Shown piece after piece: positions 1-64,000 of a DNA stretch of 64,000 nucleotides. The stretch's first letter is position 1, and every line of letters begins with the position of its first letter. Under the pieces are notes generated by a model. It was given only the letters and a program-made list of their open reading frames with translations. It searched no databases and was not told the origin of the DNA. Source of the stretch: Burkholderiales bacterium (lineage in GTDB: Bacteria > Pseudomonadota > Gammaproteobacteria > Burkholderiales > Casimicrobiaceae); NCBI GenBank assembly GCA_020851235.1, contig JADZDD010000011.1, positions 124,001 through 188,000 on the forward strand, in the 5' to 3' direction. Both the position numbers and the translations under genes were made by a program.

Positions 1-116
1 CCGTCGCGAGCCGCGACGAAGCGGTTGGAGGCGAACGGGGGGCGGACAAGAAAAAAGCCGCCGGGAAGCCCGTCGGCGCGGCGCCAGTGTAGCGGTGCGA
101 TCTCGTTCTTGTCCAT
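1..116 (-). CDS. hypothetical protein, N-terminal fragment cut by the window edge
   Basis: An open frame starts at an ATG whose first base is 116 and runs off the left edge. It reads MDKNEIAPLHWRRADGLPGG and continues with FFLVRPPF. Nearly every codon ends in G or C, as in the confirmed genes here, which supports coding. No clear Shine-Dalgarno sequence precedes it. It is divergent from the nnr gene, about 98 bp away. I do not recognise the family, and only 38 residues are visible. Confidence 0.4.
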   Translation of the reverse strand, partial: MDKNEIAPLHWRRADGLPGGFFLVRPPFASNRFVAARD

Positions 117-202
117 GCAAGGCCGCGTTCCACGCCGGGTAGATCCCGCCACGGCCCGGCCGCGCGCCTTGCGACCGCCCCTGCCCGTCCGGGTGCGGCC
201 CC

Positions 203-208
203 TATAAT
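203..208 (+). promoter_or_regulatory. candidate -10 box (TATAAT) for nnr
   Basis: A perfect TATAAT lies 6 nt upstream of the nnr start codon. Normal spacing would put the transcription start at or next to the ATG, so the mRNA would be leaderless or nearly so. No convincing -35 box is visible. The start-site prediction is inference. Confidence 0.4.
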
Positions 209-214
209 CGAACC

Positions 215-1696
215 ATGACCGCGCCGCTCGCGCCCATTGTCGACCTGCCGACGCTGCGCGCACTCGAGGCGCAACACGCCGATGCCGGGCTCATGGAGCG
301 GGCGGGCGCCGCCGCGGCCGCGGTGGCGCAGCGGCTCACCGGCAATCGCGGTCGTCCGATCGTCGTCCTGGCGGGCCCGGGCAACAACGGCGGCGATGCC
401 TTCGTCGTGGCGCGCCTGCTGCGGACCGGCTGGTTCGACGTGCAGGTGCTCTTCGCCGGAACGCCCGAGCGCCTGCCTGCCGACGCGGCACACGCCTACC
501 GGGCCTTCACCGCCGCCGGAGGGCGCACGACCGACGTGCTCCCCCGCGGCGCCGGGCTCGTCGTCGACGGCCTCCTCGGGATCGGCCTCGGCCGCGCGCC
601 GGAGGGACGGATCGCCGAACTCGTGCGCTGGGCGAACGAGCAGGCCGCGCCGATCCTCGCCCTCGACGTGCCGAGTGGCCTCGACGCGGCCACGGGGGCA
701 GCGTACCTCCCCGTCGTGCGCGCCACGCACACCGCGACGTTCCTCGCCCTCAAACCGGGGCTCGTGACCCTCGATGGCCCCGACCACTGCGGTGAGGTCT
801 CGGTCCACGACCTCGGCGTGGCGGCCCCCCCCGACGCCGGCCAGCGTCTCACCTGGGACGCGCTCGCCGGCGCCTTGCCAGCGGCCTTGACCCGCCGCGT
901 GGGTAACGTCAACAAGGGGACGTTCGGCACGCTCGGCATCGTCGGCGGCGCCCGCGGCATGGCGGGTGCGCTCGTTCTCGCCGGTCGCGCGGCGATGCGC
1001 ACGGGGGCGGGCAAGGTCTGGCTCGGCTTCCTCATGGCCGAACCGCCGCCGTTCGACGCGCTCCTGCCCGAGCTCATGCTGCGTCAGTCGAGCGCCGTGC
1101 TCACCGCGAATCCCGATGCGCTCGTCGTCGGACCCGGGCTTGGCACGGGCGAGGCCGCCCTCGCGGTCGTGCTGCGCGCGCTCGCCGCCGCGGTGCCGCT
1201 CGTGCTCGACGCCGACGCGCTCAACCTCATCGCCGCCGATGCAGCGCTGCGCGAGAGGGTATCGACCCGCGCCGCGCCCACGCTCGCCACCCCGCACCCC
1301 GGCGAAGCGGCGCGCCTTCTCGCCACGAGCGTCGCTGCCGTGCAGCGCGACCGCCTGGCCGCGGCCCGTGCCCTGTCGCGAACGCTCGGTGCGACTGTGG
1401 TGCTCAAAGGCGCGGGCAGCATCCTCGCGTATCCCGACGACCGCTTCGACGTCAACGCGACCGGCGGACCGGCACTGGCGAGCGCGGGCAGCGGTGACGT
1501 GCTGTCCGGGATCGTCGGCGCGCTCCTCGCGCAAGGTCTCGATGCGCGTGCGGCGCTGCGATATGCGGTGTGCCTGCACGGCGCCGCCGCGGATCACCTC
1601 GTCGCCGCAGGCACGGGCCCCTTGGGCGTGACGGCGTCGGAACTGCCCGATGCCGCGCGCACGCTCGTCAATCGCGCCGGCCGCATCGCCGCATGA
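215..1696 (+). CDS. nnr: bifunctional NAD(P)H-hydrate epimerase / ADP-dependent NAD(P)H-hydrate dehydratase
   Basis: This enzyme repairs NADHX and NADPHX, the hydrated forms of NADH and NADPH. The N-terminal epimerase (YjeF_N, about residues 1-210) carries the glycine-rich motif GPGNNGGDAF. The C-terminal dehydratase (carbohydrate kinase fold, about 225-493) carries NVNKGTFGTLGIVGG and the nucleotide-binding motif GSGDVLSG near the end. At 493 residues it matches the usual two-domain bacterial form. The ATG follows a TATAAT box with almost no leader, so translation may be leaderless. It stands alone, divergent from the fragment at the window edge and convergent with qorA. Function is well supported by family; start choice is slightly less certain. 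Confidence 0.95.
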   Translation: MTAPLAPIVDLPTLRALEAQHADAGLMERAGAAAAAVAQRLTGNRGRPIVVLAGPGNNGGDAFVVARLLRTGWFDVQVLFAGTPERLPADAAHAYRAFTAAGGRTTDVLPRGAGLVVDGLLGIGLGRAPEGRIAELVRWANEQAAPILALDVPSGLDAATGAAYLPVVRATHTATFLALKPGLVTLDGPDHCGEVSVHDLGVAAPPDAGQRLTWDALAGALPAALTRRVGNVNKGTFGTLGIVGGARGMAGALVLAGRAAMRTGAGKVWLGFLMAEPPPFDALLPELMLRQSSAVLTANPDALVVGPGLGTGEAALAVVLRALAAAVPLVLDADALNLIAADAALRERVSTRAAPTLATPHPGEAARLLATSVAAVQRDRLAAARALSRTLGATVVLKGAGSILAYPDDRFDVNATGGPALASAGSGDVLSGIVGALLAQGLDARAALRYAVCLHGAAADHLVAAGTGPLGVTASELPDAARTLVNRAGRIAA

Positions 1697-1734
1697 CGGG
1701 CGGTGCGCGGCGGCACGCGCTGCGCGCCGCCGCC

Positions 1735-2709
1735 TTACGGAATGAGCACGGTCGCCCCGGTCGTTGCCCGTGACTCCAGCGCGCGATGCGCCGCCGCCGC
1801 GTCGCGCAACGCGAAGCGCTGCCGCGGCTCGGAGCGGATCTTCCTCGCGCGGATGAGCGCGAAGAGCTCGTCGGCCATCGCCACGAGGCTCGCGCGCGCG
1901 GCGGCGTAGGTGAACAGTGTCGGCCGCGTCACGTACAGCGACCCCTTCTGCGCGAGGAGTCCCAGGTTGAATGCGGCGATCGGGCCCGACGACGAGCCGA
2001 AGCTCACGAAGAGGCCGCGCGGTTGCAGGCAGTCGAGCGACTTTTCGAACGTGTCCTTGCCGATCGAATCGTAGACCACCGGCACCCCCTTGCCGCCGGT
2101 GAGCTCGCGCGTGCGCGCGGCGAAGTCCTCGCGCGTGTAGACGATCGTGTGCGCGCAGCCGTGCGCCCGGGCGAGCTCGGCCTTGGCCTCGGAGCCGACG
2201 GTGCCGATCATCGTGACCCCGAGCGCCCGTGCCCATTGGCACGCGATGAGGCCGACCCCGCCCGCCGCCGCGTGGAAGAGGATCGTCTCGCCACCCTTGA
2301 GCGGAAACGTCTGCCGAAAGAGGTACTGCACGGTGAGACCCTTGAGCATCACCGTGGCGGCAGTGGCATCATCGATCCCCGCCGGGATCGGCACGAGCTT
2401 GTCCGCCGGCATGAGCCGATGCGTCGCGTAGGCACCCGGCGCGCCGCCGCAGTACGCGACGCGATCACCGATCCCGAGGTCGGTGACTCCCGGGCCGAGC
2501 GCCTCGACCACACCCGCGGCTTCCTGGCCGATGGCCGTCGGCAGCGACAGCGGATACAGCCCGCTGCGATGGTAGGTGTCGATGTAGTTGACGCCGATCG
2601 CCGTCTGGCGCAGACGCACCTCGCCAGGCCCGGGGACGCCGACGGTCACGTCATCGAAGGTCAGGACCTCCGGTCCGCCGACGGCATGGATACGGATGGC
2701 TTGCGGCAT
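1735..2709 (-). CDS. qorA: quinone oxidoreductase, zinc-independent MDR family
   Basis: A 324-residue NADPH:quinone oxidoreductase of the medium-chain dehydrogenase/reductase superfamily. The N-terminal GroES-like half contains QTAIGVNYIDTYHRSGLYP, typical of Qor. The Rossmann half has AAAGGVGLIACQWA for NADPH binding. Zinc-ligand cysteines are absent, as expected for Qor. It would catalyse one-electron quinone reduction in the cytoplasm. The ATG is preceded by a strong AAAGGAGACACC ribosome binding site, which fixes the start and rules out longer in-frame readings. It lies 34 nt downstream of crcB on the same strand. A perfect 20-bp palindrome sits in that gap and could affect its expression. 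Confidence 0.93.
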   Translation of the reverse strand: MPQAIRIHAVGGPEVLTFDDVTVGVPGPGEVRLRQTAIGVNYIDTYHRSGLYPLSLPTAIGQEAAGVVEALGPGVTDLGIGDRVAYCGGAPGAYATHRLMPADKLVPIPAGIDDATAATVMLKGLTVQYLFRQTFPLKGGETILFHAAAGGVGLIACQWARALGVTMIGTVGSEAKAELARAHGCAHTIVYTREDFAARTRELTGGKGVPVVYDSIGKDTFEKSLDCLQPRGLFVSFGSSSGPIAAFNLGLLAQKGSLYVTRPTLFTYAAARASLVAMADELFALIRARKIRSEPRQRFALRDAAAAHRALESRATTGATVLIP

Positions 2710-2724
2710 GGTGTCTCCTTTCGA

Positions 2725-2744
2725 ATCCGGGTCGCGACCCGGAT
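2725..2744. repeat. perfect 20-bp palindrome between crcB and qorA
   Basis: The sequence ATCCGGGTCG followed directly by its exact reverse complement spans 2725-2744, with no loop. Its last base is the final base of the crcB stop codon, and it ends 15 nt before the qorA start. It could be a dimeric operator or an intercistronic hairpin. There is no T-run for a terminator. The role is unknown. Confidence 0.6.
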
Positions 2745-3124
2745 CAGGCGAGGAAGTGGCGATAGGTGGCAAAGCCCGCGGCGGTGGCGGCGAGCGAGCC
2801 GATGACGTGCGTGGCGGCCAGCGCGATGCCGTTGGCGTACGCACCGGCGCCCAGGAGTTCGGTGACCTCGGCGGAGAATGTCGAGAAGGTGGTGAGCCCG
2901 CCCAGGAACCCCGTGATCGCGAACAGACGCCACTCGGGTGGCAGGTCGGTGCGCACGACAAAGAACGTGACGGCGATGCCGATGAGATAGCCCCCGACGA
3001 GGTTGGCAGCGAGCGTGCCCATGGGGAAGTGCGGCAGGCGTGGATTGAGCCACAGCGCGAGCCCCCAGCGCAGCCACGCCCCCAAGGTGCCGCCGACGGC
3101 GATGGCCGCAAGCTCGCGTGTCAT
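2744..3124 (-). CDS. crcB: fluoride efflux channel CrcB/Fluc
   Basis: A 126-residue integral membrane protein of the CrcB/Fluc family, which forms dual-topology dimeric fluoride channels in the inner membrane. Four hydrophobic segments are visible. The signature GGLTTFSTFSAEV contains the phenylalanine/threonine stretch lining the pore, and GTLAANLVGGYLIG holds the conserved Asn. I chose the ATG at 3124 because homologs begin just before such an Ile-Ala-Val-Gly-Gly segment; an in-frame GTG at 3145 would add seven residues. Neither has a good Shine-Dalgarno. It is in a same-strand run with the 80-residue protein upstream and qorA downstream. The 37-nt upstream gap is too short for a fluoride riboswitch. 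Confidence 0.93.
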   Translation of the reverse strand: MTRELAAIAVGGTLGAWLRWGLALWLNPRLPHFPMGTLAANLVGGYLIGIAVTFFVVRTDLPPEWRLFAITGFLGGLTTFSTFSAEVTELLGAGAYANGIALAATHVIGSLAATAAGFATYRHFLA

Positions 3125-3161
3125 GGGACGCGAAGCAACCGACACGGTCCACGCCGCCGCG

Positions 3162-3404
3162 TCACGGCGACTCCGCCTTCAGCGCCGCGGCCAACGCGGC
3201 AATTTCGGCAGCCGGATCGGGTGACGCCGGAAACGAGCGATGCGCACGGCGGTACCAGTAGCGCGCATTGCCGTGGTCACCTTCGAGCAGGTGGACGATG
3301 CCGTGCGCCCAGCAACCGAACTCGCTTTCGTCCTCCTGCACCAGCGGGTGCGCGCTTTCCCAGTCACCCTTGCGCAAGTGGCGCAATGCGGCAGCCATCG
3401 TCAT
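3162..3404 (-). CDS. small conserved-looking hypothetical protein (80 aa)
   Basis: An 80-residue soluble protein with the segments GDWESAHPLVQEDES, CWAHGIVHLLEGDHGNARYW and YRRAHRSFP. The pattern of alternating helices with a GD-NA-YWYR motif resembles small TPR/Sel1-like proteins seen in many proteobacteria; this is recalled resemblance, not a tested match. The ATG at 3404 has GGGAGG about 8 nt upstream. It lies 52 nt after kdgK and 37 nt before crcB on the same strand. No function is proposed. Confidence 0.75.
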   Translation of the reverse strand: MTMAAALRHLRKGDWESAHPLVQEDESEFGCWAHGIVHLLEGDHGNARYWYRRAHRSFPASPDPAAEIAALAAALKAESP

Positions 3405-3456
3405 CGTGACCCTCCCTGCCACGGCCGCGGCGCTGCGCGCGACGATTCGGAGCGCT

Positions 3457-4374
3457 TCATGCTGCGAGGAGCCGCTCGACCGCGGCCGGTCGCGGCAGCG
3501 GCGCGACGGCGCCGTAGCCCGTGGTCGCGAGCGCAGCCGCGGCGTTGGCGTACGACGCGGCAGCGATGGGATCGTCGCCGGCGAGCAGCCGCGTGGCAAA
3601 CGCACCGTCGAAGCAGTCGCCCGCGCCGGTGGCATCGACGCTCGCCACCCGATGCGCGGGCAGACGCTCGCGCCGGCCCGCGTGCGACACGATGCAGCCC
3701 TGCGCACCGCGCTTCAAGACCACGCCGGGCGCGCCCGCGGCGTGCAGCGCATCGATGACGTCGTCCGCAGTGGCGCCGCCGAAGAGGAGCTGGGCATCCT
3801 CTTCGCTGGGCAGGCACCAGGTGCACGCGGCGACGGTCGCCACGATCACCGCGCGCGCCCGGGCGAGCGGCCACAGCTTCAGGCGCAGGTTGGGATCGTA
3901 GGTGACGATTGCGCCGGCCGTGCGTGCCGCAGCGAAGGCGGCGAAGACGGCATCGCACGCCGACGCCGAGATCGCCTGGCTGATGCCCGAGGCGTGGACC
4001 AGGCGCGCCCCGCGGATCACCTCGAGCGGCAGCGTCTCGGGCCGCAGGCGCGACGCGGCGCTGCCACGGCGCAGGTACGTGAACTCGTGTCCTTGCGGGC
4101 CGTGCGCCACGAAATAGATGCCGGTCGCGGCTTCGGGATCGAGCGCGACACCCCCGGTATCGACGCCTTCCTGCTGCCACAGGTCGAGGAACATGCGGCC
4201 GAAGTGATCCTCGCCCAGGCGCGTGACGTAACCGACGCGCGCGCCCAGGCGGGCGGCGGCGATCGCCATGTTCGAGGTGTCGCCGCCGAAGCCTTGCAGG
4301 TACGTCGCGCGGTCGGCAGCCCGCGCCTGGTTGAACTCGACGAGAGGCTCGCCGAGCGCGACGATGTCAGGCAT
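3457..4374 (-). CDS. kdgK: 2-keto-3-deoxygluconate kinase, PfkB/ribokinase family
   Basis: A 305-residue PfkB-family sugar kinase. GFGGDTSNMAIAAARLGARV near the N-terminus and HEFTYLRRGSAASRL are characteristic of KDG kinases, and VDATGAGDCFDGAF holds the catalytic Asp and anion hole. It would phosphorylate 2-keto-3-deoxygluconate to KDPG using ATP. The start overlaps the stop of the DUF3011 gene by 8 nt (ATGCCTGA), suggesting translational coupling. dgoA and dgoK lie upstream on the same strand, so the cluster holds kinases for both KDG and KDGal epimers. Substrate is assigned by family resemblance and context. Confidence 0.88.
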   Translation of the reverse strand: MPDIVALGEPLVEFNQARAADRATYLQGFGGDTSNMAIAAARLGARVGYVTRLGEDHFGRMFLDLWQQEGVDTGGVALDPEAATGIYFVAHGPQGHEFTYLRRGSAASRLRPETLPLEVIRGARLVHASGISQAISASACDAVFAAFAAARTAGAIVTYDPNLRLKLWPLARARAVIVATVAACTWCLPSEEDAQLLFGGATADDVIDALHAAGAPGVVLKRGAQGCIVSHAGRRERLPAHRVASVDATGAGDCFDGAFATRLLAGDDPIAAASYANAAAALATTGYGAVAPLPRPAAVERLLAA

Positions 4375-5260
4375 GGCGGCGGAAGTAGAAATGTCGATTC
4401 GAGCCGACGTCGCCCAGGAGCAGCCCCGGACCCTCGGCGGCGATCCACGAGCGCTGCCCGTTGCTCCACACGATGAGCCCATCGCGCAGGTCGCCCTCGT
4501 TGACGATCGCGCCCGTCTCGCTGCGCAGGTACGCGTGCCCGGCGCCGTCGACCACGAGAGTGACGATGTCGCCGGTCTCCGGGTCGAAGCCCTGGAACGA
4601 GCCCAGCATCCACGCCGGTGGCCGCGACGGTGCCGTCATCACCGGTGCCGGCGGCGGCGGCGGTGGCGGAGGGGCCGCCTGCGGCGTGCTCGCCGACCCG
4701 ATGATCGCGCCGAGGGCGAGCGCACCGATCACGCCCGCGGCGATGGCCGCGTCGTCGTTGCGGTCACGGCTATTCGAGCGGCCGAAGCTGAACTCGCCAC
4801 GGCAACCTTGATCGACCCAGATGCCGCTCCCGTCGTATCCCCAGCCCCAGCCCTGCCGGCACAGGTTGCCGGTCGAGATCTCGCGCATGAGGTTCACCCG
4901 GTTCTGCGTGTCGACCGCGCAGAAGTTGCGGCGGTAACGAATGCTCTCGCAGACGATGCGATTCGGGCCGGACCAGTCGCCGCCGCTCCAGTTGCCGCCA
5001 TCGCGACCGAAGCTGAAGTCGGCGCGACAGCCGCGATCGACCCAGATGCCGCTGTTGTCGAAGCCCCAGCCGCTGCCCTGCCGGCACAGGTTGCCGCTCG
5101 ACACTTCACGCACGAGCACGACGCGACCTTGCGTGTTTGCCGAACAGAAGTTGTAACGGTAGCCGTTACTCGCGCAATGCAGGAAGCCCTGCTGCGCCTG
5201 CGCCGACGGCGCATTGAATCCCAGCACGGCCAGCGTGATGAACAACAACGATATGCGCAT
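4367..5260 (-). CDS. secreted protein with two DUF3011 repeats
   Basis: A 297-residue exported protein. A signal peptide (about 1-22, MRISLLFITLAVLGFNAPSA) precedes two DUF3011 modules of about 65-70 residues. Each has paired cysteines, a C-x-N/S-L-C-R-Q-G core, a W-G-x-D/N-G-x-I-W-V-D segment and G-C-R-x-(E/D)-F. The modules are also similar at the DNA level, so this is an internal duplication. A hydrophobic helix (about 175-192) and a run of eight prolines (from about 198) separate them from a C-terminal domain of about 85 residues that I do not recognise. GGGGAGG upstream of the ATG supports the start. It sits between dgoA and kdgK, overlapping kdgK by 8 nt. The binding target is unknown. 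Confidence 0.85.
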   Translation of the reverse strand: MRISLLFITLAVLGFNAPSAQAQQGFLHCASNGYRYNFCSANTQGRVVLVREVSSGNLCRQGSGWGFDNSGIWVDRGCRADFSFGRDGGNWSGGDWSGPNRIVCESIRYRRNFCAVDTQNRVNLMREISTGNLCRQGWGWGYDGSGIWVDQGCRGEFSFGRSNSRDRNDDAAIAAGVIGALALGAIIGSASTPQAAPPPPPPPPAPVMTAPSRPPAWMLGSFQGFDPETGDIVTLVVDGAGHAYLRSETGAIVNEGDLRDGLIVWSNGQRSWIAAEGPGLLLGDVGSNRHFYFRRHA

Positions 5261-5334
5261 GTGAATCGCCTCCCCGCGATGTCAACCTCCGGCACGATGC
5301 CGAAGGCTCGTGCCACCTCGTTCCGGCAACACTC

Positions 5335-5967
5335 TCAATGCGCCGGCAACGCCCTGATCGCCGCCGCATACGCGGCAGCCACTTCCCGGACCACGCCGAC
5401 CGACGCTCCCGGTTGGTACAACGACGCCCCGGTGCCGAATCCGGAGGCGCCGGCTACCCAGTACGGCTCGAGATTGTCGGGCCGCATGCCGCCCACCGCC
5501 AGGACGAGCGTCGAGCGCGGCAAGACGGCGCGCCAGGCCCGCAGCACGCCGGGCGGCAGGCCTTCGGCCGGAAACATCTTGAGGGCATCGGCGCCGGCCG
5601 CGAGCGCGGCAAACGCTTCCGTCGGTGTGGCCACGCCGGGCACGCACACGAGACCGATCGCTTTCGCGGCACGGATCACGTCGGTGTCGGCGTGCGGCAT
5701 GACGACGATGCGCCCCCCTGCCTCGCGCACGCCAGGGACGTCACCCGCCGCGAGCACGGTTCCCGCACCCACGAGACAGCGTTCGCCGTAGCGTCGCGCG
5801 AGGCGCGAGATCGACTCGTACGGGCGCGGCGAGTTGAGCGGCACTTCGAGGATCTGGAAGCCGGCGTCGACGAGGACGTCACCAATCGCGGGAATCTCCT
5901 CGGGTGTGATGCCGCGCAAGACGGCGACCAGAGGCAGGGGATCGAGGTAGCGCTGCAAGGGATTCAT
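5335..5967 (-). CDS. dgoA: 2-dehydro-3-deoxy-6-phosphogalactonate aldolase
   Basis: A 210-residue class I KDPG/KDPGal aldolase. It splits 2-dehydro-3-deoxy-6-phosphogalactonate into pyruvate and glyceraldehyde-3-phosphate, the last step of the De Ley-Doudoroff pathway. Visible motifs are AVLRGITPEE, EVPLNSP with the general acid/base Glu41, LVGAGTVL, and ADALKMFPAEG with the Schiff-base Lys130. These match the DgoA branch better than Eda. It lies 12 nt downstream of dgoK, whose product makes its substrate. The length is normal for the family. Substrate preference over KDPG rests on motif resemblance and the dgoK neighbour. Confidence 0.92.
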   Translation of the reverse strand: MNPLQRYLDPLPLVAVLRGITPEEIPAIGDVLVDAGFQILEVPLNSPRPYESISRLARRYGERCLVGAGTVLAAGDVPGVREAGGRIVVMPHADTDVIRAAKAIGLVCVPGVATPTEAFAALAAGADALKMFPAEGLPPGVLRAWRAVLPRSTLVLAVGGMRPDNLEPYWVAGASGFGTGASLYQPGASVGVVREVAAAYAAAIRALPAH

Positions 5968-5979
5968 CGACGGTTCCGA

Positions 5980-6906
5980 TCAGGAGGAAATGAGGTCGGC
6001 CTGCACGGCAATGCGCCACAAGCCGAAGGCGGCCGCGCGCGCGTCGGCGTGCACGACGGCGACGTCGCAGGCACCAAACGCGGCGGCGTAGCGTGCGACC
6101 AGCGCATCGTCGCCGACGACGTGCACCTGCGCGGCGTCGAGGCCCAAGGCCTGCGCCCATTGTCGCGCAGCAGCGATTTCGCGTCCGATGAGAAGCCCCG
6201 ACAACCAATCGGCCACGTCGCTGCCTGCAAGTTCGCCCAGGAGCGCCTGCGTGCGGGCTCCGAAGATATCGTGCAGGAGGCTGTCGTGGTCGCCGCCACG
6301 CGCGACACCGCGCAGGAACGCCGGTGTCGCGACGCGATCGCGATCCGCCGGCGCGACAGCGAGCCGACCGAGGATGCTGTGCTGAAGGAGCACGTGCCAG
6401 AGCTCTCCCGTCATGTAGGTGACGAAGTCGACGACGCGACCGCCCTCGAAGCACACCCACTTGCTGTGCGTGCCCGGCAACACGAAGAGCGCGGGCGCCA
6501 GCGCATCGGCGGCGGCCCCCACCACCTGCGTCTCCTCGCCGCGCATGACGTCGGGCATGCCGGTCGCATCGCGCGTGCGTAGCCCTGGCACCACGAGCAG
6601 CCGGTCGCCCGGCACCGCCGTAAGGCCCTGGGCCAACGCCGACAGCGCTGCCGGGCATGCGAGATAAGGCGCTTCCACCCACCCTTGCCGACTGCCGATC
6701 ATCCCGCAGGCGATGCGCGGCACGGCGAGATCCTGCCAGTCCCCCAAGAGCCGCGCCAGCGCCTCGCCAAAGCGGCCGGCGTCGACCTGCGCGATGCCCA
6801 ACGGTGCGGCCCGCGCCTCGACGATCGCCCCCGCAGCGTCGAGCCGATAGGCACGCGCCGACGTCGTACCCCAGTCGATGGCGATGAGCGCGGTAGGCGA
6901 CGACAT
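5980..6906 (-). CDS. dgoK: 2-dehydro-3-deoxygalactonokinase
   Basis: A 308-residue kinase of the DgoK family, ASKHA fold. It phosphorylates 2-dehydro-3-deoxygalactonate at O6. ALIAIDWGTTSARAYRLD at the N-terminus is the phosphate-1 motif, followed by ACGMIGSRQGW and VLPGTHSKWV, all hallmarks of DgoK. I take the ATG at 6906; an in-frame GTG two codons upstream (6912) is possible. No strong ribosome binding site is visible. The gene is 14 nt after moaE and 12 nt before dgoA. The enzyme supplying KDGal is not adjacent; the IlvD/Edd dehydratase at 37-39 kb is a candidate. Confidence 0.92.
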   Translation of the reverse strand: MSSPTALIAIDWGTTSARAYRLDAAGAIVEARAAPLGIAQVDAGRFGEALARLLGDWQDLAVPRIACGMIGSRQGWVEAPYLACPAALSALAQGLTAVPGDRLLVVPGLRTRDATGMPDVMRGEETQVVGAAADALAPALFVLPGTHSKWVCFEGGRVVDFVTYMTGELWHVLLQHSILGRLAVAPADRDRVATPAFLRGVARGGDHDSLLHDIFGARTQALLGELAGSDVADWLSGLLIGREIAAARQWAQALGLDAAQVHVVGDDALVARYAAAFGACDVAVVHADARAAAFGLWRIAVQADLISS

Positions 6907-6920
6907 CGGCACGGCGCGAG

Positions 6921-7373
6921 CTAGCGCGTCCAGCGTGCCGCGGCCGCGTCGTCGCTGTCGCGGGCGTCGACCCAGTGCGCACCCGTGGGCGTCGTCTCCT
7001 TCTTCCAGAACGGCGCGCGCGTCTTGAGGTAGTCCATCACGAAGCGGCAGGCCTCGAAAGCGTCGCCGCGGTGCGAACTCGTCACGGCGACGAGCACGAT
7101 CTGATCGGTCGGCTGCAACGGCCCGATGCGATGGATGACGAGGACATCGTAGATGTCGAAGCGCGCGCGAGCCTCGTCGACGATGGCGGCGAGCGCTTTC
7201 TCGGTCATGCCCGGATAGTGCTCGAGCGCAAGCGCGCTCACGTTGCGGCCCTCGCTCAAGTCGCGCACGGTGCCCAGGAACGTGACCACCGCGCCAACGC
7301 GCGCGTCGCCGGCGCGCAGCGCAGCGATCTCGGCGCCGACGTCGAAGTCGTCGCAGGTGACGCGCACCGCCAT
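6921..7373 (-). CDS. moaE: molybdopterin synthase catalytic subunit
   Basis: A 150-residue MoaE. With MoaD it inserts two sulfurs into precursor Z (cPMP) to form molybdopterin. The sequence has GAVVTFLGTVRD, LALEHYPGMTEKAL, HRIGPLQP, VTSSHRGDAFEACRFVMDYL and the C-terminal lysine segment APFWKKE, all conserved in the family. It lies 27 nt downstream of moaD. The sugar-acid genes continue 14 nt later on the same strand, so one transcript may carry both functions. Confidence 0.96.
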   Translation of the reverse strand: MAVRVTCDDFDVGAEIAALRAGDARVGAVVTFLGTVRDLSEGRNVSALALEHYPGMTEKALAAIVDEARARFDIYDVLVIHRIGPLQPTDQIVLVAVTSSHRGDAFEACRFVMDYLKTRAPFWKKETTPTGAHWVDARDSDDAAAARWTR

Positions 7374-7400
7374 CGCTAGCCCCTGTCCACGCGGCGCACC

Positions 7401-7694
7401 CTACCCCCCCGTGACCGGCGGAAAGAGCGCCACCTCGTCGCCGCGCTGCACGCGATGCGTGGCGGTGACGACTTCGTGGTTGACGGCGACCCGCACAGCG
7501 CGACCCGACGCAAGCTCGCTCGCGTAGACGCCACCGCGGGCAACGAGCACGGCGAGGATGTCGGCCACCGTGGCGTCGGCCGCCGTCGGCAGCGTCAGCG
7601 ACTCGCCGCTGCGCCCGAAGGCCTCGCGCAGGCGCGCAAGGTAGACGAGATCGACAGTGATGCCCGCCGCGACGGCGGGCGCGACAGAAGTCAT
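7401..7694 (-). CDS. moaD: molybdopterin synthase sulfur carrier subunit
   Basis: A 97-residue ubiquitin-like MoaD. The C-terminal FPPVTGG ends in the diglycine that is adenylated and thiocarboxylated before sulfur transfer in MoaE. LVYLARLREAFG and VAVNHEVV are typical. It is about 12-15 residues longer than many MoaD proteins because of an Ala-rich N-terminus, so a later start is possible, although no good alternative start codon or ribosome binding site is visible. It opens the minus-strand run with a TATAAT box about 28 nt upstream. Confidence 0.93.
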   Translation of the reverse strand: MTSVAPAVAAGITVDLVYLARLREAFGRSGESLTLPTAADATVADILAVLVARGGVYASELASGRAVRVAVNHEVVTATHRVQRGDEVALFPPVTGG

Positions 7695-7721
7695 GGAAAA
7701 CGCCCGAAACGACCTGGCCAA

Positions 7722-7727
7722 ATTATA
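7722..7727 (-). promoter_or_regulatory. candidate -10 box (TATAAT) for moaD operon
   Basis: Reading the minus strand, TATAAT lies 27 nt upstream of the moaD ATG, giving a predicted leader of about 20 nt. No good -35 hexamer is seen. It could drive the whole run moaD to qorA. Confidence 0.4.
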
Positions 7728-7756
7728 GGCCGAGCGTCGCGATGCCGATCCGTCGG

Positions 7757-8419
7757 CTAGAAGCGATACTGCACGCCCAGTTGAACCTGGTCGCTCTCGG
7801 GCAAGACCCCCGGTGCGAGCTCGCCGGGAAAACGCGCAAAGCGCGCGTATTCGAGCCGCAGACCCAGCGCCGAGTTGAGGTCGTAGCGCACGCCCACACC
7901 GTAGTTCATGCCGTCGCGGTCGCGACGCACGTCGTTCGTGAAAGCCGAAGACGGTGTCGATGCCGCCGCATGCTGCGCGTAGCCCAGGCGGCCGTAGAGC
8001 GCGAGGCTGCGCCGCAATTCCCACGTCGTGTACAGATCGACGTTCCACGCCTTGCCCGTCGCATCGGCGTCCGGCACGATGGCAAGCCCCACGCCACGGC
8101 GCGCGCCCGGAACCGACGGCGTCAGCGCATAGCGGTCGAACGTGGACACCGCTGCCTCGAGTGCGACGTCGTTGGCGAAGCGGTATCCGCCGTAGGCGAG
8201 CGCGCGGCTGCCGGGCTCCTCGGACAAGGGGAGCGTGAAGTGACTCCACACCGGATGCGCCGCACCGATCGCAAGCCCCTTGCCTTGCGCACCGGCATCG
8301 CGCAACGAAATCCCGCCGTAGAAACCCGCCGCCGCGGGCGGTGCCACCGTCTCGGCCGCCAGCGCCGCTGCCGACACGGCGAAGCTGCAGGCAACGGCGA
8401 AGGTGACGAATGGGCGCAT
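7757..8419 (-). CDS. outer membrane beta-barrel protein
   Basis: A 220-residue exported protein. A signal peptide (about 1-22, MRPFVTFAVACSFAVSAAA) is followed by alternating polar and hydrophobic strands, several with aromatic ends (FYGGISLR, NVDLYTTWELRRSLALYG, GMNYGVGVRYDLNSALGLRL). The C-terminus VQLGVQYRF ends in Phe, the usual beta-barrel assembly signal. It resembles small 8-stranded OmpA/OmpW-like barrels. The ATG at 8419 directly precedes the signal peptide; upstream in-frame codons look non-coding. It is 62 nt upstream of the moaD start on the same strand, apparently an independent unit. Confidence 0.85.
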   Translation of the reverse strand: MRPFVTFAVACSFAVSAAALAAETVAPPAAAGFYGGISLRDAGAQGKGLAIGAAHPVWSHFTLPLSEEPGSRALAYGGYRFANDVALEAAVSTFDRYALTPSVPGARRGVGLAIVPDADATGKAWNVDLYTTWELRRSLALYGRLGYAQHAAASTPSSAFTNDVRRDRDGMNYGVGVRYDLNSALGLRLEYARFARFPGELAPGVLPESDQVQLGVQYRF

Positions 8420-8530
8420 GATCGGTAAGCGTTGCGGTCCGCGGTGATGGGGGTTTCGCGATCGCTTCACCCCCACTTTGTCCACAGATCCGTGCACGGA
8501 GTTCACCGTACTCCGGAGACCCGAGTGACG

Positions 8531-9454
8531 TCAATCGGCGACAGGGAAAAACGTGGGAAAACGGCCCGCCGCGTTGCGTTTGTTGCACTGCGGTAACCGT
8601 GGCTCGGCGGGTCGGGCGCGTCGAGCACTCCGCGCGGCATCGGCGACACCTTCACCCCTGGCTCGCCGCGGTGTTTGCCGGCCTCGCGGACGCGCACCGG
8701 GGCCTACCAGCGAAGTTGCTCGACGTCGAGGCCGAGCGCGGTCGCAACTTTCTCCAGCGTGGCTCTGCGCGGGTGCTCGACACGCTCCATTTGCGCGTAG
8801 GCAGCCTGCGTCACGCCGATCCGGTCGGGATGTTCTTCCGCTTCGCTTCGTCGTGCTTGAGCGTGGTGACGGTCTTGGCGGAGGGCTTGTCGGATCTTCG
8901 GGCCATGGCGCGATGTCAGGAAACGAAGCCAATGCGGCGTTCGGTTGGGTTTTGCGCGCATCGTCCTCGGCGACAAGCCTCTTGATCGCGTCGAACACCA
9001 CGGCGAATGGTTCGTCGTACTTGTCTTCCATGGCCTCGATCTTTCTCGCGAGGTCGCGATTGGAGGCCATCAGCCGCCGCAACTGGACGAAGGTGCGCAT
9101 GATCGCGATGTTCACCTCGACCGCGCGCGGCGAGCGCAAGACGCTGGACAGCATGGCCACACCCTGCTCGGTGAAGGCGTAGGGGCGGTAGCGCAATGCC
9201 CGCCGCTGCGGCGATGTCATCACAGATTGTGATGAGATCGGCAGGCGCTCGTGGACGCGCTCGTACTCCTCGGCGGCAAGCCGGAACATGAAGTCGTTCG
9301 GAAACCGGCTGCGGTTGCGCGCCACCGCCTGGTTCAGGGTTCGCGCTTGCACCCCGTAGAGCATTGCGAGATCGGCGTCGAGCAGCACCTTCTCCCCTCG
9401 AATCATGAAGATCAGAGGCGCAAGGTCTTCCGGCCTGGGTCTAGTGGATGGCAT
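8531..9454 (-). CDS. ORF6N domain protein with frameshifted C-terminus
   Basis: The first about 150 residues match ORF6N DNA-binding proteins found in phages and mobile islands: LIFMIRGEKVLLDADLAMLY, ARNRSRFPNDFMFRL, YAFTEQGVAMLSSVLRS and NIAIMRTFVQLR. The ATG at 9454 has GGAGGAG upstream. After about residue 168 the frame runs into Arg/Pro-rich sequence with no family resemblance. The expected ending RRIGFVS plus stop is present in another frame and ends at 8916. A one-base change around 8938-8950 has therefore replaced the native C-terminus with a read-through tail ending at 8531. The N-terminal domain may still fold. The gene is part of a decayed restriction island. Confidence 0.6.
   Translation of the reverse strand: MPSTRPRPEDLAPLIFMIRGEKVLLDADLAMLYGVQARTLNQAVARNRSRFPNDFMFRLAAEEYERVHERLPISSQSVMTSPQRRALRYRPYAFTEQGVAMLSSVLRSPRAVEVNIAIMRTFVQLRRLMASNRDLARKIEAMEDKYDEPFAVVFDAIKRLVAEDDARKTQPNAALASFPDIAPWPEDPTSPPPRPSPRSSTTKRSGRTSRPDRRDAGCLRANGACRAPAQSHAGESCDRARPRRRATSLVGPGARPRGRQTPRRARGEGVADAARSARRARPAEPRLPQCNKRNAAGRFPTFFPVAD
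8704..8820 (-). pseudogene. C-terminal remnant of an XRE-family antitoxin-like protein
   Basis: The minus strand encodes IGVTQAAYAQMERVEHPRRA followed by TLEKVATALGLDVEQLRW and a TAG stop. This is the second half of a Cro/C1-type helix-turn-helix as found in HigA- or MqsA-like antitoxins. The recognition helix is present, but the upstream half is replaced by methyltransferase sequence in a different frame. No plausible start codon of its own is seen, so it is treated as debris. Confidence 0.5.
8811..8906 (-). pseudogene. N-terminal stub of a type III-like adenine DNA methyltransferase
   Basis: From an ATG at 8906 the minus strand reads MARRSDKPSAKTVTTLKHDE and AKRKNIPT, then leaves the family and stops at 8811. 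I recall this opening as that of site-specific adenine methyltransferases of type III-like systems, where it continues with AE(F/Y)QSVM. The ancestral ORF6N stop (8916) lies 9 nt before this ATG, as in a compact operon. The break falls near 8821-8828, where the antitoxin remnant begins. Confidence 0.55.
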
Positions 9455-9494
9455 CCGTCGACTCCTCCGCCACACCTGCGTTGATCGCAGCAGC

Positions 9495-9612
9495 CCCACC
9501 CCCTGCTCGGTAAAGCCGAAAAGACGAGGCATTCACGCTGCACCGCGGCTCGGTCGCGCCTGGTGCCGGAGTGACGCCGGTATCGAGGGATGCGATCACA
9601 GATTGTGATCGG
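9495..9612 (-). pseudogene. possible decayed second copy of an ORF6N segment
   Basis: Reading leftwards from 9612, the DNA contains the same 15-mer as the intact ORF6N gene (9219-9233), then, after degenerate sequence, a stretch encoding FGFTEQGVGLLRS, which parallels YAFTEQGVAMLSSVLRS in the intact copy. Order and spacing are similar but frames and stops are broken. This suggests a partial duplication that has decayed. The assignment is tentative. Confidence 0.35.
9595..9609. repeat. 15-bp repeat ATCACAGATTGTGAT, second copy at 9219-9233
   Basis: The identical 15-mer occurs at 9219-9233 and 9595-9609. It is itself an inverted repeat, ATCACA / TGTGAT around GAT. In the intact ORF6N gene it encodes part of the SSQSV segment, so shared ancestry of the two ORF6N copies explains it better than a regulatory site. 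Confidence 0.6.
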
Positions 9613-9774
9613 TCAGGTGCCGAGACGGTTCACGCCGGGCACCCGGTAGTTCTCCATCGTCGGCTTCTTCTCCCGGGCGTCCTCGCGCCGGTGGCCCCTG
9701 ATCTCGACCACGTGATAGAGCGGATCGGCGTCGCCCCGGCCATCGTCCACATGGACGATGAAGTCGGGGTGGCA
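9613..9774 (-). pseudogene. C-terminal stub of a type III-like restriction helicase (Res)
   Basis: The minus strand encodes CHPDFIVHVDDGRGDADPLY, HVVEIRGHRREDAREKKPTM and ENYRVPGVNRLGT, ending at a premature TGA. This matches, from memory, the conserved C-terminal region of restriction endonuclease/DEAD-box helicase subunits, where VPGVN-LG is followed by another 20-30 residues. The start of the gene is gone; the remnant abuts the mobB stop 22 nt away. With the Mod stub it marks a lost restriction-modification system. Confidence 0.6.
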
Positions 9775-9796
9775 GCGGCGCGTCTCGGGGCAGAGC

Positions 9797-10303
9797 TCAG
9801 GCCACGAGCGCCTCGCCGGCGTGCGCGACGACGAAATCGGCGATCGGTGCGATCGCGTCGAGCGCGAAGACCGGAAGCGCGGTGGCGACCCGGGTATCGG
9901 TGGCCACCGCAATGATCGACGGGTCACCGTCGAACAGGGTCGGCTTGCCGTTGGCCTCGCGATGGATCTCGAGCTTGGGCACGCCCGGCTCGCGCTTGAA
10001 GCCCTCGACCAGCACGAGGTCGCACGGCGACAGCCGTGCCACCAGCGCGCGCAGCGTCGGCTCGGGCGCACCACGCAACTCGTGCATGAGCGCGTAGCGC
10101 CGCGCCGAGGTGACGAGAACCTCGCTGCAGCCGGCGGCGCGATGCCGGTACGAATCCTTGCCGGGCTGGTCGACGTCGAAATCGTGATGCGCGTGCTTGA
10201 CGAGCGACACCACGAGCCCGCGCGCGGTGAGCACCGGAATCAGCTTCTCGAGGAGCGTCGTCTTGCCGCTGCCCGACCAGCCCGCGAAGCCGAAAATCCT
10301 CAC
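9797..10303 (-). CDS. mobB: molybdopterin-guanine dinucleotide biosynthesis adaptor protein MobB
   Basis: A 168-residue P-loop GTPase that assists MobA in making the guanine dinucleotide form of the molybdenum cofactor. The Walker A motif GWSGSGKTTLLEKLI is at the N-terminus, followed by LVKHAHHDFDVDQPGKDSYR and LVLVEGFKREP, both typical of MobB. I choose GTG at 10303 because GGGGAGG is 7 nt upstream; a GTG at 10309 would overlap the ald stop as GTGA but is too close to that site. It is the second gene after ald. With moaD/moaE nearby, it supports active molybdoenzyme use. Confidence 0.92.
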   Translation of the reverse strand: MRIFGFAGWSGSGKTTLLEKLIPVLTARGLVVSLVKHAHHDFDVDQPGKDSYRHRAAGCSEVLVTSARRYALMHELRGAPEPTLRALVARLSPCDLVLVEGFKREPGVPKLEIHREANGKPTLFDGDPSIIAVATDTRVATALPVFALDAIAPIADFVVAHAGEALVA

Positions 10304-10305
10304 GC

Positions 10306-11433
10306 TCACCCCTCCCCGTCCTGAACCTGCGCACTCGCCTTCGGACGTGCCGCGTCGGCGGCAAGCCCGGCGTGCACGATCAACCCATCGCGAACCATGA
10401 CGCCCGCGGCAAGACCCGGATCGTCGCGCAGCGCGCGATCGAGCCCGGCGGCGAGCCGGCGCACGTACGGCAGCGTGGCTGCGGTGAGCGCGAGGGTCGC
10501 GGTACGGGCGACGAGCGACGGCATGTTCGGGACCGCGTAGTGCACGACCCCGCATTCTACGTACGTCGGCGCCGACAGCTTCGTCATGCGCGAGGTCGCG
10601 GCGATCCCACCCTGGTCGATGCCGACGTCGACGATGGCGGATCCGGCGCGCATGGCGGCGACGAGTTCGCGCGGCAGCAGCGTGGGCGAGAGCGTGCCCG
10701 GCTCGAGTACGGCGCCGATCACGAGGTCGGCCGCGCGCACGCCATCGGCAAACGCATCGGCTTGCGTGATCGCAGCGGCGCGAATGGGATACCCTTCGCG
10801 CGCCAGCGCGTGCGCCAGCGCGTCGCGCCGCGACGCTCCGCGCGAGAAGACCGTCACGCGGGCGCCCATCCGCGCGGCGATGCGTGCCGCCTCCGCGCCG
10901 ACGTGCCCGGCGCCGACCACCACCACCTGCGCGCCGGGGACGTCGTCGACGCCGGTGATGAGAACGCCGGATCCACCGCGCGCCGTGGTGAGCGCGTCGG
11001 CTCCGGCCAACGGCGCGAGGCGCCCGGCGATGCGCGACATCGGCGCCAGGAGCGGCACCGTTCCTTTCGCATCGCGCACCGTCTCGTAACCGATGACCGT
11101 GACCCGCGCCTTCAGGACCGCCGCGAGGAGGGCCGGATCGCGGTTGATCTGGGCAAAGCCGAACACGATCGAGCCAGGCTGCAAGCACGCGTACTCGTCG
11201 ACCTGGATCTCCTTGACCTTGACCACGAGATCGCAGGCCCACACCGGCTCGACGCGCTCGACGACTTCGGCCCCGGCAGCGCGATATTCGGCATCGGCAT
11301 GACCGACGGCGCCACCGGCACCGGCTGCGACGACGACGGTGTGGCCGTCGCCCACGAGCGCGGCGACGCCGGCGGGCGTCATGCCGACGCGCCGTTCGCC
11401 GTCCTTCGTCTCGCGGGGTACGCCGATCCTCAT
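10306..11433 (-). CDS. ald: alanine dehydrogenase
   Basis: A 375-residue NAD-dependent L-alanine dehydrogenase, interconverting alanine and pyruvate plus ammonia. The N-terminus MRIGVPRETKDGERRVGMTP carries the family signature with the catalytic-site basic residues. VVVVGAGHVGAEAARIAARMGA is the NAD-binding Rossmann turn, and HYAVPNMPSLVARTATLALT is conserved near the C-terminus. Length is normal. It is followed 2 nt later by mobB. A TAGAAT box about 70 nt upstream is a candidate promoter. Confidence 0.94.
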   Translation of the reverse strand: MRIGVPRETKDGERRVGMTPAGVAALVGDGHTVVVAAGAGGAVGHADAEYRAAGAEVVERVEPVWACDLVVKVKEIQVDEYACLQPGSIVFGFAQINRDPALLAAVLKARVTVIGYETVRDAKGTVPLLAPMSRIAGRLAPLAGADALTTARGGSGVLITGVDDVPGAQVVVVGAGHVGAEAARIAARMGARVTVFSRGASRRDALAHALAREGYPIRAAAITQADAFADGVRAADLVIGAVLEPGTLSPTLLPRELVAAMRAGSAIVDVGIDQGGIAATSRMTKLSAPTYVECGVVHYAVPNMPSLVARTATLALTAATLPYVRRLAAGLDRALRDDPGLAAGVMVRDGLIVHAGLAADAARPKASAQVQDGEG

Positions 11434-11502
11434 CGGCGGCGGCGGGCGTGATGCGCCATGGCAGCGGGCGGCACGGGGCGCGTGCGGCGCAGGGAAAGCA
11501 CG

Positions 11503-11508
11503 ATTCTA
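11503..11508 (-). promoter_or_regulatory. candidate -10 box (TAGAAT) for ald-mobB
   Basis: On the minus strand TAGAAT lies about 70 nt upstream of the ald ATG. TAGAAT recurs upstream of several minus-strand genes in this window (24770, 50863, 53483), suggesting a common -10 variant in this genome. Confidence 0.35.
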
Positions 11509-11580
11509 CCGAAGCTCCCCTTGGCGCCCCGGTCACCGCGCGGCGGCGCCGCGACGCTGGCGATGCGTCGCCCCACGGCC

Positions 11581-11586
11581 TATAGT
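11581..11586 (+). promoter_or_regulatory. candidate -10 box (TATAGT) for the EcsC-like gene
   Basis: TATAGT lies 34 nt upstream of the ATG at 11621. The surrounding sequence is strongly GC-rich, so an AT-rich hexamer at this spacing stands out. No clear -35 box is visible. Confidence 0.35.
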
Positions 11587-11620
11587 GAAACCGGCTGCTC
11601 CCGGCCCCATCTATCGCCCC

Positions 11621-12229
11621 ATGCCCGATCCGCGCCGCCTCTTTCCGGTCCCGCACGCCGATCCGTCGCGCGAGGTCGCCGGCGTCATCGAACGCGTCAT
11701 CTCGCACGTGCCCGCGCCACGCACGCACGAGGTGAGCGATCCCGATCGCCAGGCAGAACTCATCGCGAGGTCAGCCGCCCGCCAGGCGGCGGTCCTGTCC
11801 GGCTCGCTCGCACTTCCCCCCGGGCCGTTCGGCATGATCACCGTGCTGCCTGACCTCTACCTCATCTGGAAGACGCAGCGGCAGATGGTCGCCGACATCT
11901 TCGCGCTCTTCGGCTCCACCGGCGAACTCACGCGCACGCACATGCTCTACTGCCTGTTTCGCCACGCGTCGAGCCAGGTGCTGCGCGACGTCGTGGTCCG
12001 CACCGGGCAGCGCGTCGTCGTCGAGCAGCTCTCCACCGGGGCCATCAAGAGCCTCTCCGCCAAGGCCGGTGTCGAGATCAGCAAGCGCGTCGCCGGCAGC
12101 GCCGCGACACGTTGGGTGCCGCTCGCCGGCGCTGCCGCGGTCGGCGCCTACGCGTACTGGGACACGTTGCAGGTCGCGCGCACCGCGCGACGCCTCGTCG
12201 ACTCCGTCGAGCGCAGCGTCGCCGACTGA
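11621..12229 (+). CDS. EcsC family protein
   Basis: A 202-residue protein resembling the EcsC family. The region GPFGMITVLPDLYLIWKTQR followed by QMVADIFALFG is the amphipathic/hydrophobic core seen in these proteins, and a second hydrophobic segment near the C-terminus (WVPLAGAAAVGAYAYW) may insert in the membrane. EcsC was named for a Bacillus gene beside an ABC exporter; its biochemical role is not established. The stop is 2 nt before the SRAP start codon, so the two genes are probably cotranscribed. Confidence 0.75.
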   Translation: MPDPRRLFPVPHADPSREVAGVIERVISHVPAPRTHEVSDPDRQAELIARSAARQAAVLSGSLALPPGPFGMITVLPDLYLIWKTQRQMVADIFALFGSTGELTRTHMLYCLFRHASSQVLRDVVVRTGQRVVVEQLSTGAIKSLSAKAGVEISKRVAGSAATRWVPLAGAAAVGAYAYWDTLQVARTARRLVDSVERSVAD

Positions 12230-12231
12230 TC

Positions 12232-12987
12232 ATGTGCGGACGTTACGAGCTGCACACGCACCCGGCGGCCCTCGCCCTCGCCTTCGGCCTGCCCTTCCCG
12301 CCGCAGATCCGCCCGCGCTACAACATCGCACCGATGCAGGACGTCCCCGTGATACGCGCGACGGCGGACGGCCAGCGCGAGCTCGCGCAAGTGCGCTGGG
12401 GTCTCGTCCCGCGCTGGGCGAAGGATGCCTCGATCGGCGCGCGCATGATCAACGCCCGGGCAGAAACCGTCGCCACCAAGCCCGCCTACCGCACCGCATT
12501 TCGCTGGCACCGCTGCCTCATTCCCGCGGACGGCTTCTACGAGTGGATCGCTGCACCCGGAGGCGGCAAGCAGCCATTGCGCATCGCGATGAAGGACGGG
12601 GGCCCCTTCGCGTTTGCCGGGTTGACCGAGCGCTGGCGCACGCCGGGCGGCGACACGCTCGACAGTTGCACGATCATCACCACGCAAGCCAATGCGCTGC
12701 TCGCCGCGGTGCACGAGCGCATGCCGGCCATCGTCGCACCGGTCGACTACGCGCGCTGGCTCGACAGCGAAGTCCAGGACGTTGCCGACGTGCTCGCCCC
12801 CTACCCGCCCGACGCGATGCACTACTTCCCGGTGTCGATGCGCGTCAATGCGGTGCGTAACGACGACGCCACGCTGATCGAACCGATCGCGGTGGACGCG
12901 GCACCCGCGCCTCACCCCACCGCCCCTGCGGGGGAGGAGGCTGAAGCGGAGGCGGAGTCGGCGCCGATACAACGCTCGCTCCTCTGA
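12232..12987 (+). CDS. SOS response-associated peptidase (SRAP, HMCES/YedK family)
   Basis: A 251-residue SRAP protein. These proteins crosslink covalently to abasic sites in single-stranded DNA through Cys2, exposed after removal of Met1. The N-terminus MCGRYELH provides Cys2. RYNIAPMQDVPV, MINARAETV with the active-site Glu, RCLIPADGFYEW and the C-terminal HERMPAIV with the conserved His are all present. The protein is longer than YedK (about 220) because of an acidic C-terminal extension from about residue 222. It is the second gene after the EcsC-like gene. No LexA box was identified upstream. Confidence 0.94.
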   Translation: MCGRYELHTHPAALALAFGLPFPPQIRPRYNIAPMQDVPVIRATADGQRELAQVRWGLVPRWAKDASIGARMINARAETVATKPAYRTAFRWHRCLIPADGFYEWIAAPGGGKQPLRIAMKDGGPFAFAGLTERWRTPGGDTLDSCTIITTQANALLAAVHERMPAIVAPVDYARWLDSEVQDVADVLAPYPPDAMHYFPVSMRVNAVRNDDATLIEPIAVDAAPAPHPTAPAGEEAEAEAESAPIQRSLL

Positions 12988-13000
12988 CGGCGCTGCGATC

Positions 13001-13020
13001 GGCGCCGCTGGGGCGGCGCC
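13001..13020. terminator. hairpin between convergent SRAP and LysR genes
   Basis: GGCGCCGC, a TGGG loop and GCGGCGCC form a perfect 8-bp stem between two convergent stop codons. No T-run follows on either strand, so intrinsic termination is not assured; the position is what suggests a terminator. Confidence 0.35.
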
Positions 13021-13037
13021 ACGGGCGCGCCGTGCGC

Positions 13038-13925
13038 TCACGGTCCGGAGCGGGCGTCGAAAAACGCCTTGATCGCTGCCGTGGCCTGCATCCGCGGATG
13101 GCGCACGCGCTCGAGCAATCCGACTTCACGTATGACATCGATGCGGGGCGTCGCGACGATGCGCAGCGCACGATCGGCGGCCCAGTCGACGTTCGCGAGC
13201 CTCGGCACGATGGACACGCCGAAGCCGCCGCGAACGAGCTCGACGATCGCCTCGACCGAGTCGAGCTCCATCTCGTCGCGCGCGCGCACGCCGACCTGAC
13301 GTAGCGCGCGGCGCACGAGGTAGCCGGTCCACGCCCGCGGGTCGAAGCGAATGAACGGCGCGTCGCGGAGGATCTGCGCGCTCGCGCGCGGCAGCGTGAA
13401 ATTGGGGCGACGCGGGACGATCAGGACCATCGGCTCCGCGTACAGCGGCGTCCAGACGAGCTGCGATGAGAGACGATACGGCGGTCGCGTCACGATGGCC
13501 GCGTCGAGCTCGCCGCTTCCGACCCGCTCCGCGAAGTCGCGCGACTTGCCGGCGAGTAGCCGCACGACGAGGTGCGGATGCGCTCGCTTCATCGCCCACA
13601 GGGCATCGGCAAACGCGCCCATCAGCGCCGATACGAGCGCGCCCATCACGACGGTTCCGGTCAGGACCGCGCTGTCGCGCCGGGTGAGCAGGCCTTCGTA
13701 GCGCGACACGATGTCGCTCACCGCGACGACGACGTCGCGGCCGGTACCGTTGAGCACGACGCGACGCGCGCCGCGATCGAAGAGCGAAGTGCCGAGATCG
13801 GACTCGAGCGCCTTCATCTGCAAGCCGACGGCCGCCGGCGTGAGGCCCATCGCCTTGCCCGCCGCAGCGAAGCTTCCCTCGTGGGCCACGGCAATGAGGA
13901 GACGCAGCGTGCGGATCGAGACCAT
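13038..13925 (-). CDS. LysR family transcriptional regulator
   Basis: A 295-residue LysR-type regulator. The winged helix-turn-helix is at residues 1-60 (RTLRLLIAVAHEGSFAAAGK, then MGLTPAAVGLQMKALE). The C-terminal periplasmic-binding-like effector domain follows. It is divergent from the frd-fum operon with 72 nt between the starts, so by the usual LysR arrangement it likely regulates that operon in response to a C4-dicarboxylate or related acid. I use the ATG at 13925; a TTG at 13952 would add nine residues. Effector and target are inferred from position. Confidence 0.92.
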   Translation of the reverse strand: MVSIRTLRLLIAVAHEGSFAAAGKAMGLTPAAVGLQMKALESDLGTSLFDRGARRVVLNGTGRDVVVAVSDIVSRYEGLLTRRDSAVLTGTVVMGALVSALMGAFADALWAMKRAHPHLVVRLLAGKSRDFAERVGSGELDAAIVTRPPYRLSSQLVWTPLYAEPMVLIVPRRPNFTLPRASAQILRDAPFIRFDPRAWTGYLVRRALRQVGVRARDEMELDSVEAIVELVRGGFGVSIVPRLANVDWAADRALRIVATPRIDVIREVGLLERVRHPRMQATAAIKAFFDARSGP

Positions 13926-13997
13926 AAAGCGGAACTTTACCTCAGACTTCAACTAATTGGCTTTACTTACATACCCCAGTCGCGGACAATCGACTCC
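13926..13997. promoter_or_regulatory. divergent promoter and probable LysR operator
   Basis: This 72-bp gap is much more AT-rich than its surroundings. It holds two direct copies of a CTTTACnT motif (13935 and 13961 regions, about 26 bp apart), an AT-rich TTACATA that could be a -10 element for the plus-strand operon, and AACTAATTGG. LysR regulators usually bind T-N11-A sites in such gaps. I cannot fix the exact operator. Confidence 0.45.
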
Positions 13998-14795
13998 ATG
14001 CAGACGACCGATCCTTCGGCCGACGTAGCCATGCCCCAAGCCTCCGCGCAGGCGCAGCCCGAACGCACGCCGGCACGCCACGGCGCCACGCTGCGCGTCT
14101 CGCTGTGGCGCGGGCGCGACGACGGCGCCTTCGTGGAGTACGAGGTGCCGCGCCTTGAAAGCCAGACGGTACTCGACGTCGTGACCTGGGTCCAACGCCA
14201 CCGCGAGCCTGGGCTCGCGTATCGCTTCGCGTGCCGCGTCGGCATGTGCGGGTCGTGCGCGATGACGGTCAACGGCGTCGCACGGTGGACCTGCCGCACG
14301 CACGTCGCCGAGGTCGCCCAGGACGGCCACGTCCAGATCGCGCCGCTCGCAAACCTGCCGCGCGTGAAGGACCTCGTGACCGACATGCGCGAGTTCTTCG
14401 ACAAGTGGGCGCGTGCGCAGGGCCGCTTCTTCGGCGCGCGCACGCGGCACGACGAGTTCGCCCGCGTGCGCCCCGACTCGGAGGCGCGCCAGGCGGCCGA
14501 TGCCGGCATCGAGTGCATCGGTTGCGGCGTGTGCTATGCATCCTGCGACGTCGTGACCTGGCGTCCGGACTACCTCGGCCCCGCCGCGCTCAACCGGGCG
14601 TGGACGCTCGTCAACGACGAACGCGACACGGCGCAAGCCGCGCGCCTGCGCGCGGTGGCCGGGGACGCCGGGTGCCATTCCTGTCATTCGCTGGGATCGT
14701 GCACCGAGCGCTGCCCCAAGCACATCGCCCCCACGGGGTCGATCGCGGGCCTGAAGCGCGTCACGGCGCGCGCCGCCATCCGCGGGAAGCTCTAG
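13998..14795 (+). CDS. succinate dehydrogenase/fumarate reductase iron-sulfur subunit
   Basis: A 265-residue FeS subunit (SdhB/FrdB family) that passes electrons between flavin and quinone. The [2Fe-2S] ferredoxin domain has Cys79, Cys84, Cys87 and Cys99 (FACRVGMCGSCAMTVNG). The C-terminal half has CIGCGVCYASC for the [4Fe-4S] cluster and CHSCHSLGSCTERCPKHI for the remaining ligands including the [3Fe-4S] site. The N-terminus carries about 30 extra low-complexity residues. The gene opens an operon in which the flavoprotein gene comes last, after the fumarase genes. Whether the enzyme works as a reductase or a dehydrogenase is not decided by this subunit. Confidence 0.92.
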   Translation: MQTTDPSADVAMPQASAQAQPERTPARHGATLRVSLWRGRDDGAFVEYEVPRLESQTVLDVVTWVQRHREPGLAYRFACRVGMCGSCAMTVNGVARWTCRTHVAEVAQDGHVQIAPLANLPRVKDLVTDMREFFDKWARAQGRFFGARTRHDEFARVRPDSEARQAADAGIECIGCGVCYASCDVVTWRPDYLGPAALNRAWTLVNDERDTAQAARLRAVAGDAGCHSCHSLGSCTERCPKHIAPTGSIAGLKRVTARAAIRGKL

Positions 14796-14797
14796 CC

Positions 14798-15142
14798 ATG
14801 GCCGACGTCGTCCGCGAAACGAGGCGGTGGTACTGGCAGCGCGTGAGCGCGCTCGTGCTCGCACTGTGCGTGCTCGTCCATCTCGCGACGATCATCTACG
14901 CGGTGCGCTCCGGCCTGTCGGCGGAAGCCATCCTCGCCCGCACGCGCGGCAGCGTCACCTTTGCCGCCTTCTACACCATCTTCGTCGCGGCCTGCGCGGT
15001 TCACGTCCCCATCGGCATTGCGCGCGTCGCAGAGGAATGGCTCGGCTTGGCCCCACGGACCGCCGATGGCATCGCACATGCGCTCGCGCTGCTGCTCTTC
15101 GTGCTCGGCATGAGCGCGGTCTACGCGATGGTGGCCGGATGA
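14798..15142 (+). CDS. membrane anchor subunit 1 of succinate dehydrogenase/fumarate reductase
   Basis: A 114-residue membrane protein with three hydrophobic segments (about 15-38, 54-75 and 90-112). The segment AVHVPIGIARVAEEWLG has a His followed by a Gly-Ile pattern like the heme- and quinone-binding region of SdhD/SdhC anchors. It starts 2 nt after the FeS subunit and its stop overlaps the next start as ATGA, so the two anchors are translationally coupled. The family is weakly conserved; the role is inferred mainly from operon position. Confidence 0.8.
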   Translation: MADVVRETRRWYWQRVSALVLALCVLVHLATIIYAVRSGLSAEAILARTRGSVTFAAFYTIFVAACAVHVPIGIARVAEEWLGLAPRTADGIAHALALLLFVLGMSAVYAMVAG

Positions 15143-15555
15143 GCGCCCACGACACGAACGCGAGGCAGGAGCGTGTCGGACCACGGGGTCGCGCTTCCCG
15201 TGCCGGCCGCAATGACCGCCGCGCGCACGCCCACGCGTCCTGGTGGGCGTTCGCGGTGCATCGCGTGTCCGGCCTGGCACTCGCGCTCTTCCTCCCGTTT
15301 CACTTCCTCGCGCTGTCGAGCGCGCTGCGGGGCGACGCGGCCCTCGACGGCTTCCTGCGCTTCACCGATCGCCCGCTGTTCAAGATGGCCGAGTGGGTGC
15401 TGGTGGTCCTGCTGGCGGTGCACCTCGCGGGCGGGATCCGGCTGCTGGTGATCGAGTTCCGGCCCTGGTCGGGATTGCGCAAGAACCTCATCGCCGTGAG
15501 CGGAGGAGCCGGGCTCGCGGTGGGACTCGCCTTCGCGCTGGCGTTGCTGAAGTGA
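15139..15555 (+). CDS. membrane anchor subunit 2 (SdhC-like cytochrome b subunit)
   Basis: A 138-residue protein with an Arg-rich hydrophilic N-terminus (about 1-35) and three transmembrane segments. HRVSGLALALFLPFHFLALS matches the HR-x-SG start of SdhC, and AVHLAGGIRLLVIEF parallels the YHVVVGIRHMM region of E. coli SdhC that contains the heme b ligand. It would anchor the FeS and flavoprotein subunits and bind quinone and possibly heme. It overlaps the previous gene by 4 nt. Confidence 0.83.
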   Translation: MSAHDTNARQERVGPRGRASRAGRNDRRAHAHASWWAFAVHRVSGLALALFLPFHFLALSSALRGDAALDGFLRFTDRPLFKMAEWVLVVLLAVHLAGGIRLLVIEFRPWSGLRKNLIAVSGGAGLAVGLAFALALLK

Positions 15556-15574
15556 CGGGATCGGAGACACGACC

Positions 15575-16450
15575 ATGAAAATCGACCTGGCGGCGATCGA
15601 GGATGCGAGCCGCGAGCTCTACATCCGGGCATTGAAGATGCTCCCGCCCGACATCAAGGAAGGCTTCGACGCCCTCGTCACGCACGAAAGCGACTCGACC
15701 GCGCGCGGCGTGCTGGGGACGATGATCACCAACATCACGATCGCCGAGCGCGACGACAATCTCTTGTGCCAGGATACGGGGCTTCCGATCTACAACGTCG
15801 AGATCGGGCGTGGCGTGGACGTCGACGGCTACGGCCTCAAGATGGCGATCCGCCGCGGCTGTGAGCGGGCAACGCGCGAACACCCGCTGCGCTCGTCGGT
15901 GGTGCATCCGCTGACCCGGCACAACGAACACACGTCATGCGGCATCGAGATGCCGGCGATTCACATCGACTTCATCGATGCCGACGAGACGCTGCGCATC
16001 ACCATGATCCCGAAAGGCAGCGGCTCGGAGAACAACTCCTTCCTGCGCATGGCCATCCCGGCCGAGGGCGTCGACGCGGTCAAGACCTTCGTGATCGACT
16101 GCGTGCTGGCTGCGGGCGGCAAGACGTGCCCGCCGACGATCGTCGGCGTCGGCATCGGTGGCACGTCGGACCTGTGTGTCGCGCTCGCCAAGCGCGCCGC
16201 GACCCGAGCGCTCGGCACGCACTGCGCCGACCCGGACGGTGCCGCGCTGGAGGCCGCGCTGTCGCCGGCGGTGAATGCGCTCGGCGTCGGACCCCAGGGG
16301 CTCGGCGGCGATGCCACGTCCTTTGCCGTCCACGTCGAACTGGCCGCGACGCACATCACCATGAACCCGGTGGCCGTCAACATGCAGTGCCACTCGGCGC
16401 GGCGAGCGTCGGCGACCTTCACCCCCGCCGGCGTCGCGTACGGCTATTGA
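15575..16450 (+). CDS. class I fumarate hydratase, alpha (N-terminal) subunit
   Basis: A 291-residue [4Fe-4S] hydro-lyase alpha subunit of the two-subunit class I fumarase / L-tartrate dehydratase family. The likely cluster cysteines are in LLCQDTGLPIYN, KTCPPTIVGVGIGG and MQCHSARRASATF. KGSGSENNSFLRM and HNEHTSCGIEMPAIHIDF are also conserved. The reaction is reversible hydration of fumarate to malate; tartrate or mesaconate remain possible because the families are close. It lies 19 nt after the anchor gene and 67 nt before the beta subunit. Confidence 0.9.
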   Translation: MKIDLAAIEDASRELYIRALKMLPPDIKEGFDALVTHESDSTARGVLGTMITNITIAERDDNLLCQDTGLPIYNVEIGRGVDVDGYGLKMAIRRGCERATREHPLRSSVVHPLTRHNEHTSCGIEMPAIHIDFIDADETLRITMIPKGSGSENNSFLRMAIPAEGVDAVKTFVIDCVLAAGGKTCPPTIVGVGIGGTSDLCVALAKRAATRALGTHCADPDGAALEAALSPAVNALGVGPQGLGGDATSFAVHVELAATHITMNPVAVNMQCHSARRASATFTPAGVAYGY

Positions 16451-16517
16451 CGCGCACCGGCATCGGCAGGATCAACTGCCGCCGTGCACCCGTGCAGTGA
16501 GTGACCGAGGATCGACC

Positions 16518-17129
16518 ATGTCCCACCACGAACTCGAATTGCCCGTCGATGAAGCGGCGGTGCGACGCCTTCGCATCGGCGATACCGTGACCCTGCAGCG
16601 CACGCTCTTCGGCATCCGCGATGCGACGCAGATCCACATGTTCGATCATGGCCGCACGACGCGCTTCGATCTCGCCGGGCACGCCGTGATCCACACCGCC
16701 CCGAACGTGCGCAAGGTGACGCCCGACGCGACGAATCCTGCCGGGTACGCACCCGTGTGCATCGGCACCACGACGTCGGATCGCATGGAGCGCTTCACCC
16801 GGCCGCTGCTCGAGCGTTGTGGCGTGCGCATCATCGTCGGCAAGGGGGGATTGCGCGAGGCATCGGCCGCCGCGTTTCGCGATCTCGGCGGCGTCTACCT
16901 CGCGATCGTCGGCGGTACGGCGGCGCTGGAGACGACGTGGATCGAGGCGATCGAGGATGTCGATCTCGACGACCTCAATCCCGAATCATTGTGGAAATTT
17001 CGCATTCGCGACTTCGGACCGCTGCTCGTCGGCATGGACAGCGTCGGCGGCAGCCTCTACGAGACGGTGCGGGAGCACGCGGCGGCCAAGCGCGCCGCCG
17101 TGCTGGCGACCCTCGGCGTCAAGGCGTGA
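16518..17129 (+). CDS. class I fumarate hydratase, beta (C-terminal) subunit
   Basis: A 203-residue beta subunit of the class I fumarase / tartrate dehydratase pair. GDTVTLQRTLFGIRDATQIH, IGTTTSDRME, IIVGKGGLREASAAAFRDLG and the C-terminal ESLWKFRIRDFGPLLVGMD are family hallmarks. The ATG at 16518 is fixed by GAGG 7 nt upstream; an in-frame GTG at 16497 has no such site. Its stop overlaps the flavoprotein start as GTGA, so the two genes are translationally coupled. Confidence 0.9.
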   Translation: MSHHELELPVDEAAVRRLRIGDTVTLQRTLFGIRDATQIHMFDHGRTTRFDLAGHAVIHTAPNVRKVTPDATNPAGYAPVCIGTTTSDRMERFTRPLLERCGVRIIVGKGGLREASAAAFRDLGGVYLAIVGGTAALETTWIEAIEDVDLDDLNPESLWKFRIRDFGPLLVGMDSVGGSLYETVREHAAAKRAAVLATLGVKA

Positions 17130-18838
17130 AGCGCCTCGTCACCGACGTCCTGATCCTGGGCTCGGGTGGCGCCGGGCTGTTCGCCGCGCTGCACGCGCAG
17201 CAGACGGCGCCCGAGCTCTCGATCACGGTGGCGGTCAAGGGACTCCTCGGCAAGTGCGGCTGCACGCGCATGGTGCAAGGCGGCTACAACGTCGCGCTGG
17301 CCCAGGGCGATTCGATCGAGCGCCATTTCATGGATACGATCGAGGGGTCGAAGTGGCTCGCCGACCAGGATCTCGCGTGGGCGCTCGTGAATGGCGCCGT
17401 CGAGCGCATCCACGAACTCGAGAATGAGCTCGGCTGCTTCTTCGATCGCAACCCCGACGGCACGGTGCACCAGAAGGCGTTCGCCGGCCAGACGTTCGAC
17501 CGCACCGTGCACAAGGGCGACCTCACCGGCATCGAGATCATCAACCGCCTGGCCGAGCAGGTCTGGGCGCGCGACATTGCGCGCCTCGAGGACCATCGCG
17601 CGATCGAACTCATCAGGACGGCGGAAGGCGACGCGCTCGCCGGCGTGCTGATGATCGACATGCCGCGCGGTGAGTTCGTTTTCGTGCAGGCGAAGGCCGT
17701 CCTGCTCGCGACCGGCGGTGGCCCGACGATGTACCGCTACCACACCCCGTCGGGCGACAAGAGTTGCGACGGGCTCGCGATGGCGCTGCGCGCCGGCCTC
17801 GCATTGCGCGACATGGAGATGGTGCAGTTCCATCCCACCGGATTGCTCGCCGGATCGGGCACGCGGATGACGGGCACCGTCCTCGAGGAGGGGCTGCGCG
17901 GCGCCGGAGGCCACCTCCTCAACGGCGCCGGCGAGCGCTTCATGCATCACCACGATGCACGCGGCGAGCGGGCGACGCGCGACGTCGTCTCGCGCGGCAT
18001 CGACGCCGAGATGCGTGCGGGGCGAACCACGCCGAACGGCGGCGTGTGGATCGACATGCGCCATCTCGGCGCCGACAACGTCCGACGTCAGTTCAAGGGT
18101 ATGGTCGAGCGCTGCGCCGATTGCGGCTTCGACCTCGCCGGAGGCCTGGTCGAGGTGGTCCCCACCGCGCACTACATGATGGGTGGCGTGCGCTTCACCC
18201 CGGATGGGCGCACGGCGTTGCCCGGGCTCTTTGCCGCCGGCGAGGACACGGGCGGCGTGCACGGCGCGAACCGGCTCGGCGGCAACGGCGTTGCCAATTC
18301 GACCGTATTCGGCGGGATCGCCGGCGACTCGATCGGTGCGTTCGTGCGCCGCGAGGGACGCCTGCGTGAGCCCGATGCCGCAGCCATCGCCCGCAGCATC
18401 GCGCGCCACGAGGCGCCCTTTGCCGCGGCCCCGGGCTCGCTCGAAGGCGTGCGGGAAGCCCTCTACACGACGATGTGGGACGACGTGGGGATCGTGCGCG
18501 ACGCGGCGGGACTGCGGCGCGCCAGCGCGGCGCTCGCGCGCCTGCGCACGGAACTCCAGCACGTCGGGGTGGCCGATGGTGATCGCGGATTCAATACGCA
18601 CTGGCACGATTGGCTCAATCTCGCGAGCCTCATCGACGTGGGTGAAGTCATCGCCATGGCCGCGTTGGCGCGCGAGGACTCGCGCGGCGCGCATTTTCGC
18701 CGCGATTTCCCGCAAACCGGCGAGCTCACGTCGTCGACCTTCACCGAGGTGCGCCGGCACGATGCGGGATACACGCTCACGCACGAACCCGTGCGCTTCA
18801 CGCGCGTCGCTCCGGGGCAGAGTCTTCTCACGGCTTGA
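17126..18838 (+). CDS. succinate dehydrogenase/fumarate reductase flavoprotein subunit with Cys at the FAD-linking position
   Basis: A 570-residue SdhA/FrdA-family flavoprotein. GSGGAGLFAALHA binds FAD at the N-terminus. Active-site elements are intact: VQFHPTG, ATRDVVSRG, VVPTAHYMMGG and HGANRLGGNG. In E. coli SdhA and FrdA a His in the motif SHTVAA(Q/E)GG links FAD covalently. Here the aligned residue is Cys46 in CGCTRMVQGG, so covalent His-FAD cannot form. The start is GTG at 17126, overlapping the fumarase stop by 4 nt. It is the last gene of the operon. The missing His suggests a fumarate reductase-biased enzyme or a different enoate substrate; that is inference. Confidence 0.92.
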   Translation: MKRLVTDVLILGSGGAGLFAALHAQQTAPELSITVAVKGLLGKCGCTRMVQGGYNVALAQGDSIERHFMDTIEGSKWLADQDLAWALVNGAVERIHELENELGCFFDRNPDGTVHQKAFAGQTFDRTVHKGDLTGIEIINRLAEQVWARDIARLEDHRAIELIRTAEGDALAGVLMIDMPRGEFVFVQAKAVLLATGGGPTMYRYHTPSGDKSCDGLAMALRAGLALRDMEMVQFHPTGLLAGSGTRMTGTVLEEGLRGAGGHLLNGAGERFMHHHDARGERATRDVVSRGIDAEMRAGRTTPNGGVWIDMRHLGADNVRRQFKGMVERCADCGFDLAGGLVEVVPTAHYMMGGVRFTPDGRTALPGLFAAGEDTGGVHGANRLGGNGVANSTVFGGIAGDSIGAFVRREGRLREPDAAAIARSIARHEAPFAAAPGSLEGVREALYTTMWDDVGIVRDAAGLRRASAALARLRTELQHVGVADGDRGFNTHWHDWLNLASLIDVGEVIAMAALAREDSRGAHFRRDFPQTGELTSSTFTEVRRHDAGYTLTHEPVRFTRVAPGQSLLTA

Positions 18839-18865
18839 CCCTGGACTGCACCGGGCGCGGCGGCG

Positions 18866-19618
18866 TCAGGAGGTGAGGTTGCGGTAGAGGAGGTTGACCG
18901 CCCCCAGCAGCAGGACGGCGTGGATCGTCTGCACCACGCGTTCTGCCGGCAGTCGATGATGGAAGTGGCTGCCGAGCCACAGCCCGAGGAACCCGAGCGG
19001 AACGAGCACGGCGCACAGGGCGAGGAGCCCGGGCTGCGCGTACAGGCCCGTCCCCGCGAAGAGCGTCAGGCGAACGACGGCCGTCATCAGGATCAGCATG
19101 CCCATCGTCGCGCGCAGCACGCGCGCGTCGGGCAAGCGGCGCGTCACGTAGATCGTGTAGATCGGGCCGCCGGTGCCGTAGAGCGCGGTGAACACGCCTC
19201 CGGCCGTGCCGAACGACGGCGCCCAGCGCCGCGAGATCGGCTCGCGATGCGGCTTGCCGAAATGCGCGCGTGCGAGGTAGCCCAGCACGAACAGCGCGAG
19301 CAAGAGGAGCAAGGCACGCTCCGGCGCGCGAACGAGCAGCGTGACGCCGGCGAGCATCCCGGCGACCACCCAGGGTGCGAGCACGGCAAGCTCGCGCCAG
19401 GCGACGAGGCCACGGGTGCGCAAGGCGAGCAACGAGCCGCCGCACAGGTCGAGCAGGACCATCATCGGCACCGCGAACTTGAGCGGCAAGAGCACGACGA
19501 GGAACGGCATGGCGGTGATCGACGAGCCGAAGCCCGTCAGGCCGAAGACCGTGTACGCGACGAGCACGATCAGCCCGACGGCGACGATGGTCGCGGCGTC
19601 GAAGGGTGGCAGGAGCAA
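18866..19618 (-). CDS. TauE/SafE family anion exporter
   Basis: A 250-residue membrane protein with about eight hydrophobic segments and the internally repeated architecture of TauE/SafE (TSUP). GLTGFGSSITAMPFLVVLLP near the N-terminus and ALYGTGGPIYTIY in the second half are the paired signature motifs. Members export sulfite, sulfoacetate or other organic anions. It lies 71 nt after the NitT/TauT permease on the same strand, as expected for release of a product from an imported sulfonate. The start is an apparent TTG at 19618 without a clear ribosome binding site. Confidence 0.85.
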   Translation of the reverse strand: MLLPPFDAATIVAVGLIVLVAYTVFGLTGFGSSITAMPFLVVLLPLKFAVPMMVLLDLCGGSLLALRTRGLVAWRELAVLAPWVVAGMLAGVTLLVRAPERALLLLLALFVLGYLARAHFGKPHREPISRRWAPSFGTAGGVFTALYGTGGPIYTIYVTRRLPDARVLRATMGMLILMTAVVRLTLFAGTGLYAQPGLLALCAVLVPLGFLGLWLGSHFHHRLPAERVVQTIHAVLLLGAVNLLYRNLTS

Positions 19619-19689
19619 GGCCTAGCGCACCGCGGTCACGCGTGGCAAGACAGCCAACCCCGAACGCACGCCCGTGGCGGCCGTGAGCA

Positions 19690-20571
19690 TCAGTTCTGCA
19701 TGCCCCAGCGGCGCACCGTTCGCCGTTCGATCACGCGAAAGATGAGGTTCTCGACGACGAGTCCGATGAGAATCACGGTCAGCAAGCCCGCGAACACGTT
19801 GGCGATCTCGAGGGCATTCTTGTTCTCGTAGATGTACCAGCCGAGCCCGCCGGCACCCGAACTCACGCCGAAGACGAGCTCGGATGCGATGAGCGTGCGC
19901 CACGCGAACGCCCAGCCGATCTTGAGCCCCGTGAGGATCGACGGCAGTGCCGCCGGAATGAGGAGTTTCGAGACGTAGCTCAAGCCGGTGAGCCCGTAGT
20001 TGCGTCCGACCATGCGCATCGTCGGCGACACCGCCATGAAGCCGGCGTGCGTATTGAGCGCCACCGCCCAGACGACCGAATGGACGAGGACGAAGACGAG
20101 ACTCCCGTAGCCAAGGCCAAACCAGATCAGCGCGATCGGCAACAGCGCAATGGCGGGCAACGGGTTGAACATCGCCGTCAGCGTCTCCAGGAGGTCGTTG
20201 CCGACCTGCGTGAAGATCCCGAACGCCGTGAGCAGCGCCGCGAAGACGATCCCGGCCGCGTAGCCCATCATCAGGACCTCGAGCGACGTCGTCAGCTTGC
20301 GGGGAATCTCACCGGTCGCGATGCCCGCGAACAGCGCGTGGAGCGTGTCACTGAACGTCGGCAGGAGCAGTGCGTTGTTGAGCAGGCGCGCGCCGATCTC
20401 CCACGCGACCGCAAGCACCAGCAGGATCACGGTCTTGCGCAGGATCGGCCAGTTGTACAGGCGCTCGAAGGTGGACAGCGGCGCCTCGACCACGCCGAAC
20501 GCCGACGGATCAGAGGGCTTTCCCGTGATTTCCGGGCGATCGACCAGGATCGCGGCTTCGGCGTCAGGCAT
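19690..20571 (-). CDS. NitT/TauT-type ABC transporter permease
   Basis: A 293-residue inner-membrane permease of the SsuC/TauC family with about six transmembrane segments. The coupling loop is visible as MRMVGRNYGLTGLSYVSKLL followed by IPAALPSILTGLKIGWAFAW, the EAA-type motif. The first about 35 residues are hydrophilic. Its start overlaps the stop of the ATPase gene by 8 nt (ATGCCTGA). It partners the ATPase and binding protein upstream; substrate is not determined. Confidence 0.92.
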   Translation of the reverse strand: MPDAEAAILVDRPEITGKPSDPSAFGVVEAPLSTFERLYNWPILRKTVILLVLAVAWEIGARLLNNALLLPTFSDTLHALFAGIATGEIPRKLTTSLEVLMMGYAAGIVFAALLTAFGIFTQVGNDLLETLTAMFNPLPAIALLPIALIWFGLGYGSLVFVLVHSVVWAVALNTHAGFMAVSPTMRMVGRNYGLTGLSYVSKLLIPAALPSILTGLKIGWAFAWRTLIASELVFGVSSGAGGLGWYIYENKNALEIANVFAGLLTVILIGLVVENLIFRVIERRTVRRWGMQN

Positions 20572-21331
20572 GGGCTGCCTCCTCACTGAAGAGCATGTCG
20601 TTGATGCGCTCTTCGAGCAACCGCGCGCTCTCCCCGGCGACTTCCGCGCGTGGGACGCTCGCGAGCTCGGCCTTCACCTGACCCGGGTGCGGCGTCAGGA
20701 GCAGGATCCGGCTCCCGCACTTGACCGCCTCGGCGATCGAGTGCGTGACGAAGAGGACCGTGAAGTGCGTCTCGTCCCAAAGGTCGATCAGCTCGTCCTG
20801 CATGCGCCGGCGCGTGAGCGCATCGAGCGCCGCGTACGGTTCGTCCATGAGCAGCATCGCCGGCTCCATCGCCATGGCCCGCGCGATGGCGACGCGCTGC
20901 TTCATGCCTCCCGACAGCAGATGCGGATGATGATCGGCGAACTTGGCGAGATTCACCTTGGCGATGAAGTGCAGCGCGCGCTCGGCCGCGACCTTCGGCG
21001 GATACTTGCGCGAGGCGAGCATGGGAAACATGACGTTCTCGCGGACGGTCTTCCAGGGCAAGAGCTGGTCGAACTCCTGGAAGACCATCATCCGGTCGGG
21101 CCCGGGCTTTCTCACCGGCTGCCCGTCGAGCAGGATCTCGCCCTCCGATGGTGCGATGTAGCCGCCAACGGCCTTGAGGAGCGTCGACTTCCCGCAACCC
21201 GACGGCCCGAGGAGCACGTAGCGGTCGGAGCGAAAGACCTGGAAGTCGACGCGCCAGGTCGCCGTCACCAAATGTTCGCGCGTCTTGTACTGGAGCGTGA
21301 CGCCGCGAACGTCGAGCAGCGGCGCCTGCAT
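20564..21331 (-). CDS. NitT/TauT-type ABC transporter ATP-binding protein
   Basis: A 255-residue ABC ATPase of the SsuB/TauB family. Walker A is GPSGCGKSTLL, the Q-loop is VFQEFDQLLPW, the signature is LLSGGMKQRVAIARA, Walker B is MLLMDEPYAALD and the switch His is in FVTHSIAEAV. The start at 21331 shares one base with the stop of the binding-protein gene (TGATG), so translation is coupled. Confidence 0.94.
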   Translation of the reverse strand: MQAPLLDVRGVTLQYKTREHLVTATWRVDFQVFRSDRYVLLGPSGCGKSTLLKAVGGYIAPSEGEILLDGQPVRKPGPDRMMVFQEFDQLLPWKTVRENVMFPMLASRKYPPKVAAERALHFIAKVNLAKFADHHPHLLSGGMKQRVAIARAMAMEPAMLLMDEPYAALDALTRRRMQDELIDLWDETHFTVLFVTHSIAEAVKCGSRILLLTPHPGQVKAELASVPRAEVAGESARLLEERINDMLFSEEAAHA

Positions 21332-22365
21332 CAGCTTCCCGGCAGCTTGTGCACGTTGTCGAAGAACATGGCCTTCCACGACTCAGGCTTCACCTTGATC
21401 GAGCCAATGCGCAGCATGAAGTCGACGTACTTCATCGTGTTCTGTGGCGTCAGCGTGAATACCATCGTGGGGTCATCGAGCATCTTGACGATCTGATCGA
21501 TCGAGCTCTTGTCCTTGCTCATCCGCAGGTACGTCTCCGCGACGGCACGGTGATCCTTGTTGATCTGCGCGGTGGCCTGCTCGAGCGCCGTGATGAAGGC
21601 GCCGTAGACCTTCGGATTCGCGGCCTGGAACTTCGACGACGTCCAGATCACGTTGAACGTCGCAGGCCCGCCCAGGACATCGAACGAGCTCAGCACGCGG
21701 TGGATGCTGGGGTCGGCGAGCTCCTGGAACTGGAACGGTGGCGAGGTGAAGTGCGCGGTGATCTCGCTCTTGCCGGACAGCAGCGCGGCCATCCCGTCGG
21801 GATGGCTCATCGACACGGTGAGGCGATCGAGCTCGTTCTGCTTTCCTGCGCCAAAAGCCTGCTCCGCCGCCATCTGCAAGGTCACGGCCTGGATCGACAC
21901 CTTCACCGCCGGCAGCGCGATCTTGTCCTTGTCGGTGAAATCCTTGAGGGACTTGACGTTCGGGTTGCGCGTGTTGAGGTAGAGCGGCATCGAGTTGATG
22001 GCCGCTGCACCCTTGACGTTGTAGTTGCCGTGCGTCTTGGCCCACAGCGTCACGAAGGGTCCGACCCCACCGGCCGCGAAATCGAGACTGTCCGACAGGA
22101 GCGCGTCGTTCATGACGTTGCCACCGGCGAAGGTCGCCCACGTGACCTTGAGATTCGGGACACCTGCGGCGGCAGCCGCCTTCTCGATGAGCTTCTGGTC
22201 CTCCATGAGCATCAGCGGGAGGTAGCTGATCCCGTACTGCCGCGCGATCCTCAGCTCGCCCGTTTCCGCTGCCGCCGTCGAAATGCCTGCAAACGTTGCC
22301 ATCGCGGCTGCGGCGACCATCGCCGCCAGCGCGGTCCTGCGTCCTGCAAGGGAATGTTGCTTCAC
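21331..22365 (-). CDS. ABC transporter substrate-binding protein, NitT/TauT family
   Basis: A 344-residue periplasmic binding protein. The N-terminus has a basic start and a hydrophobic signal segment (LAAMVAAAAMATFAGISTAA). The mature part begins with GELRIARQYGISYLPLMLME, the usual opening of nitrate/sulfonate/taurine binders, and includes SDSLDFAAGGVGPFVTLW. The GTG start at 22365 has GGAGGAG close upstream. It is first in the operon binding protein-ATPase-permease-TauE. The ligand cannot be read from sequence; the TauE partner favours an organic sulfonate or similar anion. Confidence 0.9.
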   Translation of the reverse strand: MKQHSLAGRRTALAAMVAAAAMATFAGISTAAAETGELRIARQYGISYLPLMLMEDQKLIEKAAAAAGVPNLKVTWATFAGGNVMNDALLSDSLDFAAGGVGPFVTLWAKTHGNYNVKGAAAINSMPLYLNTRNPNVKSLKDFTDKDKIALPAVKVSIQAVTLQMAAEQAFGAGKQNELDRLTVSMSHPDGMAALLSGKSEITAHFTSPPFQFQELADPSIHRVLSSFDVLGGPATFNVIWTSSKFQAANPKVYGAFITALEQATAQINKDHRAVAETYLRMSKDKSSIDQIVKMLDDPTMVFTLTPQNTMKYVDFMLRIGSIKVKPESWKAMFFDNVHKLPGS

Positions 22366-22829
22366 GAGCCTCTCCTCCGTGGTGGTTCCAACCGGACGGT
22401 GGTGCGCCACCATCCATGGCACAGCTGTCGCGACGATGTCGCTCGACGCCGATCTGCGTCGGCGTCCCCGATCTTACCCTCGAACCCGCGCCCTCCCGTG
22501 CGACACCCCGCCACGCGCCGATCGCTCGGGTCGATGCAGCGACACGTCACGCGGTGCAAGCCGCACCTGCGTTCCCATCACCTCACGCATCGAACCCGAT
22601 GTCAGCGATGGACACGCACTTGCACCCGATGCGTCGGTGTTCGCGCTCCGCATGAGCGTCGCGCGCGAAGGACGCGTCGCCGATGGCGACGATTATGCGG
22701 CGAAGCACGACCACTCGCCCATCGAGTCCTATAGATGACTTGAAGGTCTCCGGCGCGTGCCGCGACGAGACGTGCCGCGGGAAACGCGACGCGCCTGCCC
22801 ATGCGGCCGCGGCCGATCCGCCGATGAAG
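22366..22829. other. 464-bp intergenic region upstream of the ABC operon
   Basis: No convincing gene lies here. On the minus strand a TAAGAT at 22471-22476 could be a -10 box for the ABC operon, about 100 nt from its GTG. On the plus strand an open frame from 22436 to 22738 encodes about 100 residues with a charged C-terminus ending DHSPIESYR; it has no clear ribosome binding site or recognisable family, so I do not call it a gene. Nothing else repetitive or structured was noticed. Confidence 0.4.
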
Positions 22830-24761
22830 TTACTTTCCGAAGAGCTTGCCGATCGCCTTGCCGAGCGCATCGACCGCCGGCGCGACGACCTTGGATTCCG
22901 CGGCAGACCGGGCCGCCGCCGGCGCCGGCGCAGCCCCTAGCGCGATCTGGCATGGACCGGGGCCGCGCCCATCGGCCCAGCCGATGAGTGCCTGCGCCGC
23001 CGCCGAAATGCCGCCGGTCCCGATGGCCGCACCCACACTCGCGATCACCTTCGCCGAAGCGGCGACATCGACGCTCACGCGCGGCGACGCGAACGGTCCG
23101 CTCAGGCGGACGATGTCGGACAGCCCCGCGAAATCGAGCGAGATGCCTTGGCGAACCTGGGGTGCAAAGACGAGGTCGAGCGTCTCGTTGCGAAAATCGA
23201 GGACGCCGCTTGCCGCCACGCCGACCTTGGTCGTCTCCATCGCGAGCGCGCGGTCGCTGCGCGCGACCCCATCGCGCAGCGGCAGGTTCACCACCGCACA
23301 CACGAGTTCGGTCGTCGCATCGCGGGTGCGGAAGGGATTGAGCACGTTGCCCAGCTGCTCCCAGGCCGCCACCGGGTCGGCGACCTTCGGATTGACGATC
23401 GTGGCCGCTCCGCTCACGAAGCGCACGTTGCCGTTGGCGCTTGCGAGCCAGGCGCGCGGCGACGCGCCGCGCATGGTGAGCTGCACGGCAAGATCGCTCC
23501 GGCCGCCCTGCACCTCGCGGCTATGACCCGCGGCGGCAAGCAGGGACCCGAGGGTCAGCGCCTTGCCGTCGACGTCGAGCGCGAGGACGGCGGCTTCGGG
23601 GCGACTCGCGTCCACCGTCACGTTGCCGGAGATCGTCCCTCCCAACGCCCCCAGCGTGAAATCACGCATTTCGAAACGGCCATCGCGTAGCGTGATCGGC
23701 AGGAGCAGGTGGTCGTACGAGCGGCCATCGGCGGCCACGAGCTTGCCGATCGCGATCCGGCCCTCGGCGTCGACCCGGCGCAGCGCAGCGAAATCGATCG
23801 GGGTGTCGGGAATGAAGCGAGTGCCGCCCGACGGGCCCGGTGCGGGCGCCGCCGCTGCCGACGGCGCCACGGGAACGGGGACTGCGCGCAGTGCAAGCGT
23901 GGGCGCATCGAGGTCGAACGCAAGCTTCGGGCGCACGCCGCCGGTATCGACGGCGAACCTGCCCTTGACGGCGCTGCCGGCCAGCGTGAGGTGCAGGTCG
24001 TCGAGCGTGTAGCGATGGTCCTGCGCCCTCACCTTGGTCGCAACGGTGAATGGCTGCCCGTCGACCTCGCCGTGCACGTCGATGGGATATGGCCAGCGCT
24101 GCGCGGCGAGCGCGTGCAGCGGACCGATGACACCCGACAGGGTGACGGGCGTCGACCGCAGCCTGCCGCGAAAGTCGACGCGAAGGTCGGAGCCGGCTCC
24201 CCGGTCGCGCAGCACGAGCGTGTCGATGGCGATCGTGGTCGGCGCCACGCCGGCCGCGTCGCGATAGGTGATGACACCAGCGTCGATGCGAAGGTCGCCG
24301 ACCGCCACGGCGGCGGCGAGATGGGCGCCGCCCGTATCCGGCACCGCCGCCGGCGCGCCGGGGTCGGCCGGTCGCATCTCCCAGTTCCTTCGACCGCTCG
24401 CGTCGGTCTCGAGCGCGAATCGCGGTGCGATGACGTGGATCTCGCCCAACTCGAAGCGGCGTGCGAACAGTGGCAGGAGCGCGAGCGACAGCTCGACCCG
24501 CTGCGCCTTGACCATGTCCGGGGTCGACGCCCAAGCGGCATTGGACAGCGCCACGTCGGACAGCACGATGCGAGGGTGCAGCGACAAGGCGATGCGCGCG
24601 GCGCCGACGCGAAGCTCGCGCCCCGTGGCCTGTCGCACCTTGGCCTGCGCCGGCGCGATGAGCGTGGCCGGGTCGATCGTCGTGACGTACACGATCGCTC
24701 CCGCGACGGCGACCACGACGAGGGCGGCGCCGATGCCCAGGACCTTGAGGAGCACGCGCAT
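22830..24761 (-). CDS. AsmA family protein
   Basis: A 643-residue AsmA/TamB-like protein. An N-terminal membrane anchor (about 5-27, VLGIGAALVVVAVAGAIVYV) precedes a large, mostly beta-strand periplasmic region. Family features are RELRVGAARIALSLHPRIVL near the start, a poly-Ala/Pro linker around 310-330, and the C-terminal segment GVAASGVLDFRNETLDLVF. AsmA-like proteins are thought to act as intermembrane lipid-transfer bridges. It is divergent from the LytS kinase operon. A TAGAAT box 8 nt before the ATG suggests a very short leader. Confidence 0.87.
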   Translation of the reverse strand: MRVLLKVLGIGAALVVVAVAGAIVYVTTIDPATLIAPAQAKVRQATGRELRVGAARIALSLHPRIVLSDVALSNAAWASTPDMVKAQRVELSLALLPLFARRFELGEIHVIAPRFALETDASGRRNWEMRPADPGAPAAVPDTGGAHLAAAVAVGDLRIDAGVITYRDAAGVAPTTIAIDTLVLRDRGAGSDLRVDFRGRLRSTPVTLSGVIGPLHALAAQRWPYPIDVHGEVDGQPFTVATKVRAQDHRYTLDDLHLTLAGSAVKGRFAVDTGGVRPKLAFDLDAPTLALRAVPVPVAPSAAAAPAPGPSGGTRFIPDTPIDFAALRRVDAEGRIAIGKLVAADGRSYDHLLLPITLRDGRFEMRDFTLGALGGTISGNVTVDASRPEAAVLALDVDGKALTLGSLLAAAGHSREVQGGRSDLAVQLTMRGASPRAWLASANGNVRFVSGAATIVNPKVADPVAAWEQLGNVLNPFRTRDATTELVCAVVNLPLRDGVARSDRALAMETTKVGVAASGVLDFRNETLDLVFAPQVRQGISLDFAGLSDIVRLSGPFASPRVSVDVAASAKVIASVGAAIGTGGISAAAQALIGWADGRGPGPCQIALGAAPAPAAARSAAESKVVAPAVDALGKAIGKLFGK

Positions 24762-24769
24762 GGCGCGAA

Positions 24770-24775
24770 ATTCTA
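24770..24775 (-). promoter_or_regulatory. candidate -10 box (TAGAAT) for the AsmA gene
   Basis: On the minus strand TAGAAT ends 8 nt before the ATG, so transcription would start at or next to the start codon. This repeats the arrangement at nnr. Confidence 0.35.
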
Positions 24776-25007
24776 CGCGCCGGTGCTTCGTCGGCTCGCC
24801 TGCGGCGTCGGCGCATGACACGCGGGTGGGCTCCCCGGCTCGCCGGTTCGTCGCCGCTGCCGCCGGTTGGGTCGGCGTCGGGGCCGGTTCGTCCATCGAT
24901 CGCGCACCGCGGCCGCGACTGGACTACCATCACGTCACCGGCGCGCCAGGATGCACGTGTCGCGCGCGCCACGCCCCCACCCGCGGCAGGAAGCGAGGCT
25001 TGCGAGC

Positions 25008-26120
25008 ATGGTCTACCCGTCCGGTCTTCGCCGTGCCGTGACCCGTACGCTGCGCGGGTTCACGTGGTACCGCTTCGGCGTGTTCTGCGGGGCGATCGCC
25101 TTCATTGCCGCCGCCCACGGCGTGTTGCTGTACCTCGCCGGCAAGCCGCCCGCCGCGGCGCTGGCGATGTTCAAGGACCAGTACGTCTACCTCTTCCTGC
25201 TCTTCGGCCCGATCGCGGCGGCGGTGGTGGCGATCGGCAACTGGGCGCCATCGCGCACCGGCCCGCGCATTGCCACACTCGTCGCTGCCATCGTCGTCGG
25301 CCTCGTGGTGCGGGAGCTCCTGTGCATGGCGTGGTGGTGGATCTGGCCCATGAGCACGATGGCGCCGACGCTGCTCTGGCAGGTGACTGCGGTCGTCTTG
25401 TACAGCCACGTGATCGCCGCGGGCGTGCTGGGGTATTTCTTCCTCGCCCGCGAGGAGGAGGCAATGGACCGGTTGCACGAGCACGACATGCGCCGCGAAG
25501 CGCTCGACCGTGAATTTGCCGAGACGCGACTGCTCGTGATGCAGGCGCAAATCGAGCCGCATTTCCTGTTCAACACGCTCGCCAACGTGCGGCGCCTGTT
25601 CCAGACCGATCCCCCCGCGGCGTTGGCGATGCTCGCGCACCTGTCGCGCTACTTGAGCGCCATGCTGCCGCGCATGCGGCGCAGCGACTCGACGCTCGGC
25701 CAGGAACTCGCGCTCGCGCATGCGTATCTTTCGGTCCAGCAGATCCGGATGGGTTCGCGCCTGAGCGTGCGCACCGACGTGCCCGGCGCGCTCGAGGATC
25801 ACGCCTTCCCGCCGATGATGCTCGTCACGCTGGTGGAGAACGCGATCCGCCACGGCCTGACGCCGCTGCCCGAGGGAGGCGAAGTGCGCGTGTCGGCGCG
25901 CCGCGTCGACGGGCGTTTGCGCGTCGCTGTCGCCGACACCGGCGCGGGCCTCGCGGAGAGTTCGGGCTCGGGGGTCGGTCTGGCCAACATCCGCACGCGG
26001 CTTTCCACCCTCTACGACGGCAACGCGCGGCTGCTCCTGGCGGCCAATACGCCGCGCGGCGTGGTGGCGACGATCGAGGTTCCTGCCGTCGCGGCACGCC
26101 ACGATGCGCGCGCCGCATGA
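25008..26120 (+). CDS. LytS-type sensor histidine kinase
   Basis: A 370-residue membrane sensor kinase. The N-terminal part has four hydrophobic segments (about 22-45, 58-78, 88-110 and 122-147). A coiled linker leads to the His_kinase domain with phospho-acceptor His185 in MQAQIEPHFLFNTLANVRRL. The ATPase domain has the N-box LVENAIRHGL (Asn278), the G1 box DTGAG and the G2 box GVGLANIRTRL, so it looks catalytically competent. The stop overlaps the next gene by 4 nt (ATGA). It is expected to phosphorylate the LytTR regulator at 27.2 kb. The signal is unknown. Confidence 0.92.
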   Translation: MVYPSGLRRAVTRTLRGFTWYRFGVFCGAIAFIAAAHGVLLYLAGKPPAAALAMFKDQYVYLFLLFGPIAAAVVAIGNWAPSRTGPRIATLVAAIVVGLVVRELLCMAWWWIWPMSTMAPTLLWQVTAVVLYSHVIAAGVLGYFFLAREEEAMDRLHEHDMRREALDREFAETRLLVMQAQIEPHFLFNTLANVRRLFQTDPPAALAMLAHLSRYLSAMLPRMRRSDSTLGQELALAHAYLSVQQIRMGSRLSVRTDVPGALEDHAFPPMMLVTLVENAIRHGLTPLPEGGEVRVSARRVDGRLRVAVADTGAGLAESSGSGVGLANIRTRLSTLYDGNARLLLAANTPRGVVATIEVPAVAARHDARAA

Positions 26121-27244
26121 GCGCGCTGGCCGTCCCCCGCATGCGGCTCGTCGCCCTCGTGCAAGGCACGCTGCGGGCGATTCCGCGGCGCCACGTCGCT
26201 GTGGCACTCGGTTTCGCGCTCCTCTGGGGCCTTGTCAACGCGCTCGGCTACACGCTCGGAAGAGCGTCGGGCGATGGTCCGCGCGCCGCCGCGTACTTCG
26301 TCTACGAGGCGCTCCTGCCGATGCTGCTGCTCACCGTCGCGATCGGCGTGGCCGACGCCGTGACTGGCAACGATCCGGACGCGGTGGCGGCCTACGCGAT
26401 CGCCGCGGTCGGCGCGGCGATCCTGGGTGAGGCGCTGTTCCAGGTCACGGCCCCGCTCGTGGGGCTTGCAAGCTGCGGCTGCGAAGTCGATCGCTGGCCG
26501 CGCGCGGCGCGTCCGGCGAACATGCTTCCGGACAGCGTGTTCATCTGCGCCTTCATCACCGCAGGTTACCGCTATCGGCGGCGCGCATCGCTGCGCCTCG
26601 CGCGCCTGCACGCACGCGAGCTCGACCAGGCGCAGATCACGCGGCGCATGGTGGAGTCGCGGCTGCAGGCGATGCAGGCGTGCATCGAGCCCCAGTTCCT
26701 GTTCGACACGCTGGGTGCGGTCGAGCGACTGCACGCGACCGATCCCCGCAGCGCAGCGCACCTCATCGACGAGCTCATCAACTACCTGCGCGCGGCACTG
26801 CCGCACCTGCGCGACTCGGCGTCCACCGTGACCAAGGAGGTCGGGCTCGCACACGCCTGGCTCAACATCCGCCGACTGCGCGACGGTCGCGGGCCCCGGT
26901 TCACGAGCGACGTAAGCGACACGGCGGCGACAGCGACGATGCCGCCGATGCTCGTGCTTCCGCTCGTCGATTACGCGCTCGGTGAGGCGGCGCAGGATGA
27001 AGCTCGCTGCGCGCTCGTGCTCACCGCGAGCACTACGGCCTCCCGACTGCGCTTCGAGGTCGCGACCCACGGCTGCACGCACGCGTGGGCGCCGGAAGCC
27101 GACGCAAGACTCGCCGGCGTGCGCGAGCGCCTGGCCGCGCTGTACGGCGACGACGGCACGCTCACGATCGCGACGGACGTGCCCGGGCGCCTCGTTCTCA
27201 CCCTCGACCTGCCGCATGAGCGCGCCGACCGCGATCCTCGCTGA
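26117..27244 (+). CDS. degenerate LytS-like histidine kinase (predicted pseudokinase)
   Basis: A 375-residue paralog of the preceding kinase with the same layout: about four membrane segments, linker, His_kinase-like and ATPase-like regions. The catalytic motifs are lost. The acceptor region reads MQACIEPQFLFDTLGAVERL, with Gln193 where the active copy has His. The N-box position reads LVDYALGEAAQ, without the Asn, and the G1 region reads THGCTHAW instead of DTGAG. The frame is intact, so it is probably an expressed regulator or dimerisation partner rather than a pseudogene. It overlaps its neighbours by 4 nt upstream and 29 nt downstream. Confidence 0.87.
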   Translation: MSALAVPRMRLVALVQGTLRAIPRRHVAVALGFALLWGLVNALGYTLGRASGDGPRAAAYFVYEALLPMLLLTVAIGVADAVTGNDPDAVAAYAIAAVGAAILGEALFQVTAPLVGLASCGCEVDRWPRAARPANMLPDSVFICAFITAGYRYRRRASLRLARLHARELDQAQITRRMVESRLQAMQACIEPQFLFDTLGAVERLHATDPRSAAHLIDELINYLRAALPHLRDSASTVTKEVGLAHAWLNIRRLRDGRGPRFTSDVSDTAATATMPPMLVLPLVDYALGEAAQDEARCALVLTASTTASRLRFEVATHGCTHAWAPEADARLAGVRERLAALYGDDGTLTIATDVPGRLVLTLDLPHERADRDPR

Positions 27245-27968
27245 GGACGAACCGGTCCTGCGCGCCGAGCTGCGGGACATGCTCGCTGCGCAGTGGCCCG
27301 AGCTCACGGTCGTCGCCGAGGTGGGCGACGGGCCGGCGGCGATGCGCGCCATCGACGCCCACGCCCCCGCGATCGTCTTCCTCGACATCGAAATGCCCGG
27401 CCGCAACGGCATCGACGTCGCGCGCCACGCCGGCGGTCGCTGCCACGTCGTCTTCGTTACGGCTTACGACCGGTACGCGATCGCGGCCTTCGAGGAAGGC
27501 GCGGTCGACTACGTCATGAAGCCGTTCTCGCCGGCACGGCTCGACGCCACCATCGCGCGGCTCAAGGCACGCGTCGGGGCCCCGCCCGCCGATCTCACCG
27601 GCATCCTCAAGTCGCTCGCGACGACGCTCACGCAGCGCAAGGAGTACCTGCGCTGGGTCACGGCGTCGCAGGGGGACTCGCTACGCCTCGTCACCGTCGA
27701 CGAGATCTGCTACTTCCGCGCCGACCACAAGTACACGCTGGTCGTGACGCGCGACTCGGAGGTGCTCATTCGCCGCCCGCTGAAGGCGCTCGCCGAGGAG
27801 GTCGATCCCCATGCCTTCTGGCAGATCCACCGCTCCGCGCTCGTGAGCGTCAAGGAGATCGCCGGCGTCGATCGCGATTTCCGCGGCCACCTCACCGTGC
27901 GCCTCAAGCAACGCAAGGAGACGCTGCCCGTCGGCGAGAACTACGTGCACCTGTTCAAGCAGATGTGA
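27216..27968 (+). CDS. LytTR family response regulator
   Basis: A 250-residue two-domain regulator. The receiver domain (1-120) has acidic residues AEDEP at 9-13, the phospho-acceptor Asp57 in FLDIEMPG, Thr/Tyr in VTAYD and Lys102 in VMKPF. A linker leads to a LytTR DNA-binding domain (about 145-250) with VDEICYFRADHKYTLVVTRD and HRSALVSVKEI. The start lies inside the pseudokinase gene (29-nt overlap), indicating coupled expression. Targets are unknown; the divergent AsmA gene is a candidate only by proximity. Confidence 0.94.
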   Translation: MSAPTAILAEDEPVLRAELRDMLAAQWPELTVVAEVGDGPAAMRAIDAHAPAIVFLDIEMPGRNGIDVARHAGGRCHVVFVTAYDRYAIAAFEEGAVDYVMKPFSPARLDATIARLKARVGAPPADLTGILKSLATTLTQRKEYLRWVTASQGDSLRLVTVDEICYFRADHKYTLVVTRDSEVLIRRPLKALAEEVDPHAFWQIHRSALVSVKEIAGVDRDFRGHLTVRLKQRKETLPVGENYVHLFKQM

Positions 27969-28022
27969 GGGCGTCGCACCCCGCAGGGTGACGCTGCCGC
28001 ACCTGCCCGGGGTGGGGTCGCT

Positions 28023-29078
28023 TCAGCGCAGCGACGCGTTCACGCCCGCCAGTGCCGCATTGCCCGGCACGAGTTCGGCGTCGGTCAGGGCGTTGAGCGG
28101 CGCCTCGATCGTCTCCAGCGCGTCGTGCATGTCGCTCGATTCGGGGTGGAGGTAGATGAGGCCGGTCAGGATCTCGCCGGCGGCGCGGTGTGTTTCGAGG
28201 TAGGCGAGCGCCGCGGCACGATCCGATGGATCGTAGTGCCGGCCGACCTTGTGCAAGCGCACCGTGCCGCCGTCGTGCAGGACCACCGAGCGGACCTCGC
28301 CCGGCGCGTACTCGGTCGTGATCTCCTCGCGCGGCGAGATGAAGTCGAGGAAATTCACCGACTCGTTGTGCTCACGCACGTAGTCGTAGCTCTTGGTCGA
28401 TCCCGGATGGTTGTTGAAGGCGACACACGGGCTCAGCACGTCGATGAACGCCGCGCCGTGGTGCGCCACCGCGGCCTTGATGAGCGGAATGAGCTGGTCC
28501 TTGTCGCCCGAGAAGCTGCGCGCGACGAAGGTGGCGCCGAGCGTGATCGCGAGCGTGGCGAGGTCGATCGGCTCGTCGCGGTTGACGGCGCCGCGCTTGC
28601 TCTTGCTGCCCCTGTCGGCGGTGGCCGAGAACTGGCCCTTGGTCAGGCCGTACACGCCGTTGTTCTCGACGATGTAGACCATGTTGACGCCGCGACGCAT
28701 GACGTGCGCGAACTGGCCGAGGCCGATCGACGCCGAGTCGCCGTCGCCGGACACGCCGAGATAGACGAGATCGCGATTGGCAAGCGCCGCACCGGTCAGC
28801 ACCGACGGCATGCGACCGTGCACGCTGTTGAAGCCGTGCGAATTGCCGAGGAAATACGTCGGGGTCTTCGACGAGCAGCCGATGCCCGAGAGCTTCGCCA
28901 CCCGGTGCGGCGGGATGTCGAGCTCGTAGAACGCCTGGATGATCGCCGCGCTGATCGAATCGTGGCCGCATCCGGCGCACAGCGTGCTGATCGCGCCTTC
29001 GTAATCACGCCGCGTGTAGCCCAGCGAGTTCTTCGCGAGACTGGGGTGATGGATCTTCGGCTTGGCGAGGTAGGTCAT
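28023..29078 (-). CDS. korB: 2-oxoacid:acceptor oxidoreductase, beta subunit (thiamine diphosphate)
   Basis: A 351-residue beta subunit of a 2-oxoacid:ferredoxin-type oxidoreductase, probably for 2-oxoglutarate. The cluster cysteines are in CAGCGHD, GIGCSSKTP and SPCVAFNNHPGSTKSYDY. The thiamine diphosphate motif is GDGDSASIGLGQFAHVMRRG with VENNGVYGLTKGQ. It would decarboxylate the oxoacid to its acyl-CoA. It is the last of three same-strand genes, 110 nt after the alpha subunit. The KorB assignment follows family resemblance and the neighbours. Confidence 0.92.
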   Translation of the reverse strand: MTYLAKPKIHHPSLAKNSLGYTRRDYEGAISTLCAGCGHDSISAAIIQAFYELDIPPHRVAKLSGIGCSSKTPTYFLGNSHGFNSVHGRMPSVLTGAALANRDLVYLGVSGDGDSASIGLGQFAHVMRRGVNMVYIVENNGVYGLTKGQFSATADRGSKSKRGAVNRDEPIDLATLAITLGATFVARSFSGDKDQLIPLIKAAVAHHGAAFIDVLSPCVAFNNHPGSTKSYDYVREHNESVNFLDFISPREEITTEYAPGEVRSVVLHDGGTVRLHKVGRHYDPSDRAAALAYLETHRAAGEILTGLIYLHPESSDMHDALETIEAPLNALTDAELVPGNAALAGVNASLR

Positions 29079-29188
29079 GGTCGGAGGGCGGAAGACAAAG
29101 GGCAAGGGGTGGGCACGGCGGACGCCGTGCGTCGGCACCGCAGTGGACGATCGGCGCAAGACACCGGCAGCAACGCAACCATCGCGCG

Positions 29189-31042
29189 TCAGGCCGCGCC
29201 GCTGCGGCGCAACGGGGTGACGTTGAACAGCCGCGCCTTCTCGGCAATCTCGCGGATCACGAAGCGCGCGGTGATCGGCGTCCCGTCGTAGTGCAGGATC
29301 GAGACGAGACGTGCCGGGTCGATCCCGCACTCGTTGACGATGAGCGACTTCATCTGCGCATCGCGGTTCTGTTCGACGACGAACACGTGGTCGTGCGCCG
29401 CGATGAAGTCGTGCACCGCGTCGCAGAACGGAAAGCCGCGCAGCCGCATGCGATCGAGGTGGATGCCCTCGAGCTCGAGGGCGACCAGCGATTCGCCCAT
29501 TGCCGCGCCGCTCGAGCCGAACCAGATCACGCCGCTGCGCGTGGGCTTGGCGGCCTTGGTGATGACCGGTGCCGGAACGAGCGACTTCGCAGTCTCGAAC
29601 TTGCGCAGGAGCCGCTGCATGTTGTCGACGTACGCCGGCCCCTCCTCGGTATAGCGCGCGTAGCGGTCCTTGCTCGTGCCGCGGGTGAAGTAGCCACCCT
29701 TCGAAGGGTGCGTCCCCGGATACGTGCGGTACGGGATGCCGTCGCCGTCGACGTCGAGGTAGCGACCGAAGTCGCGACCGGCCTCGAGCTCGGCCGCGCT
29801 CATCACCTTGCCGCGGTCGAGGCGCTTCGCGTCGTCCCACTCGAACGGATCGGTGACCCAGTCCTGCATGCCGATGTCGAGATCGAGCATCACGAAGACG
29901 GGGGTTTGCAGCCGGTCGGCGAGATCGAAGGCCTGCGCGCCCATCGCGAACGTCTCGGTGGGGTCTTCCGGCAGGAGCAAGACGTGCTTCGTGTCACCGT
30001 GCGAGGCGTACGCGCAGGAAAGCAGATCCGCCTGCTGCGTGCGCGTCGGCATGCCGGTCGACGGGCTGCCGCGCTGCACGTTGAAGAGCACGGCGGGGAT
30101 CTCCGCGAAATACGCGAGCCCCAGGAACTCCTGCATCAGCGAGACGCCCGGACCCGACGTCGCGGTGAACGCGCGCGCGCCGTTCCACGCTGCGCCGATC
30201 ACCATGCCGATCGAGGCGAGCTCGTCCTCGGCCTGGATGATCGCGTAGCGCTTCTTGCCGCTGACGGGATCGGTGCGGAACTTGCGGCAATACGCCTGGA
30301 ACGACTCGGCGAGCGACGACGACGGCGTCAGCGGATACCACGCGGCCACCGTCGCGCCACCGTACACCGCGCCGAGCGCTGCCGCGCTGTTGCCGTCGAT
30401 GAAGATCCGCTCGCCGACACGATCGCTGCGCGCCACGCGGATCGGCAGCGGACAGTCGAACGCCTGCTGCGCGTGCTCGCGCCCCATCGCAAATGCCTTG
30501 CGATTGGAATCGATCAGCGCTTCCTTGCCCTTGTACTGCTCACCGAAGAGCCGGTCGATCTCCTCGGGCGCGATGTCGAGCAACGCCGAGAGCGCGCCGA
30601 GGTAGATGACGTTCTTGAACAGCTGGCGCTGGCGCGCATCGGTGTACGTCGCGTTGCAGATCGCGGTGAGCGGCATCCCGAGCACCGTCACGTCGTCGCG
30701 GAAGCGCGACGCCGGCAGCGGCTTCGTCGAGTCGTAGAAGAGCCAGCCACCCGGTTCGATCTCGGCGACGTCCTTGTCCCAGGTCTGCGGATTCATCGCG
30801 ACCATGAGATCGACGCCGCCGCGCCGCCCCCGCCAGCCGTCGCCGCTCACCCGCACCTCGTACCAGGTGGGCAGACCCTGGATGTTCGAGGGGAAGATGT
30901 TGCGCGCGGCCACCGGCACGCCCATGCGCAGGATCGCCCGCGCGAAGAGGCCGTTGGCCGACGCGGAGCCGGAGCCGTTGACGTTGGCGAACTTGACGAC
31001 GAAATCGTTGACCCGCACGTCGGGCCGGACATCGGTACGCAT
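29189..31042 (-). CDS. korA: 2-oxoacid:acceptor oxidoreductase, fused gamma-alpha subunit
   Basis: A 617-residue subunit with the gamma domain (about 1-195; VKFANVNGSGSASANGLFAR) fused to the alpha domain (about 215-600; FIDGNSAAALGAVYGGATV, YPLTPSSSLAE, AEDELASIGMVIGAAWNGAR, ATSGPGVSLMQEF). This gamma-alpha order is standard for 2-oxoglutarate-type enzymes. The N-terminal gamma domain has the FVVKFANVNGSG segment for CoA/acceptor coupling. It starts 2 nt after korC and precedes korB. It gives succinyl-CoA if the substrate is 2-oxoglutarate. Confidence 0.93.
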   Translation of the reverse strand: MRTDVRPDVRVNDFVVKFANVNGSGSASANGLFARAILRMGVPVAARNIFPSNIQGLPTWYEVRVSGDGWRGRRGGVDLMVAMNPQTWDKDVAEIEPGGWLFYDSTKPLPASRFRDDVTVLGMPLTAICNATYTDARQRQLFKNVIYLGALSALLDIAPEEIDRLFGEQYKGKEALIDSNRKAFAMGREHAQQAFDCPLPIRVARSDRVGERIFIDGNSAAALGAVYGGATVAAWYPLTPSSSLAESFQAYCRKFRTDPVSGKKRYAIIQAEDELASIGMVIGAAWNGARAFTATSGPGVSLMQEFLGLAYFAEIPAVLFNVQRGSPSTGMPTRTQQADLLSCAYASHGDTKHVLLLPEDPTETFAMGAQAFDLADRLQTPVFVMLDLDIGMQDWVTDPFEWDDAKRLDRGKVMSAAELEAGRDFGRYLDVDGDGIPYRTYPGTHPSKGGYFTRGTSKDRYARYTEEGPAYVDNMQRLLRKFETAKSLVPAPVITKAAKPTRSGVIWFGSSGAAMGESLVALELEGIHLDRMRLRGFPFCDAVHDFIAAHDHVFVVEQNRDAQMKSLIVNECGIDPARLVSILHYDGTPITARFVIREIAEKARLFNVTPLRRSGAA

Positions 31043-31044
31043 GA

Positions 31045-32889
31045 TCAGGCGATCCTCGCGGGTTCACGCTCGCGCGCATGGTGCGCACGGCAGCGATCGT
31101 CGGCGTGCGGCGGAACGAGCAGGAACTTCTGCATGTCCCACGCGCCGGTCGGGCAGCGCTCGGCGCACAGGCCGCAATGCAGGCACACGTCCTCGTCCTT
31201 GGCCATGATGCGGCCCGTCTTGAGCGTCCCCGACACGTAGAGGTCCTGCGCGAGGTTCACCGCGGGCGCCTTCAGGCGCTGGCGCAGGTCGGCCTCGTCG
31301 CCGTTCGTGGTGAAGGTGATGCAGTCCATCGGGCAGATATCGACGCAGGCGTCGCACTCGATGCACAGCTTGTCGGTGAACACCGTCTGCACGTCGCAGT
31401 TCAAGCAGCGCTGCGCCTCGGCAAACGCGAGCTTGGGATCGAAGCCCAACTCGACCTCGACCTTGATGCTCGCGAGCGCGATCTTCGTGTCCTTGAGCGG
31501 GACACGGAAGCGCCGGTCGGCGGTGATCGCGTTGTCGTAGCTCCACTCGTGGATCCCCATCTTCTGCGACGACAGGTTCACGTGCGGCGGTGGCCGCTTG
31601 CGCAGGTCCTCGCCGCGGCAGAACAGGTCGATCGAGATCGCCGCCTCGTGCCCGTGCGCCACGGCCCAGATGATGTTCTTGGGTCCGAAGGCGGAGTCGC
31701 CGCCGAAGAAGACGTTCGGCAACGTCGACCCCATGGTGATGGAATCGACGACCGGCATGTTCCACTGATCGAAGGCAAGCCCCAGGTCGCGTTCGATCCA
31801 GGTGAAGGCATTCTCCTGGCCGATCGCCACCAGCACGTCGTCGCAGGGGAAGTGGACGTCGGGCTCGCCGGTGGGCACGAGCTGGCGACGACCCTTGGCG
31901 TCGCGCTGCGGCGCCACCTTCTCGAACGTCACGCCGGTGAGCTTGCCGTTGTCGTGAGTGAACGCCTTCGGCACGAGGTAATTGTGGATCGGGATGCCTT
32001 CGTGACGCGCATCCTCCTTTTCCCACGGCGACGCCTTCATCTCGTCGTAGCCGGAGCGCACGACGACGTCGACCGTCTCGCCGCCGAGGCGCCGCGCGCT
32101 GCGGCAGCAGTCCATCGCGGTGTTGCCACCGCCCAGCACGACCACCCGCTTGCCGATGCGCGTGACGTGGCCGAAGGACACGCTTGCGAGCCAGTCGATG
32201 CCGATGTGGATATTGGCGGCCGCTTCACGACGACCGGGGATATCGAGGTCGCGTCCGCGCGGCGCACCGCTGCCGACGAAGACGGCGTCGAAGCGCTGGT
32301 CGAGGAGATCGCGCAGGCTGTCGATGCGCGTGCCGGGGCGAAAGTCGATGCCCATGTCGAGCACGTACCCCATCTCCTCGTCGATCACGCTCTCGGGCAG
32401 GCGGAACCTGGGTATCTGCGTGCGCATCATGCCGCCCGCCTTCGCGTCGCCGTCGAAGACGACGAGCTCGTAGCCGAGCGGGGCCAGGTCGCGCGCGACG
32501 GTGAGCGACGCCGGACCCGCACCGACCAGCGCCACCCGCTTGCCGTTCCTTTGCGCGGCGGGCTTGGGCAGGAACTCGGTGATGTCGTCCTTGTAGTCGG
32601 CCGCGACCCGCTTCAGCCGGCAGATCGCCACCGGCTCGGGCTTGCCCTTCTTGTCACCGCCCTCCTCGATGCGGCTGCGTCGGCACGCCGGCTCGCAGGG
32701 GCGATCGCAGGTGCGCCCGAGAATGCCGGGGAAGACGTTGGCGTGCCAGTTGACGAGATAGGCGTCGCCGTAGCGTCCGGCGGCGATGAGGCGAATGTAT
32801 TCGGGAACGGGGGTGTGGGCCGGACAGGCCCACTGGCAGTCCACGACCTTGTGAAAATAGTCGGGCTGCGAGATGTCGGTCGGATTCAA
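31045..32889 (-). CDS. korC: GltD-like FAD/NADP oxidoreductase with extra [4Fe-4S] domain (KorC-type)
   Basis: A 614-residue iron-sulfur flavoprotein. The N-terminus has the GltD-type clusters CQWACPAHTPVPEYI and GRTCDRPCEPACRR. FAD binding is at VALVGAGPASLTVARDL, and NAD(P) binding at VVVLGGGNTAMDCCRSARRL. The C-terminal part adds a two-cluster ferredoxin domain, CIECDACVDICPMDC and CLHCGLCAERCPTGA. It likely passes electrons between the KorAB clusters and NADP or ferredoxin. I choose TTG at 32889, 5 nt after AGGAGG; a GTG at 32895 directly abuts that site. It leads the three-gene operon, a layout like the 2-oxoglutarate:NADP oxidoreductase described from Azoarcus evansii. Confidence 0.88.
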   Translation of the reverse strand: MNPTDISQPDYFHKVVDCQWACPAHTPVPEYIRLIAAGRYGDAYLVNWHANVFPGILGRTCDRPCEPACRRSRIEEGGDKKGKPEPVAICRLKRVAADYKDDITEFLPKPAAQRNGKRVALVGAGPASLTVARDLAPLGYELVVFDGDAKAGGMMRTQIPRFRLPESVIDEEMGYVLDMGIDFRPGTRIDSLRDLLDQRFDAVFVGSGAPRGRDLDIPGRREAAANIHIGIDWLASVSFGHVTRIGKRVVVLGGGNTAMDCCRSARRLGGETVDVVVRSGYDEMKASPWEKEDARHEGIPIHNYLVPKAFTHDNGKLTGVTFEKVAPQRDAKGRRQLVPTGEPDVHFPCDDVLVAIGQENAFTWIERDLGLAFDQWNMPVVDSITMGSTLPNVFFGGDSAFGPKNIIWAVAHGHEAAISIDLFCRGEDLRKRPPPHVNLSSQKMGIHEWSYDNAITADRRFRVPLKDTKIALASIKVEVELGFDPKLAFAEAQRCLNCDVQTVFTDKLCIECDACVDICPMDCITFTTNGDEADLRQRLKAPAVNLAQDLYVSGTLKTGRIMAKDEDVCLHCGLCAERCPTGAWDMQKFLLVPPHADDRCRAHHAREREPARIA

Positions 32890-33104
32890 GCGCACCTCCT
32901 CGGCAGGGCCAGCTTGCGCGGCAATTTTCCGCGCACATGAGCGGCGTTGGCGGCAACCTTCAATGGTACCCTGATTCGAAGGGGGTGAGCCGCCCGGCGC
33001 GGCGCGTAAGTGACTGATGTCAAATGCGCGAGCCGCGGCTGCCCAGGCGCGTCACGGGGGAACCCTGCGCGGCCGGCGACGACGGCGCGGGGGACGCCGC
33101 CGGG

Positions 33105-33110
33105 TAGAAT
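33105..33110 (+). promoter_or_regulatory. candidate -10 box (TAGAAT) for selD
   Basis: TAGAAT lies 44 nt upstream of the selD ATG, in an otherwise GC-rich stretch between divergent korC and selD. No obvious -35 element. Confidence 0.35.
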
Positions 33111-33154
33111 GCGGCGCGGTCGCCTTGCCGCCGCTTGCGTCCCTGTCCCCCGCC

Positions 33155-34210
33155 ATGAATGTCCCCGACCCCACGCCGGTTCGCCTCACGTCGTTCTCGC
33201 ACGGCGGTGGTTGCGGCTGCAAGATCGCGCCCGCCGTGCTGCGCGACATCCTCGGCCGGACCGCAGGTGCCCTCGTCCCGCCGCAGTTGCTGGTCGGCAT
33301 CGAAACCGCCGACGATGCCGCGGTGTATCGCCTCAACGACACGCAGGCGATCGTCGCCACCACCGACTTCTTCATGCCGATCGTCGACGATCCGTTCGAC
33401 TTCGGCGCAATCGCCGCGACCAACGCGATCTCCGACGTCTACGCCATGGGGGCGACGCCGCTGTTCGCGCTCGCGCTCGTGGGCATGCCGGTGCAGGCGC
33501 TCCCGGTCGATGCGATCCGCGCGATCCTCGCGGGCGGCGAGAGCGTGTGCGCCAAGGCCGGCATACCGATCGCCGGCGGGCACACGATCGACTGCGTCGA
33601 GCCGATCTACGGGCTCGTCGCGATCGGTCTCGTCGATCCGCGGCACGTCAAGCGCAATGCCGGGGCGCGACCGGGCGACCGGCTCGTCCTGGGCAAGCCG
33701 CTGGGCGTGGGCATCTACAGCGCCGCGCTCAAGAAGGGGGAGCTCGACGCGGCGCAGTACGCCGCGATGCTCGCGAGCACCACCCAACTCAACACTCCGG
33801 GCATCGCGCTCGGCAAGCTCGAGGGCGTGCATGCCTTGACCGACGTGACCGGGTTCGGCCTGCTCGGCCACCTCCACGAGATCTGCCGCGGCTCGAACGT
33901 CGGCGCGAGCGTCGACTTTGCAAGCGTCCCGCTGCACCCCGGCACGCTCGAGCTGGCCGCACGCGGCGTGCGCACCGGGGCCTCGGAACGCAACTGGGCG
34001 GGGTACGGTGCCGACGTCGACCTCGCGAATAGCCTTGGTGACGCGCAGCGCGCGCTCCTCACCGATCCGCAGACCTCCGGGGGACTGTTGGTCGCCTGCG
34101 CCCCGGAGACGGTCGCCGACGTGCTCGCCCTCTTCCGCGCCGAGCACTTCGAGCGCGCCGCGGTCATCGGCACGATCGAAGCGACCGCGCCCCGCATTCG
34201 GGTCGCGTGA
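33155..34210 (+). CDS. selD: selenide, water dikinase (selenophosphate synthetase)
   Basis: A 351-residue SelD. It makes selenophosphate, the selenium donor for selenocysteine tRNA and 2-selenouridine. SHGGGCGCKIAP near the N-terminus carries the catalytic Cys (Cys, not Sec, version), with the downstream Lys. ATTDFFMPIVDDPFDFGAIA, GGESVCAKAGIPIAGGHTID, VTGFGLLGHLHE and TDPQTSGGLL are all conserved. The stop overlaps the next start as GTGA. No selA, selB or mnmH (selU) is in the window, so which selenium pathway it serves cannot be told here. Confidence 0.95.
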   Translation: MNVPDPTPVRLTSFSHGGGCGCKIAPAVLRDILGRTAGALVPPQLLVGIETADDAAVYRLNDTQAIVATTDFFMPIVDDPFDFGAIAATNAISDVYAMGATPLFALALVGMPVQALPVDAIRAILAGGESVCAKAGIPIAGGHTIDCVEPIYGLVAIGLVDPRHVKRNAGARPGDRLVLGKPLGVGIYSAALKKGELDAAQYAAMLASTTQLNTPGIALGKLEGVHALTDVTGFGLLGHLHEICRGSNVGASVDFASVPLHPGTLELAARGVRTGASERNWAGYGADVDLANSLGDAQRALLTDPQTSGGLLVACAPETVADVLALFRAEHFERAAVIGTIEATAPRIRVA

Positions 34211-35811
34211 CGATGACGCTCGGCGTGGCGGGCGCCACCGCTGCGGGTCATTTCGGCCTCTACGACGCGTCGGCCTTCCACGTCGCCACCGGGTCGACCT
34301 GCGGTGACGCCGCACCGATCCGGCAGGCGCGCTGGTATTTTCGACACGAGTGGATTGCGCTTCCGGACGCCGACGCACCCATGGCCGGCTACACCCGCGG
34401 CGTGGCGACCTTCGACGACGTGCGCCGGTGGGCCGCGACGCGGGATGCCGAGGCGTCGATCGATTTTCCGCCGCTCGTCTGGGTGAGCGCCCCGGTCCTC
34501 GTGCGCGATGCGCATCTCGCGGCCGACGGCGCGACGCTCACGGTCGCCGGTGCCGCGCTGCCGCTGCGACCGACGGCGAAGATTCCGCTCAATCGCTCGT
34601 ACTACGACGCGGCGTCGATCGCCTGGCTCGCGCCGCTGCGCCTCACCGCGCGCGGGACGCAGGACGGCGCGAGCTTCGTGCTGCGCACCGCCTGGCCGCA
34701 GGACTTCACCGTCGGACCCGCCGCCGCGCCGCCCCGCGCGTTGCCCGCCGCACCCGCACCCACGCTCGCGCTGCGGGCGCTCCTGCGGGAGCTGCCACAG
34801 GGCGGGGCGCGCAGCCCCTATGCCGCGAATACGCTGTGGCAACGCGATACCGGCGCCACCGACTGGACGGGCAAGGCCGTGCTGGCCTTCATGGTCAACG
34901 GCGCGCAGGGCGACGACGACGAGGCGCACGCCGGCCACTTCGCCATCGTCACGGGTCGCGTCGACGCCGAAGGTCACATCGGCGACTGGCTCGTCAACAA
35001 TTTCTACTCGCTCGACATCGAGAGCGAGAAAGGCATCCTCGCGGCACCCGTCACCCTCGACAATTACCTGGGCGATCTCAACGCGGGACAGAGCTGGTAC
35101 CGGCCGACGTACATGGTCGTCGCGGTGCTATCCAGCGCGCGCGCGGCAGCGCTCGTGCAGTCGGCGTTGAACCGCGTGTACAACCAGTTCTACCGCCACC
35201 AGCTCGTCTACTACCACCCGTCGACGAACTGCACGAGCATCAGCGTCGACACGCTGCGCGCCCTCGGCTGGCCGATCCACGCGCGCGGGCCGACCGGTCG
35301 CCTCCTTGCGTGGGCGTCGTTCCCGTACCTCGCGCTCACCGAGCGCTCGATCGCGAAGGCGCAGCTGAGCTTCGATTACCTGTGCACCGACCAGACCCGG
35401 CTCTTTCCTGCCGCCGCGCTCGAGGAGGTGTACGGCGGACTCGTCGCCTTCACGCGCGGGGAACGCCCGCCCGACAACGACGAGCTCGCGCGCATGCTGT
35501 GCGACGACCTCGACGCACTCGCCTTCGTGCGCATCCCCCAGTTTCCGTCGAGCCGCGCGTTCGGCGCCGCACCGGTGGTGAGCATCGCCGAATACAGGGC
35601 GCGCGTCCCGCGTGACCCCGCGCGGCGACAGATCGTGCCGGTACCGTCGCGGCCATTCCCCGCGGACCTGCGCGACGACGATCTCCTCGCGCCCCCCGCG
35701 CACCCGTCCGACCGCGCGCTCGTGGTGTGGGGCACCGTCAGCGTGATCGGCATTCCCTTCCTCCTCTGGCGCGCGTGGCGACGGTGGCGACGCGGCCGCG
35801 TCGCGAGCTGA
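34207..35811 (+). CDS. hypothetical protein, possible permuted NlpC/P60-like hydrolase
   Basis: A 534-residue protein of unknown function. The central region has AHAGHFAIVTGRV (His244), then DWLVNNFYSLDIESEKG, and later YYHPSTNCTSISVDTLRALG (Cys342). A His-before-Cys order in such contexts is what circularly permuted NlpC/P60 (LRAT-like) cysteine hydrolases show, but this is inference. A C-terminal transmembrane helix (about 505-524) is followed by a strongly basic tail RAWRRWRRGRVAS, placing the bulk on the opposite side of the membrane. No typical signal peptide is visible. The GTG start overlaps selD by 4 nt; an ATG at 34213 is an alternative. Confidence 0.75.
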   Translation: MTMTLGVAGATAAGHFGLYDASAFHVATGSTCGDAAPIRQARWYFRHEWIALPDADAPMAGYTRGVATFDDVRRWAATRDAEASIDFPPLVWVSAPVLVRDAHLAADGATLTVAGAALPLRPTAKIPLNRSYYDAASIAWLAPLRLTARGTQDGASFVLRTAWPQDFTVGPAAAPPRALPAAPAPTLALRALLRELPQGGARSPYAANTLWQRDTGATDWTGKAVLAFMVNGAQGDDDEAHAGHFAIVTGRVDAEGHIGDWLVNNFYSLDIESEKGILAAPVTLDNYLGDLNAGQSWYRPTYMVVAVLSSARAAALVQSALNRVYNQFYRHQLVYYHPSTNCTSISVDTLRALGWPIHARGPTGRLLAWASFPYLALTERSIAKAQLSFDYLCTDQTRLFPAAALEEVYGGLVAFTRGERPPDNDELARMLCDDLDALAFVRIPQFPSSRAFGAAPVVSIAEYRARVPRDPARRQIVPVPSRPFPADLRDDDLLAPPAHPSDRALVVWGTVSVIGIPFLLWRAWRRWRRGRVAS

Positions 35812-35902
35812 CGGCAGGTGCCCGCGGCGCTCGCGCTTGCGCCGCCGGAGTCGGCTTTGGCGCTACGATGTCGGTTCCCGGCATTCAACGACGATTGCAA
35901 CC

Positions 35903-37339
35903 ATGAAAAAGCACAACCTCATCGACGGCGCATGGGTGGCCGGCGCGAGCGCCACCCCCAACGTCAATCCCTCGAACACCGCCGACATCATCGACGAGTA
36001 CGCGCAAGCGGACCGCGAGCAGGCCAACGCGGCCATCGCCGCGGCGCGCGCCGCGCTGCCCAAGTGGGCGCAGGCGACGATCCAGCAGCGCGCCGACATC
36101 CTCGACCAGATCGGCACCGAGATCCTCGCGCGCAAGGACGAGCTCGGCACGCTCCTCTCGCGCGAGGAAGGCAAGACGAAGCCGGAGGGGATCGGCGAGG
36201 CTGCCCGTGCGGGGGCGATCTTCAAGTTCTTCGCCCAGGAGGCGCTGCGCGCGCGCGGTGAGCTCGTGCCGTCGGTGCGCCCGGGGATCGAGGTGGAGAT
36301 GACGCGCGAGCCGGTCGGCGTCGTCGGGATGATCACGCCGTGGAACTTTCCGATCGCCATTCCAGCCTGGAAGATCGCGCCGGCGCTCGCCTTCGGCAAC
36401 TGCGTGGTGATCAAGCCGGCGGACCTCGTTCCCGGCTGCGCGTGGGCGCTCGCCGAGATCATCTCGCGCACGGCGCTGCCGCCGGGGGTCTTCAACCTCG
36501 TCATGGGCCGGGGTTCGGTGGTCGGCGACGCGATCGTCACGTCGCCCGACGTCGATGCCTTGAGCTTCACCGGATCGGTGGCGACCGGACGCGCGGTCGC
36601 CCGAACCGCGGCCGAGACGATGAAGAAGGTCCAGCTCGAGATGGGTGGCAAGAACCCGCAGGTCGTGCTCGACGACGCCGACCTCGACGTGGCGGTAAAC
36701 GTGGTCTTGCAAAGCGCCTTCTTCTCGACCGGACAACGCTGCACGGCGGCGAGCCGGGTGATCGTCACCGAGGGCATCCACGATCGCTTCGTCGCCGCGC
36801 TCACCGCACGCATGGGCAAGCTCACGGTCGACGACGCCTTGAAGGCCGGCACCGACATCGGCCCCGTGGTCGATCCGGCGCAGCTCAAGCAGGATCTCGA
36901 CTACGTCGCCGTCGCGAGGAGCGAAGGCGGCAAGCTCGTGGCCGGTGGCGAGCGCCTGACGCGCGCAACCGACGGCTACTACTTCGCACCCACGCTCTTC
37001 ACCGAGACGACGCCGACGATGCGCATCAACCGCGAGGAGGTTTTCGGTCCGGTCGCAAGCATCATCCGGGTCAAGGACTACGACGAGGCGCTCGCGGTGG
37101 CCAACGACACGGCCTTCGGCCTGTGCGCGGGAATCGCCACCCGCTCGCTCAAGCACGCGGCGCACTTCAAGCGTCACGCGCAGGTCGGCATGGTGATGAT
37201 CAATCTGCCGACCGCCGGGGTCGACTACCACGTGCCGTTCGGCGGGCGCAAGGCGTCGAGCTACGGCCCGCGCGAGCAAGGCACGTATGCGGCCGAGTTC
37301 TACACGACGGTGAAGACGACGTACGTCAATCCGGTGTGA
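35903..37339 (+). CDS. 2,5-dioxovalerate (alpha-ketoglutarate semialdehyde) dehydrogenase
   Basis: A 478-residue NAD(P)-dependent aldehyde dehydrogenase. [20 protein letters not shown] with the cofactor-binding Lys further on, [18 protein letters not shown] with the general-base Glu, and [12 protein letters not shown] with the catalytic Cys are intact. It resembles the KGSADH branch, which oxidises 2,5-dioxopentanoate to 2-oxoglutarate in non-phosphorylating pentose and hexarate pathways. The IlvD/Edd dehydratase follows 4 nt later, consistent with that pathway. The ATG at 35903 is chosen since upstream codons are atypical. Confidence 0.87.
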
Positions 37340-37343
37340 GGTG

Positions 37344-39080
37344 ATGGGCAAGCCGCGCAAGACGCCGGAGACGCTGCGCAGTCACCGCTGGTACGGTGCG
37401 GCCGACCTGCGCGCATTCGGGCATCGCTCGCGCACGGCGCAGATGGGCTACGCGCGCGAGGACTACGCGGGCAAGCCGGTCATCGCGATCATCAATACCT
37501 GGAGCGACATCAATCCCTGTCACACGCACTTTCGCCAGCGCGCGGAAGAGGTCAAGCGCGGCGTCTGGCAGGCGGGAGGCTTTCCGGTCGAGATGCCGGC
37601 GATGTCGCTCTCCGAGCCATTCCAGAAGCCCACCACGATGCTGTACCGCAACCTCCTCGCGATGGAGACCGAGGAGCTCCTGCGAAGTTACCCCGCCGAC
37701 GGCGCGGTGCTCATGGGCGGGTGCGACAAGACCACGCCCGCGCTCATCATGGGCGCGCTGTCGATGAACCTGCCGACGATCTTCGTCCCGGCCGGGCCGA
37801 TGCTGCGCGGCGACTTCCGCGGTGAGACGTTGGGCAGCGGCAGCGACGTGTGGAAGTACTGGGCGGAGCTGCGCGCCGGACGCATCGACGAGCACGACTG
37901 GCACGAGATCGAGGCCGGCATCGCCCGCTCGCCGGGCCACTGCATGACGATGGGCACCGCGTCGACGATGACGAGCGCCGCCGAGGCGATGGGGCTCACG
38001 CTGCCCGGCGCGGCGTCGATCCCGGCCCCCGATGCGCGACACGCCCAGATGGCCTCGCTGTCCGGTCGGCGGATCGTCGACATGGTGTGGGAGGACCTCG
38101 CGATCCGCGACGTCGTCGATGCACGCGCGATCCACAACGCGGTGACCACGGTGCTCGCGCTGGGTGGCTCGACGAACGCGATCGTGCACCTCATCGCCAT
38201 CGCCCGCCGCGCCGGGGTGGCGCTCGACCTCGATCGCTTCGACGCGCTCGCGCGACGCACGCCGGTGCTCGCCAACGTGCGCCCCTCCGGCGCGTTCCTC
38301 ATGGAGGATTTCTACTATGCGGGCGGCCTGCGCGGCCTCCTTGGCCGTCTGCCCGACCTGCTCGAGGGTTCGGCGCAGACGGTCAACGGCCGCTCGCTCG
38401 CCGCCAACGTCGAGGGTGCGCCGGTCCATCGCGACGACGTCATCCGCACCCGCGCGAACCCGCTCGTTGCGCACAGTGGGCTCGCGGTGCTGCGGGGAAA
38501 CCTCGCGCCGGATGGTGCCGTCATCAAGCCCCCGGCGATGGAGCCGCGCCTTGCGCACCACACGGGGCCGGCGGTCGTGTTTCGCAACTACGCCGACATG
38601 GCGGCGCGCATCGACGATCCGGCGCTTCCCGTCACCCGGGACAGCGTGCTCGTCCTGCAGGGCGCGGGTCCGCAAGGGGCACCGGGCTTGCCCGAGTGGG
38701 GACAGTTGCCGATTCCGCGCAAGCTGTTGCAGGAAGGCGTGCGCGACATGGTGCGCATCTCCGATGCGCGCATGAGCGGCACGAGCTACGGCGCGTGCGT
38801 GCTGCACGTGGCACCGGAATCGCACGTCGGCGGCCCGCTCGCGCTCGTTCGCGACGGCGACCGCATCACGCTCGACGTCGCGGCACGAAACCTCGCACTC
38901 GAGGTCGACGCGGCGGAGCTTGCCCGACGGCGCGCCGCATGGACGCCGCCGAAGCCGCACTACGCGCGTGGCTTCGGCGCGCTCTATCTCGCGCACGTCA
39001 CGCAGGCCAACGACGGCTGCGACTTCGATTTCCTCGAGGAAGGCGCGGCGACCGCGACCCCCGACCCCGAGATCCACTGA
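37344..39080 (+). CDS. IlvD/Edd family sugar-acid dehydratase (arabinonate dehydratase-like)
   Basis: A 578-residue Fe-S dehydratase. Cluster cysteines are in [34 protein letters not shown] and [15 protein letters not shown]. The C-terminal [20 protein letters not shown] is also typical. The family dehydrates dihydroxyacids and aldonates; the close resemblance to L-arabinonate/D-xylonate/D-galactonate-type dehydratases and the KGSADH partner suggest an aldonate. It may also supply KDGal to dgoK/dgoA 30 kb away. An in-frame GTG at 37341 is an alternative start. It is convergent with the Gfo/Idh gene, 29 nt apart. Confidence 0.9.
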
Positions 39081-39109
39081 CGCCCGGGCGCCCGCGCGGG
39101 TGGCGCGGA

Positions 39110-40168
39110 TCAGGTGGGCGCGATCTCGACCGTGCCGCCGCGCTTTGCCGCGCGAGCGATGGCGTCGACCACGCGCAGGTTCATGAGCCCGTCGCGGCCG
39201 GTGACGAGCGGCTGCGCGCGCCCCCGGATCACGTCGGCGAAGTGCGCGATCTGCAGCGCGAGCGGATCGGCACGCGTCATCGGCACGACGCTCGAGACGA
39301 AGGGCTTGAACCACGAGCGATCGGCGTCGCTTGCGTACGTGCGCAGCCGCATCGTCGGAATGGCGAGCGAGCCATGCGTGCCCATGACGACGTACGTGTC
39401 CTCGTCGTCGTAGGTCGCGTACGCCTTGTTCTCCTGCGAGGTCTGCTCCCAGCTGCGCGGCGAGGCCGCGGTGTCCGAGAGCATGAACGTGCCGAGTGCA
39501 CCGCCGGCAAAGCGCAGCGTGATGGCGACGGTGTCCTCGACCTCGAAGCCGCGCGTGGCATTGGACGCCTGCGCTTGCACCGCGACGATCTCGCCCATGA
39601 GCGAGCGCAGGGCATCGACCTCGTGGATCAGGTTGATGAGGATCGGGCCGCCACCGGGCCGTCGCCGCCAGTCGTTGGGCGGGTCGAAGTAGCCGTCGAC
39701 GGCGGGCTTGCAGAACACTGCACTGCCCATCACGGCGACGAGCTTGCCGAGCCTGCCCGAGCGCACGACGTCGATCGCGGTATCCATGATCGGGCTGTGC
39801 CGGCGCATGTGACCCACGAGGATCGGCACGCCCGCCTTCTCCGCCGTGGCCACGAGCGCGTCACCTGCCTCGACGGTGTGTGCGAGCGGTTTTTCGACCA
39901 GCACGGGAATGCCGGCGACCACGCACTGCAGCGCCTGTTCGACGTGCAGCGCATTCGGCGTCGCGACGATCACGCCGTCGGGCTTCGTGGCGAGGCACTC
40001 ACCGAGCGTGGGATAGAGCGGCACGCGGAATCGCGCCGCGACGTCCGCCGCTTTCGGCCCCGGATCGACGATGCCGCCGATCACGCACTCGGCGCTGGCC
40101 ACGATCTCCTCCAGGTGGCGCAGGCCGATGAGGCCGGCGCCCGCCACTGCGATGCGAAGCTTTGCCAT
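39110..40168 (-). CDS. Gfo/Idh/MocA family oxidoreductase
   Basis: A 352-residue NAD(P)-dependent oxidoreductase. The Rossmann motif is VAGAGLIGLRHLEEI and the catalytic-region VEKPLAHT holds the conserved EKP. GHMRRHSPIMDTAIDVVRSG and GGPILINLIHEVDALRSLMG continue the family pattern. Substrates are typically sugars, inositols or their acids. It faces the dehydratase gene, so it may belong to the same catabolic group, though it is transcribed separately. A TACATT box at 40234-40239 (minus strand) is a candidate promoter. Confidence 0.88.
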   Translation of the reverse strand: MAKLRIAVAGAGLIGLRHLEEIVASAECVIGGIVDPGPKAADVAARFRVPLYPTLGECLATKPDGVIVATPNALHVEQALQCVVAGIPVLVEKPLAHTVEAGDALVATAEKAGVPILVGHMRRHSPIMDTAIDVVRSGRLGKLVAVMGSAVFCKPAVDGYFDPPNDWRRRPGGGPILINLIHEVDALRSLMGEIVAVQAQASNATRGFEVEDTVAITLRFAGGALGTFMLSDTAASPRSWEQTSQENKAYATYDDEDTYVVMGTHGSLAIPTMRLRTYASDADRSWFKPFVSSVVPMTRADPLALQIAHFADVIRGRAQPLVTGRDGLMNLRVVDAIARAAKRGGTVEIAPT

Positions 40169-40528
40169 GGTCTGTTCGATCCTCGAGCGCCGCCGACCGG
40201 GCGCGACGCCAAGCGTCGACGGTGGAAAAGCCCAATGTACCATCGCCCGCGGCAGGGCCTTCCCGTGGCGGCACGCCCGGTGGCAACCCTTGTCACGCAA
40301 CGATCGACCGCGTGCCCGCCCGTTGCCCCGAAGCGCTTCGGACGTGCTACGCTCTTTCCCATGGCGTGATGAGGGGTTTGGACCGGCCGGCCGGATCGGG
40401 TGCGCGGGTTGCGTCACGCGATCGCGACCCCACCCTGCACCTCATGAGCCGGCGGTGGCCGAGTCCACGCGCATCCCTCGCCGGATGCACGCATCGACCG
40501 TCGGCACCCCATCGAGAAAGGATTCACC
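40169..40528. other. 360-bp divergent intergenic region (Gfo/Idh and tusA)
   Basis: No gene is supported. On the minus strand TACATT (40234-40239) could serve the Gfo/Idh gene. On the plus strand TTGCCC (40323-40328) and TACGCT (40348-40353), 19 nt apart, could serve tusA with a leader of about 170 nt. A short palindromic CCGGCCGGCCGG lies near 40385-40396. The long leader has no recognised riboswitch. Confidence 0.4.
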
Positions 40529-40756
40529 GTGAATTTCGACAAGGAACTCGACGCGCGCAATCTTTCCTGCCCGCTGCCGATACTGAAGACCAAGAAGGCG
40601 CTCAATGACCTCACGTCGGGGCAGGTGCTGAAGATCGTTGCCACCGATCCGGGTTCGGTCAAGGACATGCAGGCCTTCGCCAACCAGACCGGTCACGCCT
40701 TGCTGTCGCACTCCGAAGAGAACAAGACCTACGTCTTCCTCATGCGCAAGAAATAA
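40529..40756 (+). CDS. tusA: TusA/SirA-like sulfur carrier protein
   Basis: A 75-residue TusA-family protein. DARNLSCPLPILKTKKALND has the catalytic Cys14 in the CPxP motif, which carries persulfide sulfur. The GTG start has AAAGGA upstream. TusA homologs act in tRNA thiolation, molybdenum cofactor sulfuration, or dissimilatory sulfur transfer. The DsrE2-type neighbour 32 nt downstream favours the third role, as in rhd-tusA-dsrE2 clusters. Confidence 0.92.
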   Translation: MNFDKELDARNLSCPLPILKTKKALNDLTSGQVLKIVATDPGSVKDMQAFANQTGHALLSHSEENKTYVFLMRKK

Positions 40757-40788
40757 CGCGGCACCACGCGGCGCCGCCGGAGCCCGCC

Positions 40789-41421
40789 ATGGAAAAGCAG
40801 CTGGAACGCAGTGCTGCGGTGAATCCCGATCTCGATCGCGCGATCGCCGCCCGGATCGACGCCCTGCTCGACGAGCGGCTCGAAGCCAAGCTTGCCGAGA
40901 TCCGTGCCGCGAAGACGCCGGCGATGACGATCATCGCGACCAAGGGGACGCTCGATTGGGCCTATCCGCCGTTCATCCTCGCCTCGACCGGCGCCGCGCT
41001 CGGTTGGGACGTGTCGATCTTCTTCACGTTCTACGGTCTCGAACTCCTGAAGAAGGACTTGCGCACGCTCAAGGTGAGCCCACTCGGCAATCCGGCGATG
41101 CCGATGAAGATGCCGATGGGTCCCGAGTGGTTCCGCGCGATCCGCTGGAACGTCCCCAATGCCATCCAGTCGCTCATCCCGGCCTACGAGGCCTTCGCGA
41201 CGAAGATGATGCAAAAGACGATTCGCAACAAGGGCGTGGCCCCGATCTCCGAACTGCGGGCGCTGTGCCTCGAAGCCGGCGTCAACCTGGTCGGCTGCCA
41301 GATGACCGTCGATCTTTTCGGTTACCAGCCGAGCGATTTCATTGACGAAGTGAAGGAGTACGTCGGAGCGGCTACGTTCCTGCCGATGGCGCGGGACGCA
41401 GACGTGAGCCTGTTCATTTGA
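40789..41421 (+). CDS. dsrE2: DsrE2-like protein (DsrE/DsrF/DrsH superfamily)
   Basis: A 210-residue DsrE2-type protein. An N-terminal helix (about 10-42, charged) precedes MTIIATKGTLDWAYPPFILA and VSIFFTFYGLELLKKD. The conserved cysteine is in EAGVNLVGCQMTVDLFGYQ, followed by EVKEYVGAATFLPMARDADV. Hydrophobic stretches suggest peripheral or membrane association. DsrE2 proteins exchange persulfide sulfur with TusA. It sits directly after tusA and 35 nt before the FadL-like gene. Confidence 0.88.
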   Translation: MEKQLERSAAVNPDLDRAIAARIDALLDERLEAKLAEIRAAKTPAMTIIATKGTLDWAYPPFILASTGAALGWDVSIFFTFYGLELLKKDLRTLKVSPLGNPAMPMKMPMGPEWFRAIRWNVPNAIQSLIPAYEAFATKMMQKTIRNKGVAPISELRALCLEAGVNLVGCQMTVDLFGYQPSDFIDEVKEYVGAATFLPMARDADVSLFI

Positions 41422-41456
41422 CGATCACGCCTCGCACGCGTGTCAGGGGGAGCAAG

Positions 41457-42800
41457 ATGAACGTTCGACTCGTTGCTGCGGCTCTCGCCGCTGCCGCTCC
41501 GTTCGCCGCGCAGGCAACGGACGGCTACTTCGCCAACGGTTACGGGATGAAGTCGAACGGCATGGCAGGCGCTGCCGTCGCCGTGGCACAGGAGCCGTTC
41601 GCCGGCGCGGTCAATCCCGCCACGGCGGCGTTCCTCGACAACCAATGGCAGGTCGGGCTCGCCTGGTTCTCGCCGCGGCGCGATGCCGCGCGATCGGGCT
41701 CGGGGCCGGCCAACATCGACGCCTCCGTCGATAGCGGCAGCACGAATTTCTTCATCCCGGAGTTCGGCGTCAACTGGAAGTATCGCCCCGACCTCGCATT
41801 CGGGCTCACCGTCTACGGCAACGGCGGGATGAACACCGACTATCCCGGCGGACAGATTCCGCCGCAGAGCGCCTGCTCGCCATTTCGCGGCGGGCAGGGT
41901 GCTCCCTACAACCTGCTGTGCGGCAGCGGCAGCCTCGGCGTCGATCTCACGCAGGTCATGCTCGCACCGTATGCGGCGTGGCAGTTCGCGAAGGGACACT
42001 CGCTCGGTATCGCGCCGATCGTCGCGTACCAGCGCTTCAAGATGGAGGGCTTGCAGGCATTCGACAATCCGGCGTTCTCGACGGCGCCGGGTGCGGTCAC
42101 CAATAACGGCTACGACGACGGCTGGGGCGTCGGCGTGCGCCTGGGCTACATGGGGCAGTTCACCGAGCAGTTCGCCATCGGTGCGACGTGGTCGTCGAAG
42201 ATTGGCATGGACAACTTCGACAAGTACCGCGGACTGTTCGCGCAACAGGGTGGCTTCGACATCCCGTCCAACTTCGCGATCGGCGTCGCGCTGCGCCCCG
42301 TGAAGCCGCTCCTCATCGCGGTCGACTACGAGCGGATCTTCTACGACGATGCGCCGTCGGTGAACAATCCGAGCCAGTGGATCGGCCTGTGCGCTCCGCC
42401 GCAGATGGGCGGCGCCGGTCAGCGGCAGTACTGCCTGGGCGGTGACAGCGGTGCGGGCTTCGGCTGGCGCAACGTCGACGTGTGGAAGATCGGCGTGCAG
42501 TACGACATCAACGAGCGCTGGACGATTCGCGGCGGCTACAACTACGTCGACAACCCGATCCAGGCACAGGACGTGACGTTCAACATCCTCGCCCCCGGCG
42601 TCGTGCAGCACCAGTGGACCGCGGGCGCGACCTGGCGCATCGACCGGAACAACGAGATCACCGGCGCGTTCATGTACGCGCAGAACAACTCGGTCACCGG
42701 GACGAGTCTTTTCGCTGGCTTCGGACTCCCGCCGACGACGACCGAGACGATCGCGATGAAGGAGTACCTCCTGGGCATCGCCTACACGCGGCGGTTCTAG
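41457..42800 (+). CDS. OmpP1/FadL family outer membrane transporter
   Basis: A 447-residue FadL-family beta-barrel. The signal peptide (1-20, MNVRLVAAALAAAAPFAAQA) is followed by the N-terminal hatch TDGYFANGYGMKSNGMAGAA, in which FadL homologs carry an NPA-type motif, seen here as AVNPATAAFLDN. Many amphipathic strands follow, and the C-terminus YLLGIAYTRRF ends in Phe. GGGGGAG upstream of the ATG at 41457 fixes the start. FadL proteins admit hydrophobic compounds. Placement after tusA-dsrE2 raises the possibility of a hydrophobic sulfur substrate; that is inference. Confidence 0.9.
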   Translation: MNVRLVAAALAAAAPFAAQATDGYFANGYGMKSNGMAGAAVAVAQEPFAGAVNPATAAFLDNQWQVGLAWFSPRRDAARSGSGPANIDASVDSGSTNFFIPEFGVNWKYRPDLAFGLTVYGNGGMNTDYPGGQIPPQSACSPFRGGQGAPYNLLCGSGSLGVDLTQVMLAPYAAWQFAKGHSLGIAPIVAYQRFKMEGLQAFDNPAFSTAPGAVTNNGYDDGWGVGVRLGYMGQFTEQFAIGATWSSKIGMDNFDKYRGLFAQQGGFDIPSNFAIGVALRPVKPLLIAVDYERIFYDDAPSVNNPSQWIGLCAPPQMGGAGQRQYCLGGDSGAGFGWRNVDVWKIGVQYDINERWTIRGGYNYVDNPIQAQDVTFNILAPGVVQHQWTAGATWRIDRNNEITGAFMYAQNNSVTGTSLFAGFGLPPTTTETIAMKEYLLGIAYTRRF

Positions 42801-42809
42801 TCGCGTGCC

Positions 42810-42839
42810 GCGATCCCGCCACGCTCGCGACGGGATCGC
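42810..42839. terminator. 9-bp stem hairpin after the FadL-like gene
   Basis: GCGATCCCG at 42810-42818 pairs perfectly with CGGGATCGC at 42831-42839 across a 12-nt loop, in the 84-nt gap between convergent stop codons. No T-run follows. It may act as a bidirectional terminator or mRNA 3' stabiliser. Confidence 0.45.
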
Positions 42840-42884
42840 CGCCAGGGTCGGCCCGGCGGGGTCCCGGACCGCGGGTGTCGCGCG

Positions 42885-43661
42885 TCAGCGCTGCTTGAAC
42901 TGCGGCTTCACCTTGTCGAGGAACGCCTGCATCCCGATCTTCTGGTCCTCGGTCGCGAACAGCGAGTGGAACATCCTTCGCTCGAAGTGGATGCCGTCGG
43001 CAAGCGTGCCCTCGTAGGCGCGATTCACCGCTTCCTTGGCCATCATGACCACCGGCAGCGAGTATTCGCAGATCGTGGCGGCGGCCGCGAGCGCCTCGTC
43101 GACGAGCGTCTCGGCGCTGACCACGCGTGAGACGAGTCCGGCGCGCTCGGCCTCGTCGGCGCTCATCATGCGGCCGGTGAGCACGAGGTCCATCGCCTTC
43201 GCCTTGCCGACCGCACGCGGCAGGCGCTGCGTGCCGCCCGCACCGGGAATGATGCCGAGCTTGATCTCGGGTTGGCCAAAGCGGGCGTCGGTGGCGGCGA
43301 TGATGAAGTCGCACATCATCGCCAGCTCGCAGCCGCCACCCAGCGCGTAACCCGCCACCGCCGCGATCACGGGCTTGCGGATGGCGCGAATCGCCTCCCA
43401 GTTGCGCGTGATGTACTCGTTCTTGTAGACGTCCATGTACGACCACTTCGCCATCGCACCGATGTCGGCTCCGGCGGCGAATGCCTTGGCGCTGCCGGTG
43501 ACGACCATCGCGCCAATGGCGTCGTCGGCGTCGAAGGCCTTGAGCGCCGCGCCGAGTTCGTCCATCAGCGCGTCGTTGAGCGCGTTGAGCTGCTTCGGAC
43601 GATGCAGCGTGACCAGGCCGACGCGGCCGCGGGTTTCGACGAGGATGTTTTCGTAGCTCAC
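42885..43661 (-). CDS. enoyl-CoA hydratase
   Basis: A 258-residue crotonase-superfamily enzyme. [11 protein letters not shown] and [16 protein letters not shown] form the oxyanion hole, and [20 protein letters not shown] carries the catalytic Glu region. It hydrates short-chain trans-2-enoyl-CoA in beta-oxidation or aromatic degradation. The start is an apparent GTG. It follows the shikimate dehydrogenase-like gene by 15 nt on the same strand. Confidence 0.93.
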
Positions 43662-43676
43662 GGGAGTGCCCTTCCT

Positions 43677-44507
43677 TCAATAGGTGATCTTGGCCACGGC
43701 GCGCAATTCGTCGACCGTGACACCGGGATAGCCGAAGAACTCGAGGTACGCGGGAAGCTGCTCGAAGAGCATGTCGGTGCCGATCTGGTACCGGCAGCCG
43801 CGGTCGCGTGCCGCGGCGAGGAGCGGCGTGAACTCCTGCTTCATGACGACCTCGCCCACGAACGTCGACGGCGCGATTCGCGACACGTCGAACGGCACCG
43901 GATCGCCCGCCTTCATCCCGAGCGGCGTCGCATTGACCACGAGGTCGTATCCCGCGGGATCGGCACTGCCCACCCGGGTCTCCACCTTCGGATAGTGCTC
44001 CGTGATGCGGGAGGCGAGCGCGTGCGCCGGCGCGTTGCTCGTATCGGCAAGCACGAGCGTTCCCGCGCCCTTGGCGGCGAGCGAGGCGGCAATCGCCGAT
44101 CCGACGCCGCCGCAGCCCAGCACGAGGCAGCGCGATCCGGCGATGCGAAAGCCCTTCCGCTCGATGCCGCGGGTGAAGCCCTCGCCGTCGAACATGTCGC
44201 CGATGATGCGCCCGTCACGCACGAGGACTGCGTTGCAGGATCCGCCGATCTTCACCGCGGTCGAGGCCTCGTCGAGCAAGGCGACGGTGGTCACCTTGTG
44301 CGGCATGGTGATGAGCGCGCCGTGGAGGTTCGACAGGCGCACGAGGCGCTCGAAGAAAGGAACGTAGTCCTCGGCCTTGACGCCCAGCGGGACGACGACG
44401 AGGTCGATCCCCTTGCTGTCGAACCACGGGTTGTAGATGAGCGGCGCCTTGAACGACTCGGTCGGGTAGCCGAGGTGCGCGATGATCTTCGATTTTCCGC
44501 TTAGCAT
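43677..44507 (-). CDS. shikimate dehydrogenase-like oxidoreductase, atypical substrate site
   Basis: A 276-residue member of the AroE/YdiB family. ITMPHKVTTVALLDEAS has the catalytic Lys, and GCGGVGSAIAASLAAKGA binds NAD(P). NATPLGMKAGDPVPFD is typical. In true shikimate dehydrogenases the N-terminus has SxS serines that bind the shikimate carboxylate, as in HSKSP of E. coli AroE. Here the aligned stretch is SFKAP, with Phe and Ala at the two serine positions, so another substrate is likely. The gene heads a two-gene operon with the enoyl-CoA hydratase. A TACAAT box lies 45 nt upstream. Confidence 0.85.
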   Translation of the reverse strand: MLSGKSKIIAHLGYPTESFKAPLIYNPWFDSKGIDLVVVPLGVKAEDYVPFFERLVRLSNLHGALITMPHKVTTVALLDEASTAVKIGGSCNAVLVRDGRIIGDMFDGEGFTRGIERKGFRIAGSRCLVLGCGGVGSAIAASLAAKGAGTLVLADTSNAPAHALASRITEHYPKVETRVGSADPAGYDLVVNATPLGMKAGDPVPFDVSRIAPSTFVGEVVMKQEFTPLLAAARDRGCRYQIGTDMLFEQLPAYLEFFGYPGVTVDELRAVAKITY

Positions 44508-44552
44508 GCGGGTCGATCCATGGCGTGGCGCGATCGCTTCGCGCGGGCCGAC

Positions 44553-44558
44553 ATTGTA
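44553..44558 (-). promoter_or_regulatory. candidate -10 box (TACAAT) for the shikimate dehydrogenase-like operon
   Basis: On the minus strand TACAAT lies 45 nt upstream of the ATG at 44507. It sits in the divergent gap shared with the ClpX-like gene. Confidence 0.4.
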
Positions 44559-44619
44559 GTCCGTCCGGCGCCGTCAAGCCCCGTGGCATGCCGCGTACCG
44601 GCCGCGCGGGCCGCCTTGC

Positions 44620-45672
44620 GTGGCCCACCCCACCCTGCTACCTTCGATCCATCCAGGCCCGCTGCCACGTCCCTTGCTCGCCCCCTCGCACAAGCCGAGC
44701 GCCATCGTCGCGCACCTGGACCAGTTCGTCATCGGCCAGGCCGACGCGAAGAAGATCCTCGCGGTCGCCGTCTACGCGCACTACCGCAAGATCGGCCGCA
44801 CCGGCCCCGACGTCGCCGGGCGCAACAAGAGCAACATCCTGCTCATCGGCGGGTCGGGCACCGGCAAGACGCTCACCTGCGAGACGCTCTCGCACGTGGT
44901 CGACGTGCCCTTCGTCACCGCCGAGGCGACCTCGCTTGCCAACACGCGCTTCGTCAACGAGGAGATCGAGGCGATGCTGCAGCGGCTCGTCGAGAAGGCC
45001 CACGGCGACGTCGCCCGCGCCTCGCGCGGGATCGTCTTCATCGACGAGATCGACAAGCTCAAGTCACCGGTCGGCCACGGGCAAGGCAGTTCGGGCGAGT
45101 CGGTGCAGCATTCGCTGCTCAAGATCATGGAAGGCGCGCAGGTCAAGCTCGCCAGCGGCGACTACGTCGACACCACCGACATCCTCTTCATCTGCGGTGG
45201 CGCCTTCGTCGGGCTCGACGACATCATCGCCTCGCAAACGCACGGCTACGGCTTCATCGCGACCACGAAGGGCGACAACCAGCGCATCCTCGACCGGCTC
45301 AATTCACGGGTGAAGCCGACCGACCTCTTCACCTACGGGCTCATCCCGGAGTTCACCGGTCGGCTGCCGATCGTCGCGCGCTTCCACGATCTCGATCGGG
45401 CGATGATGGTGCGAATCATGACCGAACCACGCAACGCCCTGTACCGGCAGTTCCAGGAGATCTTCCGTGACGAGGGCGTCGATCTCGTCGTCGAGCCCAA
45501 GGTGTTCGAGCAGATCGCCGAGCTTGCGATCGAGTACAAGACCGGCGCGCGCAGCCTGCGCGGCATCTTCGAGGAACTCCTCACGCCGGTGCTCTACGAG
45601 GTGACCGATCGCAGCGACGTTCGTCGCGTCGTCGTCGCTTCGCTGTTCAACGACCCCGCGTACCTGGCCTAG
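44620..45672 (+). CDS. ClpX-like AAA+ ATPase lacking the zinc-binding domain
   Basis: A 350-residue ClpX-family ATPase. The ATPase core is intact: DQFVIGQADAKKILAVAVYA, Walker A GGSGTGKT (77-84), Walker B IVFIDEID (138-145), GLIPEFTGRLP with the Arg finger, and KTGARSLRGIFEE. It lacks the N-terminal C4 zinc domain of true ClpX. The pore loop GYVG is replaced by RFVN (110-113), the RKH loop is missing, and the ClpP-binding IGF is YGF (210-212). So it is probably not a standard ClpXP unfoldase. The GTG start at 44620 has no ribosome binding site and the first about 25 residues are Pro-rich; a later start is possible. No clpP adjoins it. Confidence 0.85.
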   Translation: MAHPTLLPSIHPGPLPRPLLAPSHKPSAIVAHLDQFVIGQADAKKILAVAVYAHYRKIGRTGPDVAGRNKSNILLIGGSGTGKTLTCETLSHVVDVPFVTAEATSLANTRFVNEEIEAMLQRLVEKAHGDVARASRGIVFIDEIDKLKSPVGHGQGSSGESVQHSLLKIMEGAQVKLASGDYVDTTDILFICGGAFVGLDDIIASQTHGYGFIATTKGDNQRILDRLNSRVKPTDLFTYGLIPEFTGRLPIVARFHDLDRAMMVRIMTEPRNALYRQFQEIFRDEGVDLVVEPKVFEQIAELAIEYKTGARSLRGIFEELLTPVLYEVTDRSDVRRVVVASLFNDPAYLA

Positions 45673-46911
45673 CGCCGCGCGCCGGGGCGTGGCGCGCACC
45701 GCCGCACGATACGCGACGAGCGCGGCCAACCCCAGGGCGAGCAGCGCGTACGCAGCGACGCTGCGTTCCGGATCGACGACGAGCAGGAGCGCAAGCGCAA
45801 ACGGCGCGACCGCCTTGGTCACGAACTGCGGCAGCGCGAGACGCCCGAGCAACGTGCCGTAGCCGCGGTCGCCGAACACCTCCGCGGGGACGGTGCCGCG
45901 CACGATGGTGAGCACGCCGTTGGCCCAGCCGTAGGTGACCGCGAAGGCGAGCGCCACGATCCACGCCCCGCGCACCTGGGTGAAGATGGCGAGCGCCACC
46001 GCCATGAGCGCGAAGGCGAAGGTGCCGACGGTGATCGCGCGGACCTGGCGGGCAAAGGCGAACTCGAGGATGCGGCCGGCCACCTGCATTGGCCCGATGA
46101 GCGAGCCCACGAGCACCGCGTCGCGGGCCGTGAGCCCCGTCGCGGTCAGCAGTCCGACGAGATGCGAGGTCACCGCTGACGCGATGAAGGCGACGAGCGA
46201 GAGCGCAGCGGCGAGCCAGACGAACACCGTGACGCCCGGCGCGTCTTCCTCCGCGGGCGTCGGGTCGGCGTCGGGCACCGCCTCGTGGCGGCGACTCGGC
46301 ACGCTCATCACGTGGATGGGCAGGCACAAGGCGAGATGGAGCACGGCGTACGTCGCGTACGCCGCGCGCCAGCCGACGGTTTCGAGGAGGTACTGCGACA
46401 GCGGCCAGAACACCGTGCTCGCAAAGCCGCCGAAGAGCGTGAGCGCCGTCACGGCGCGCCGGTAATCCGCGCCCGCGATCTGGTGCAACGTCGCGAAGGC
46501 AGGGTCGTAGAGCGTCGCCCCCATGGCAACGCCGGCGAGCACCCAGCCCGCGAGGACGCCGATGGGCCCTTGCGCCGACGCGAGCAGCGCACACGCCGCG
46601 GCGGCCAGCAGCGATCCCAGCGCGAGCGCGCGGCGTCCGCCGTGCGCATCGATGTCACGACCGACGGCCGGCGACACGAGCCCCGAGGCAAACAGGCCCG
46701 CGGTGAAGCTGCCGTACAGCCACAGGTCCGACACCGCCGTGTCGGTGCGTTGCGCCTGACCCAGTACCGCGATCGTGTAGAAGAGCGTGCCCCAGGAGAC
46801 GATCTGCGCGACGCCCAAGGCACAGACGCGGCGCCACAGCAACGTCACGGGAGCGTCGGATGGCGATGGCATCGGTGTGGGCGAGGCAGGCGGCGGCGTG
46901 GAAGGCGGCAT
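45304..46911 (-). CDS. MFS transporter with a C-terminal tail antisense to the ClpX-like gene
   Basis: A 535-residue major facilitator with about 12 transmembrane segments, of the oxalate/formate antiporter-like type. Motifs include GVAQIVSWGTLFYTIAVLGQ, SPAVGRDIDAHGGRRALALG (between TM2 and TM3) and GTVPAEVFGDRGYGTLLGRL. The transport domain ends about 45673. The frame has no stop there and continues for about 120 hydrophilic residues on the strand opposite the ClpX-like gene, stopping at 45304. The tail is probably a lost-stop artefact of the genome rather than a domain. Start choices are 46911 or 46872. It is divergent from the IclR gene. Confidence 0.8.
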   Translation of the reverse strand: MPPSTPPPASPTPMPSPSDAPVTLLWRRVCALGVAQIVSWGTLFYTIAVLGQAQRTDTAVSDLWLYGSFTAGLFASGLVSPAVGRDIDAHGGRRALALGSLLAAAACALLASAQGPIGVLAGWVLAGVAMGATLYDPAFATLHQIAGADYRRAVTALTLFGGFASTVFWPLSQYLLETVGWRAAYATYAVLHLALCLPIHVMSVPSRRHEAVPDADPTPAEEDAPGVTVFVWLAAALSLVAFIASAVTSHLVGLLTATGLTARDAVLVGSLIGPMQVAGRILEFAFARQVRAITVGTFAFALMAVALAIFTQVRGAWIVALAFAVTYGWANGVLTIVRGTVPAEVFGDRGYGTLLGRLALPQFVTKAVAPFALALLLVVDPERSVAAYALLALGLAALVAYRAAVRATPRRAALGQVRGVVEQRSDDDATNVAAIGHLVEHRREEFLEDAAQAARAGLVLDRKLGDLLEHLGLDDEIDALVTEDLLELPVQGVAWFGHDSHHHRPIEIVEARDDRQPTGELRDEPVGEEVGRLHP

Positions 46912-46983
46912 CGGGGCAGGTGCCACGACGCGACGAACGTGAAAGTCGATTTCACATTCATCGGATCCGCCTTGCGACGATGC

Positions 46984-46989
46984 TACAAT
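46984..46989 (+). promoter_or_regulatory. candidate -10 box (TACAAT) for the IclR gene
   Basis: TACAAT lies about 75 nt upstream of the chosen ATG at 47064. It argues against an earlier start at 46980, which would precede the transcript. Confidence 0.4.
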
Positions 46990-47063
46990 GGATTGCCCCT
47001 CCCGTAGCGGCTCTCCAGGCACCGGCGCCCCGCCGGCCGGATGCCCACCGCAACGCCTTCACG

Positions 47064-47936
47064 ATGGCCGCCCGCCCCCGCCGCGATGCCCTGGCCGCGC
47101 GCAAGCGCGGCGGTGCCGCCGGCCGCGCGCGCGCGCCGACGCGCCCGGGCGCGGAAAAGGGCGTCGGGCACACGCAGGCGCTGTCGCGCGGCCTCGCCGT
47201 CCTCGAGGCGTTGGCCGCCACCGAGGCGGGCGCGACGCTGACCGCGATCGCCGGTGTCCTCGGCCTTCCCGCGCCGACGGTGCACCGCCTGCTCGCCACG
47301 CTCGAGGCCGCGGGCTTCGTGCGCGCCGGCCCCAAGGGCGAGTGGCAAGTCGGCGTGCACGCGTTTCGCACCGGCACGGCCTTTCTTGCGCATCGCAACC
47401 TCGCCGTGCAGGCGTATCCGCACCTGCGCGAACTCATGGACCGTGCCGGCGAGACCGCCAACCTCGCGGTCATGGAAGGCGGCGAGGCCGTGTTCGTCGA
47501 ACAGGTCCAGTGCCACGAGATGATGCGCATGAGCGTCAAACTCGGCGCGCGGGCACCCTTGCATGCGTCGGGCGTGGGCAAGGCGATGCTGAGCCTGCTC
47601 GATGCGCGCGCGCTCGCCGCGGCGCTCGGCCGCCGCGAACTCGCCCGCTTCACGGCACGCACGCTCACGACCACCGCCGCGCTCGCCGCCGACCTCCGCG
47701 TCGCCGACGAGCGCGGCTACGCGATCGACGACGAGGAGCACGCGCCTGGGTTGCGCTGCGTTGCCGCGGCGGTGCGCGACGAGCACGGCCAACCGTGGGC
47801 GGCGGTGTCGCTCGCCGGCCCGGTCACGCGCATGACCCCGGAGCGCATTCCGATCCTTGGTGAACTGGTGCGCGCCACCGCCCGCGACCTCACGCAGGCG
47901 CTCGGCGGACGCGAGGGACCTCGGGCGGCATCCTGA
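47064..47936 (+). CDS. IclR family transcriptional regulator
   Basis: A 290-residue IclR regulator. After a basic Ala/Arg-rich N-terminus (1-30), the winged helix-turn-helix (about 35-95) includes LTAIAGVLGLPAPTVHRLLA TLEA-type sequence. The effector domain has APLHASGVGKAMLS, DDEEHAPGLRCVAAAVRDEH and a C-terminal AAVSLAGPVTRM. IclR regulators usually control catabolic operons. It lies between the divergent MFS gene and the convergent DASS transporter gene, either of which may be a target. Confidence 0.92.
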   Translation: MAARPRRDALAARKRGGAAGRARAPTRPGAEKGVGHTQALSRGLAVLEALAATEAGATLTAIAGVLGLPAPTVHRLLATLEAAGFVRAGPKGEWQVGVHAFRTGTAFLAHRNLAVQAYPHLRELMDRAGETANLAVMEGGEAVFVEQVQCHEMMRMSVKLGARAPLHASGVGKAMLSLLDARALAAALGRRELARFTARTLTTTAALAADLRVADERGYAIDDEEHAPGLRCVAAAVRDEHGQPWAAVSLAGPVTRMTPERIPILGELVRATARDLTQALGGREGPRAAS

Positions 47937-47971
47937 GCGCCCCGCCGGCCGTCACGGGCCGACGCTTCCCG

Positions 47972-49486
47972 TCACGGATGCACCGTCATGTAGCCCATCC
48001 ATGGCCAGTAGGTCAGCCCGAAGACGACGAGCAGCGCGAAGGCGACGAGCGTGATCACGAGGCCGGTGCGCACGAAATCGCGGGCATCGAAGGTGTCGGT
48101 ACCGTACGCGATCATGTTCTGCGGCGCGTTGACCGGCAGGATGAAGCCGAAGCTCACGACGAACTGCAGGAGCATCGTCATTCCCACGGCATTGATGCCC
48201 GGCGTTTGCACCGTGCCGAGCACGCTGATGACGATCGGAATCATGGTCGAGGCGAGCGCCGTGGCACTGGCGAAGCCCAGGTGGATGACGATCAGGAACA
48301 CCGACAGCAGCATGAGGATCGCGAAGGCGCTCGCCTGCTGCAAACCCAGGTGCGTGACGATGAGTTGCGCGAGCCAGGCCGCGGCGTTGGTGCGCAACAG
48401 CGCGGTGCCGACGCTGATGCCCACCGCGAAGAGCACGACCGTTCCCCACGGGAAACCCTTTTGCGACGCCTTCCAGTCCATCACGCCGATCCGCGGCAGC
48501 AGCATGAACGCGATGGCGGCGATCGTCGTCGACGAGGTATCGAAGTCGTGCAGCACCTTCTCGGTCGACCAGAAGCCGAGGAGCGCGAGCATCACGATCA
48601 GGAGCTTCCACTCGCGCAGCGTCATCGGCCCCAATGCGTCGAGCTGCGCGCGGATCGCCGCCCGACCGCCGGCGATCTCGTCCATCTCCGGCCTCATCAT
48701 CCGCGTCATGATGAAATAGAGCGCGATGGTCAGGACCACCGAGAACGGTGCGCCGGCGACGAACCATTCGGTCCACGTGATCGTCGTGCCGAACTGTTTT
48801 TCGACGAAGCCGATCGCGACCATGTTCTGCGCCGCCGCGGTCTTGATGCCGATGTTCCAGACGCTCGCGGTCTGCGCCGCGGTGATGACGAGGAGTCCCG
48901 CGAAACGGCTGCGCTTGTCGACCTTGAAGGCGAGGATGAAGCCCATCATGATCGGCATGAGGCAGGCCACCCGCGCCGTCGTGCTCGGGACCACGAACGA
49001 GAGCAGGATCCCCACCACCATCGCACCGATGACGATCTGGCCCGCCCGTGCCTCGACGCGCGACAGGACGACGAGCGCGATGCGCCGGTCGAGCCCGGTC
49101 GCGGTCATCGCGGCGGCGATGAAGCAGGCGGCAGCGACGAGCGCGACGGCGCTGCTCGCGAAGCCCGACAGCGCGAGGTTGAGCGCCGCCGCCGAACCCA
49201 TCGCCGGGCCGCCCGGTTTCGCCGCCTCGGGGGCAAAGGCGAGGCCGAAGATCATGAGCGCGCCGATGACGATGGCACTCACCGCGTAGTCGAGCGCTTC
49301 GGTCATCCAGACGATGACCGCGAAGGCGAGGATGCCCAGCATCACGTGGCCGGCGCGCGGCAGCCCGGCCGCCGGCGGCAGCGCGAGGATCGCGAGCAAG
49401 GCGATCACGGCGACGACGAGCCCCGCGCGTTGCACCCAGGACGCTGCGGGACCGGTGGGGGGAACGGGTGTGGCGACGGCATTCAT
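47972..49486 (-). CDS. DASS/SLC13 family anion:sodium symporter
   Basis: A 504-residue inner-membrane transporter with at least eleven hydrophobic segments. SFVVPSTTARVACLMPI and LILPVNAPQNMIAYGT-type sequence match the paired S-N-T/S-P-N motifs that bind Na+ and dicarboxylate in this family. Substrates are succinate, malate, citrate, tartrate or sulfate. Its position 35 nt beyond the convergent IclR gene hints at regulated uptake of an organic acid. The substrate is not set by sequence. Confidence 0.9.
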   Translation of the reverse strand: MNAVATPVPPTGPAASWVQRAGLVVAVIALLAILALPPAAGLPRAGHVMLGILAFAVIVWMTEALDYAVSAIVIGALMIFGLAFAPEAAKPGGPAMGSAAALNLALSGFASSAVALVAAACFIAAAMTATGLDRRIALVVLSRVEARAGQIVIGAMVVGILLSFVVPSTTARVACLMPIMMGFILAFKVDKRSRFAGLLVITAAQTASVWNIGIKTAAAQNMVAIGFVEKQFGTTITWTEWFVAGAPFSVVLTIALYFIMTRMMRPEMDEIAGGRAAIRAQLDALGPMTLREWKLLIVMLALLGFWSTEKVLHDFDTSSTTIAAIAFMLLPRIGVMDWKASQKGFPWGTVVLFAVGISVGTALLRTNAAAWLAQLIVTHLGLQQASAFAILMLLSVFLIVIHLGFASATALASTMIPIVISVLGTVQTPGINAVGMTMLLQFVVSFGFILPVNAPQNMIAYGTDTFDARDFVRTGLVITLVAFALLVVFGLTYWPWMGYMTVHP

Positions 49487-49505
49487 CGAAGTCGCCTGCG
49501 CGCAC

Positions 49506-50144
49506 TCAGCCTTTCGGCTTTCCCGGGACGAGGGCGCGCTGCTGCAGCTGGCCGACGATGAGATCGGCGTAGTTGGGCGCTTCCTTCATCACCGTTCCGG
49601 GGTCGACCGTCTGCGTGGTCGCCGCCCACACGAGCTGTCGCGTCGCCACCGCGTACACGTTGGTCTCCACCGAGGCCACCTGGTACTGGGTGATGCTCGG
49701 TGCGGGATAGAAGCCGCCCGCCCACAGCGCACCGCCGTAGAACCCGGGCCCGTAGAAGCCACCCCAGGGGCCCATCGGCCCGGGCATCATCACCGTCGAG
49801 ACCTGCGTGCGCGTATCGACGCGCAACAGGCGCACGAGGATGACGCCGTCGGCGCCGGTCGCTTGCACCGCGGCAGCGAAAGGCCCCTCGGCATGGCGCG
49901 CGTCCGCGGGCACCGTGGTGTAGCCCGGCACCGCCGCGACGCCGACCGCCCGCAGCTTCTGCACGAAGGCGTCCTCGACGACGCGACTGTCCGACGTGGT
50001 CCCGTCGCTGGCGATCACCACGATCTTGCGAAACGGTCCGCCCTGATAGGTCGAGTCGTACCACGCGGACTGGATCGACGTCGTCTGGCAGGCGGCAAGC
50101 AACAACGAGGCGGCAATCGCGACAACGCCACGGCAGAGGTCCAT
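49506..50144 (-). CDS. lipoprotein, paralog of the next gene
   Basis: A 212-residue lipoprotein. The signal sequence ends in the lipobox LLLAAC. The core SAWYDSTYQGGPFRKIVVIA, RVVEDAFVQKLRAVGV and GADGVILVRLLRVD parallels the adjacent protein at 50174-50851. A Gly/Pro/Trp/Tyr-rich stretch (GPMGPWGGFYGPGFYGG) interrupts it near residue 125-145. The last part (AVATRQLVWAATTQTVDPG) is similar to DUF4136-like lipoproteins. The ATG has AAGGA upstream. It sits 29 nt downstream of its paralog. No function known. Confidence 0.82.
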   Translation of the reverse strand: MDLCRGVVAIAASLLLAACQTTSIQSAWYDSTYQGGPFRKIVVIASDGTTSDSRVVEDAFVQKLRAVGVAAVPGYTTVPADARHAEGPFAAAVQATGADGVILVRLLRVDTRTQVSTVMMPGPMGPWGGFYGPGFYGGALWAGGFYPAPSITQYQVASVETNVYAVATRQLVWAATTQTVDPGTVMKEAPNYADLIVGQLQQRALVPGKPKG

Positions 50145-50173
50145 GCGCTTCCTTCGGGGCAACGCGGGTCGTC

Positions 50174-50851
50174 TCACGATGGCTTGGGTGCGGCGGCGAT
50201 CATCCGATCCCTGGCCATCGCGCCGACCATCTTGAGTGTGAAATCGGGAAGGTTCCGGGCGAGGTTCGCGGCATCGAAGCTCTCGGTCGCGGCGACCCAC
50301 ACCTGGCGCCCCATCGAGGGCAGATACAGCTCGCTCACGATGTGCGCGATCTTGTAGTCGCCCGGCTGGTAGACGTTCTGCCGCTTGAGGAAGTCGTACG
50401 ACGCCATCGTGTCCGGTGACAGCGAGGTGACGGTCTGACCGACGGTGTACGGCTCGTACGAACCGACCGCCTTCACGTCGACGAGGAGCACGCCGTCGGC
50501 TTTCGCGGCGGTGATCGCTTCGGCGAGCGTCGGGCCGGGCTTCTCGGCATCCTGGCTCATCACGGCATGCGAGGCGATGCCGGTGACCCCGGCGCTCGCC
50601 AGACGCGCGACGATCGCATCCTCCACCGCGTCACGCCCCCCCGGCTCGACCTTCATGAGGCTCACCACGAAGATGCGCTGCATCGGCGCCGCATGGAAAC
50701 GCGGATCCTTCCACGTCGCCTTGACACTCGTCGCATGCGACATGCCCATCGGGCTTGCGGTGGGCCCGGCGCAGCCGGCGGCGAGCAACGCCACGCCGCC
50801 GGCGACGAGCACCGCGAAGACGGCACGCGAGCAAAGCACGATCGACGTCAT
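50174..50851 (-). CDS. lipoprotein, paralog of the gene at 49506
   Basis: A 225-residue lipoprotein with the lipobox LLAAGC after a hydrophobic signal. TWKDPRFHAAPMQRIFVVSL, DAVEDAIVARLASAGV and KADGVLLVDVKAVG match the downstream lipoprotein in order, so the two arose by tandem duplication. It lacks the Gly-rich insertion. VWVAATESFDAANLARNLPD near the C-terminus matches the paralog's ending. A TAGAAT box lies 11 nt upstream of the ATG. Function unknown; probably located at the outer membrane. Confidence 0.83.
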   Translation of the reverse strand: MTSIVLCSRAVFAVLVAGGVALLAAGCAGPTASPMGMSHATSVKATWKDPRFHAAPMQRIFVVSLMKVEPGGRDAVEDAIVARLASAGVTGIASHAVMSQDAEKPGPTLAEAITAAKADGVLLVDVKAVGSYEPYTVGQTVTSLSPDTMASYDFLKRQNVYQPGDYKIAHIVSELYLPSMGRQVWVAATESFDAANLARNLPDFTLKMVGAMARDRMIAAAPKPS

Positions 50852-50862
50852 GATCGGCGGCG

Positions 50863-50868
50863 ATTCTA
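50863..50868 (-). promoter_or_regulatory. candidate -10 box (TAGAAT) for the lipoprotein pair
   Basis: On the minus strand TAGAAT ends 11 nt before the ATG, again implying a very short leader. Confidence 0.35.
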
Positions 50869-50884
50869 CCCGACGTCGACCGCG

Positions 50885-53386
50885 TCAGTCGGCGCCGAAG
50901 CGTCCGCCCCAACCGAGGCCGGGCGCCATGCCAAAGGCGATTCCGGTACCCGGGCCGACCGCACCTCCCACCCCCACGCCGACGCTGATCGCACCATTGC
51001 CAACCGAGGTGGATTCACCCCACCACCCGCCGTCCATGGCGATGTTGAAGGCGTTGTCCATGACCTGGTTGTCGTAGTTGGCGCGCTCGGCGCTGATCCC
51101 GCCGTCGCCCCCGAGCGTGCGGCTGTATCCGCCGTCGCCACGGTCGCGCGCGCTCCAGCCATCGCCGCCGCGCCCCAGGAATCGCGTCGCGTTGCTCATC
51201 GCATAGGAGCCGGCAACCATGCCCGGATCGACGCTCGCGCGCGCCTGCGCCTCGGCAGCGACCGCCGCGGGTGCTGCGGCCTGCGCGCTCCACGTGCCGC
51301 CATCGTGACGCTGCCACGCGCCGCCGTGCTGGCGATAGACCGCACCGTCGTCACCGGCGTACGTCTCGTTGACCGCCGTTGCCGGCGTCCAGCCGCCGTC
51401 CTTGGCAAGACTCGCGTAGTACGCGTTGGCCGAGATGTACGCCGGCGCGCTCGCGCCCGCCGGCTTGCCGCGCGGCGCGGCGTCGGCATCGGTGATCATG
51501 TCCATGTCGTAGCCACGCGTCGGTCCGACGCGGCGAAGCGGGACCTGCGGCCCTGCGCTGGCGGCGCTGCCGGTCACGCCAGCAGGGATGGCCGGAGGCA
51601 CCGCCCGGCGCGCCGCGCGCGCCTTGTCGCGATCGAACCAGGCGCGATAGACGTTGGCGCTCGTCGTCGCGCAGCACGGATTGCTGCCCCAGTACGCGGG
51701 ATGGAAACGCGCGCCGCGGTCGGCTCGCACCGCGTCGGCGGGGGTGGTGAGGCCGGTCGCGAAACCGTAGCTGTAGCCGACGCGCGCATTGAACACGGGT
51801 GTCGCCGCGAGGCCATACGTCGCCGGCGCGGGATACCAGCGCTCGCCCAACCACGGGCGATACGTGTAGCCCGTGCCGTAGGCCACCGTGCCGCCGGTGC
51901 CCACGACCGTGCCGAGGTAGCCCGGCGTATAGCCCATGAACACCGCGTCGGGCGTCACGCCGTAGATGCGCACGTAGGTTGCGAAGTGAAGCGGTGACGT
52001 GGGCGGGATGGTGTAGATCTCGGGCGCGACGCTCGTGGCGACCGACCATGGCCCGTTCGCCTGCGTCGCAGTGAACCAGATTCCGGCCTTCAATGCGTAG
52101 TACACGCCGCCCGCGGTGCGCACGATCGGCACCGGCGCGTTCACGGCGCGCATGAGCGTGGTGCCGGGTTCGGCGGCGAACTGCGGCGCGCCGTCGTACA
52201 CCGCGGTGAACGCCGGTCCGCCGCGACGCGGCACCGTGGCCGTCTGCGGCAATGCATTCTCGGCCAGCGCGTCGCGCGCCTGCGGCGTGCCGGCCACCGC
52301 CGCGAGCACGGCACCGGCCAGCGACGTCGCCGGAATGCGCGCGAAGTCGGCGGGCAGCGCGTCGCTCGCCACGAACGCCCAGGGCCCGGCAAGCGACGGC
52401 GCGCGGAACCAGCGACCGGCGAGCAACACGTACGTCATTGCGGTCGCGGTGTCGCGCAGCACGTCGCTCGTCGTGTTGCTCGCCCAGGTGAGCGTGGTGC
52501 CGACGAGCGGAACGAAATCCGGAGCGCCGCGAAAGACGATGAGTTCGGCGGGCGTCTCGGTGACGTGAACGGCGGGGATCGTCTGATCCGACGACGACGG
52601 CGCACGCGCGCCCTTGCGGCGCGAAAGCGGATCGACCGCACCGCTCGCCACCACCTTGCGCGCGACGGCCTCGATGCCGGCCGGAGGCAGGAAGGGTTGC
52701 GACCACGGACCGGCGAGCGTGTCGGCCATGAGCCATCCGTCGTGCACGCGCAAGAACACCTCCGGGGCCGAAGTGCTCTTCAGGATCAGCGCGCGGGTAT
52801 TGATCACGCGCGACCACCCGGGGCTGCCTGCCACGGCACGCCACACCGGCGTGCCATCGATCGGCACGAGGATCGCCGGCGCGGTGGCAACGATGATGCG
52901 CGGCGGCGTGTTGTCGACCGCCACCGGGATCGCGGCACGCCGGCGTCCCGCCAGCGAGGCTTGCAGGCGGTCGAGCGAGACGAAGCGCAGCGTCGAGCGC
53001 GCCACGGTGTTGAGCCCCGCCACGAGCGACGCGCCCCGATCCGGAAGCGCCGGCACATCGATCCGGGTCACGGTGAGATCCTGCAGCGCCGCCTTGCGCA
53101 AGCCCTTGTCGACGTGCGCGCTCGCCGTGGCCTCGAGCGTGCCGAACGTCTCGTCGCGGGCGCCGCTCGCACGCACCGCGATCGCGCTGCGCAGCGTCAC
53201 GCGATCGCCGTCCCACGCGACGACCTGTGGCGAATAGACGAGGAGCGCCGCCTGCGCCAACTCGACGTGGCGGGGCCACCCCGCAGGGGCCACCGCGGCT
53301 CCCAACGCCGGCGGGGCGGCAACGACGAGCATGAGGGTGACGCACCGGATCGCGAGCATGACGCACAGCGGTGGCAATGACTTCAT
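50885..53386 (-). CDS. large secreted protein with three internal repeats
   Basis: An 833-residue exported protein. A signal peptide (about 1-30, ending APPALGA) is followed by a region with three related units of 60-70 residues at about 161-230, 273-340 and 391-450. Each has an A-P-x-(F/I)-x-x-x-x-G-T start, an N-T or N-A step, then G-x-W-(F/L)-x-A and GPWS or GPWA. A Gly/Tyr-rich middle (GYTPGYLGTVVGTGG, TGYTYRPWLGERWYP) and a Gly-rich C-terminal tail follow. No known catalytic motif was found. It is likely a surface or periplasmic repeat protein; similar proteins are often labelled carbohydrate-binding, which I cannot confirm. It precedes the lipoprotein pair on the same strand. Confidence 0.82.
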   Translation of the reverse strand: MKSLPPLCVMLAIRCVTLMLVVAAPPALGAAVAPAGWPRHVELAQAALLVYSPQVVAWDGDRVTLRSAIAVRASGARDETFGTLEATASAHVDKGLRKAALQDLTVTRIDVPALPDRGASLVAGLNTVARSTLRFVSLDRLQASLAGRRRAAIPVAVDNTPPRIIVATAPAILVPIDGTPVWRAVAGSPGWSRVINTRALILKSTSAPEVFLRVHDGWLMADTLAGPWSQPFLPPAGIEAVARKVVASGAVDPLSRRKGARAPSSSDQTIPAVHVTETPAELIVFRGAPDFVPLVGTTLTWASNTTSDVLRDTATAMTYVLLAGRWFRAPSLAGPWAFVASDALPADFARIPATSLAGAVLAAVAGTPQARDALAENALPQTATVPRRGGPAFTAVYDGAPQFAAEPGTTLMRAVNAPVPIVRTAGGVYYALKAGIWFTATQANGPWSVATSVAPEIYTIPPTSPLHFATYVRIYGVTPDAVFMGYTPGYLGTVVGTGGTVAYGTGYTYRPWLGERWYPAPATYGLAATPVFNARVGYSYGFATGLTTPADAVRADRGARFHPAYWGSNPCCATTSANVYRAWFDRDKARAARRAVPPAIPAGVTGSAASAGPQVPLRRVGPTRGYDMDMITDADAAPRGKPAGASAPAYISANAYYASLAKDGGWTPATAVNETYAGDDGAVYRQHGGAWQRHDGGTWSAQAAAPAAVAAEAQARASVDPGMVAGSYAMSNATRFLGRGGDGWSARDRGDGGYSRTLGGDGGISAERANYDNQVMDNAFNIAMDGGWWGESTSVGNGAISVGVGVGGAVGPGTGIAFGMAPGLGWGGRFGAD

Positions 53387-53482
53387 GGAAACGGCCTTCG
53401 ATGGGAAATGGGAGGTCACGCACCGGATCGCCGCCATGGGCCACATGCCGATGTGCCATCGTGCGAGCGGGAAGCGCGCGTG

Positions 53483-53488
53483 ATTCTA
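53483..53488 (-). promoter_or_regulatory. candidate -10 box (TAGAAT) for the repeat protein
   Basis: On the minus strand TAGAAT lies about 97 nt upstream of the ATG at 53386, in the divergent gap shared with the DUF2889 gene. On the plus strand CACAAT at about 53505-53510 could serve the latter. Confidence 0.3.
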
Positions 53489-53551
53489 CGTGATGGCGCG
53501 GTGGCACAATGCTCGGGATCGTCCCGGACACCACACCACGCGCCACCGGCC

Positions 53552-54109
53552 ATGCCCCTGCCTGCCGCACGCGACCGCACCGAGTTGCACCTGCGCCGCA
53601 TCGAGATTCGCGGCTATCGGCGTGACGACGGGCTCTACGAGATCGACGGCCGCGTCACCGATACCAAGACGCACGATCTCCTCACTGCCGAAGGCCGGCG
53701 CATTCCCGCGCAGGCGCCGGTCCACGACATGTGGCTGCGCCTGGTGGTCGACGACACGCTGCTCGTGCGTGACGTCGTCGCGGTGAGCGATGCGACGCCG
53801 TTCACCCTGTGCCGGGAAGCGGTGGCGCCGATGCGCGGCATCATCGGCGAGCGCATCCGGCACGGCTGGACGGCGATGGTCAAGGCAAGATTGGGGGGTG
53901 CGGCCGGATGCACGCACCTCATGGAGCTCCTCCTGCCGATGGCCACGGCGGCGTACCAGACGCTTGCCGAGTTGCGCGCGGTGCGCCCGGAGCCGGTCGA
54001 TGCGGCCGGGCGACCGCGCCGGATCGATTCCTGCTACGCCTACGCCGCGCATCGCGACGTCGTGCGTCGCCGGTGGCCGGCGCACTTCCGCGACGAGACG
54101 CAGCGGTAG
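53552..54109 (+). CDS. DUF2889 domain protein
   Basis: A 185-residue soluble protein resembling DUF2889. LHLRRIEIRGYRRDDGLYEI, DGRVTDTKTHD, VHDMWLRLVVDDTLLVRDVV, GCTHLMELLLPMATAAYQTL and the C-terminal DSCYAYAAHRDVV are the conserved blocks. The Cys-Thr-His segment could bind a metal, which is speculation. It stands alone, divergent from the large repeat protein. No function is known for the family. Confidence 0.85.
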   Translation: MPLPAARDRTELHLRRIEIRGYRRDDGLYEIDGRVTDTKTHDLLTAEGRRIPAQAPVHDMWLRLVVDDTLLVRDVVAVSDATPFTLCREAVAPMRGIIGERIRHGWTAMVKARLGGAAGCTHLMELLLPMATAAYQTLAELRAVRPEPVDAAGRPRRIDSCYAYAAHRDVVRRRWPAHFRDETQR

Positions 54110-54330
54110 GGCGCAAGTGCAAGAACATCCGGCCCTGCGGACACGACCGGGGCCGTCACCCTGCAACGGTGTGCGACGGGCGACCGGATCCCGGCGCAGG
54201 GCGCGGTGCCCGGGGCCAGCGCCCCTTCGCTGCGCTATCCCTTTTGTGGTCGCGGGTTTTGGATTACTGTGAACGTTCCGGCTCGAAGCGAGACCCGGAG
54301 TCCATCACACGATCACAGCGAGGAGGCACC

Positions 54331-55521
54331 ATGAACGCGCGATATCGGAGTGCGCTTGGCGCGGCGGCGCTCGCCCTGTTGTTGCCCATGGGCAGCAGCA
54401 TGCTGGAGGCGGCGCCCATCACCGCACCGGATGGGGATAAGGCGATGTCGGCAACGCCGATCGATCGGGCCATCGACCTCGCGGTGGCTCAACTCGTGAC
54501 CTTGCAGAAGCTCGCGCCGGCGGCAGCGCTGGTGGCGCGCGAGCAGATGCAGATCCAGTTCAACAGCCTGTCGAAAGCGGCACAACAACGGATCCTGACG
54601 CAGATTCAAGCGCTCAACGGCGATGAGGTCGCCGGCGAAGTCGCCGCTGCGCTGCACGCCGCCGTTGCCGACGAAGCGCGGCAGGCGCTCGCGGCCGCAC
54701 AGGCCGCCGCGCCGCCTGCGACCATGTCGCAGGCAAAGCCCACGGCGAGACTCGGAGGCGACGGCGACCTCGTGTTCGTGGCGACCGCGGGACCGTGCCG
54801 CGTCTGGGATTCCCGCTTCGGGATGGGGCCGCTTGCCGCATTTTCGGCAACCCAGGTCTGGGGCTACTCCATCTCTGCGGGGTACTCGTGGTCGACTGGC
54901 GGTAGCCAGGGTGGTACCGGCACCGCAGGGTCGGGTAACTGCACGGGGACGGTCTTCCCGGCGACACCACCCGTGTCCGTCGTGGCAACCGTGGTGGTCG
55001 TCAACACGAGCTCGACCGGAGCGCTGCGCGCGTGGAACGGCGGCACGGCACTGACCGTCGGCGGGATCCTGGGCTGGAATGCCGGCGACGTGCTCTCGAA
55101 CACCACGGTGATCCCGATGGACCGCAGCATCACCGCGTATCCCGGGAGCGGCTACAAGCGGGACTTCGGCCTCTACAACAATTCGGCGACAGCCATCGAT
55201 ACCATCGTCGACGTGGTCGGCTACTTCATCGAGAACAGGGCGACGCCGCTCGACTGCGTCAACGTCACGAACACGAGCGCCTCGACGACGGCCCTTGACG
55301 TGAGCATGACCGCGGGTGCATGCCCTGCGGGGTACACGCCGACCGGCATCAATTGCGCAAGCAGCGCAGATGGTACGGACAACGTCAGTGTCATCAAGTC
55401 GTACATCAACCCGCTTGGCGGCGGCGCGCCGTCGACCGGGTTCTGCCGTTTCCGCAATGCAGGTGGCGCTTCGCACACGTACTGGGGTTATCTCACCTGC
55501 TGCCGCGTTCCTGGCCGCTGA
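54331..55521 (+). CDS. secreted protein with a PCR-x-x-D-(T/S)R ... DVVGYF type domain
   Basis: A 396-residue exported protein. The signal peptide (about 1-27) ends near SSMLEA. An Ala-rich helical region (about 40-140) precedes a beta-rich domain beginning VATAGPCRVWDSR and ending DTIVDVVGYFIEN, the frame of a secreted repeat domain common in environmental bacteria (usually PCRVVDTR ... DVNGYF). The C-terminal about 90 residues contain at least seven cysteines (DCVN, ACPAGY, NCAS, FCRF, TCCRVPGR). AGGAGG 4 nt before the ATG is nearly ideal. A strong terminator follows. Function unknown; likely cell-surface. Confidence 0.82.
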   Translation: MNARYRSALGAAALALLLPMGSSMLEAAPITAPDGDKAMSATPIDRAIDLAVAQLVTLQKLAPAAALVAREQMQIQFNSLSKAAQQRILTQIQALNGDEVAGEVAAALHAAVADEARQALAAAQAAAPPATMSQAKPTARLGGDGDLVFVATAGPCRVWDSRFGMGPLAAFSATQVWGYSISAGYSWSTGGSQGGTGTAGSGNCTGTVFPATPPVSVVATVVVVNTSSTGALRAWNGGTALTVGGILGWNAGDVLSNTTVIPMDRSITAYPGSGYKRDFGLYNNSATAIDTIVDVVGYFIENRATPLDCVNVTNTSASTTALDVSMTAGACPAGYTPTGINCASSADGTDNVSVIKSYINPLGGGAPSTGFCRFRNAGGASHTYWGYLTCCRVPGR

Positions 55522-55542
55522 TCCGCTCCCGTCCCTGACCTG

Positions 55543-55573
55543 CTCGCCCGGCGTCACGCCGGGCGAGTTTATT
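55543..55573 (+). terminator. Rho-independent terminator
   Basis: CTCGCCCGGCG, a TCA loop and CGCCGGGCGAG form a perfect 11-bp stem, followed by TTTATT. It lies 22 nt after the stop of the secreted protein gene and is the clearest intrinsic terminator in the window. Confidence 0.85.
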
Positions 55574-55586
55574 GCCGGAACCTTGC

Positions 55587-57119
55587 TCATCCGGCAAGAC
55601 GCCCGCCCGCGGCGACGCGCCGGGTGATGAGTGGTGACGAACGGTAGCGCGGATCACCGTAGTGCGCCTCGAGGTGGCGCAGGACCGCGGCGACGTGCGA
55701 CAGTCCCAGCGCGTCACCCCAGGCGAGCGGCCCGCAGGGATAGTTGACGCCGTTGCGCAGCGCGAGGTCGACGTCGGCCGCGGTGGCGATGCCCTGCACC
55801 ACGGCATCGGCCGCCTCGTTGACGAGCGAGGCCACGGTGCGCATCACCGCGAGCCCCGCGACGTCATCGAGGCGCGACACCGCGATGTCCGCCGCCTGCA
55901 AGGCGCCGACCGCGGCGGCCCAGCCCGCGTCGGAGCACGTGTCGGCACGCGCTGCAGCGAGGCGCGGGCACGTCGCGTAATCGAAGGCGAGGTCGAAGAC
56001 GACGCAATCCGGATGGCCGCTCGCCGCAGCCATCGCGGTGGCCGTGCGGCCATCGCTGGGAACGAGCCAGACGTCGTCGACGACGAGGCAGGCCACGCCG
56101 AGCGCGGTGAGCGCAGGCTCGTGGGCAAGCGCGATGCCCGCGCCGGCAAGCCGCGAGGCCAGCGCATCGACCCGTCGATCGCGGCCCGCCACCGTCACGT
56201 GCCGCGGCGCGGGATGCGCGGGCTCGGTGTGCGGCCTGGCCGGGGCGGCGCCCGGCGCGTAATCGTAGAAGCCGCGACCGCTCTTGCGTCCGCAGTAGCC
56301 GGCAGCGACGAGTTCGCGCTGCAGTACCGACGGCGCGTAGCGCGGGTCGTGAAAGCAGGCGTCCCAGATGCTTCGCGTCACCGTGAAATTCACGTCGAGG
56401 CCGATGAGATCGATGAGCTCGAACGGGCCCATGCGAAAGGCGCCCGCCTCTCGCATCACGGCGTCGATCGTCGCCACGCTCGCGGCCCGCTCGGCGGCAA
56501 GGCGCAGCGCCTCACCGTAGAACGGCCGTGCACAGCGGTTGACGATGAAGCCGGGCGTCGACGCCGCGTGCACCGGCACCTTGCCCCACGCCGCGGCCGT
56601 GGCGTGGACGGCGGCGGCAATCGCGGGGTCGGTGGCAAGGCCGCTCACCACCTCGACGAGCGGCATCACCGGCGCCGGATTGAAGAAGTGCATCCCGACG
56701 ATGCGACCGGGGTGCTTCATGCCCGCGGCAAGCGCCGTGATCGGGAACGACGACGTGTTGCTGGCAAGGATCGCGCTCGGGGCCACGACGACCTCGAGCT
56801 CGCGCAGGAGCTTGCGCTTGGCGTCGAGGTCCTCGACGATCGCCTCGATCACGAGCGCGACACTGACCATGTCGCCCAGCGCGTGCACCGGCACCACGCG
56901 CTCGATCGCCGCTTCGGCCGCGTCCGCGGCGAGCTTGCCCCGCGTCACGCGCTGGCGTAAGGCGGCGGCGAGCGAAGGCCTTGCGGCGTCGGCGGCGCCG
57001 ATGCGATTGTCGAAGAGCCGCACGCGATGCCCGGCCAGCGCCGCCACCTCGGCGATGCCGGCACCCATGGCACCGACCCCGACGACCCCGATGTCGGCGG
57101 CAGGCGGCAACGCGCTCAT
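55587..57119 (-). CDS. 3-hydroxyacyl-CoA dehydrogenase (PaaH-like)
   Basis: A 510-residue NAD-dependent dehydrogenase with duplicated C-terminal domains. The Rossmann motif is GVVGVGAMGAGIAEVAALAG. LASNTSSFPITALA and VGMHFFNPAPVMPLVEVVSG are catalytic-domain signatures, and TPGFIVNRCARPFYGEALRL begins the first 3HCDH C-terminal domain. A second copy around 400-500 includes RTVASLVNEAADAV and GVNYPCGPLAWGD. The double domain is typical of PaaH/PaaC 3-hydroxyadipyl-CoA dehydrogenases, but no other phenylacetate genes are nearby. The ATG at 57119 has no clear ribosome binding site. Confidence 0.88.
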   Translation of the reverse strand: MSALPPAADIGVVGVGAMGAGIAEVAALAGHRVRLFDNRIGAADAARPSLAAALRQRVTRGKLAADAAEAAIERVVPVHALGDMVSVALVIEAIVEDLDAKRKLLRELEVVVAPSAILASNTSSFPITALAAGMKHPGRIVGMHFFNPAPVMPLVEVVSGLATDPAIAAAVHATAAAWGKVPVHAASTPGFIVNRCARPFYGEALRLAAERAASVATIDAVMREAGAFRMGPFELIDLIGLDVNFTVTRSIWDACFHDPRYAPSVLQRELVAAGYCGRKSGRGFYDYAPGAAPARPHTEPAHPAPRHVTVAGRDRRVDALASRLAGAGIALAHEPALTALGVACLVVDDVWLVPSDGRTATAMAAASGHPDCVVFDLAFDYATCPRLAAARADTCSDAGWAAAVGALQAADIAVSRLDDVAGLAVMRTVASLVNEAADAVVQGIATAADVDLALRNGVNYPCGPLAWGDALGLSHVAAVLRHLEAHYGDPRYRSSPLITRRVAAGGRLAG

Positions 57120-57319
57120 GCCCGACGCCCGCCTCGCACGGGTGGAGCTGGCCGTTGCGCGAAGCCTCGCGTGGCGCGAATGCGATCCGTTGGCATCGAG
57201 ACGAGTCTCCTGGACGTGGCGAGCGCACGGCAAGCCCGCCCGGGGCATCTTACCGCGCCACGCGACCCGACGGCCGTCCGCGCCCGGGCGCGCACCGGGA
57301 CCTTCGCGCGTGCGCTTGT

Positions 57320-57325
57320 TATGAT
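57320..57325 (+). promoter_or_regulatory. extended -10 element (TGTTATGAT) for the antiporter gene
   Basis: TATGAT is preceded by TGT, giving an extended -10 motif, 25 nt upstream of the GTG at 57351. This supports the GTG over the ATG at 57321, which lies inside the -10 box. Confidence 0.5.
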
Positions 57326-57350
57326 CGGACCTTTCCCGGGAGGCCCTGCC

Positions 57351-58829
57351 GTGACGAATCACGCCCACGTCTTGCCGGCTCGGCGCACCGCGCACGAGTG
57401 GCTCCGCTGCACGCGACTGCGCTCGTGGGTGCTCGCCGCTGCCGTGCTTCTCGCCGCCGCACCGGTCGCAGCGAGCGGAGCCGGCGTCGACGGCAGCCAG
57501 CTCTCGGCGTGGTGGGTCGTGCCCTTCGTCGGCATCCTGCTGTCGATCGCCATCGCACCCGTCGTCGTCTCCGAGTTCTGGCTCCATCACTTCGGCAAGG
57601 TGACGATCTTCTGGACGCTCGCGTTCCTCGTTCCGTTCGCGCTCATCTACGGCCTGCGCATCGCGACACAGGAAGTGATGCACACGGTCCTGCTCGAATA
57701 CGTGCCGTTCATGGTGCTCCTGCTCGCGCTGTTCACGGTGTCGGGCGGCATCCACGTGCGCGGCAACCTCAACGGCACGCCGCTGCTCAATACCGGCCTT
57801 CTCACCCTGGGCACGGCGCTCGCAAGCTTCATGGGAACGACCGGGGCGGCGATGCTGCTCATCCGCCCGCTGCTGCGCGCGAACGACCATCGCAAGCATC
57901 GCGCGCACGTCGTCGTCTTCTTCATCTTTCTCGTCGCCAACATGGGCGGCGCGCTCACGCCGCTCGGCGATCCACCGCTCTTCCTGGGCTTCCTCAAGGG
58001 CGTGCACTTCTTCTGGACGACGCACGCGATGCTCGCGCCGATGCTGATGGCGAGCGTGATCCTCCTCGTGCTCTTCTATGCCGTGGACAGCTATCTCGCG
58101 CACAAGCCCGATGATCGCAGCGCGGCCGCATCGGATCCCACGCCGGACACGCCGATCGCCATCGAAGGCAAGGTCAACTTCATCCTCCTCGGCCTCATTC
58201 TCGCGAGCGTGCTCGCCTCGGGCATGTGGAAGCCGGGAATCACGTTCGACATCATCGGGCAGACGGTCGAGCTGCAGAACGTCGCGCGCGACATCGCGCT
58301 CGTCGTCATCACCTGGGCATCGTGGAAGCTCACCCCGCGCGAGGTTCGCGCCGCGCATCACTACGAATGGGGGCCGATCATCGAGGTCGGCAAGCTCTTT
58401 GCCGGCATCTTCCTCACGATCATTCCGGCGATCGCGATCCTGCGCGCGGGCAGCGAAGGCGCGCTCGCCCCGCTCGTGGCGCTCGTGACCGGCGCCGACG
58501 GCGAACCGCGCAACGCCGCGTACTTCCTGCTCGCCGGGGCGCTTTCGTCGTTTCTCGACAATGCGCCGACCTACCTCGTGTTCTTCAATCTGGCCGGAGG
58601 GGATGCGGTCACGTTGATGACCACGCACGCGACGACGCTGGTCGCGATCTCGGCCGGCGCCGTATTCATGGGCGCGAACACCTACATCGGCAACGCACCC
58701 AACTTCATGGTCAAGGCGATTGCCGAGTCGCGCGGCGTGACGATGCCGAGCTTCTTCGCGTACTTCGGCTGGGCGATGCTCGTCCTCGGGCCGATCTACG
58801 TCCTGCTCATCCTGGTGTTCTTCCGCTGA
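57351..58829 (+). CDS. sodium:proton antiporter, NhaD-like
   Basis: A 492-residue inner-membrane protein of the NhaD/ion transporter superfamily with about 12 hydrophobic segments. LVANMGGALTPLGDPPLFLG is the central signature, echoed in the C-terminal half by SSFLDNAPTYLVFFNLAGG and GANTYIGNAPNFMVKAIAES. An N-terminal hydrophobic segment with a VAAS end may be a signal or first helix. GGGAGG 7 nt before the GTG fixes the start. It overlaps the convergent rhomboid gene by 23 nt. It is expected to exchange Na+ and H+. Confidence 0.9.
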   Translation: MTNHAHVLPARRTAHEWLRCTRLRSWVLAAAVLLAAAPVAASGAGVDGSQLSAWWVVPFVGILLSIAIAPVVVSEFWLHHFGKVTIFWTLAFLVPFALIYGLRIATQEVMHTVLLEYVPFMVLLLALFTVSGGIHVRGNLNGTPLLNTGLLTLGTALASFMGTTGAAMLLIRPLLRANDHRKHRAHVVVFFIFLVANMGGALTPLGDPPLFLGFLKGVHFFWTTHAMLAPMLMASVILLVLFYAVDSYLAHKPDDRSAAASDPTPDTPIAIEGKVNFILLGLILASVLASGMWKPGITFDIIGQTVELQNVARDIALVVITWASWKLTPREVRAAHHYEWGPIIEVGKLFAGIFLTIIPAIAILRAGSEGALAPLVALVTGADGEPRNAAYFLLAGALSSFLDNAPTYLVFFNLAGGDAVTLMTTHATTLVAISAGAVFMGANTYIGNAPNFMVKAIAESRGVTMPSFFAYFGWAMLVLGPIYVLLILVFFR

Positions 58830-59541
58830 CGCGATTGGACTCCGCGCCCGGATCCTCGCCCCACCCGGAGGCGGGCGCGGCCAGGTCCGGGGCGACGTCG
58901 TCGGAAGCATCGCCTTCGATTTCCCAGCTGTAGCGCTTGCGCGGCGGCACGTCGCGATGGCGCAGCGCCAGGGCGAGGACGACGCCGATCACGGCGCCGG
59001 CGAGGTGCGCCTCCCACGACACGCCAACCTTGAGCGGCAGCACACCCCACACCATCGCGCCGTACAGGAAGGCGACGAGCAGCGAGGCCGCCCACGCGCG
59101 GCGATCGCGCCGCAGGATTCCACCGACGAAGATGTACGCGACGATGCCGTAGACGAGCCCGCTCGCACCGATGTGGATCGCGTCGCGGGCGAAGAGCCAC
59201 ACCGCCGCGCCGGAGCCGAAGTAGACGACGACGAGCACGAGCCGCGACGAATCGGGATACAGATACAGGAGCAGCGTGCCGCCGACGAGCAGTGGCACGA
59301 CGTTCGAGACGAGATGCGCAAGGTCCGCGTGCAGCAGCGGCGCGACGACGATGCCGCCCAACCCCCATGCGTCGCGCGGAATCACGCCGAAGCGATTGAG
59401 GTGCAGCCCGAACACGTGATCGACGAGGTGCACGAGCGCGATGCCGACGACGAAGAGCGCGGCAAGCCGCGCCGCCGAGCGCAATTGTCGCGACGCATCG
59501 GCGGTGCTGGTGCCGTCGGGGTCGGGTGTGTGGAGTTGCAC
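58807..59541 (-). CDS. rhomboid family intramembrane serine protease
   Basis: A 244-residue rhomboid. Six hydrophobic segments are visible. The catalytic Ser lies in HIGASGLVYGIVAYIF (GASG motif) and the catalytic His in WEAHLAGAVIGVVLALAL. LLHADLAHLVSNVVPLLVGG matches the H-x-x-x-N segment of helix 2. A hydrophilic C-terminal tail (about 200-244) is extra. It cleaves membrane proteins within the bilayer. The GTG start has no obvious ribosome binding site. Confidence 0.92.
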   Translation of the reverse strand: MQLHTPDPDGTSTADASRQLRSAARLAALFVVGIALVHLVDHVFGLHLNRFGVIPRDAWGLGGIVVAPLLHADLAHLVSNVVPLLVGGTLLLYLYPDSSRLVLVVVYFGSGAAVWLFARDAIHIGASGLVYGIVAYIFVGGILRRDRRAWAASLLVAFLYGAMVWGVLPLKVGVSWEAHLAGAVIGVVLALALRHRDVPPRKRYSWEIEGDASDDVAPDLAAPASGWGEDPGAESNRVSGRTPG

Positions 59542-59620
59542 GGGCGGACGCGGATCCCGGGTGATCGAAGGTATTTCGGTGCGCGACGTGCGGTTTCAAT
59601 GGGCCGCGCGATCGATCTCC

Positions 59621-59626
59621 TATAAT
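59621..59626 (+). promoter_or_regulatory. candidate -10 box (TATAAT) for the formyltransferase-ACT gene
   Basis: A perfect TATAAT lies 50 nt upstream of the ATG at 59677, giving a leader of about 43 nt with GGAG before the start. Confidence 0.45.
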
Positions 59627-59676
59627 CGCGCATCGCCGCGACCGGGCTCGCCGGAGGCGCGGTTGCGGAGACCACG

Positions 59677-60819
59677 ATGAAACTCACGCTGGTGGGTTCG
59701 CGCTACTTCGGCGCCACCGTGTTGCAAGCCTTGCTCGACCGCGGCGTCGACGTCGCTCGCGTCGTCGCCCCGGCCGCCGACGATCGTCTGGCGCTCGCCG
59801 CGGCGAAGGCCGGGATCGGCGTGCACATCCTCGCCAACCCGAGAAACGTTCCCGGCGAGGCCATCGCCGACGGCACCGACCTCATCGTCGCCGCGCACAC
59901 GCACGCCCGCGTCTCCACCGACGCATTGGCGCGCGCGCGTCTGGGCGGCGTTGGCTACCATCCGTCGCTCCTGCCCCGGCATCGGGGGATCGCCGCGGTC
60001 GAATGGACGATCCTCTCGGGTGATCCCATCGCCGGCGGCTCGGTGTACCACCTGGCCGACGGCTGGGACGCCGGCGCGATCGCGGCGCAGGACTGGTGCT
60101 TCGTCGTCAAGGGCGAAACCGCACGTGACCTGTGGGAGCGTGCGCTGGCACCGATCGGCCTCAAACTGCTCGTGCACGTCGTCCAGCACGCGCAAGCGCA
60201 CGGCACCGTTCCCGCGTTCGCCCAGGACGAGCGTTTCGCGACGCGGGCGCCGATGATCAGGCGCACGGTATCGCTCACCGAGGAGAACGAGACGATGATG
60301 ACCTCCGTCGTGGTCACCGTGGTCGGGCCGGACCGGCCCGGGATCGTGAGCCTGCTCGCCGCCAAGGCACAGGGGTTCGGCGCCAACTGGGCCGGCAGCC
60401 GGATGGCGAGCCTGGCCGGCCAGTTCGCCGGGATGGTCCATTTCGAGGTGCCGCCCGCGCACGCCGATGCGCTCATCGCCGCGCTGCAGGAACTCGAGAC
60501 CACCGGACTCAAGATCGCGATCGAGAAATGCGCCGGCGCCGCGGCCCCCGAGGGCCGGCGCCTCGTCAAGCTCGAGCTCGTCGGGCACGACCGGCCCGGC
60601 ATCGTGCGCGACCTGTCGACCGCGCTCGCGCAACGCGGGGTCTCGATCGAGGAGCTGCACACCGAGATCGTGAGCGGCGCCATGAGTGCCGAGCACCTGT
60701 TCAAGGTGAAGGCCGAGCTCCTCGTGCCCAAGGCGGTCAGCAACGACGACGTGCGCCGCGCGCTCGAAGCGCTCGCCAACGAGATGATGGTCGACGTCGA
60801 GTTGGGCGGCGCGGACTAA
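59677..60819 (+). CDS. formyltransferase-like domain fused to two ACT domains (GcvR-like)
   Basis: A 380-residue fusion. Residues 1-200 form a formyltransferase fold, with GVGYHPSLLPRHRGIAAVEW and DGWDAGAIAAQDW. The catalytic His95 and Asp131 are kept, but the Asn expected two residues before the His is Gly93. Residues 208-380 hold two ACT domains (VVVTVVGPDRPGIVSLLAAK and LVKLELVGHDRPGIVRDLST), as in GcvR, the glycine cleavage repressor. Met207-Met208 at the junction are preceded by GAGGAG about 9 nt upstream, so the ACT part could also be made separately. The stop overlaps the convergent ABC gene by 4 nt. Substrate unknown. Confidence 0.85.
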   Translation: MKLTLVGSRYFGATVLQALLDRGVDVARVVAPAADDRLALAAAKAGIGVHILANPRNVPGEAIADGTDLIVAAHTHARVSTDALARARLGGVGYHPSLLPRHRGIAAVEWTILSGDPIAGGSVYHLADGWDAGAIAAQDWCFVVKGETARDLWERALAPIGLKLLVHVVQHAQAHGTVPAFAQDERFATRAPMIRRTVSLTEENETMMTSVVVTVVGPDRPGIVSLLAAKAQGFGANWAGSRMASLAGQFAGMVHFEVPPAHADALIAALQELETTGLKIAIEKCAGAAAPEGRRLVKLELVGHDRPGIVRDLSTALAQRGVSIEELHTEIVSGAMSAEHLFKVKAELLVPKAVSNDDVRRALEALANEMMVDVELGGAD

Positions 60820-62588
60820 CCTTCGCCGCGCTCGACCTCGGGTTCGTCGTACTGCTGGAGCAGGTACAGGCGCTGGTAGATCCCGTCCGGCAGCGCCATC
60901 AGCTCCTCGTGCGTGCCCCGCTCGGCGATGCGCCCGTGGTTGAGCACCACGATGAGGTCGGCCGCGCGGATGGTCGACAGCCGGTGCGCGATCGCCACGA
61001 TCGTGGTGCCGCCACCCAGACCGGCCAGCGCCGCCTGGACCGCGCGCTCGGTTTCGCTGTCGATGCGCGACGTCGCCTCGTCGAGATAGAGCACCGCCGG
61101 CTGCCCCGCGAGCGCACGGGCGATCGCCACGAGCTGCTTCTGTCCCGCCGACAGGCGGGCGCCGCCTTCGCCGAGCGGCGTGTCGAACCCTCGCTCGAGA
61201 CGACCGATGAAGCCGGCGGCATGCGCGGCGCGTGCGGCGGCTTCGATGCGCTCGGCGGGCAGGCCGCGACCCATGTCGATGTTCTCGCGCACCGTTCCGG
61301 CGACGAGCAGCGGCTCTTGCGGCACGAGCCCCACCTGGGCGCGGAAGTGCGCCTCGTCGAGATCGCCGATCGGAATCCCGTCGTAGGCGATGCGGCCGCG
61401 CTGCGGTGCGTAGAAGCGCAGCAATAGCGCGAGCAGCGTCGACTTGCCGCTCCCGGTGTGGCCGACGATACCGACGAAGCCGCCCGCCGGAATCGCCAGC
61501 GACACGTCGTGCAAGACCGGCGCGCTCGCGTCGTAGCCGAAGGTGACGCCGTCGATGTCGATGCGCCCCGATCGCAGCTGCCCGCGGTCGGGCCAGGGCG
61601 CCTCCGCGGATTCGTGCAGCAACACGTCGACGCGCGCCGCCGCGACGATCGATTGCTGCAGCACCGCGAACTGTGTCGTGATCTGGATGAGCGGCTCGAT
61701 CACGCGCGCGACGTAGGCGATGAAGGCGTACAGCAGGCCCACCTCGACGACGTGCACCTGCTGCGTGCCGACCGCGATCACGATGACGCAGATGAGCAGG
61801 ATGTTGACGAGGTCGAGTGCCGGGCGCAGCAGCCACGCGTTGGCACGCAGGATCCGGCCCCGTGCCTCGTAGTGCGCGTCGTTGGTGCGGCGAAACCGGT
61901 CTGCGAAGTGGGCAACCGCGCCCGCCGCCTGCAGCACGCTCATCCCGGCGATCGCTTCGGCCATCTGCGCATTGATGTCGCTGCGCAGCTCGCGCGTGCG
62001 CGCGACCGCGGCCGCCGACAAGCGCTCGTAGCCCCAGACGATGGCGATCGTCGCCGGCACGAGGAGCAGCACGATCAGCATGAGACGCCAGTCGAGCCAG
62101 AGCATGGCCACGACCACCCCGAAGAGAACGGTGAGCCCCACCAGGATCTCGAAGAGCACCTGCGTGTAGAGCTGCTTCACCGCCTCGGTGTCGTTGGTGA
62201 TGCGACTCACGAGCTGCCCGGCGATCGCACGATCGAAAAAGCGCATCGGCATGCGCAGCACGTGACCGTAGACCTCCTCGCGCAGACGCTGCACCGAGCG
62301 CGTGGACAGGCGTGCGAGGCGCAGGAGCTGGCGGTAGCGCAGGACGCTTGCGAGCGCGGTGCAGGCAAAGGCGCCGGCGATGAGCGCGACGATCATCGGC
62401 ACGTCGGCGATGCGCGGCACGAGGTAGTCGTCGATGAAGCGCTTGCCCAGGATCGGGCCGACCGCCTCGAGAAGGCCCGCGATGACGAGCCAGATCGCCG
62501 CGCGGATGGCGTCGTCGCGGTCGGGCAACGCAACGCGCCACAGGAGCCGCAGCGCCGCGCCCGACGCCTTCGGGTGGCGCGCCGCCAC
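60816..62588 (-). CDS. ABC exporter, transmembrane-ATPase half transporter (second of pair)
   Basis: A 590-residue half-transporter. The membrane domain (about 20-310) has six helices, and RFFDRAIAGQLVSRITNDTE is the usual coupling segment. The ATPase domain has Walker A GHTGSGKSTLL, signature LSAGQKQLVAIARA, Walker B VLYLDEATSRID and the switch His in IAHRLSTI. The D-loop/Walker B end has Thr-Ser-Arg-Ile-Asp. The GTG start at 62588 is 2 nt after the stop of the partner gene. It resembles MdlB-type heterodimeric exporters. Substrate unknown. Confidence 0.92.
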   Translation of the reverse strand: MAARHPKASGAALRLLWRVALPDRDDAIRAAIWLVIAGLLEAVGPILGKRFIDDYLVPRIADVPMIVALIAGAFACTALASVLRYRQLLRLARLSTRSVQRLREEVYGHVLRMPMRFFDRAIAGQLVSRITNDTEAVKQLYTQVLFEILVGLTVLFGVVVAMLWLDWRLMLIVLLLVPATIAIVWGYERLSAAAVARTRELRSDINAQMAEAIAGMSVLQAAGAVAHFADRFRRTNDAHYEARGRILRANAWLLRPALDLVNILLICVIVIAVGTQQVHVVEVGLLYAFIAYVARVIEPLIQITTQFAVLQQSIVAAARVDVLLHESAEAPWPDRGQLRSGRIDIDGVTFGYDASAPVLHDVSLAIPAGGFVGIVGHTGSGKSTLLALLLRFYAPQRGRIAYDGIPIGDLDEAHFRAQVGLVPQEPLLVAGTVRENIDMGRGLPAERIEAAARAAHAAGFIGRLERGFDTPLGEGGARLSAGQKQLVAIARALAGQPAVLYLDEATSRIDSETERAVQAALAGLGGGTTIVAIAHRLSTIRAADLIVVLNHGRIAERGTHEELMALPDGIYQRLYLLQQYDEPEVERGEG

Positions 62589-62590
62589 GA

Positions 62591-64000
62591 TCAGGCCGCC
62601 TCCAGCGTGGCGGCAAGTTGCTGGTAGCGCCACTGCGCCGCGTACCAGCCATCGGCGCGCAGGAGCGCGGCGTGATCGCCGCGCTCGACGATGCGCCCGG
62701 CCTTCAACACGATGATCTCGTCGGCATCCGCGACGGCCGACAAGCGATGGCTGACGATGATCGCGGTGCGCCCCGCGCGCGCCGCGCGCAAGTGCGCGAG
62801 GATGCGTGCCTCGGTCCCGGTATCGACCGCCGATAGCGCGTCGTCGAGCAGGAGCAGCGGCGCATCGGCGAGCAGCGCGCGGGCGATCGCCACACGCTGG
62901 CGCTGACCGCCGGAGAGCGTCACGCCGCGCTCGCCGACGCGTGTTGCGTAGCCGGCGGCGAAGCGCTGCACGTCGGCGTCGAGATCGGCCAGGCGCGCCG
63001 CCTGTGCGACCTCCTCCATGCTCGCGGTGGTCCGGGCGAGCGCGATGTTCTCGGCGATCGTCGCCGAGAAGAGGAAGGGCTCCTGCGGCACCCACGCGAT
63101 CGCGGCGCGCAAGGTCGCGAGCGTGAACTCGGGCAACGCGGCAGCGCCCCACGTGAGGCCCCCGTGCGTGGGCTCGGCGTGACGCAACAGGAGTTGCAGG
63201 AGCGTCGACTTGCCCGCGCCGGTCGGGCCGACGACGCCGAGCGTGCGCCCGGGGGCGAGCTCCCAGTTGATGTCCGCCAGCGCCGGCGCGATGGCACCGG
63301 CGTGACGAAAGCCCAGGTGCTCGGCGCGCAGCACGCCGGCCGGCGCCTCGGTGCGCGTTCCCGTGTCGGCGACGGTGAGCGGCGCGTGCAGTACCGGGTG
63401 CAGGCGCGCCCACGCCGCCTTGCCGCGCTGCACGAGCGAGAGCACCCAGCCGGCGGCGAACATCGGCCAGATGAGTTGCACGAGATACATGGTGAACGCG
63501 GTGAGCGTGCCGATCGTGACCTCGTCGCGCCAGGCGAGGAAGCCTCCGAGTGCAAACGTGAGCAGCGTGGCCGCGGCAAGCGCGATGCCCACCGCCGGCT
63601 CGAACGCCGACTCCCACTGCTGCGCCCGATAGGCCGCGTCGGTGGCCGCTTGCGCCTTGCCCGCGAAATCGTGCGCCGCGCGTTGCACGAGCCCCAGCGC
63701 GCGCAGCGTGCGTACCGCGGTGATCGACTCCTGCACCTCGGCGTTGAGGTCCGAGAAGCGATCGAGCGCCTGCCGCGACGCCTCGTGCACGCGCCGCGAG
63801 ATCACGAAGAAGGCCCACGCCATGAAGGGAAACGGCAGGAGCACGACGAGGCCCAATCGCCAATCGATGCCGAGCGTCATCATCGCCACCACCAGCACGA
63901 GCGTCAGCGTGCCGTCGAAGCCGGCGAGAAACGCCTCGCCTGCCGCCATCTCGACGGCATCGACGTCGTTGGTGGCGCTGGCCATGAGCTCGCCGGTGCT
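62591..64000 (-). CDS. ABC exporter, first of pair, cut by the window end
   Basis: The 469 C-terminal residues of a second half-transporter. The open frame continues past the edge: STGELMASATNDVDAVEMA is the usual segment after helix 2, so about 100-120 N-terminal residues are missing. The ATPase domain has Walker A GPTGAGKSTLL, signature LSGGQRQRVAIARA, LLLLDDALSAVD with Asp-Asp where the partner has Asp-Glu, and IVSHRLSAV. The Asp in place of the catalytic Glu suggests a degenerate ATP site in the heterodimer, as in MdlA/TM287-type pairs. Confidence 0.92.
   Translation of the reverse strand, partial: STGELMASATNDVDAVEMAAGEAFLAGFDGTLTLVLVVAMMTLGIDWRLGLVVLLPFPFMAWAFFVISRRVHEASRQALDRFSDLNAEVQESITAVRTLRALGLVQRAAHDFAGKAQAATDAAYRAQQWESAFEPAVGIALAAATLLTFALGGFLAWRDEVTIGTLTAFTMYLVQLIWPMFAAGWVLSLVQRGKAAWARLHPVLHAPLTVADTGTRTEAPAGVLRAEHLGFRHAGAIAPALADINWELAPGRTLGVVGPTGAGKSTLLQLLLRHAEPTHGGLTWGAAALPEFTLATLRAAIAWVPQEPFLFSATIAENIALARTTASMEEVAQAARLADLDADVQRFAAGYATRVGERGVTLSGGQRQRVAIARALLADAPLLLLDDALSAVDTGTEARILAHLRAARAGRTAIIVSHRLSAVADADEIIVLKAGRIVERGDHAALLRADGWYAAQWRYQQLAATLEAA

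Follow-up and report, generated by a model that had tools for sequence, protein, structure and literature searches.

Does a fumarase gene pair lying inside a complex II operon serve the Krebs cycle, or does it act with the operon's flavoprotein on another substrate? We analysed such a unit at positions 13998–18838 of a 64,000-nucleotide stretch of Burkholderiales bacterium DNA (the window; assembly GCA_020851235.1). An earlier note on this DNA had proposed a complete succinate-fumarate-malate module, or an analogous pathway for another enoate such as mesaconate. Judging from sequence, the unit probably encodes a respiratory 3-sulfopropionate:quinone oxidoreductase and, to hydrate the product of this enzyme, a relative of the two-subunit class I fumarases.

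Organization and conservation of the six-gene unit

The unit is tightly packed on the forward strand in the order sdhB-sdhC-sdhD-fumA-fumB-sdhA. The sdhB-like gene (13998–14795) encodes an iron-sulfur subunit that scored 186.6 bits with TIGR00384 (cut-off 88); it contains the Fer2_3 and 4Fe-4S dicluster domains of Pfam, and the Cys motifs of three clusters were found by reading. After a 2-nt gap, the sdhC-like gene (14798–15142) encodes the first membrane anchor, whose Sdh_cyt score (25.4 bits) was slightly below the Pfam cut-off of 25.8. The second anchor, of the cytochrome b556 type, is encoded by the sdhD-like gene (15139–15555), which overlaps sdhC by ATGA and reached 46.6 bits with Sdh_cyt and 52.2 with TIGR02970 (cut-off 52.3). 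A 19-nt gap separates it from fumA (15575–16450; PF05681, Fumerase), encoding the alpha subunit of a class I fumarase-type hydratase. The beta subunit is encoded by fumB (16518–17129; PF05683, Fumerase_C), which lies 67 nt downstream when counted from its ATG; an alternative GTG start at 16497 is possible. The sdhA-like flavoprotein gene (17126–18838; FAD_binding_2 and Succ_DH_flav_C) starts with a GTG inside a GTGA overlap with fumB. A gene for a LysR-family regulator (13038–13952, reverse strand; HTH_1 and LysR_substrate in Pfam) is divergent from the unit and may control it. Sequence, open reading frames and protein families confirmed the gene order, overlaps, short gaps and divergent regulator described in the earlier note. 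A sigma-70 consensus scan of 13000–19700 found no site anywhere, so the scan was uninformative on internal promoters. Promoter and terminator consensus scans gave nothing above shuffled sequences, and Rfam gave no match in the window at gathering scores.

Conservation was examined in 80 named loci, which were the best 80 of at least 581 candidates and not a random sample. A database search for the six-gene order found it complete in 61 of these best 80, which indicates a conserved unit and an arrangement beyond chance. Two of the best 80 carried sdhA ahead of fumA-fumB, and 17 had a partial unit only, several of them on short contigs; in one locus (L086), sdhA was the only gene of the unit in 21.7 kb. 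The interval between sdhD and fumA was as tight as in the window in 30 of 66 loci and about 0.9–3.7 kb in the other 36. A LysR homologue was present in 32 of the best 80 loci, with a median identity of 58%. The pairwise distances of sdhB, fumA, fumB and sdhA were correlated over 58 loci (r = 0.63–0.76, uncorrected for species kinship), which bears out the co-inheritance of the fumarase and reductase parts as one unit.

The six-gene unit is a second set, since other parts of the window's genome carry a conventional sdhA and a class I fumarase. The conventional locus has the order sdhA-sdhB, which differs from that of the unit.

Substrate and cofactor sites of the flavoprotein and the hydratase

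The unit shares with complex II (SdhABCD/FrdABCD) the catalytic His and Arg residues of the flavoprotein, an iron-sulfur subunit with three cluster motifs and two small anchors. His236, Arg285, His349 and Arg383 of the flavoprotein were kept in all of the best 80 of at least 581 loci; they correspond to FrdA His232, Arg287, His355 and Arg390, which we take to be the catalytic residues of the dicarboxylate site. In contrast to complex II, the position of the substrate-site residue FrdA Thr244 is occupied by Glu254, preceded by a 6-residue insertion, in the same 80/80 loci. The SHT motif of SdhA/FrdA, which holds the FAD-linking His, is replaced by GCT with Cys46 in 80/80, at a one-residue alignment gap. 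The FAD of this flavoprotein might be attached via the invariant Cys46 instead of a His. The gene order and the proposed substrate also differ from those of complex II.

The flavoprotein scored below the cut-offs of all 25 NCBIfam families shown (of 30), including the succinate dehydrogenase and fumarate reductase models TIGR01812 (436 versus 567 bits), TIGR01816 (330 versus 727) and TIGR01176 (323 versus 933). The best NCBIfam match was the thiol:fumarate reductase TfrA (NF004900, 495.9 bits), below its cut-off of 718. The comparison with TfrA was by profile score alone; the unit differs in having anchors, and its substrate would not be fumarate under the sulfonate reading. The predicted flavoprotein structure had a mean pLDDT of 72 and was not used because the segments with the substrate and FAD sites were below 50.

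FumAB resembles the two-subunit class I fumarases, L-tartrate dehydratases and mesaconases in its alpha and beta subunits, the cluster cysteines, the GKGG motif of the beta subunit and the alignment to 7xky. FumA exceeded the cut-off of an NCBIfam fumarate hydratase family (NF004885, 294.5 versus 276 bits) and aligned to 7xky_A with its Cys motifs retained. FumB aligned to 7xky_B and 2isb_A and was above the Pfam PF05683 cut-off (90.7 versus 22.2), but reached the cut-off of none of the 8 NCBIfam families listed (TIGR00723, 130.5 versus 145.15; NF006082, 134 versus 264; NF004708, 124 versus 269). Reading of the alignment showed that RDEAH is changed to RDATQ and GPTTSAR to GTTTSDR in FumB. Another difference from the class I fumarase family is the location of this FumAB inside a complex II operon next to sulfonate genes.

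Sulfonate genes beside the unit and in its genomes

Downstream of the unit, four genes lie on the reverse strand. The first (18866–19618; PF01925, 98.2 bits) encodes a TauE/SafE-family protein, a putative exporter of sulfite or a sulfonate, and occurs in the identical place and strand in three other loci (L039, L082 and L083). An ABC transporter follows, consisting of a permease (19690–20586), assigned to the NitT/TauT type by its company, an ATPase (20564–21379), whose best NCBIfam models were ntrCD and the taurine ATPase, both below cut-off, and an SsuA-like substrate-binding protein (21331–22422; TIGR01728, 64.4 bits, cut-off 163.5). Homologues of the permease recur beside the module together with ATPase and binding protein.

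Neighbours were counted in the best 80 of at least 581 loci with flanks of up to 10 kb. SuyA was found near the unit in 38/80 and sulfolactate sulfo-lyase SuyB also in 38/80, the latter 63–73% identical to Methylobacterium SuyB; the density-based expectation was about 0.16 SuyB genes (assumed mean genome size 3.75 Mb). ComC-like (42/80), SlcC-like (24/80) and TauE-like (38/80) proteins were also counted, these three labels being broad. HpsN was present in 8/80, with 78–82% identity to the annotated Cupriavidus HpsN. In the same best 80, 52 loci had at least one of SuyA, SuyB, TauE, YeiH or sulfite dehydrogenase, and 42 of 51 did so among loci of at least 15 kb. None of these neighbour genes was found at 14 conventional sdhA loci of module-bearing relatives (203 kb in total).

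Two loci (L082 and L083) carry on one strand hpsN-hpsO-(hpsP-like)-suyA-suyB-slcC-comC-sdhB-sdhC-sdhD-fumA-fumB-sdhA, followed on the opposite strand by TauE and three ABC genes, as in the window. In a third (L113), about 15 kb contain the module, TauE, a TPP gene, slcC, comC, suyA, suyB, a YeiH-type exporter and a sulfite dehydrogenase. The SuyB homologue of Cupriavidus pinatubonensis, 67.5–69% identical to that of Methylobacterium, adjoins annotated hpsN and hpsO. Among 25 plasmid records, 13 had SuyB at 61% identity or more and 12 had UxaA proteins at 39% or less. Neighbours of the module included uptake-type ABC, TTT or TRAP transporters, and at some loci also sulfite dehydrogenases.

In the window's genome, a suyA-suyB-slcC-comC cluster lies beside a GntR gene on a contig other than that of the unit. 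Linkage was weaker among close relatives: of 20 module loci (the window's included; many short contigs), SuyA/B, ComC, SlcC or TauE occurred at 7 and SuyB at only 2. At the threshold used, SuyB was absent from 7 of 23 flavoprotein-bearing genomes, including the closest relative (G001), which suggests, within the limits of incomplete genomes, that the module can occur where desulfonation by SuyAB is missing. Of 61 genomes, 16 had the module and SuyB, 7 the module only, 12 SuyB only and 26 neither, a modest association (Fisher p = 0.007, uncorrected for kinship).

A proposed 3-sulfopropionate pathway and its alternatives

The recurrent company of sulfonate genes favours 3-sulfoacrylate as the enoate. 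In the proposed pathway, the ABC transporter would bring the sulfonate in, and the flavoprotein, iron-sulfur subunit and two anchors, as a 3-sulfopropionate dehydrogenase, would oxidize 3-sulfopropionate to 3-sulfoacrylate and pass the electrons to quinone. FumAB, as a 3-sulfoacrylate hydratase, would add water to give 3-sulfolactate. SuyAB would then cleave sulfolactate to pyruvate and sulfite, SlcC and ComC would interconvert the sulfolactate enantiomers, and TauE would carry sulfite out. The known 3-sulfolactate degradation genes (suyAB-slcC-comC, tauE and the YeiH-type exporter) are linked to the module in many loci; they start from sulfolactate, whereas the module would feed sulfolactate from 3-sulfopropionate. 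The earlier suggestion of an analogous pathway for another enoate is supported. A complete succinate-fumarate-malate module is not, in view of the second set, the altered substrate site and the sulfonate neighbours.

The unit could instead be a second succinate-fumarate-malate module, an ordinary complex II with a class I fumarase serving the Krebs cycle under special conditions, e.g. growth on pyruvate-yielding sulfonates. In its favour, the six proteins are all members of those families, FumA exceeds a fumarate hydratase cut-off, the flavoprotein retains its catalytic His and Arg, 7 of 23 module-bearing genomes have no SuyB, and a passage of PMC12421959 suggests a Krebs-cycle link for a possibly similar cluster. 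However, the same genome already has a conventional sdhA and class I fumarase, the flavoprotein reaches none of the SDH/FRD cut-offs shown, Glu replaces the substrate-site Thr and the FAD-linking His is absent throughout the best 80 of at least 581 loci, and sulfolactate genes recur beside the module but not beside conventional sdhA. We therefore regard this reading, and with it the complete module of the earlier note, as unlikely.

Complex II and fumarase are reversible. The unit might accordingly run backwards: dehydration of sulfolactate would give sulfoacrylate, whose reduction to 3-sulfopropionate would serve as an electron sink, and TauE would export the product. According to a passage of PMC11489063, a TauE protein of Enterococcus gilvus has been proposed to export 3-sulfopropionate. 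This direction is very improbable, since uptake-type transporters adjoin the module, sulfite dehydrogenases occur in some loci, this sulfolactate is also the compound from which SuyAB releases sulfite, and a thesis route cited in that paper runs the opposite way. A methyl-branched dicarboxylate route, from methylsuccinate through mesaconate to citramalate, appears still more improbable, to the point of being barely credible. Mesaconases are found among class I fumarase relatives, but the recurrent neighbours are sulfonate genes instead. No CoA transferase, citramalyl-CoA lyase or citramalate lyase, or methylaspartate gene turned up in the recurrent clusters of neighbours to which a probe or Pfam gave a name (many small clusters being unnamed), and mesaconate, the example given in the earlier note, found no supporting neighbours there.

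As a further argument for the sulfonate reading, relatives are associated with other hydratases. In six plasmid loci FumAB was only 27–35% identical and placed after sdhA. Rhodococcus jostii has a diverged FumAB (about 50%), with SuyB (63%), SuyA and SlcC-like and ComC-like genes 14–20 kb away. In two haloarchaea, an ArgH-like lyase lies beside a UxaA pair and TauE; this diverged pair had 33–35% identity to SuyB, which did not set it apart from other UxaA proteins, so it is at most a candidate SuyAB. On balance, we lean slightly towards a distinct complex II branch, spanning two bacterial phyla with haloarchaeal relatives, that acts as a respiratory 3-sulfopropionate dehydrogenase ("sulfo-complex II") and has entered repeated partnerships for sulfolactate formation with hydratases of different types: FumAB of two or three kinds and perhaps, in haloarchaea, the ArgH-like lyase.

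3-Sulfopropionate (-O3S-CH2-CH2-COO-) is an analogue of succinate, as 3-sulfoacrylate is of fumarate and 3-sulfolactate of malate. According to passages of PMC11489063 (2024), homotaurine use and dihydroxypropanesulfonate fermentation both lead to excretion of 3-sulfopropionate, whose bacterial degradation was unreported apart from the cited thesis, which describes homotaurine conversion through 3-sulfopropionate and sulfoacrylate to sulfolactate in Roseovarius nubinhibens. In the excerpts of open-licence PMC papers covered by our literature search, no genes were assigned to 3-sulfopropionate dehydrogenation or sulfoacrylate hydration. If the proposed reading is true, the unit would supply the missing genes for the 3-sulfopropionate step of natural organic-sulfur recycling, and many genes that currently carry the names succinate dehydrogenase, fumarate reductase or fumarase would become sulfonate genes. 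It would also illustrate clearly the reuse of part of the Krebs cycle for sulfonates.

The six-gene unit and its conventional counterparts

The window sequence and its open reading frames place sdhB, sdhC, sdhD, fumA, fumB and sdhA in that order on the + strand (13998-18838). An ATGA overlap joins the two anchor genes, and a GTGA overlap joins fumB to sdhA. The earlier note's family assignments for the six genes were borne out by NCBIfam and Pfam scans. The flavoprotein (sdhA, 17126-18838) was compared with NCBIfam families (SDH, FRD, TfrA, NadB and others) and scored below the cut-off of every one of the 25 listed out of 30. FumA exceeded one NCBIfam fumarate hydratase cut-off, and FumB exceeded none of eight. 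A TauE/SafE-family exporter gene (TauE) lies 3' of the unit on the opposite strand, as do the genes of an ABC transporter whose binding protein is SsuA-like. Upstream of the LysR gene, on the - strand at 9797-10364 and 10306-11433, inspection by eye suggested a P-loop protein resembling MobB and an ORF resembling alanine dehydrogenase.

The unit is a second set in this genome. The conventional sdhA adjoins a conventional sdhB on contig C6, and a class I fumarase is on contig C1; a third flavoprotein match is on contig C25. The unit flavoprotein was present in 23 of 61 related genomes (E ≤ 1e-120), and the same-genus genome G001 also carries the unit. At least 14 of the 23 also had a conventional sdhA, at a strict threshold and with part of the candidates scored. 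One module-bearing genome (G016) encodes a second flavoprotein, 50% identical, with its own sdhB (L030:3-3195), and no fumAB was found in the short flanks.

A scan of named genomes gave at least 581 candidate loci, of which the best 80 were used. The complete order was found in 61 of these 80. The gene order described in the earlier note is real and conserved. sdhA preceded fumA-fumB in two loci, and the unit was partial in 17, several of these on short contigs. The distances of the subunits were correlated (r = 0.63-0.76, 58 loci, species kinship ignored). In 36 of 66 loci, sdhD and fumA are separated by an insert, for instance a sulfatase or a gene for a TctC-like binding protein. One such sulfatase (PF00884, L092:5836-7248) belongs to a cluster covering 7 loci.

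Sulfonate genes around the unit

The large subunit of a UxaA-family pair in Methylobacterium was 67.5-69% identical to a protein of Cupriavidus pinatubonensis adjoining annotated hpsN and hpsO; the remaining UxaA proteins listed reached 39% or less. C. pinatubonensis is the species in which the sulfolactate sulfo-lyase SuyAB was identified, according to a review. On this evidence, the bacterial UxaA pair near the unit is SuyAB. An NCBIfam search gave the pair no SuyAB name and returned galactarate dehydratase alone, far under its cut-off.

Neighbours in the 80 named loci were called by BLAST (E ≤ 1e-10, half of the probe covered). SuyB and SuyA were each found in 38 loci, HpsN in 8, sulfite dehydrogenase in 3 and a YeiH-type exporter in 2. 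ComC-like (42), SlcC-like (24), TauE-like (38) and HpsO-like (9) matches are weaker labels than SuyB and HpsN, because these families are broad. At least one of SuyA, SuyB, TauE, YeiH and sulfite dehydrogenase occurred in 52 of 80 loci, and in 42 of the 51 loci that span 15 kb or more. Given how often SuyB occurs in 61 genomes, and assuming a mean genome size of 3.75 Mb, about 0.16 SuyB genes were expected in an equal amount of DNA. No such sulfonate gene was detected in the 203 kb around conventional sdhA in module-bearing relatives (14 loci); a GntR probe matched 11 of these 14 and was left out of the evidence.

The linkage was strong in the named set, whereas it was weaker near the window's genus. 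There, SuyA/B, ComC, SlcC or TauE occurred at 7 of 20 module loci and SuyB at 2 (228 kb from 20 of the 23 flavoprotein-positive genomes, including the window's; many of the contigs were short). Across the 61 genomes, 16 had both module and SuyB, 7 the module only, 12 SuyB only and 26 neither (Fisher p = 0.007). Among 72,556 plasmid records, 20 had a flavoprotein relative and 25 a SuyB-like UxaA protein. In 27 of 80 loci, the surroundings of the module include an acetolactate-synthase-like thiamine diphosphate enzyme (L031:13660-15285) or a homologue of it.

In two loci (L082, L083), hpsN-hpsO-(hpsP-like)-suyA-suyB-slcC-comC lies directly 5' of sdhB-sdhC-sdhD-fumA-fumB-sdhA on one strand, followed on the other strand by TauE and three ABC genes, as in the window. 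A Polynucleobacter locus (L113) carries module, TauE, slcC, comC, suyA, suyB, YeiH-type exporter and sulfite dehydrogenase in one stretch. At another locus (L098), suyA-suyB lies about 0.7 kb ahead of sdhB, and contig C35 of the window's own genome carries suyA-suyB-slcC-comC. Plasmid relatives of the unit (Methylobacterium, Paracoccus, strain NT-25, Sulfitobacter, Pseudomonas, Haloarcula) adjoin varying sets of TauE, YeiH-type exporters, sulfite dehydrogenases, UxaA-family pairs, Ldh-type and hydroxyacid dehydrogenases, and TTT/TRAP transporters. The neighbourhood of the unit is one of sulfonate metabolism.

About 40 kb of Paracoccus versutus pTAV3 (L125:1-26001 with L033) holds the module, Ldh-type and hydroxyacid dehydrogenases, an exporter, a hisD-type dehydrogenase (perhaps hpsN), pyruvate carboxylase, sulfite oxidase and a UxaA pair 76.9% identical to Methylobacterium SuyB. 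This region is likely a C3-sulfonate island. At L153 and L161 the module adjoins a different ABC transporter, whose binding protein is of the PBP_like_2 family; this is perhaps an alternative uptake route.

One dehydrogenase, several hydratases

In an alignment with SdhA and FrdA of E. coli and with the conventional SdhA of this genome, the flavoprotein retains the catalytic His and Arg residues. The position of FrdA Thr244 is Glu254 in all 80 loci (compared with SdhA/FrdA), preceded by a 6-residue insertion, and Arg247, Thr249 and Gly250 are likewise invariant. The FAD-carrying SHT of SdhA/FrdA is replaced by GCT, with Cys46 in 80 of 80. Cys46 lies near the FAD-linking His position of SDH/FRD and may possibly carry a cysteinyl-FAD; non-covalent FAD is equally likely.

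This dehydrogenase is combined with several hydratases besides the window-type FumAB. A second FumAB kind, 27-35% identical and located after sdhA, occurs in Paracoccus, NT-25, Sulfitobacter, Pseudomonas, Methylobacterium nodulans and Cupriavidus. Rhodococcus jostii RHA1 has a diverged FumAB (about 50%), with SuyB (63%), SuyA and SlcC- and ComC-like genes (38-40%) 14-20 kb off; no anchor gene was detected there with the probes used. In two haloarchaea the partner is an ArgH-like lyase adjoining a UxaA pair and TauE. Since this pair is 33-35% identical to bacterial SuyB proteins, it was kept as UxaA-family. The pairing of one dehydrogenase with several hydratases suggests one common intermediate that requires hydration.

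A proposed route from 3-sulfopropionate

From gene content, we infer a sulfonate counterpart of the succinate-fumarate-malate sequence. 3-Sulfopropionate would be oxidized to 3-sulfoacrylate via FAD, three iron-sulfur clusters and quinone, and 3-sulfoacrylate would be hydrated to 3-sulfolactate. Fumarase-like L-specific addition would yield the R enantiomer, the one used by SuyAB. SuyAB would then split 3-sulfolactate to pyruvate and sulfite, and the sulfite would be exported. The 7 of 23 unit-bearing genomes without SuyB would need another sulfolactate route, or else carry the gene in a part that is missing.

Degradation of 3-sulfopropionate is described as unreported except in a thesis on Roseovarius nubinhibens, whose route runs through sulfoacrylate and sulfolactate (PMC11489063). 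Our literature search, in the portions of text it returned, found no paper assigning genes to 3-sulfopropionate dehydrogenation or sulfoacrylate hydration. The earlier note had suggested a succinate-fumarate-malate module or an analogous pathway for another enoate such as mesaconate. We consider it quite probable, and the most likely reading, that the unit serves a sulfonate pathway rather than the Krebs cycle.
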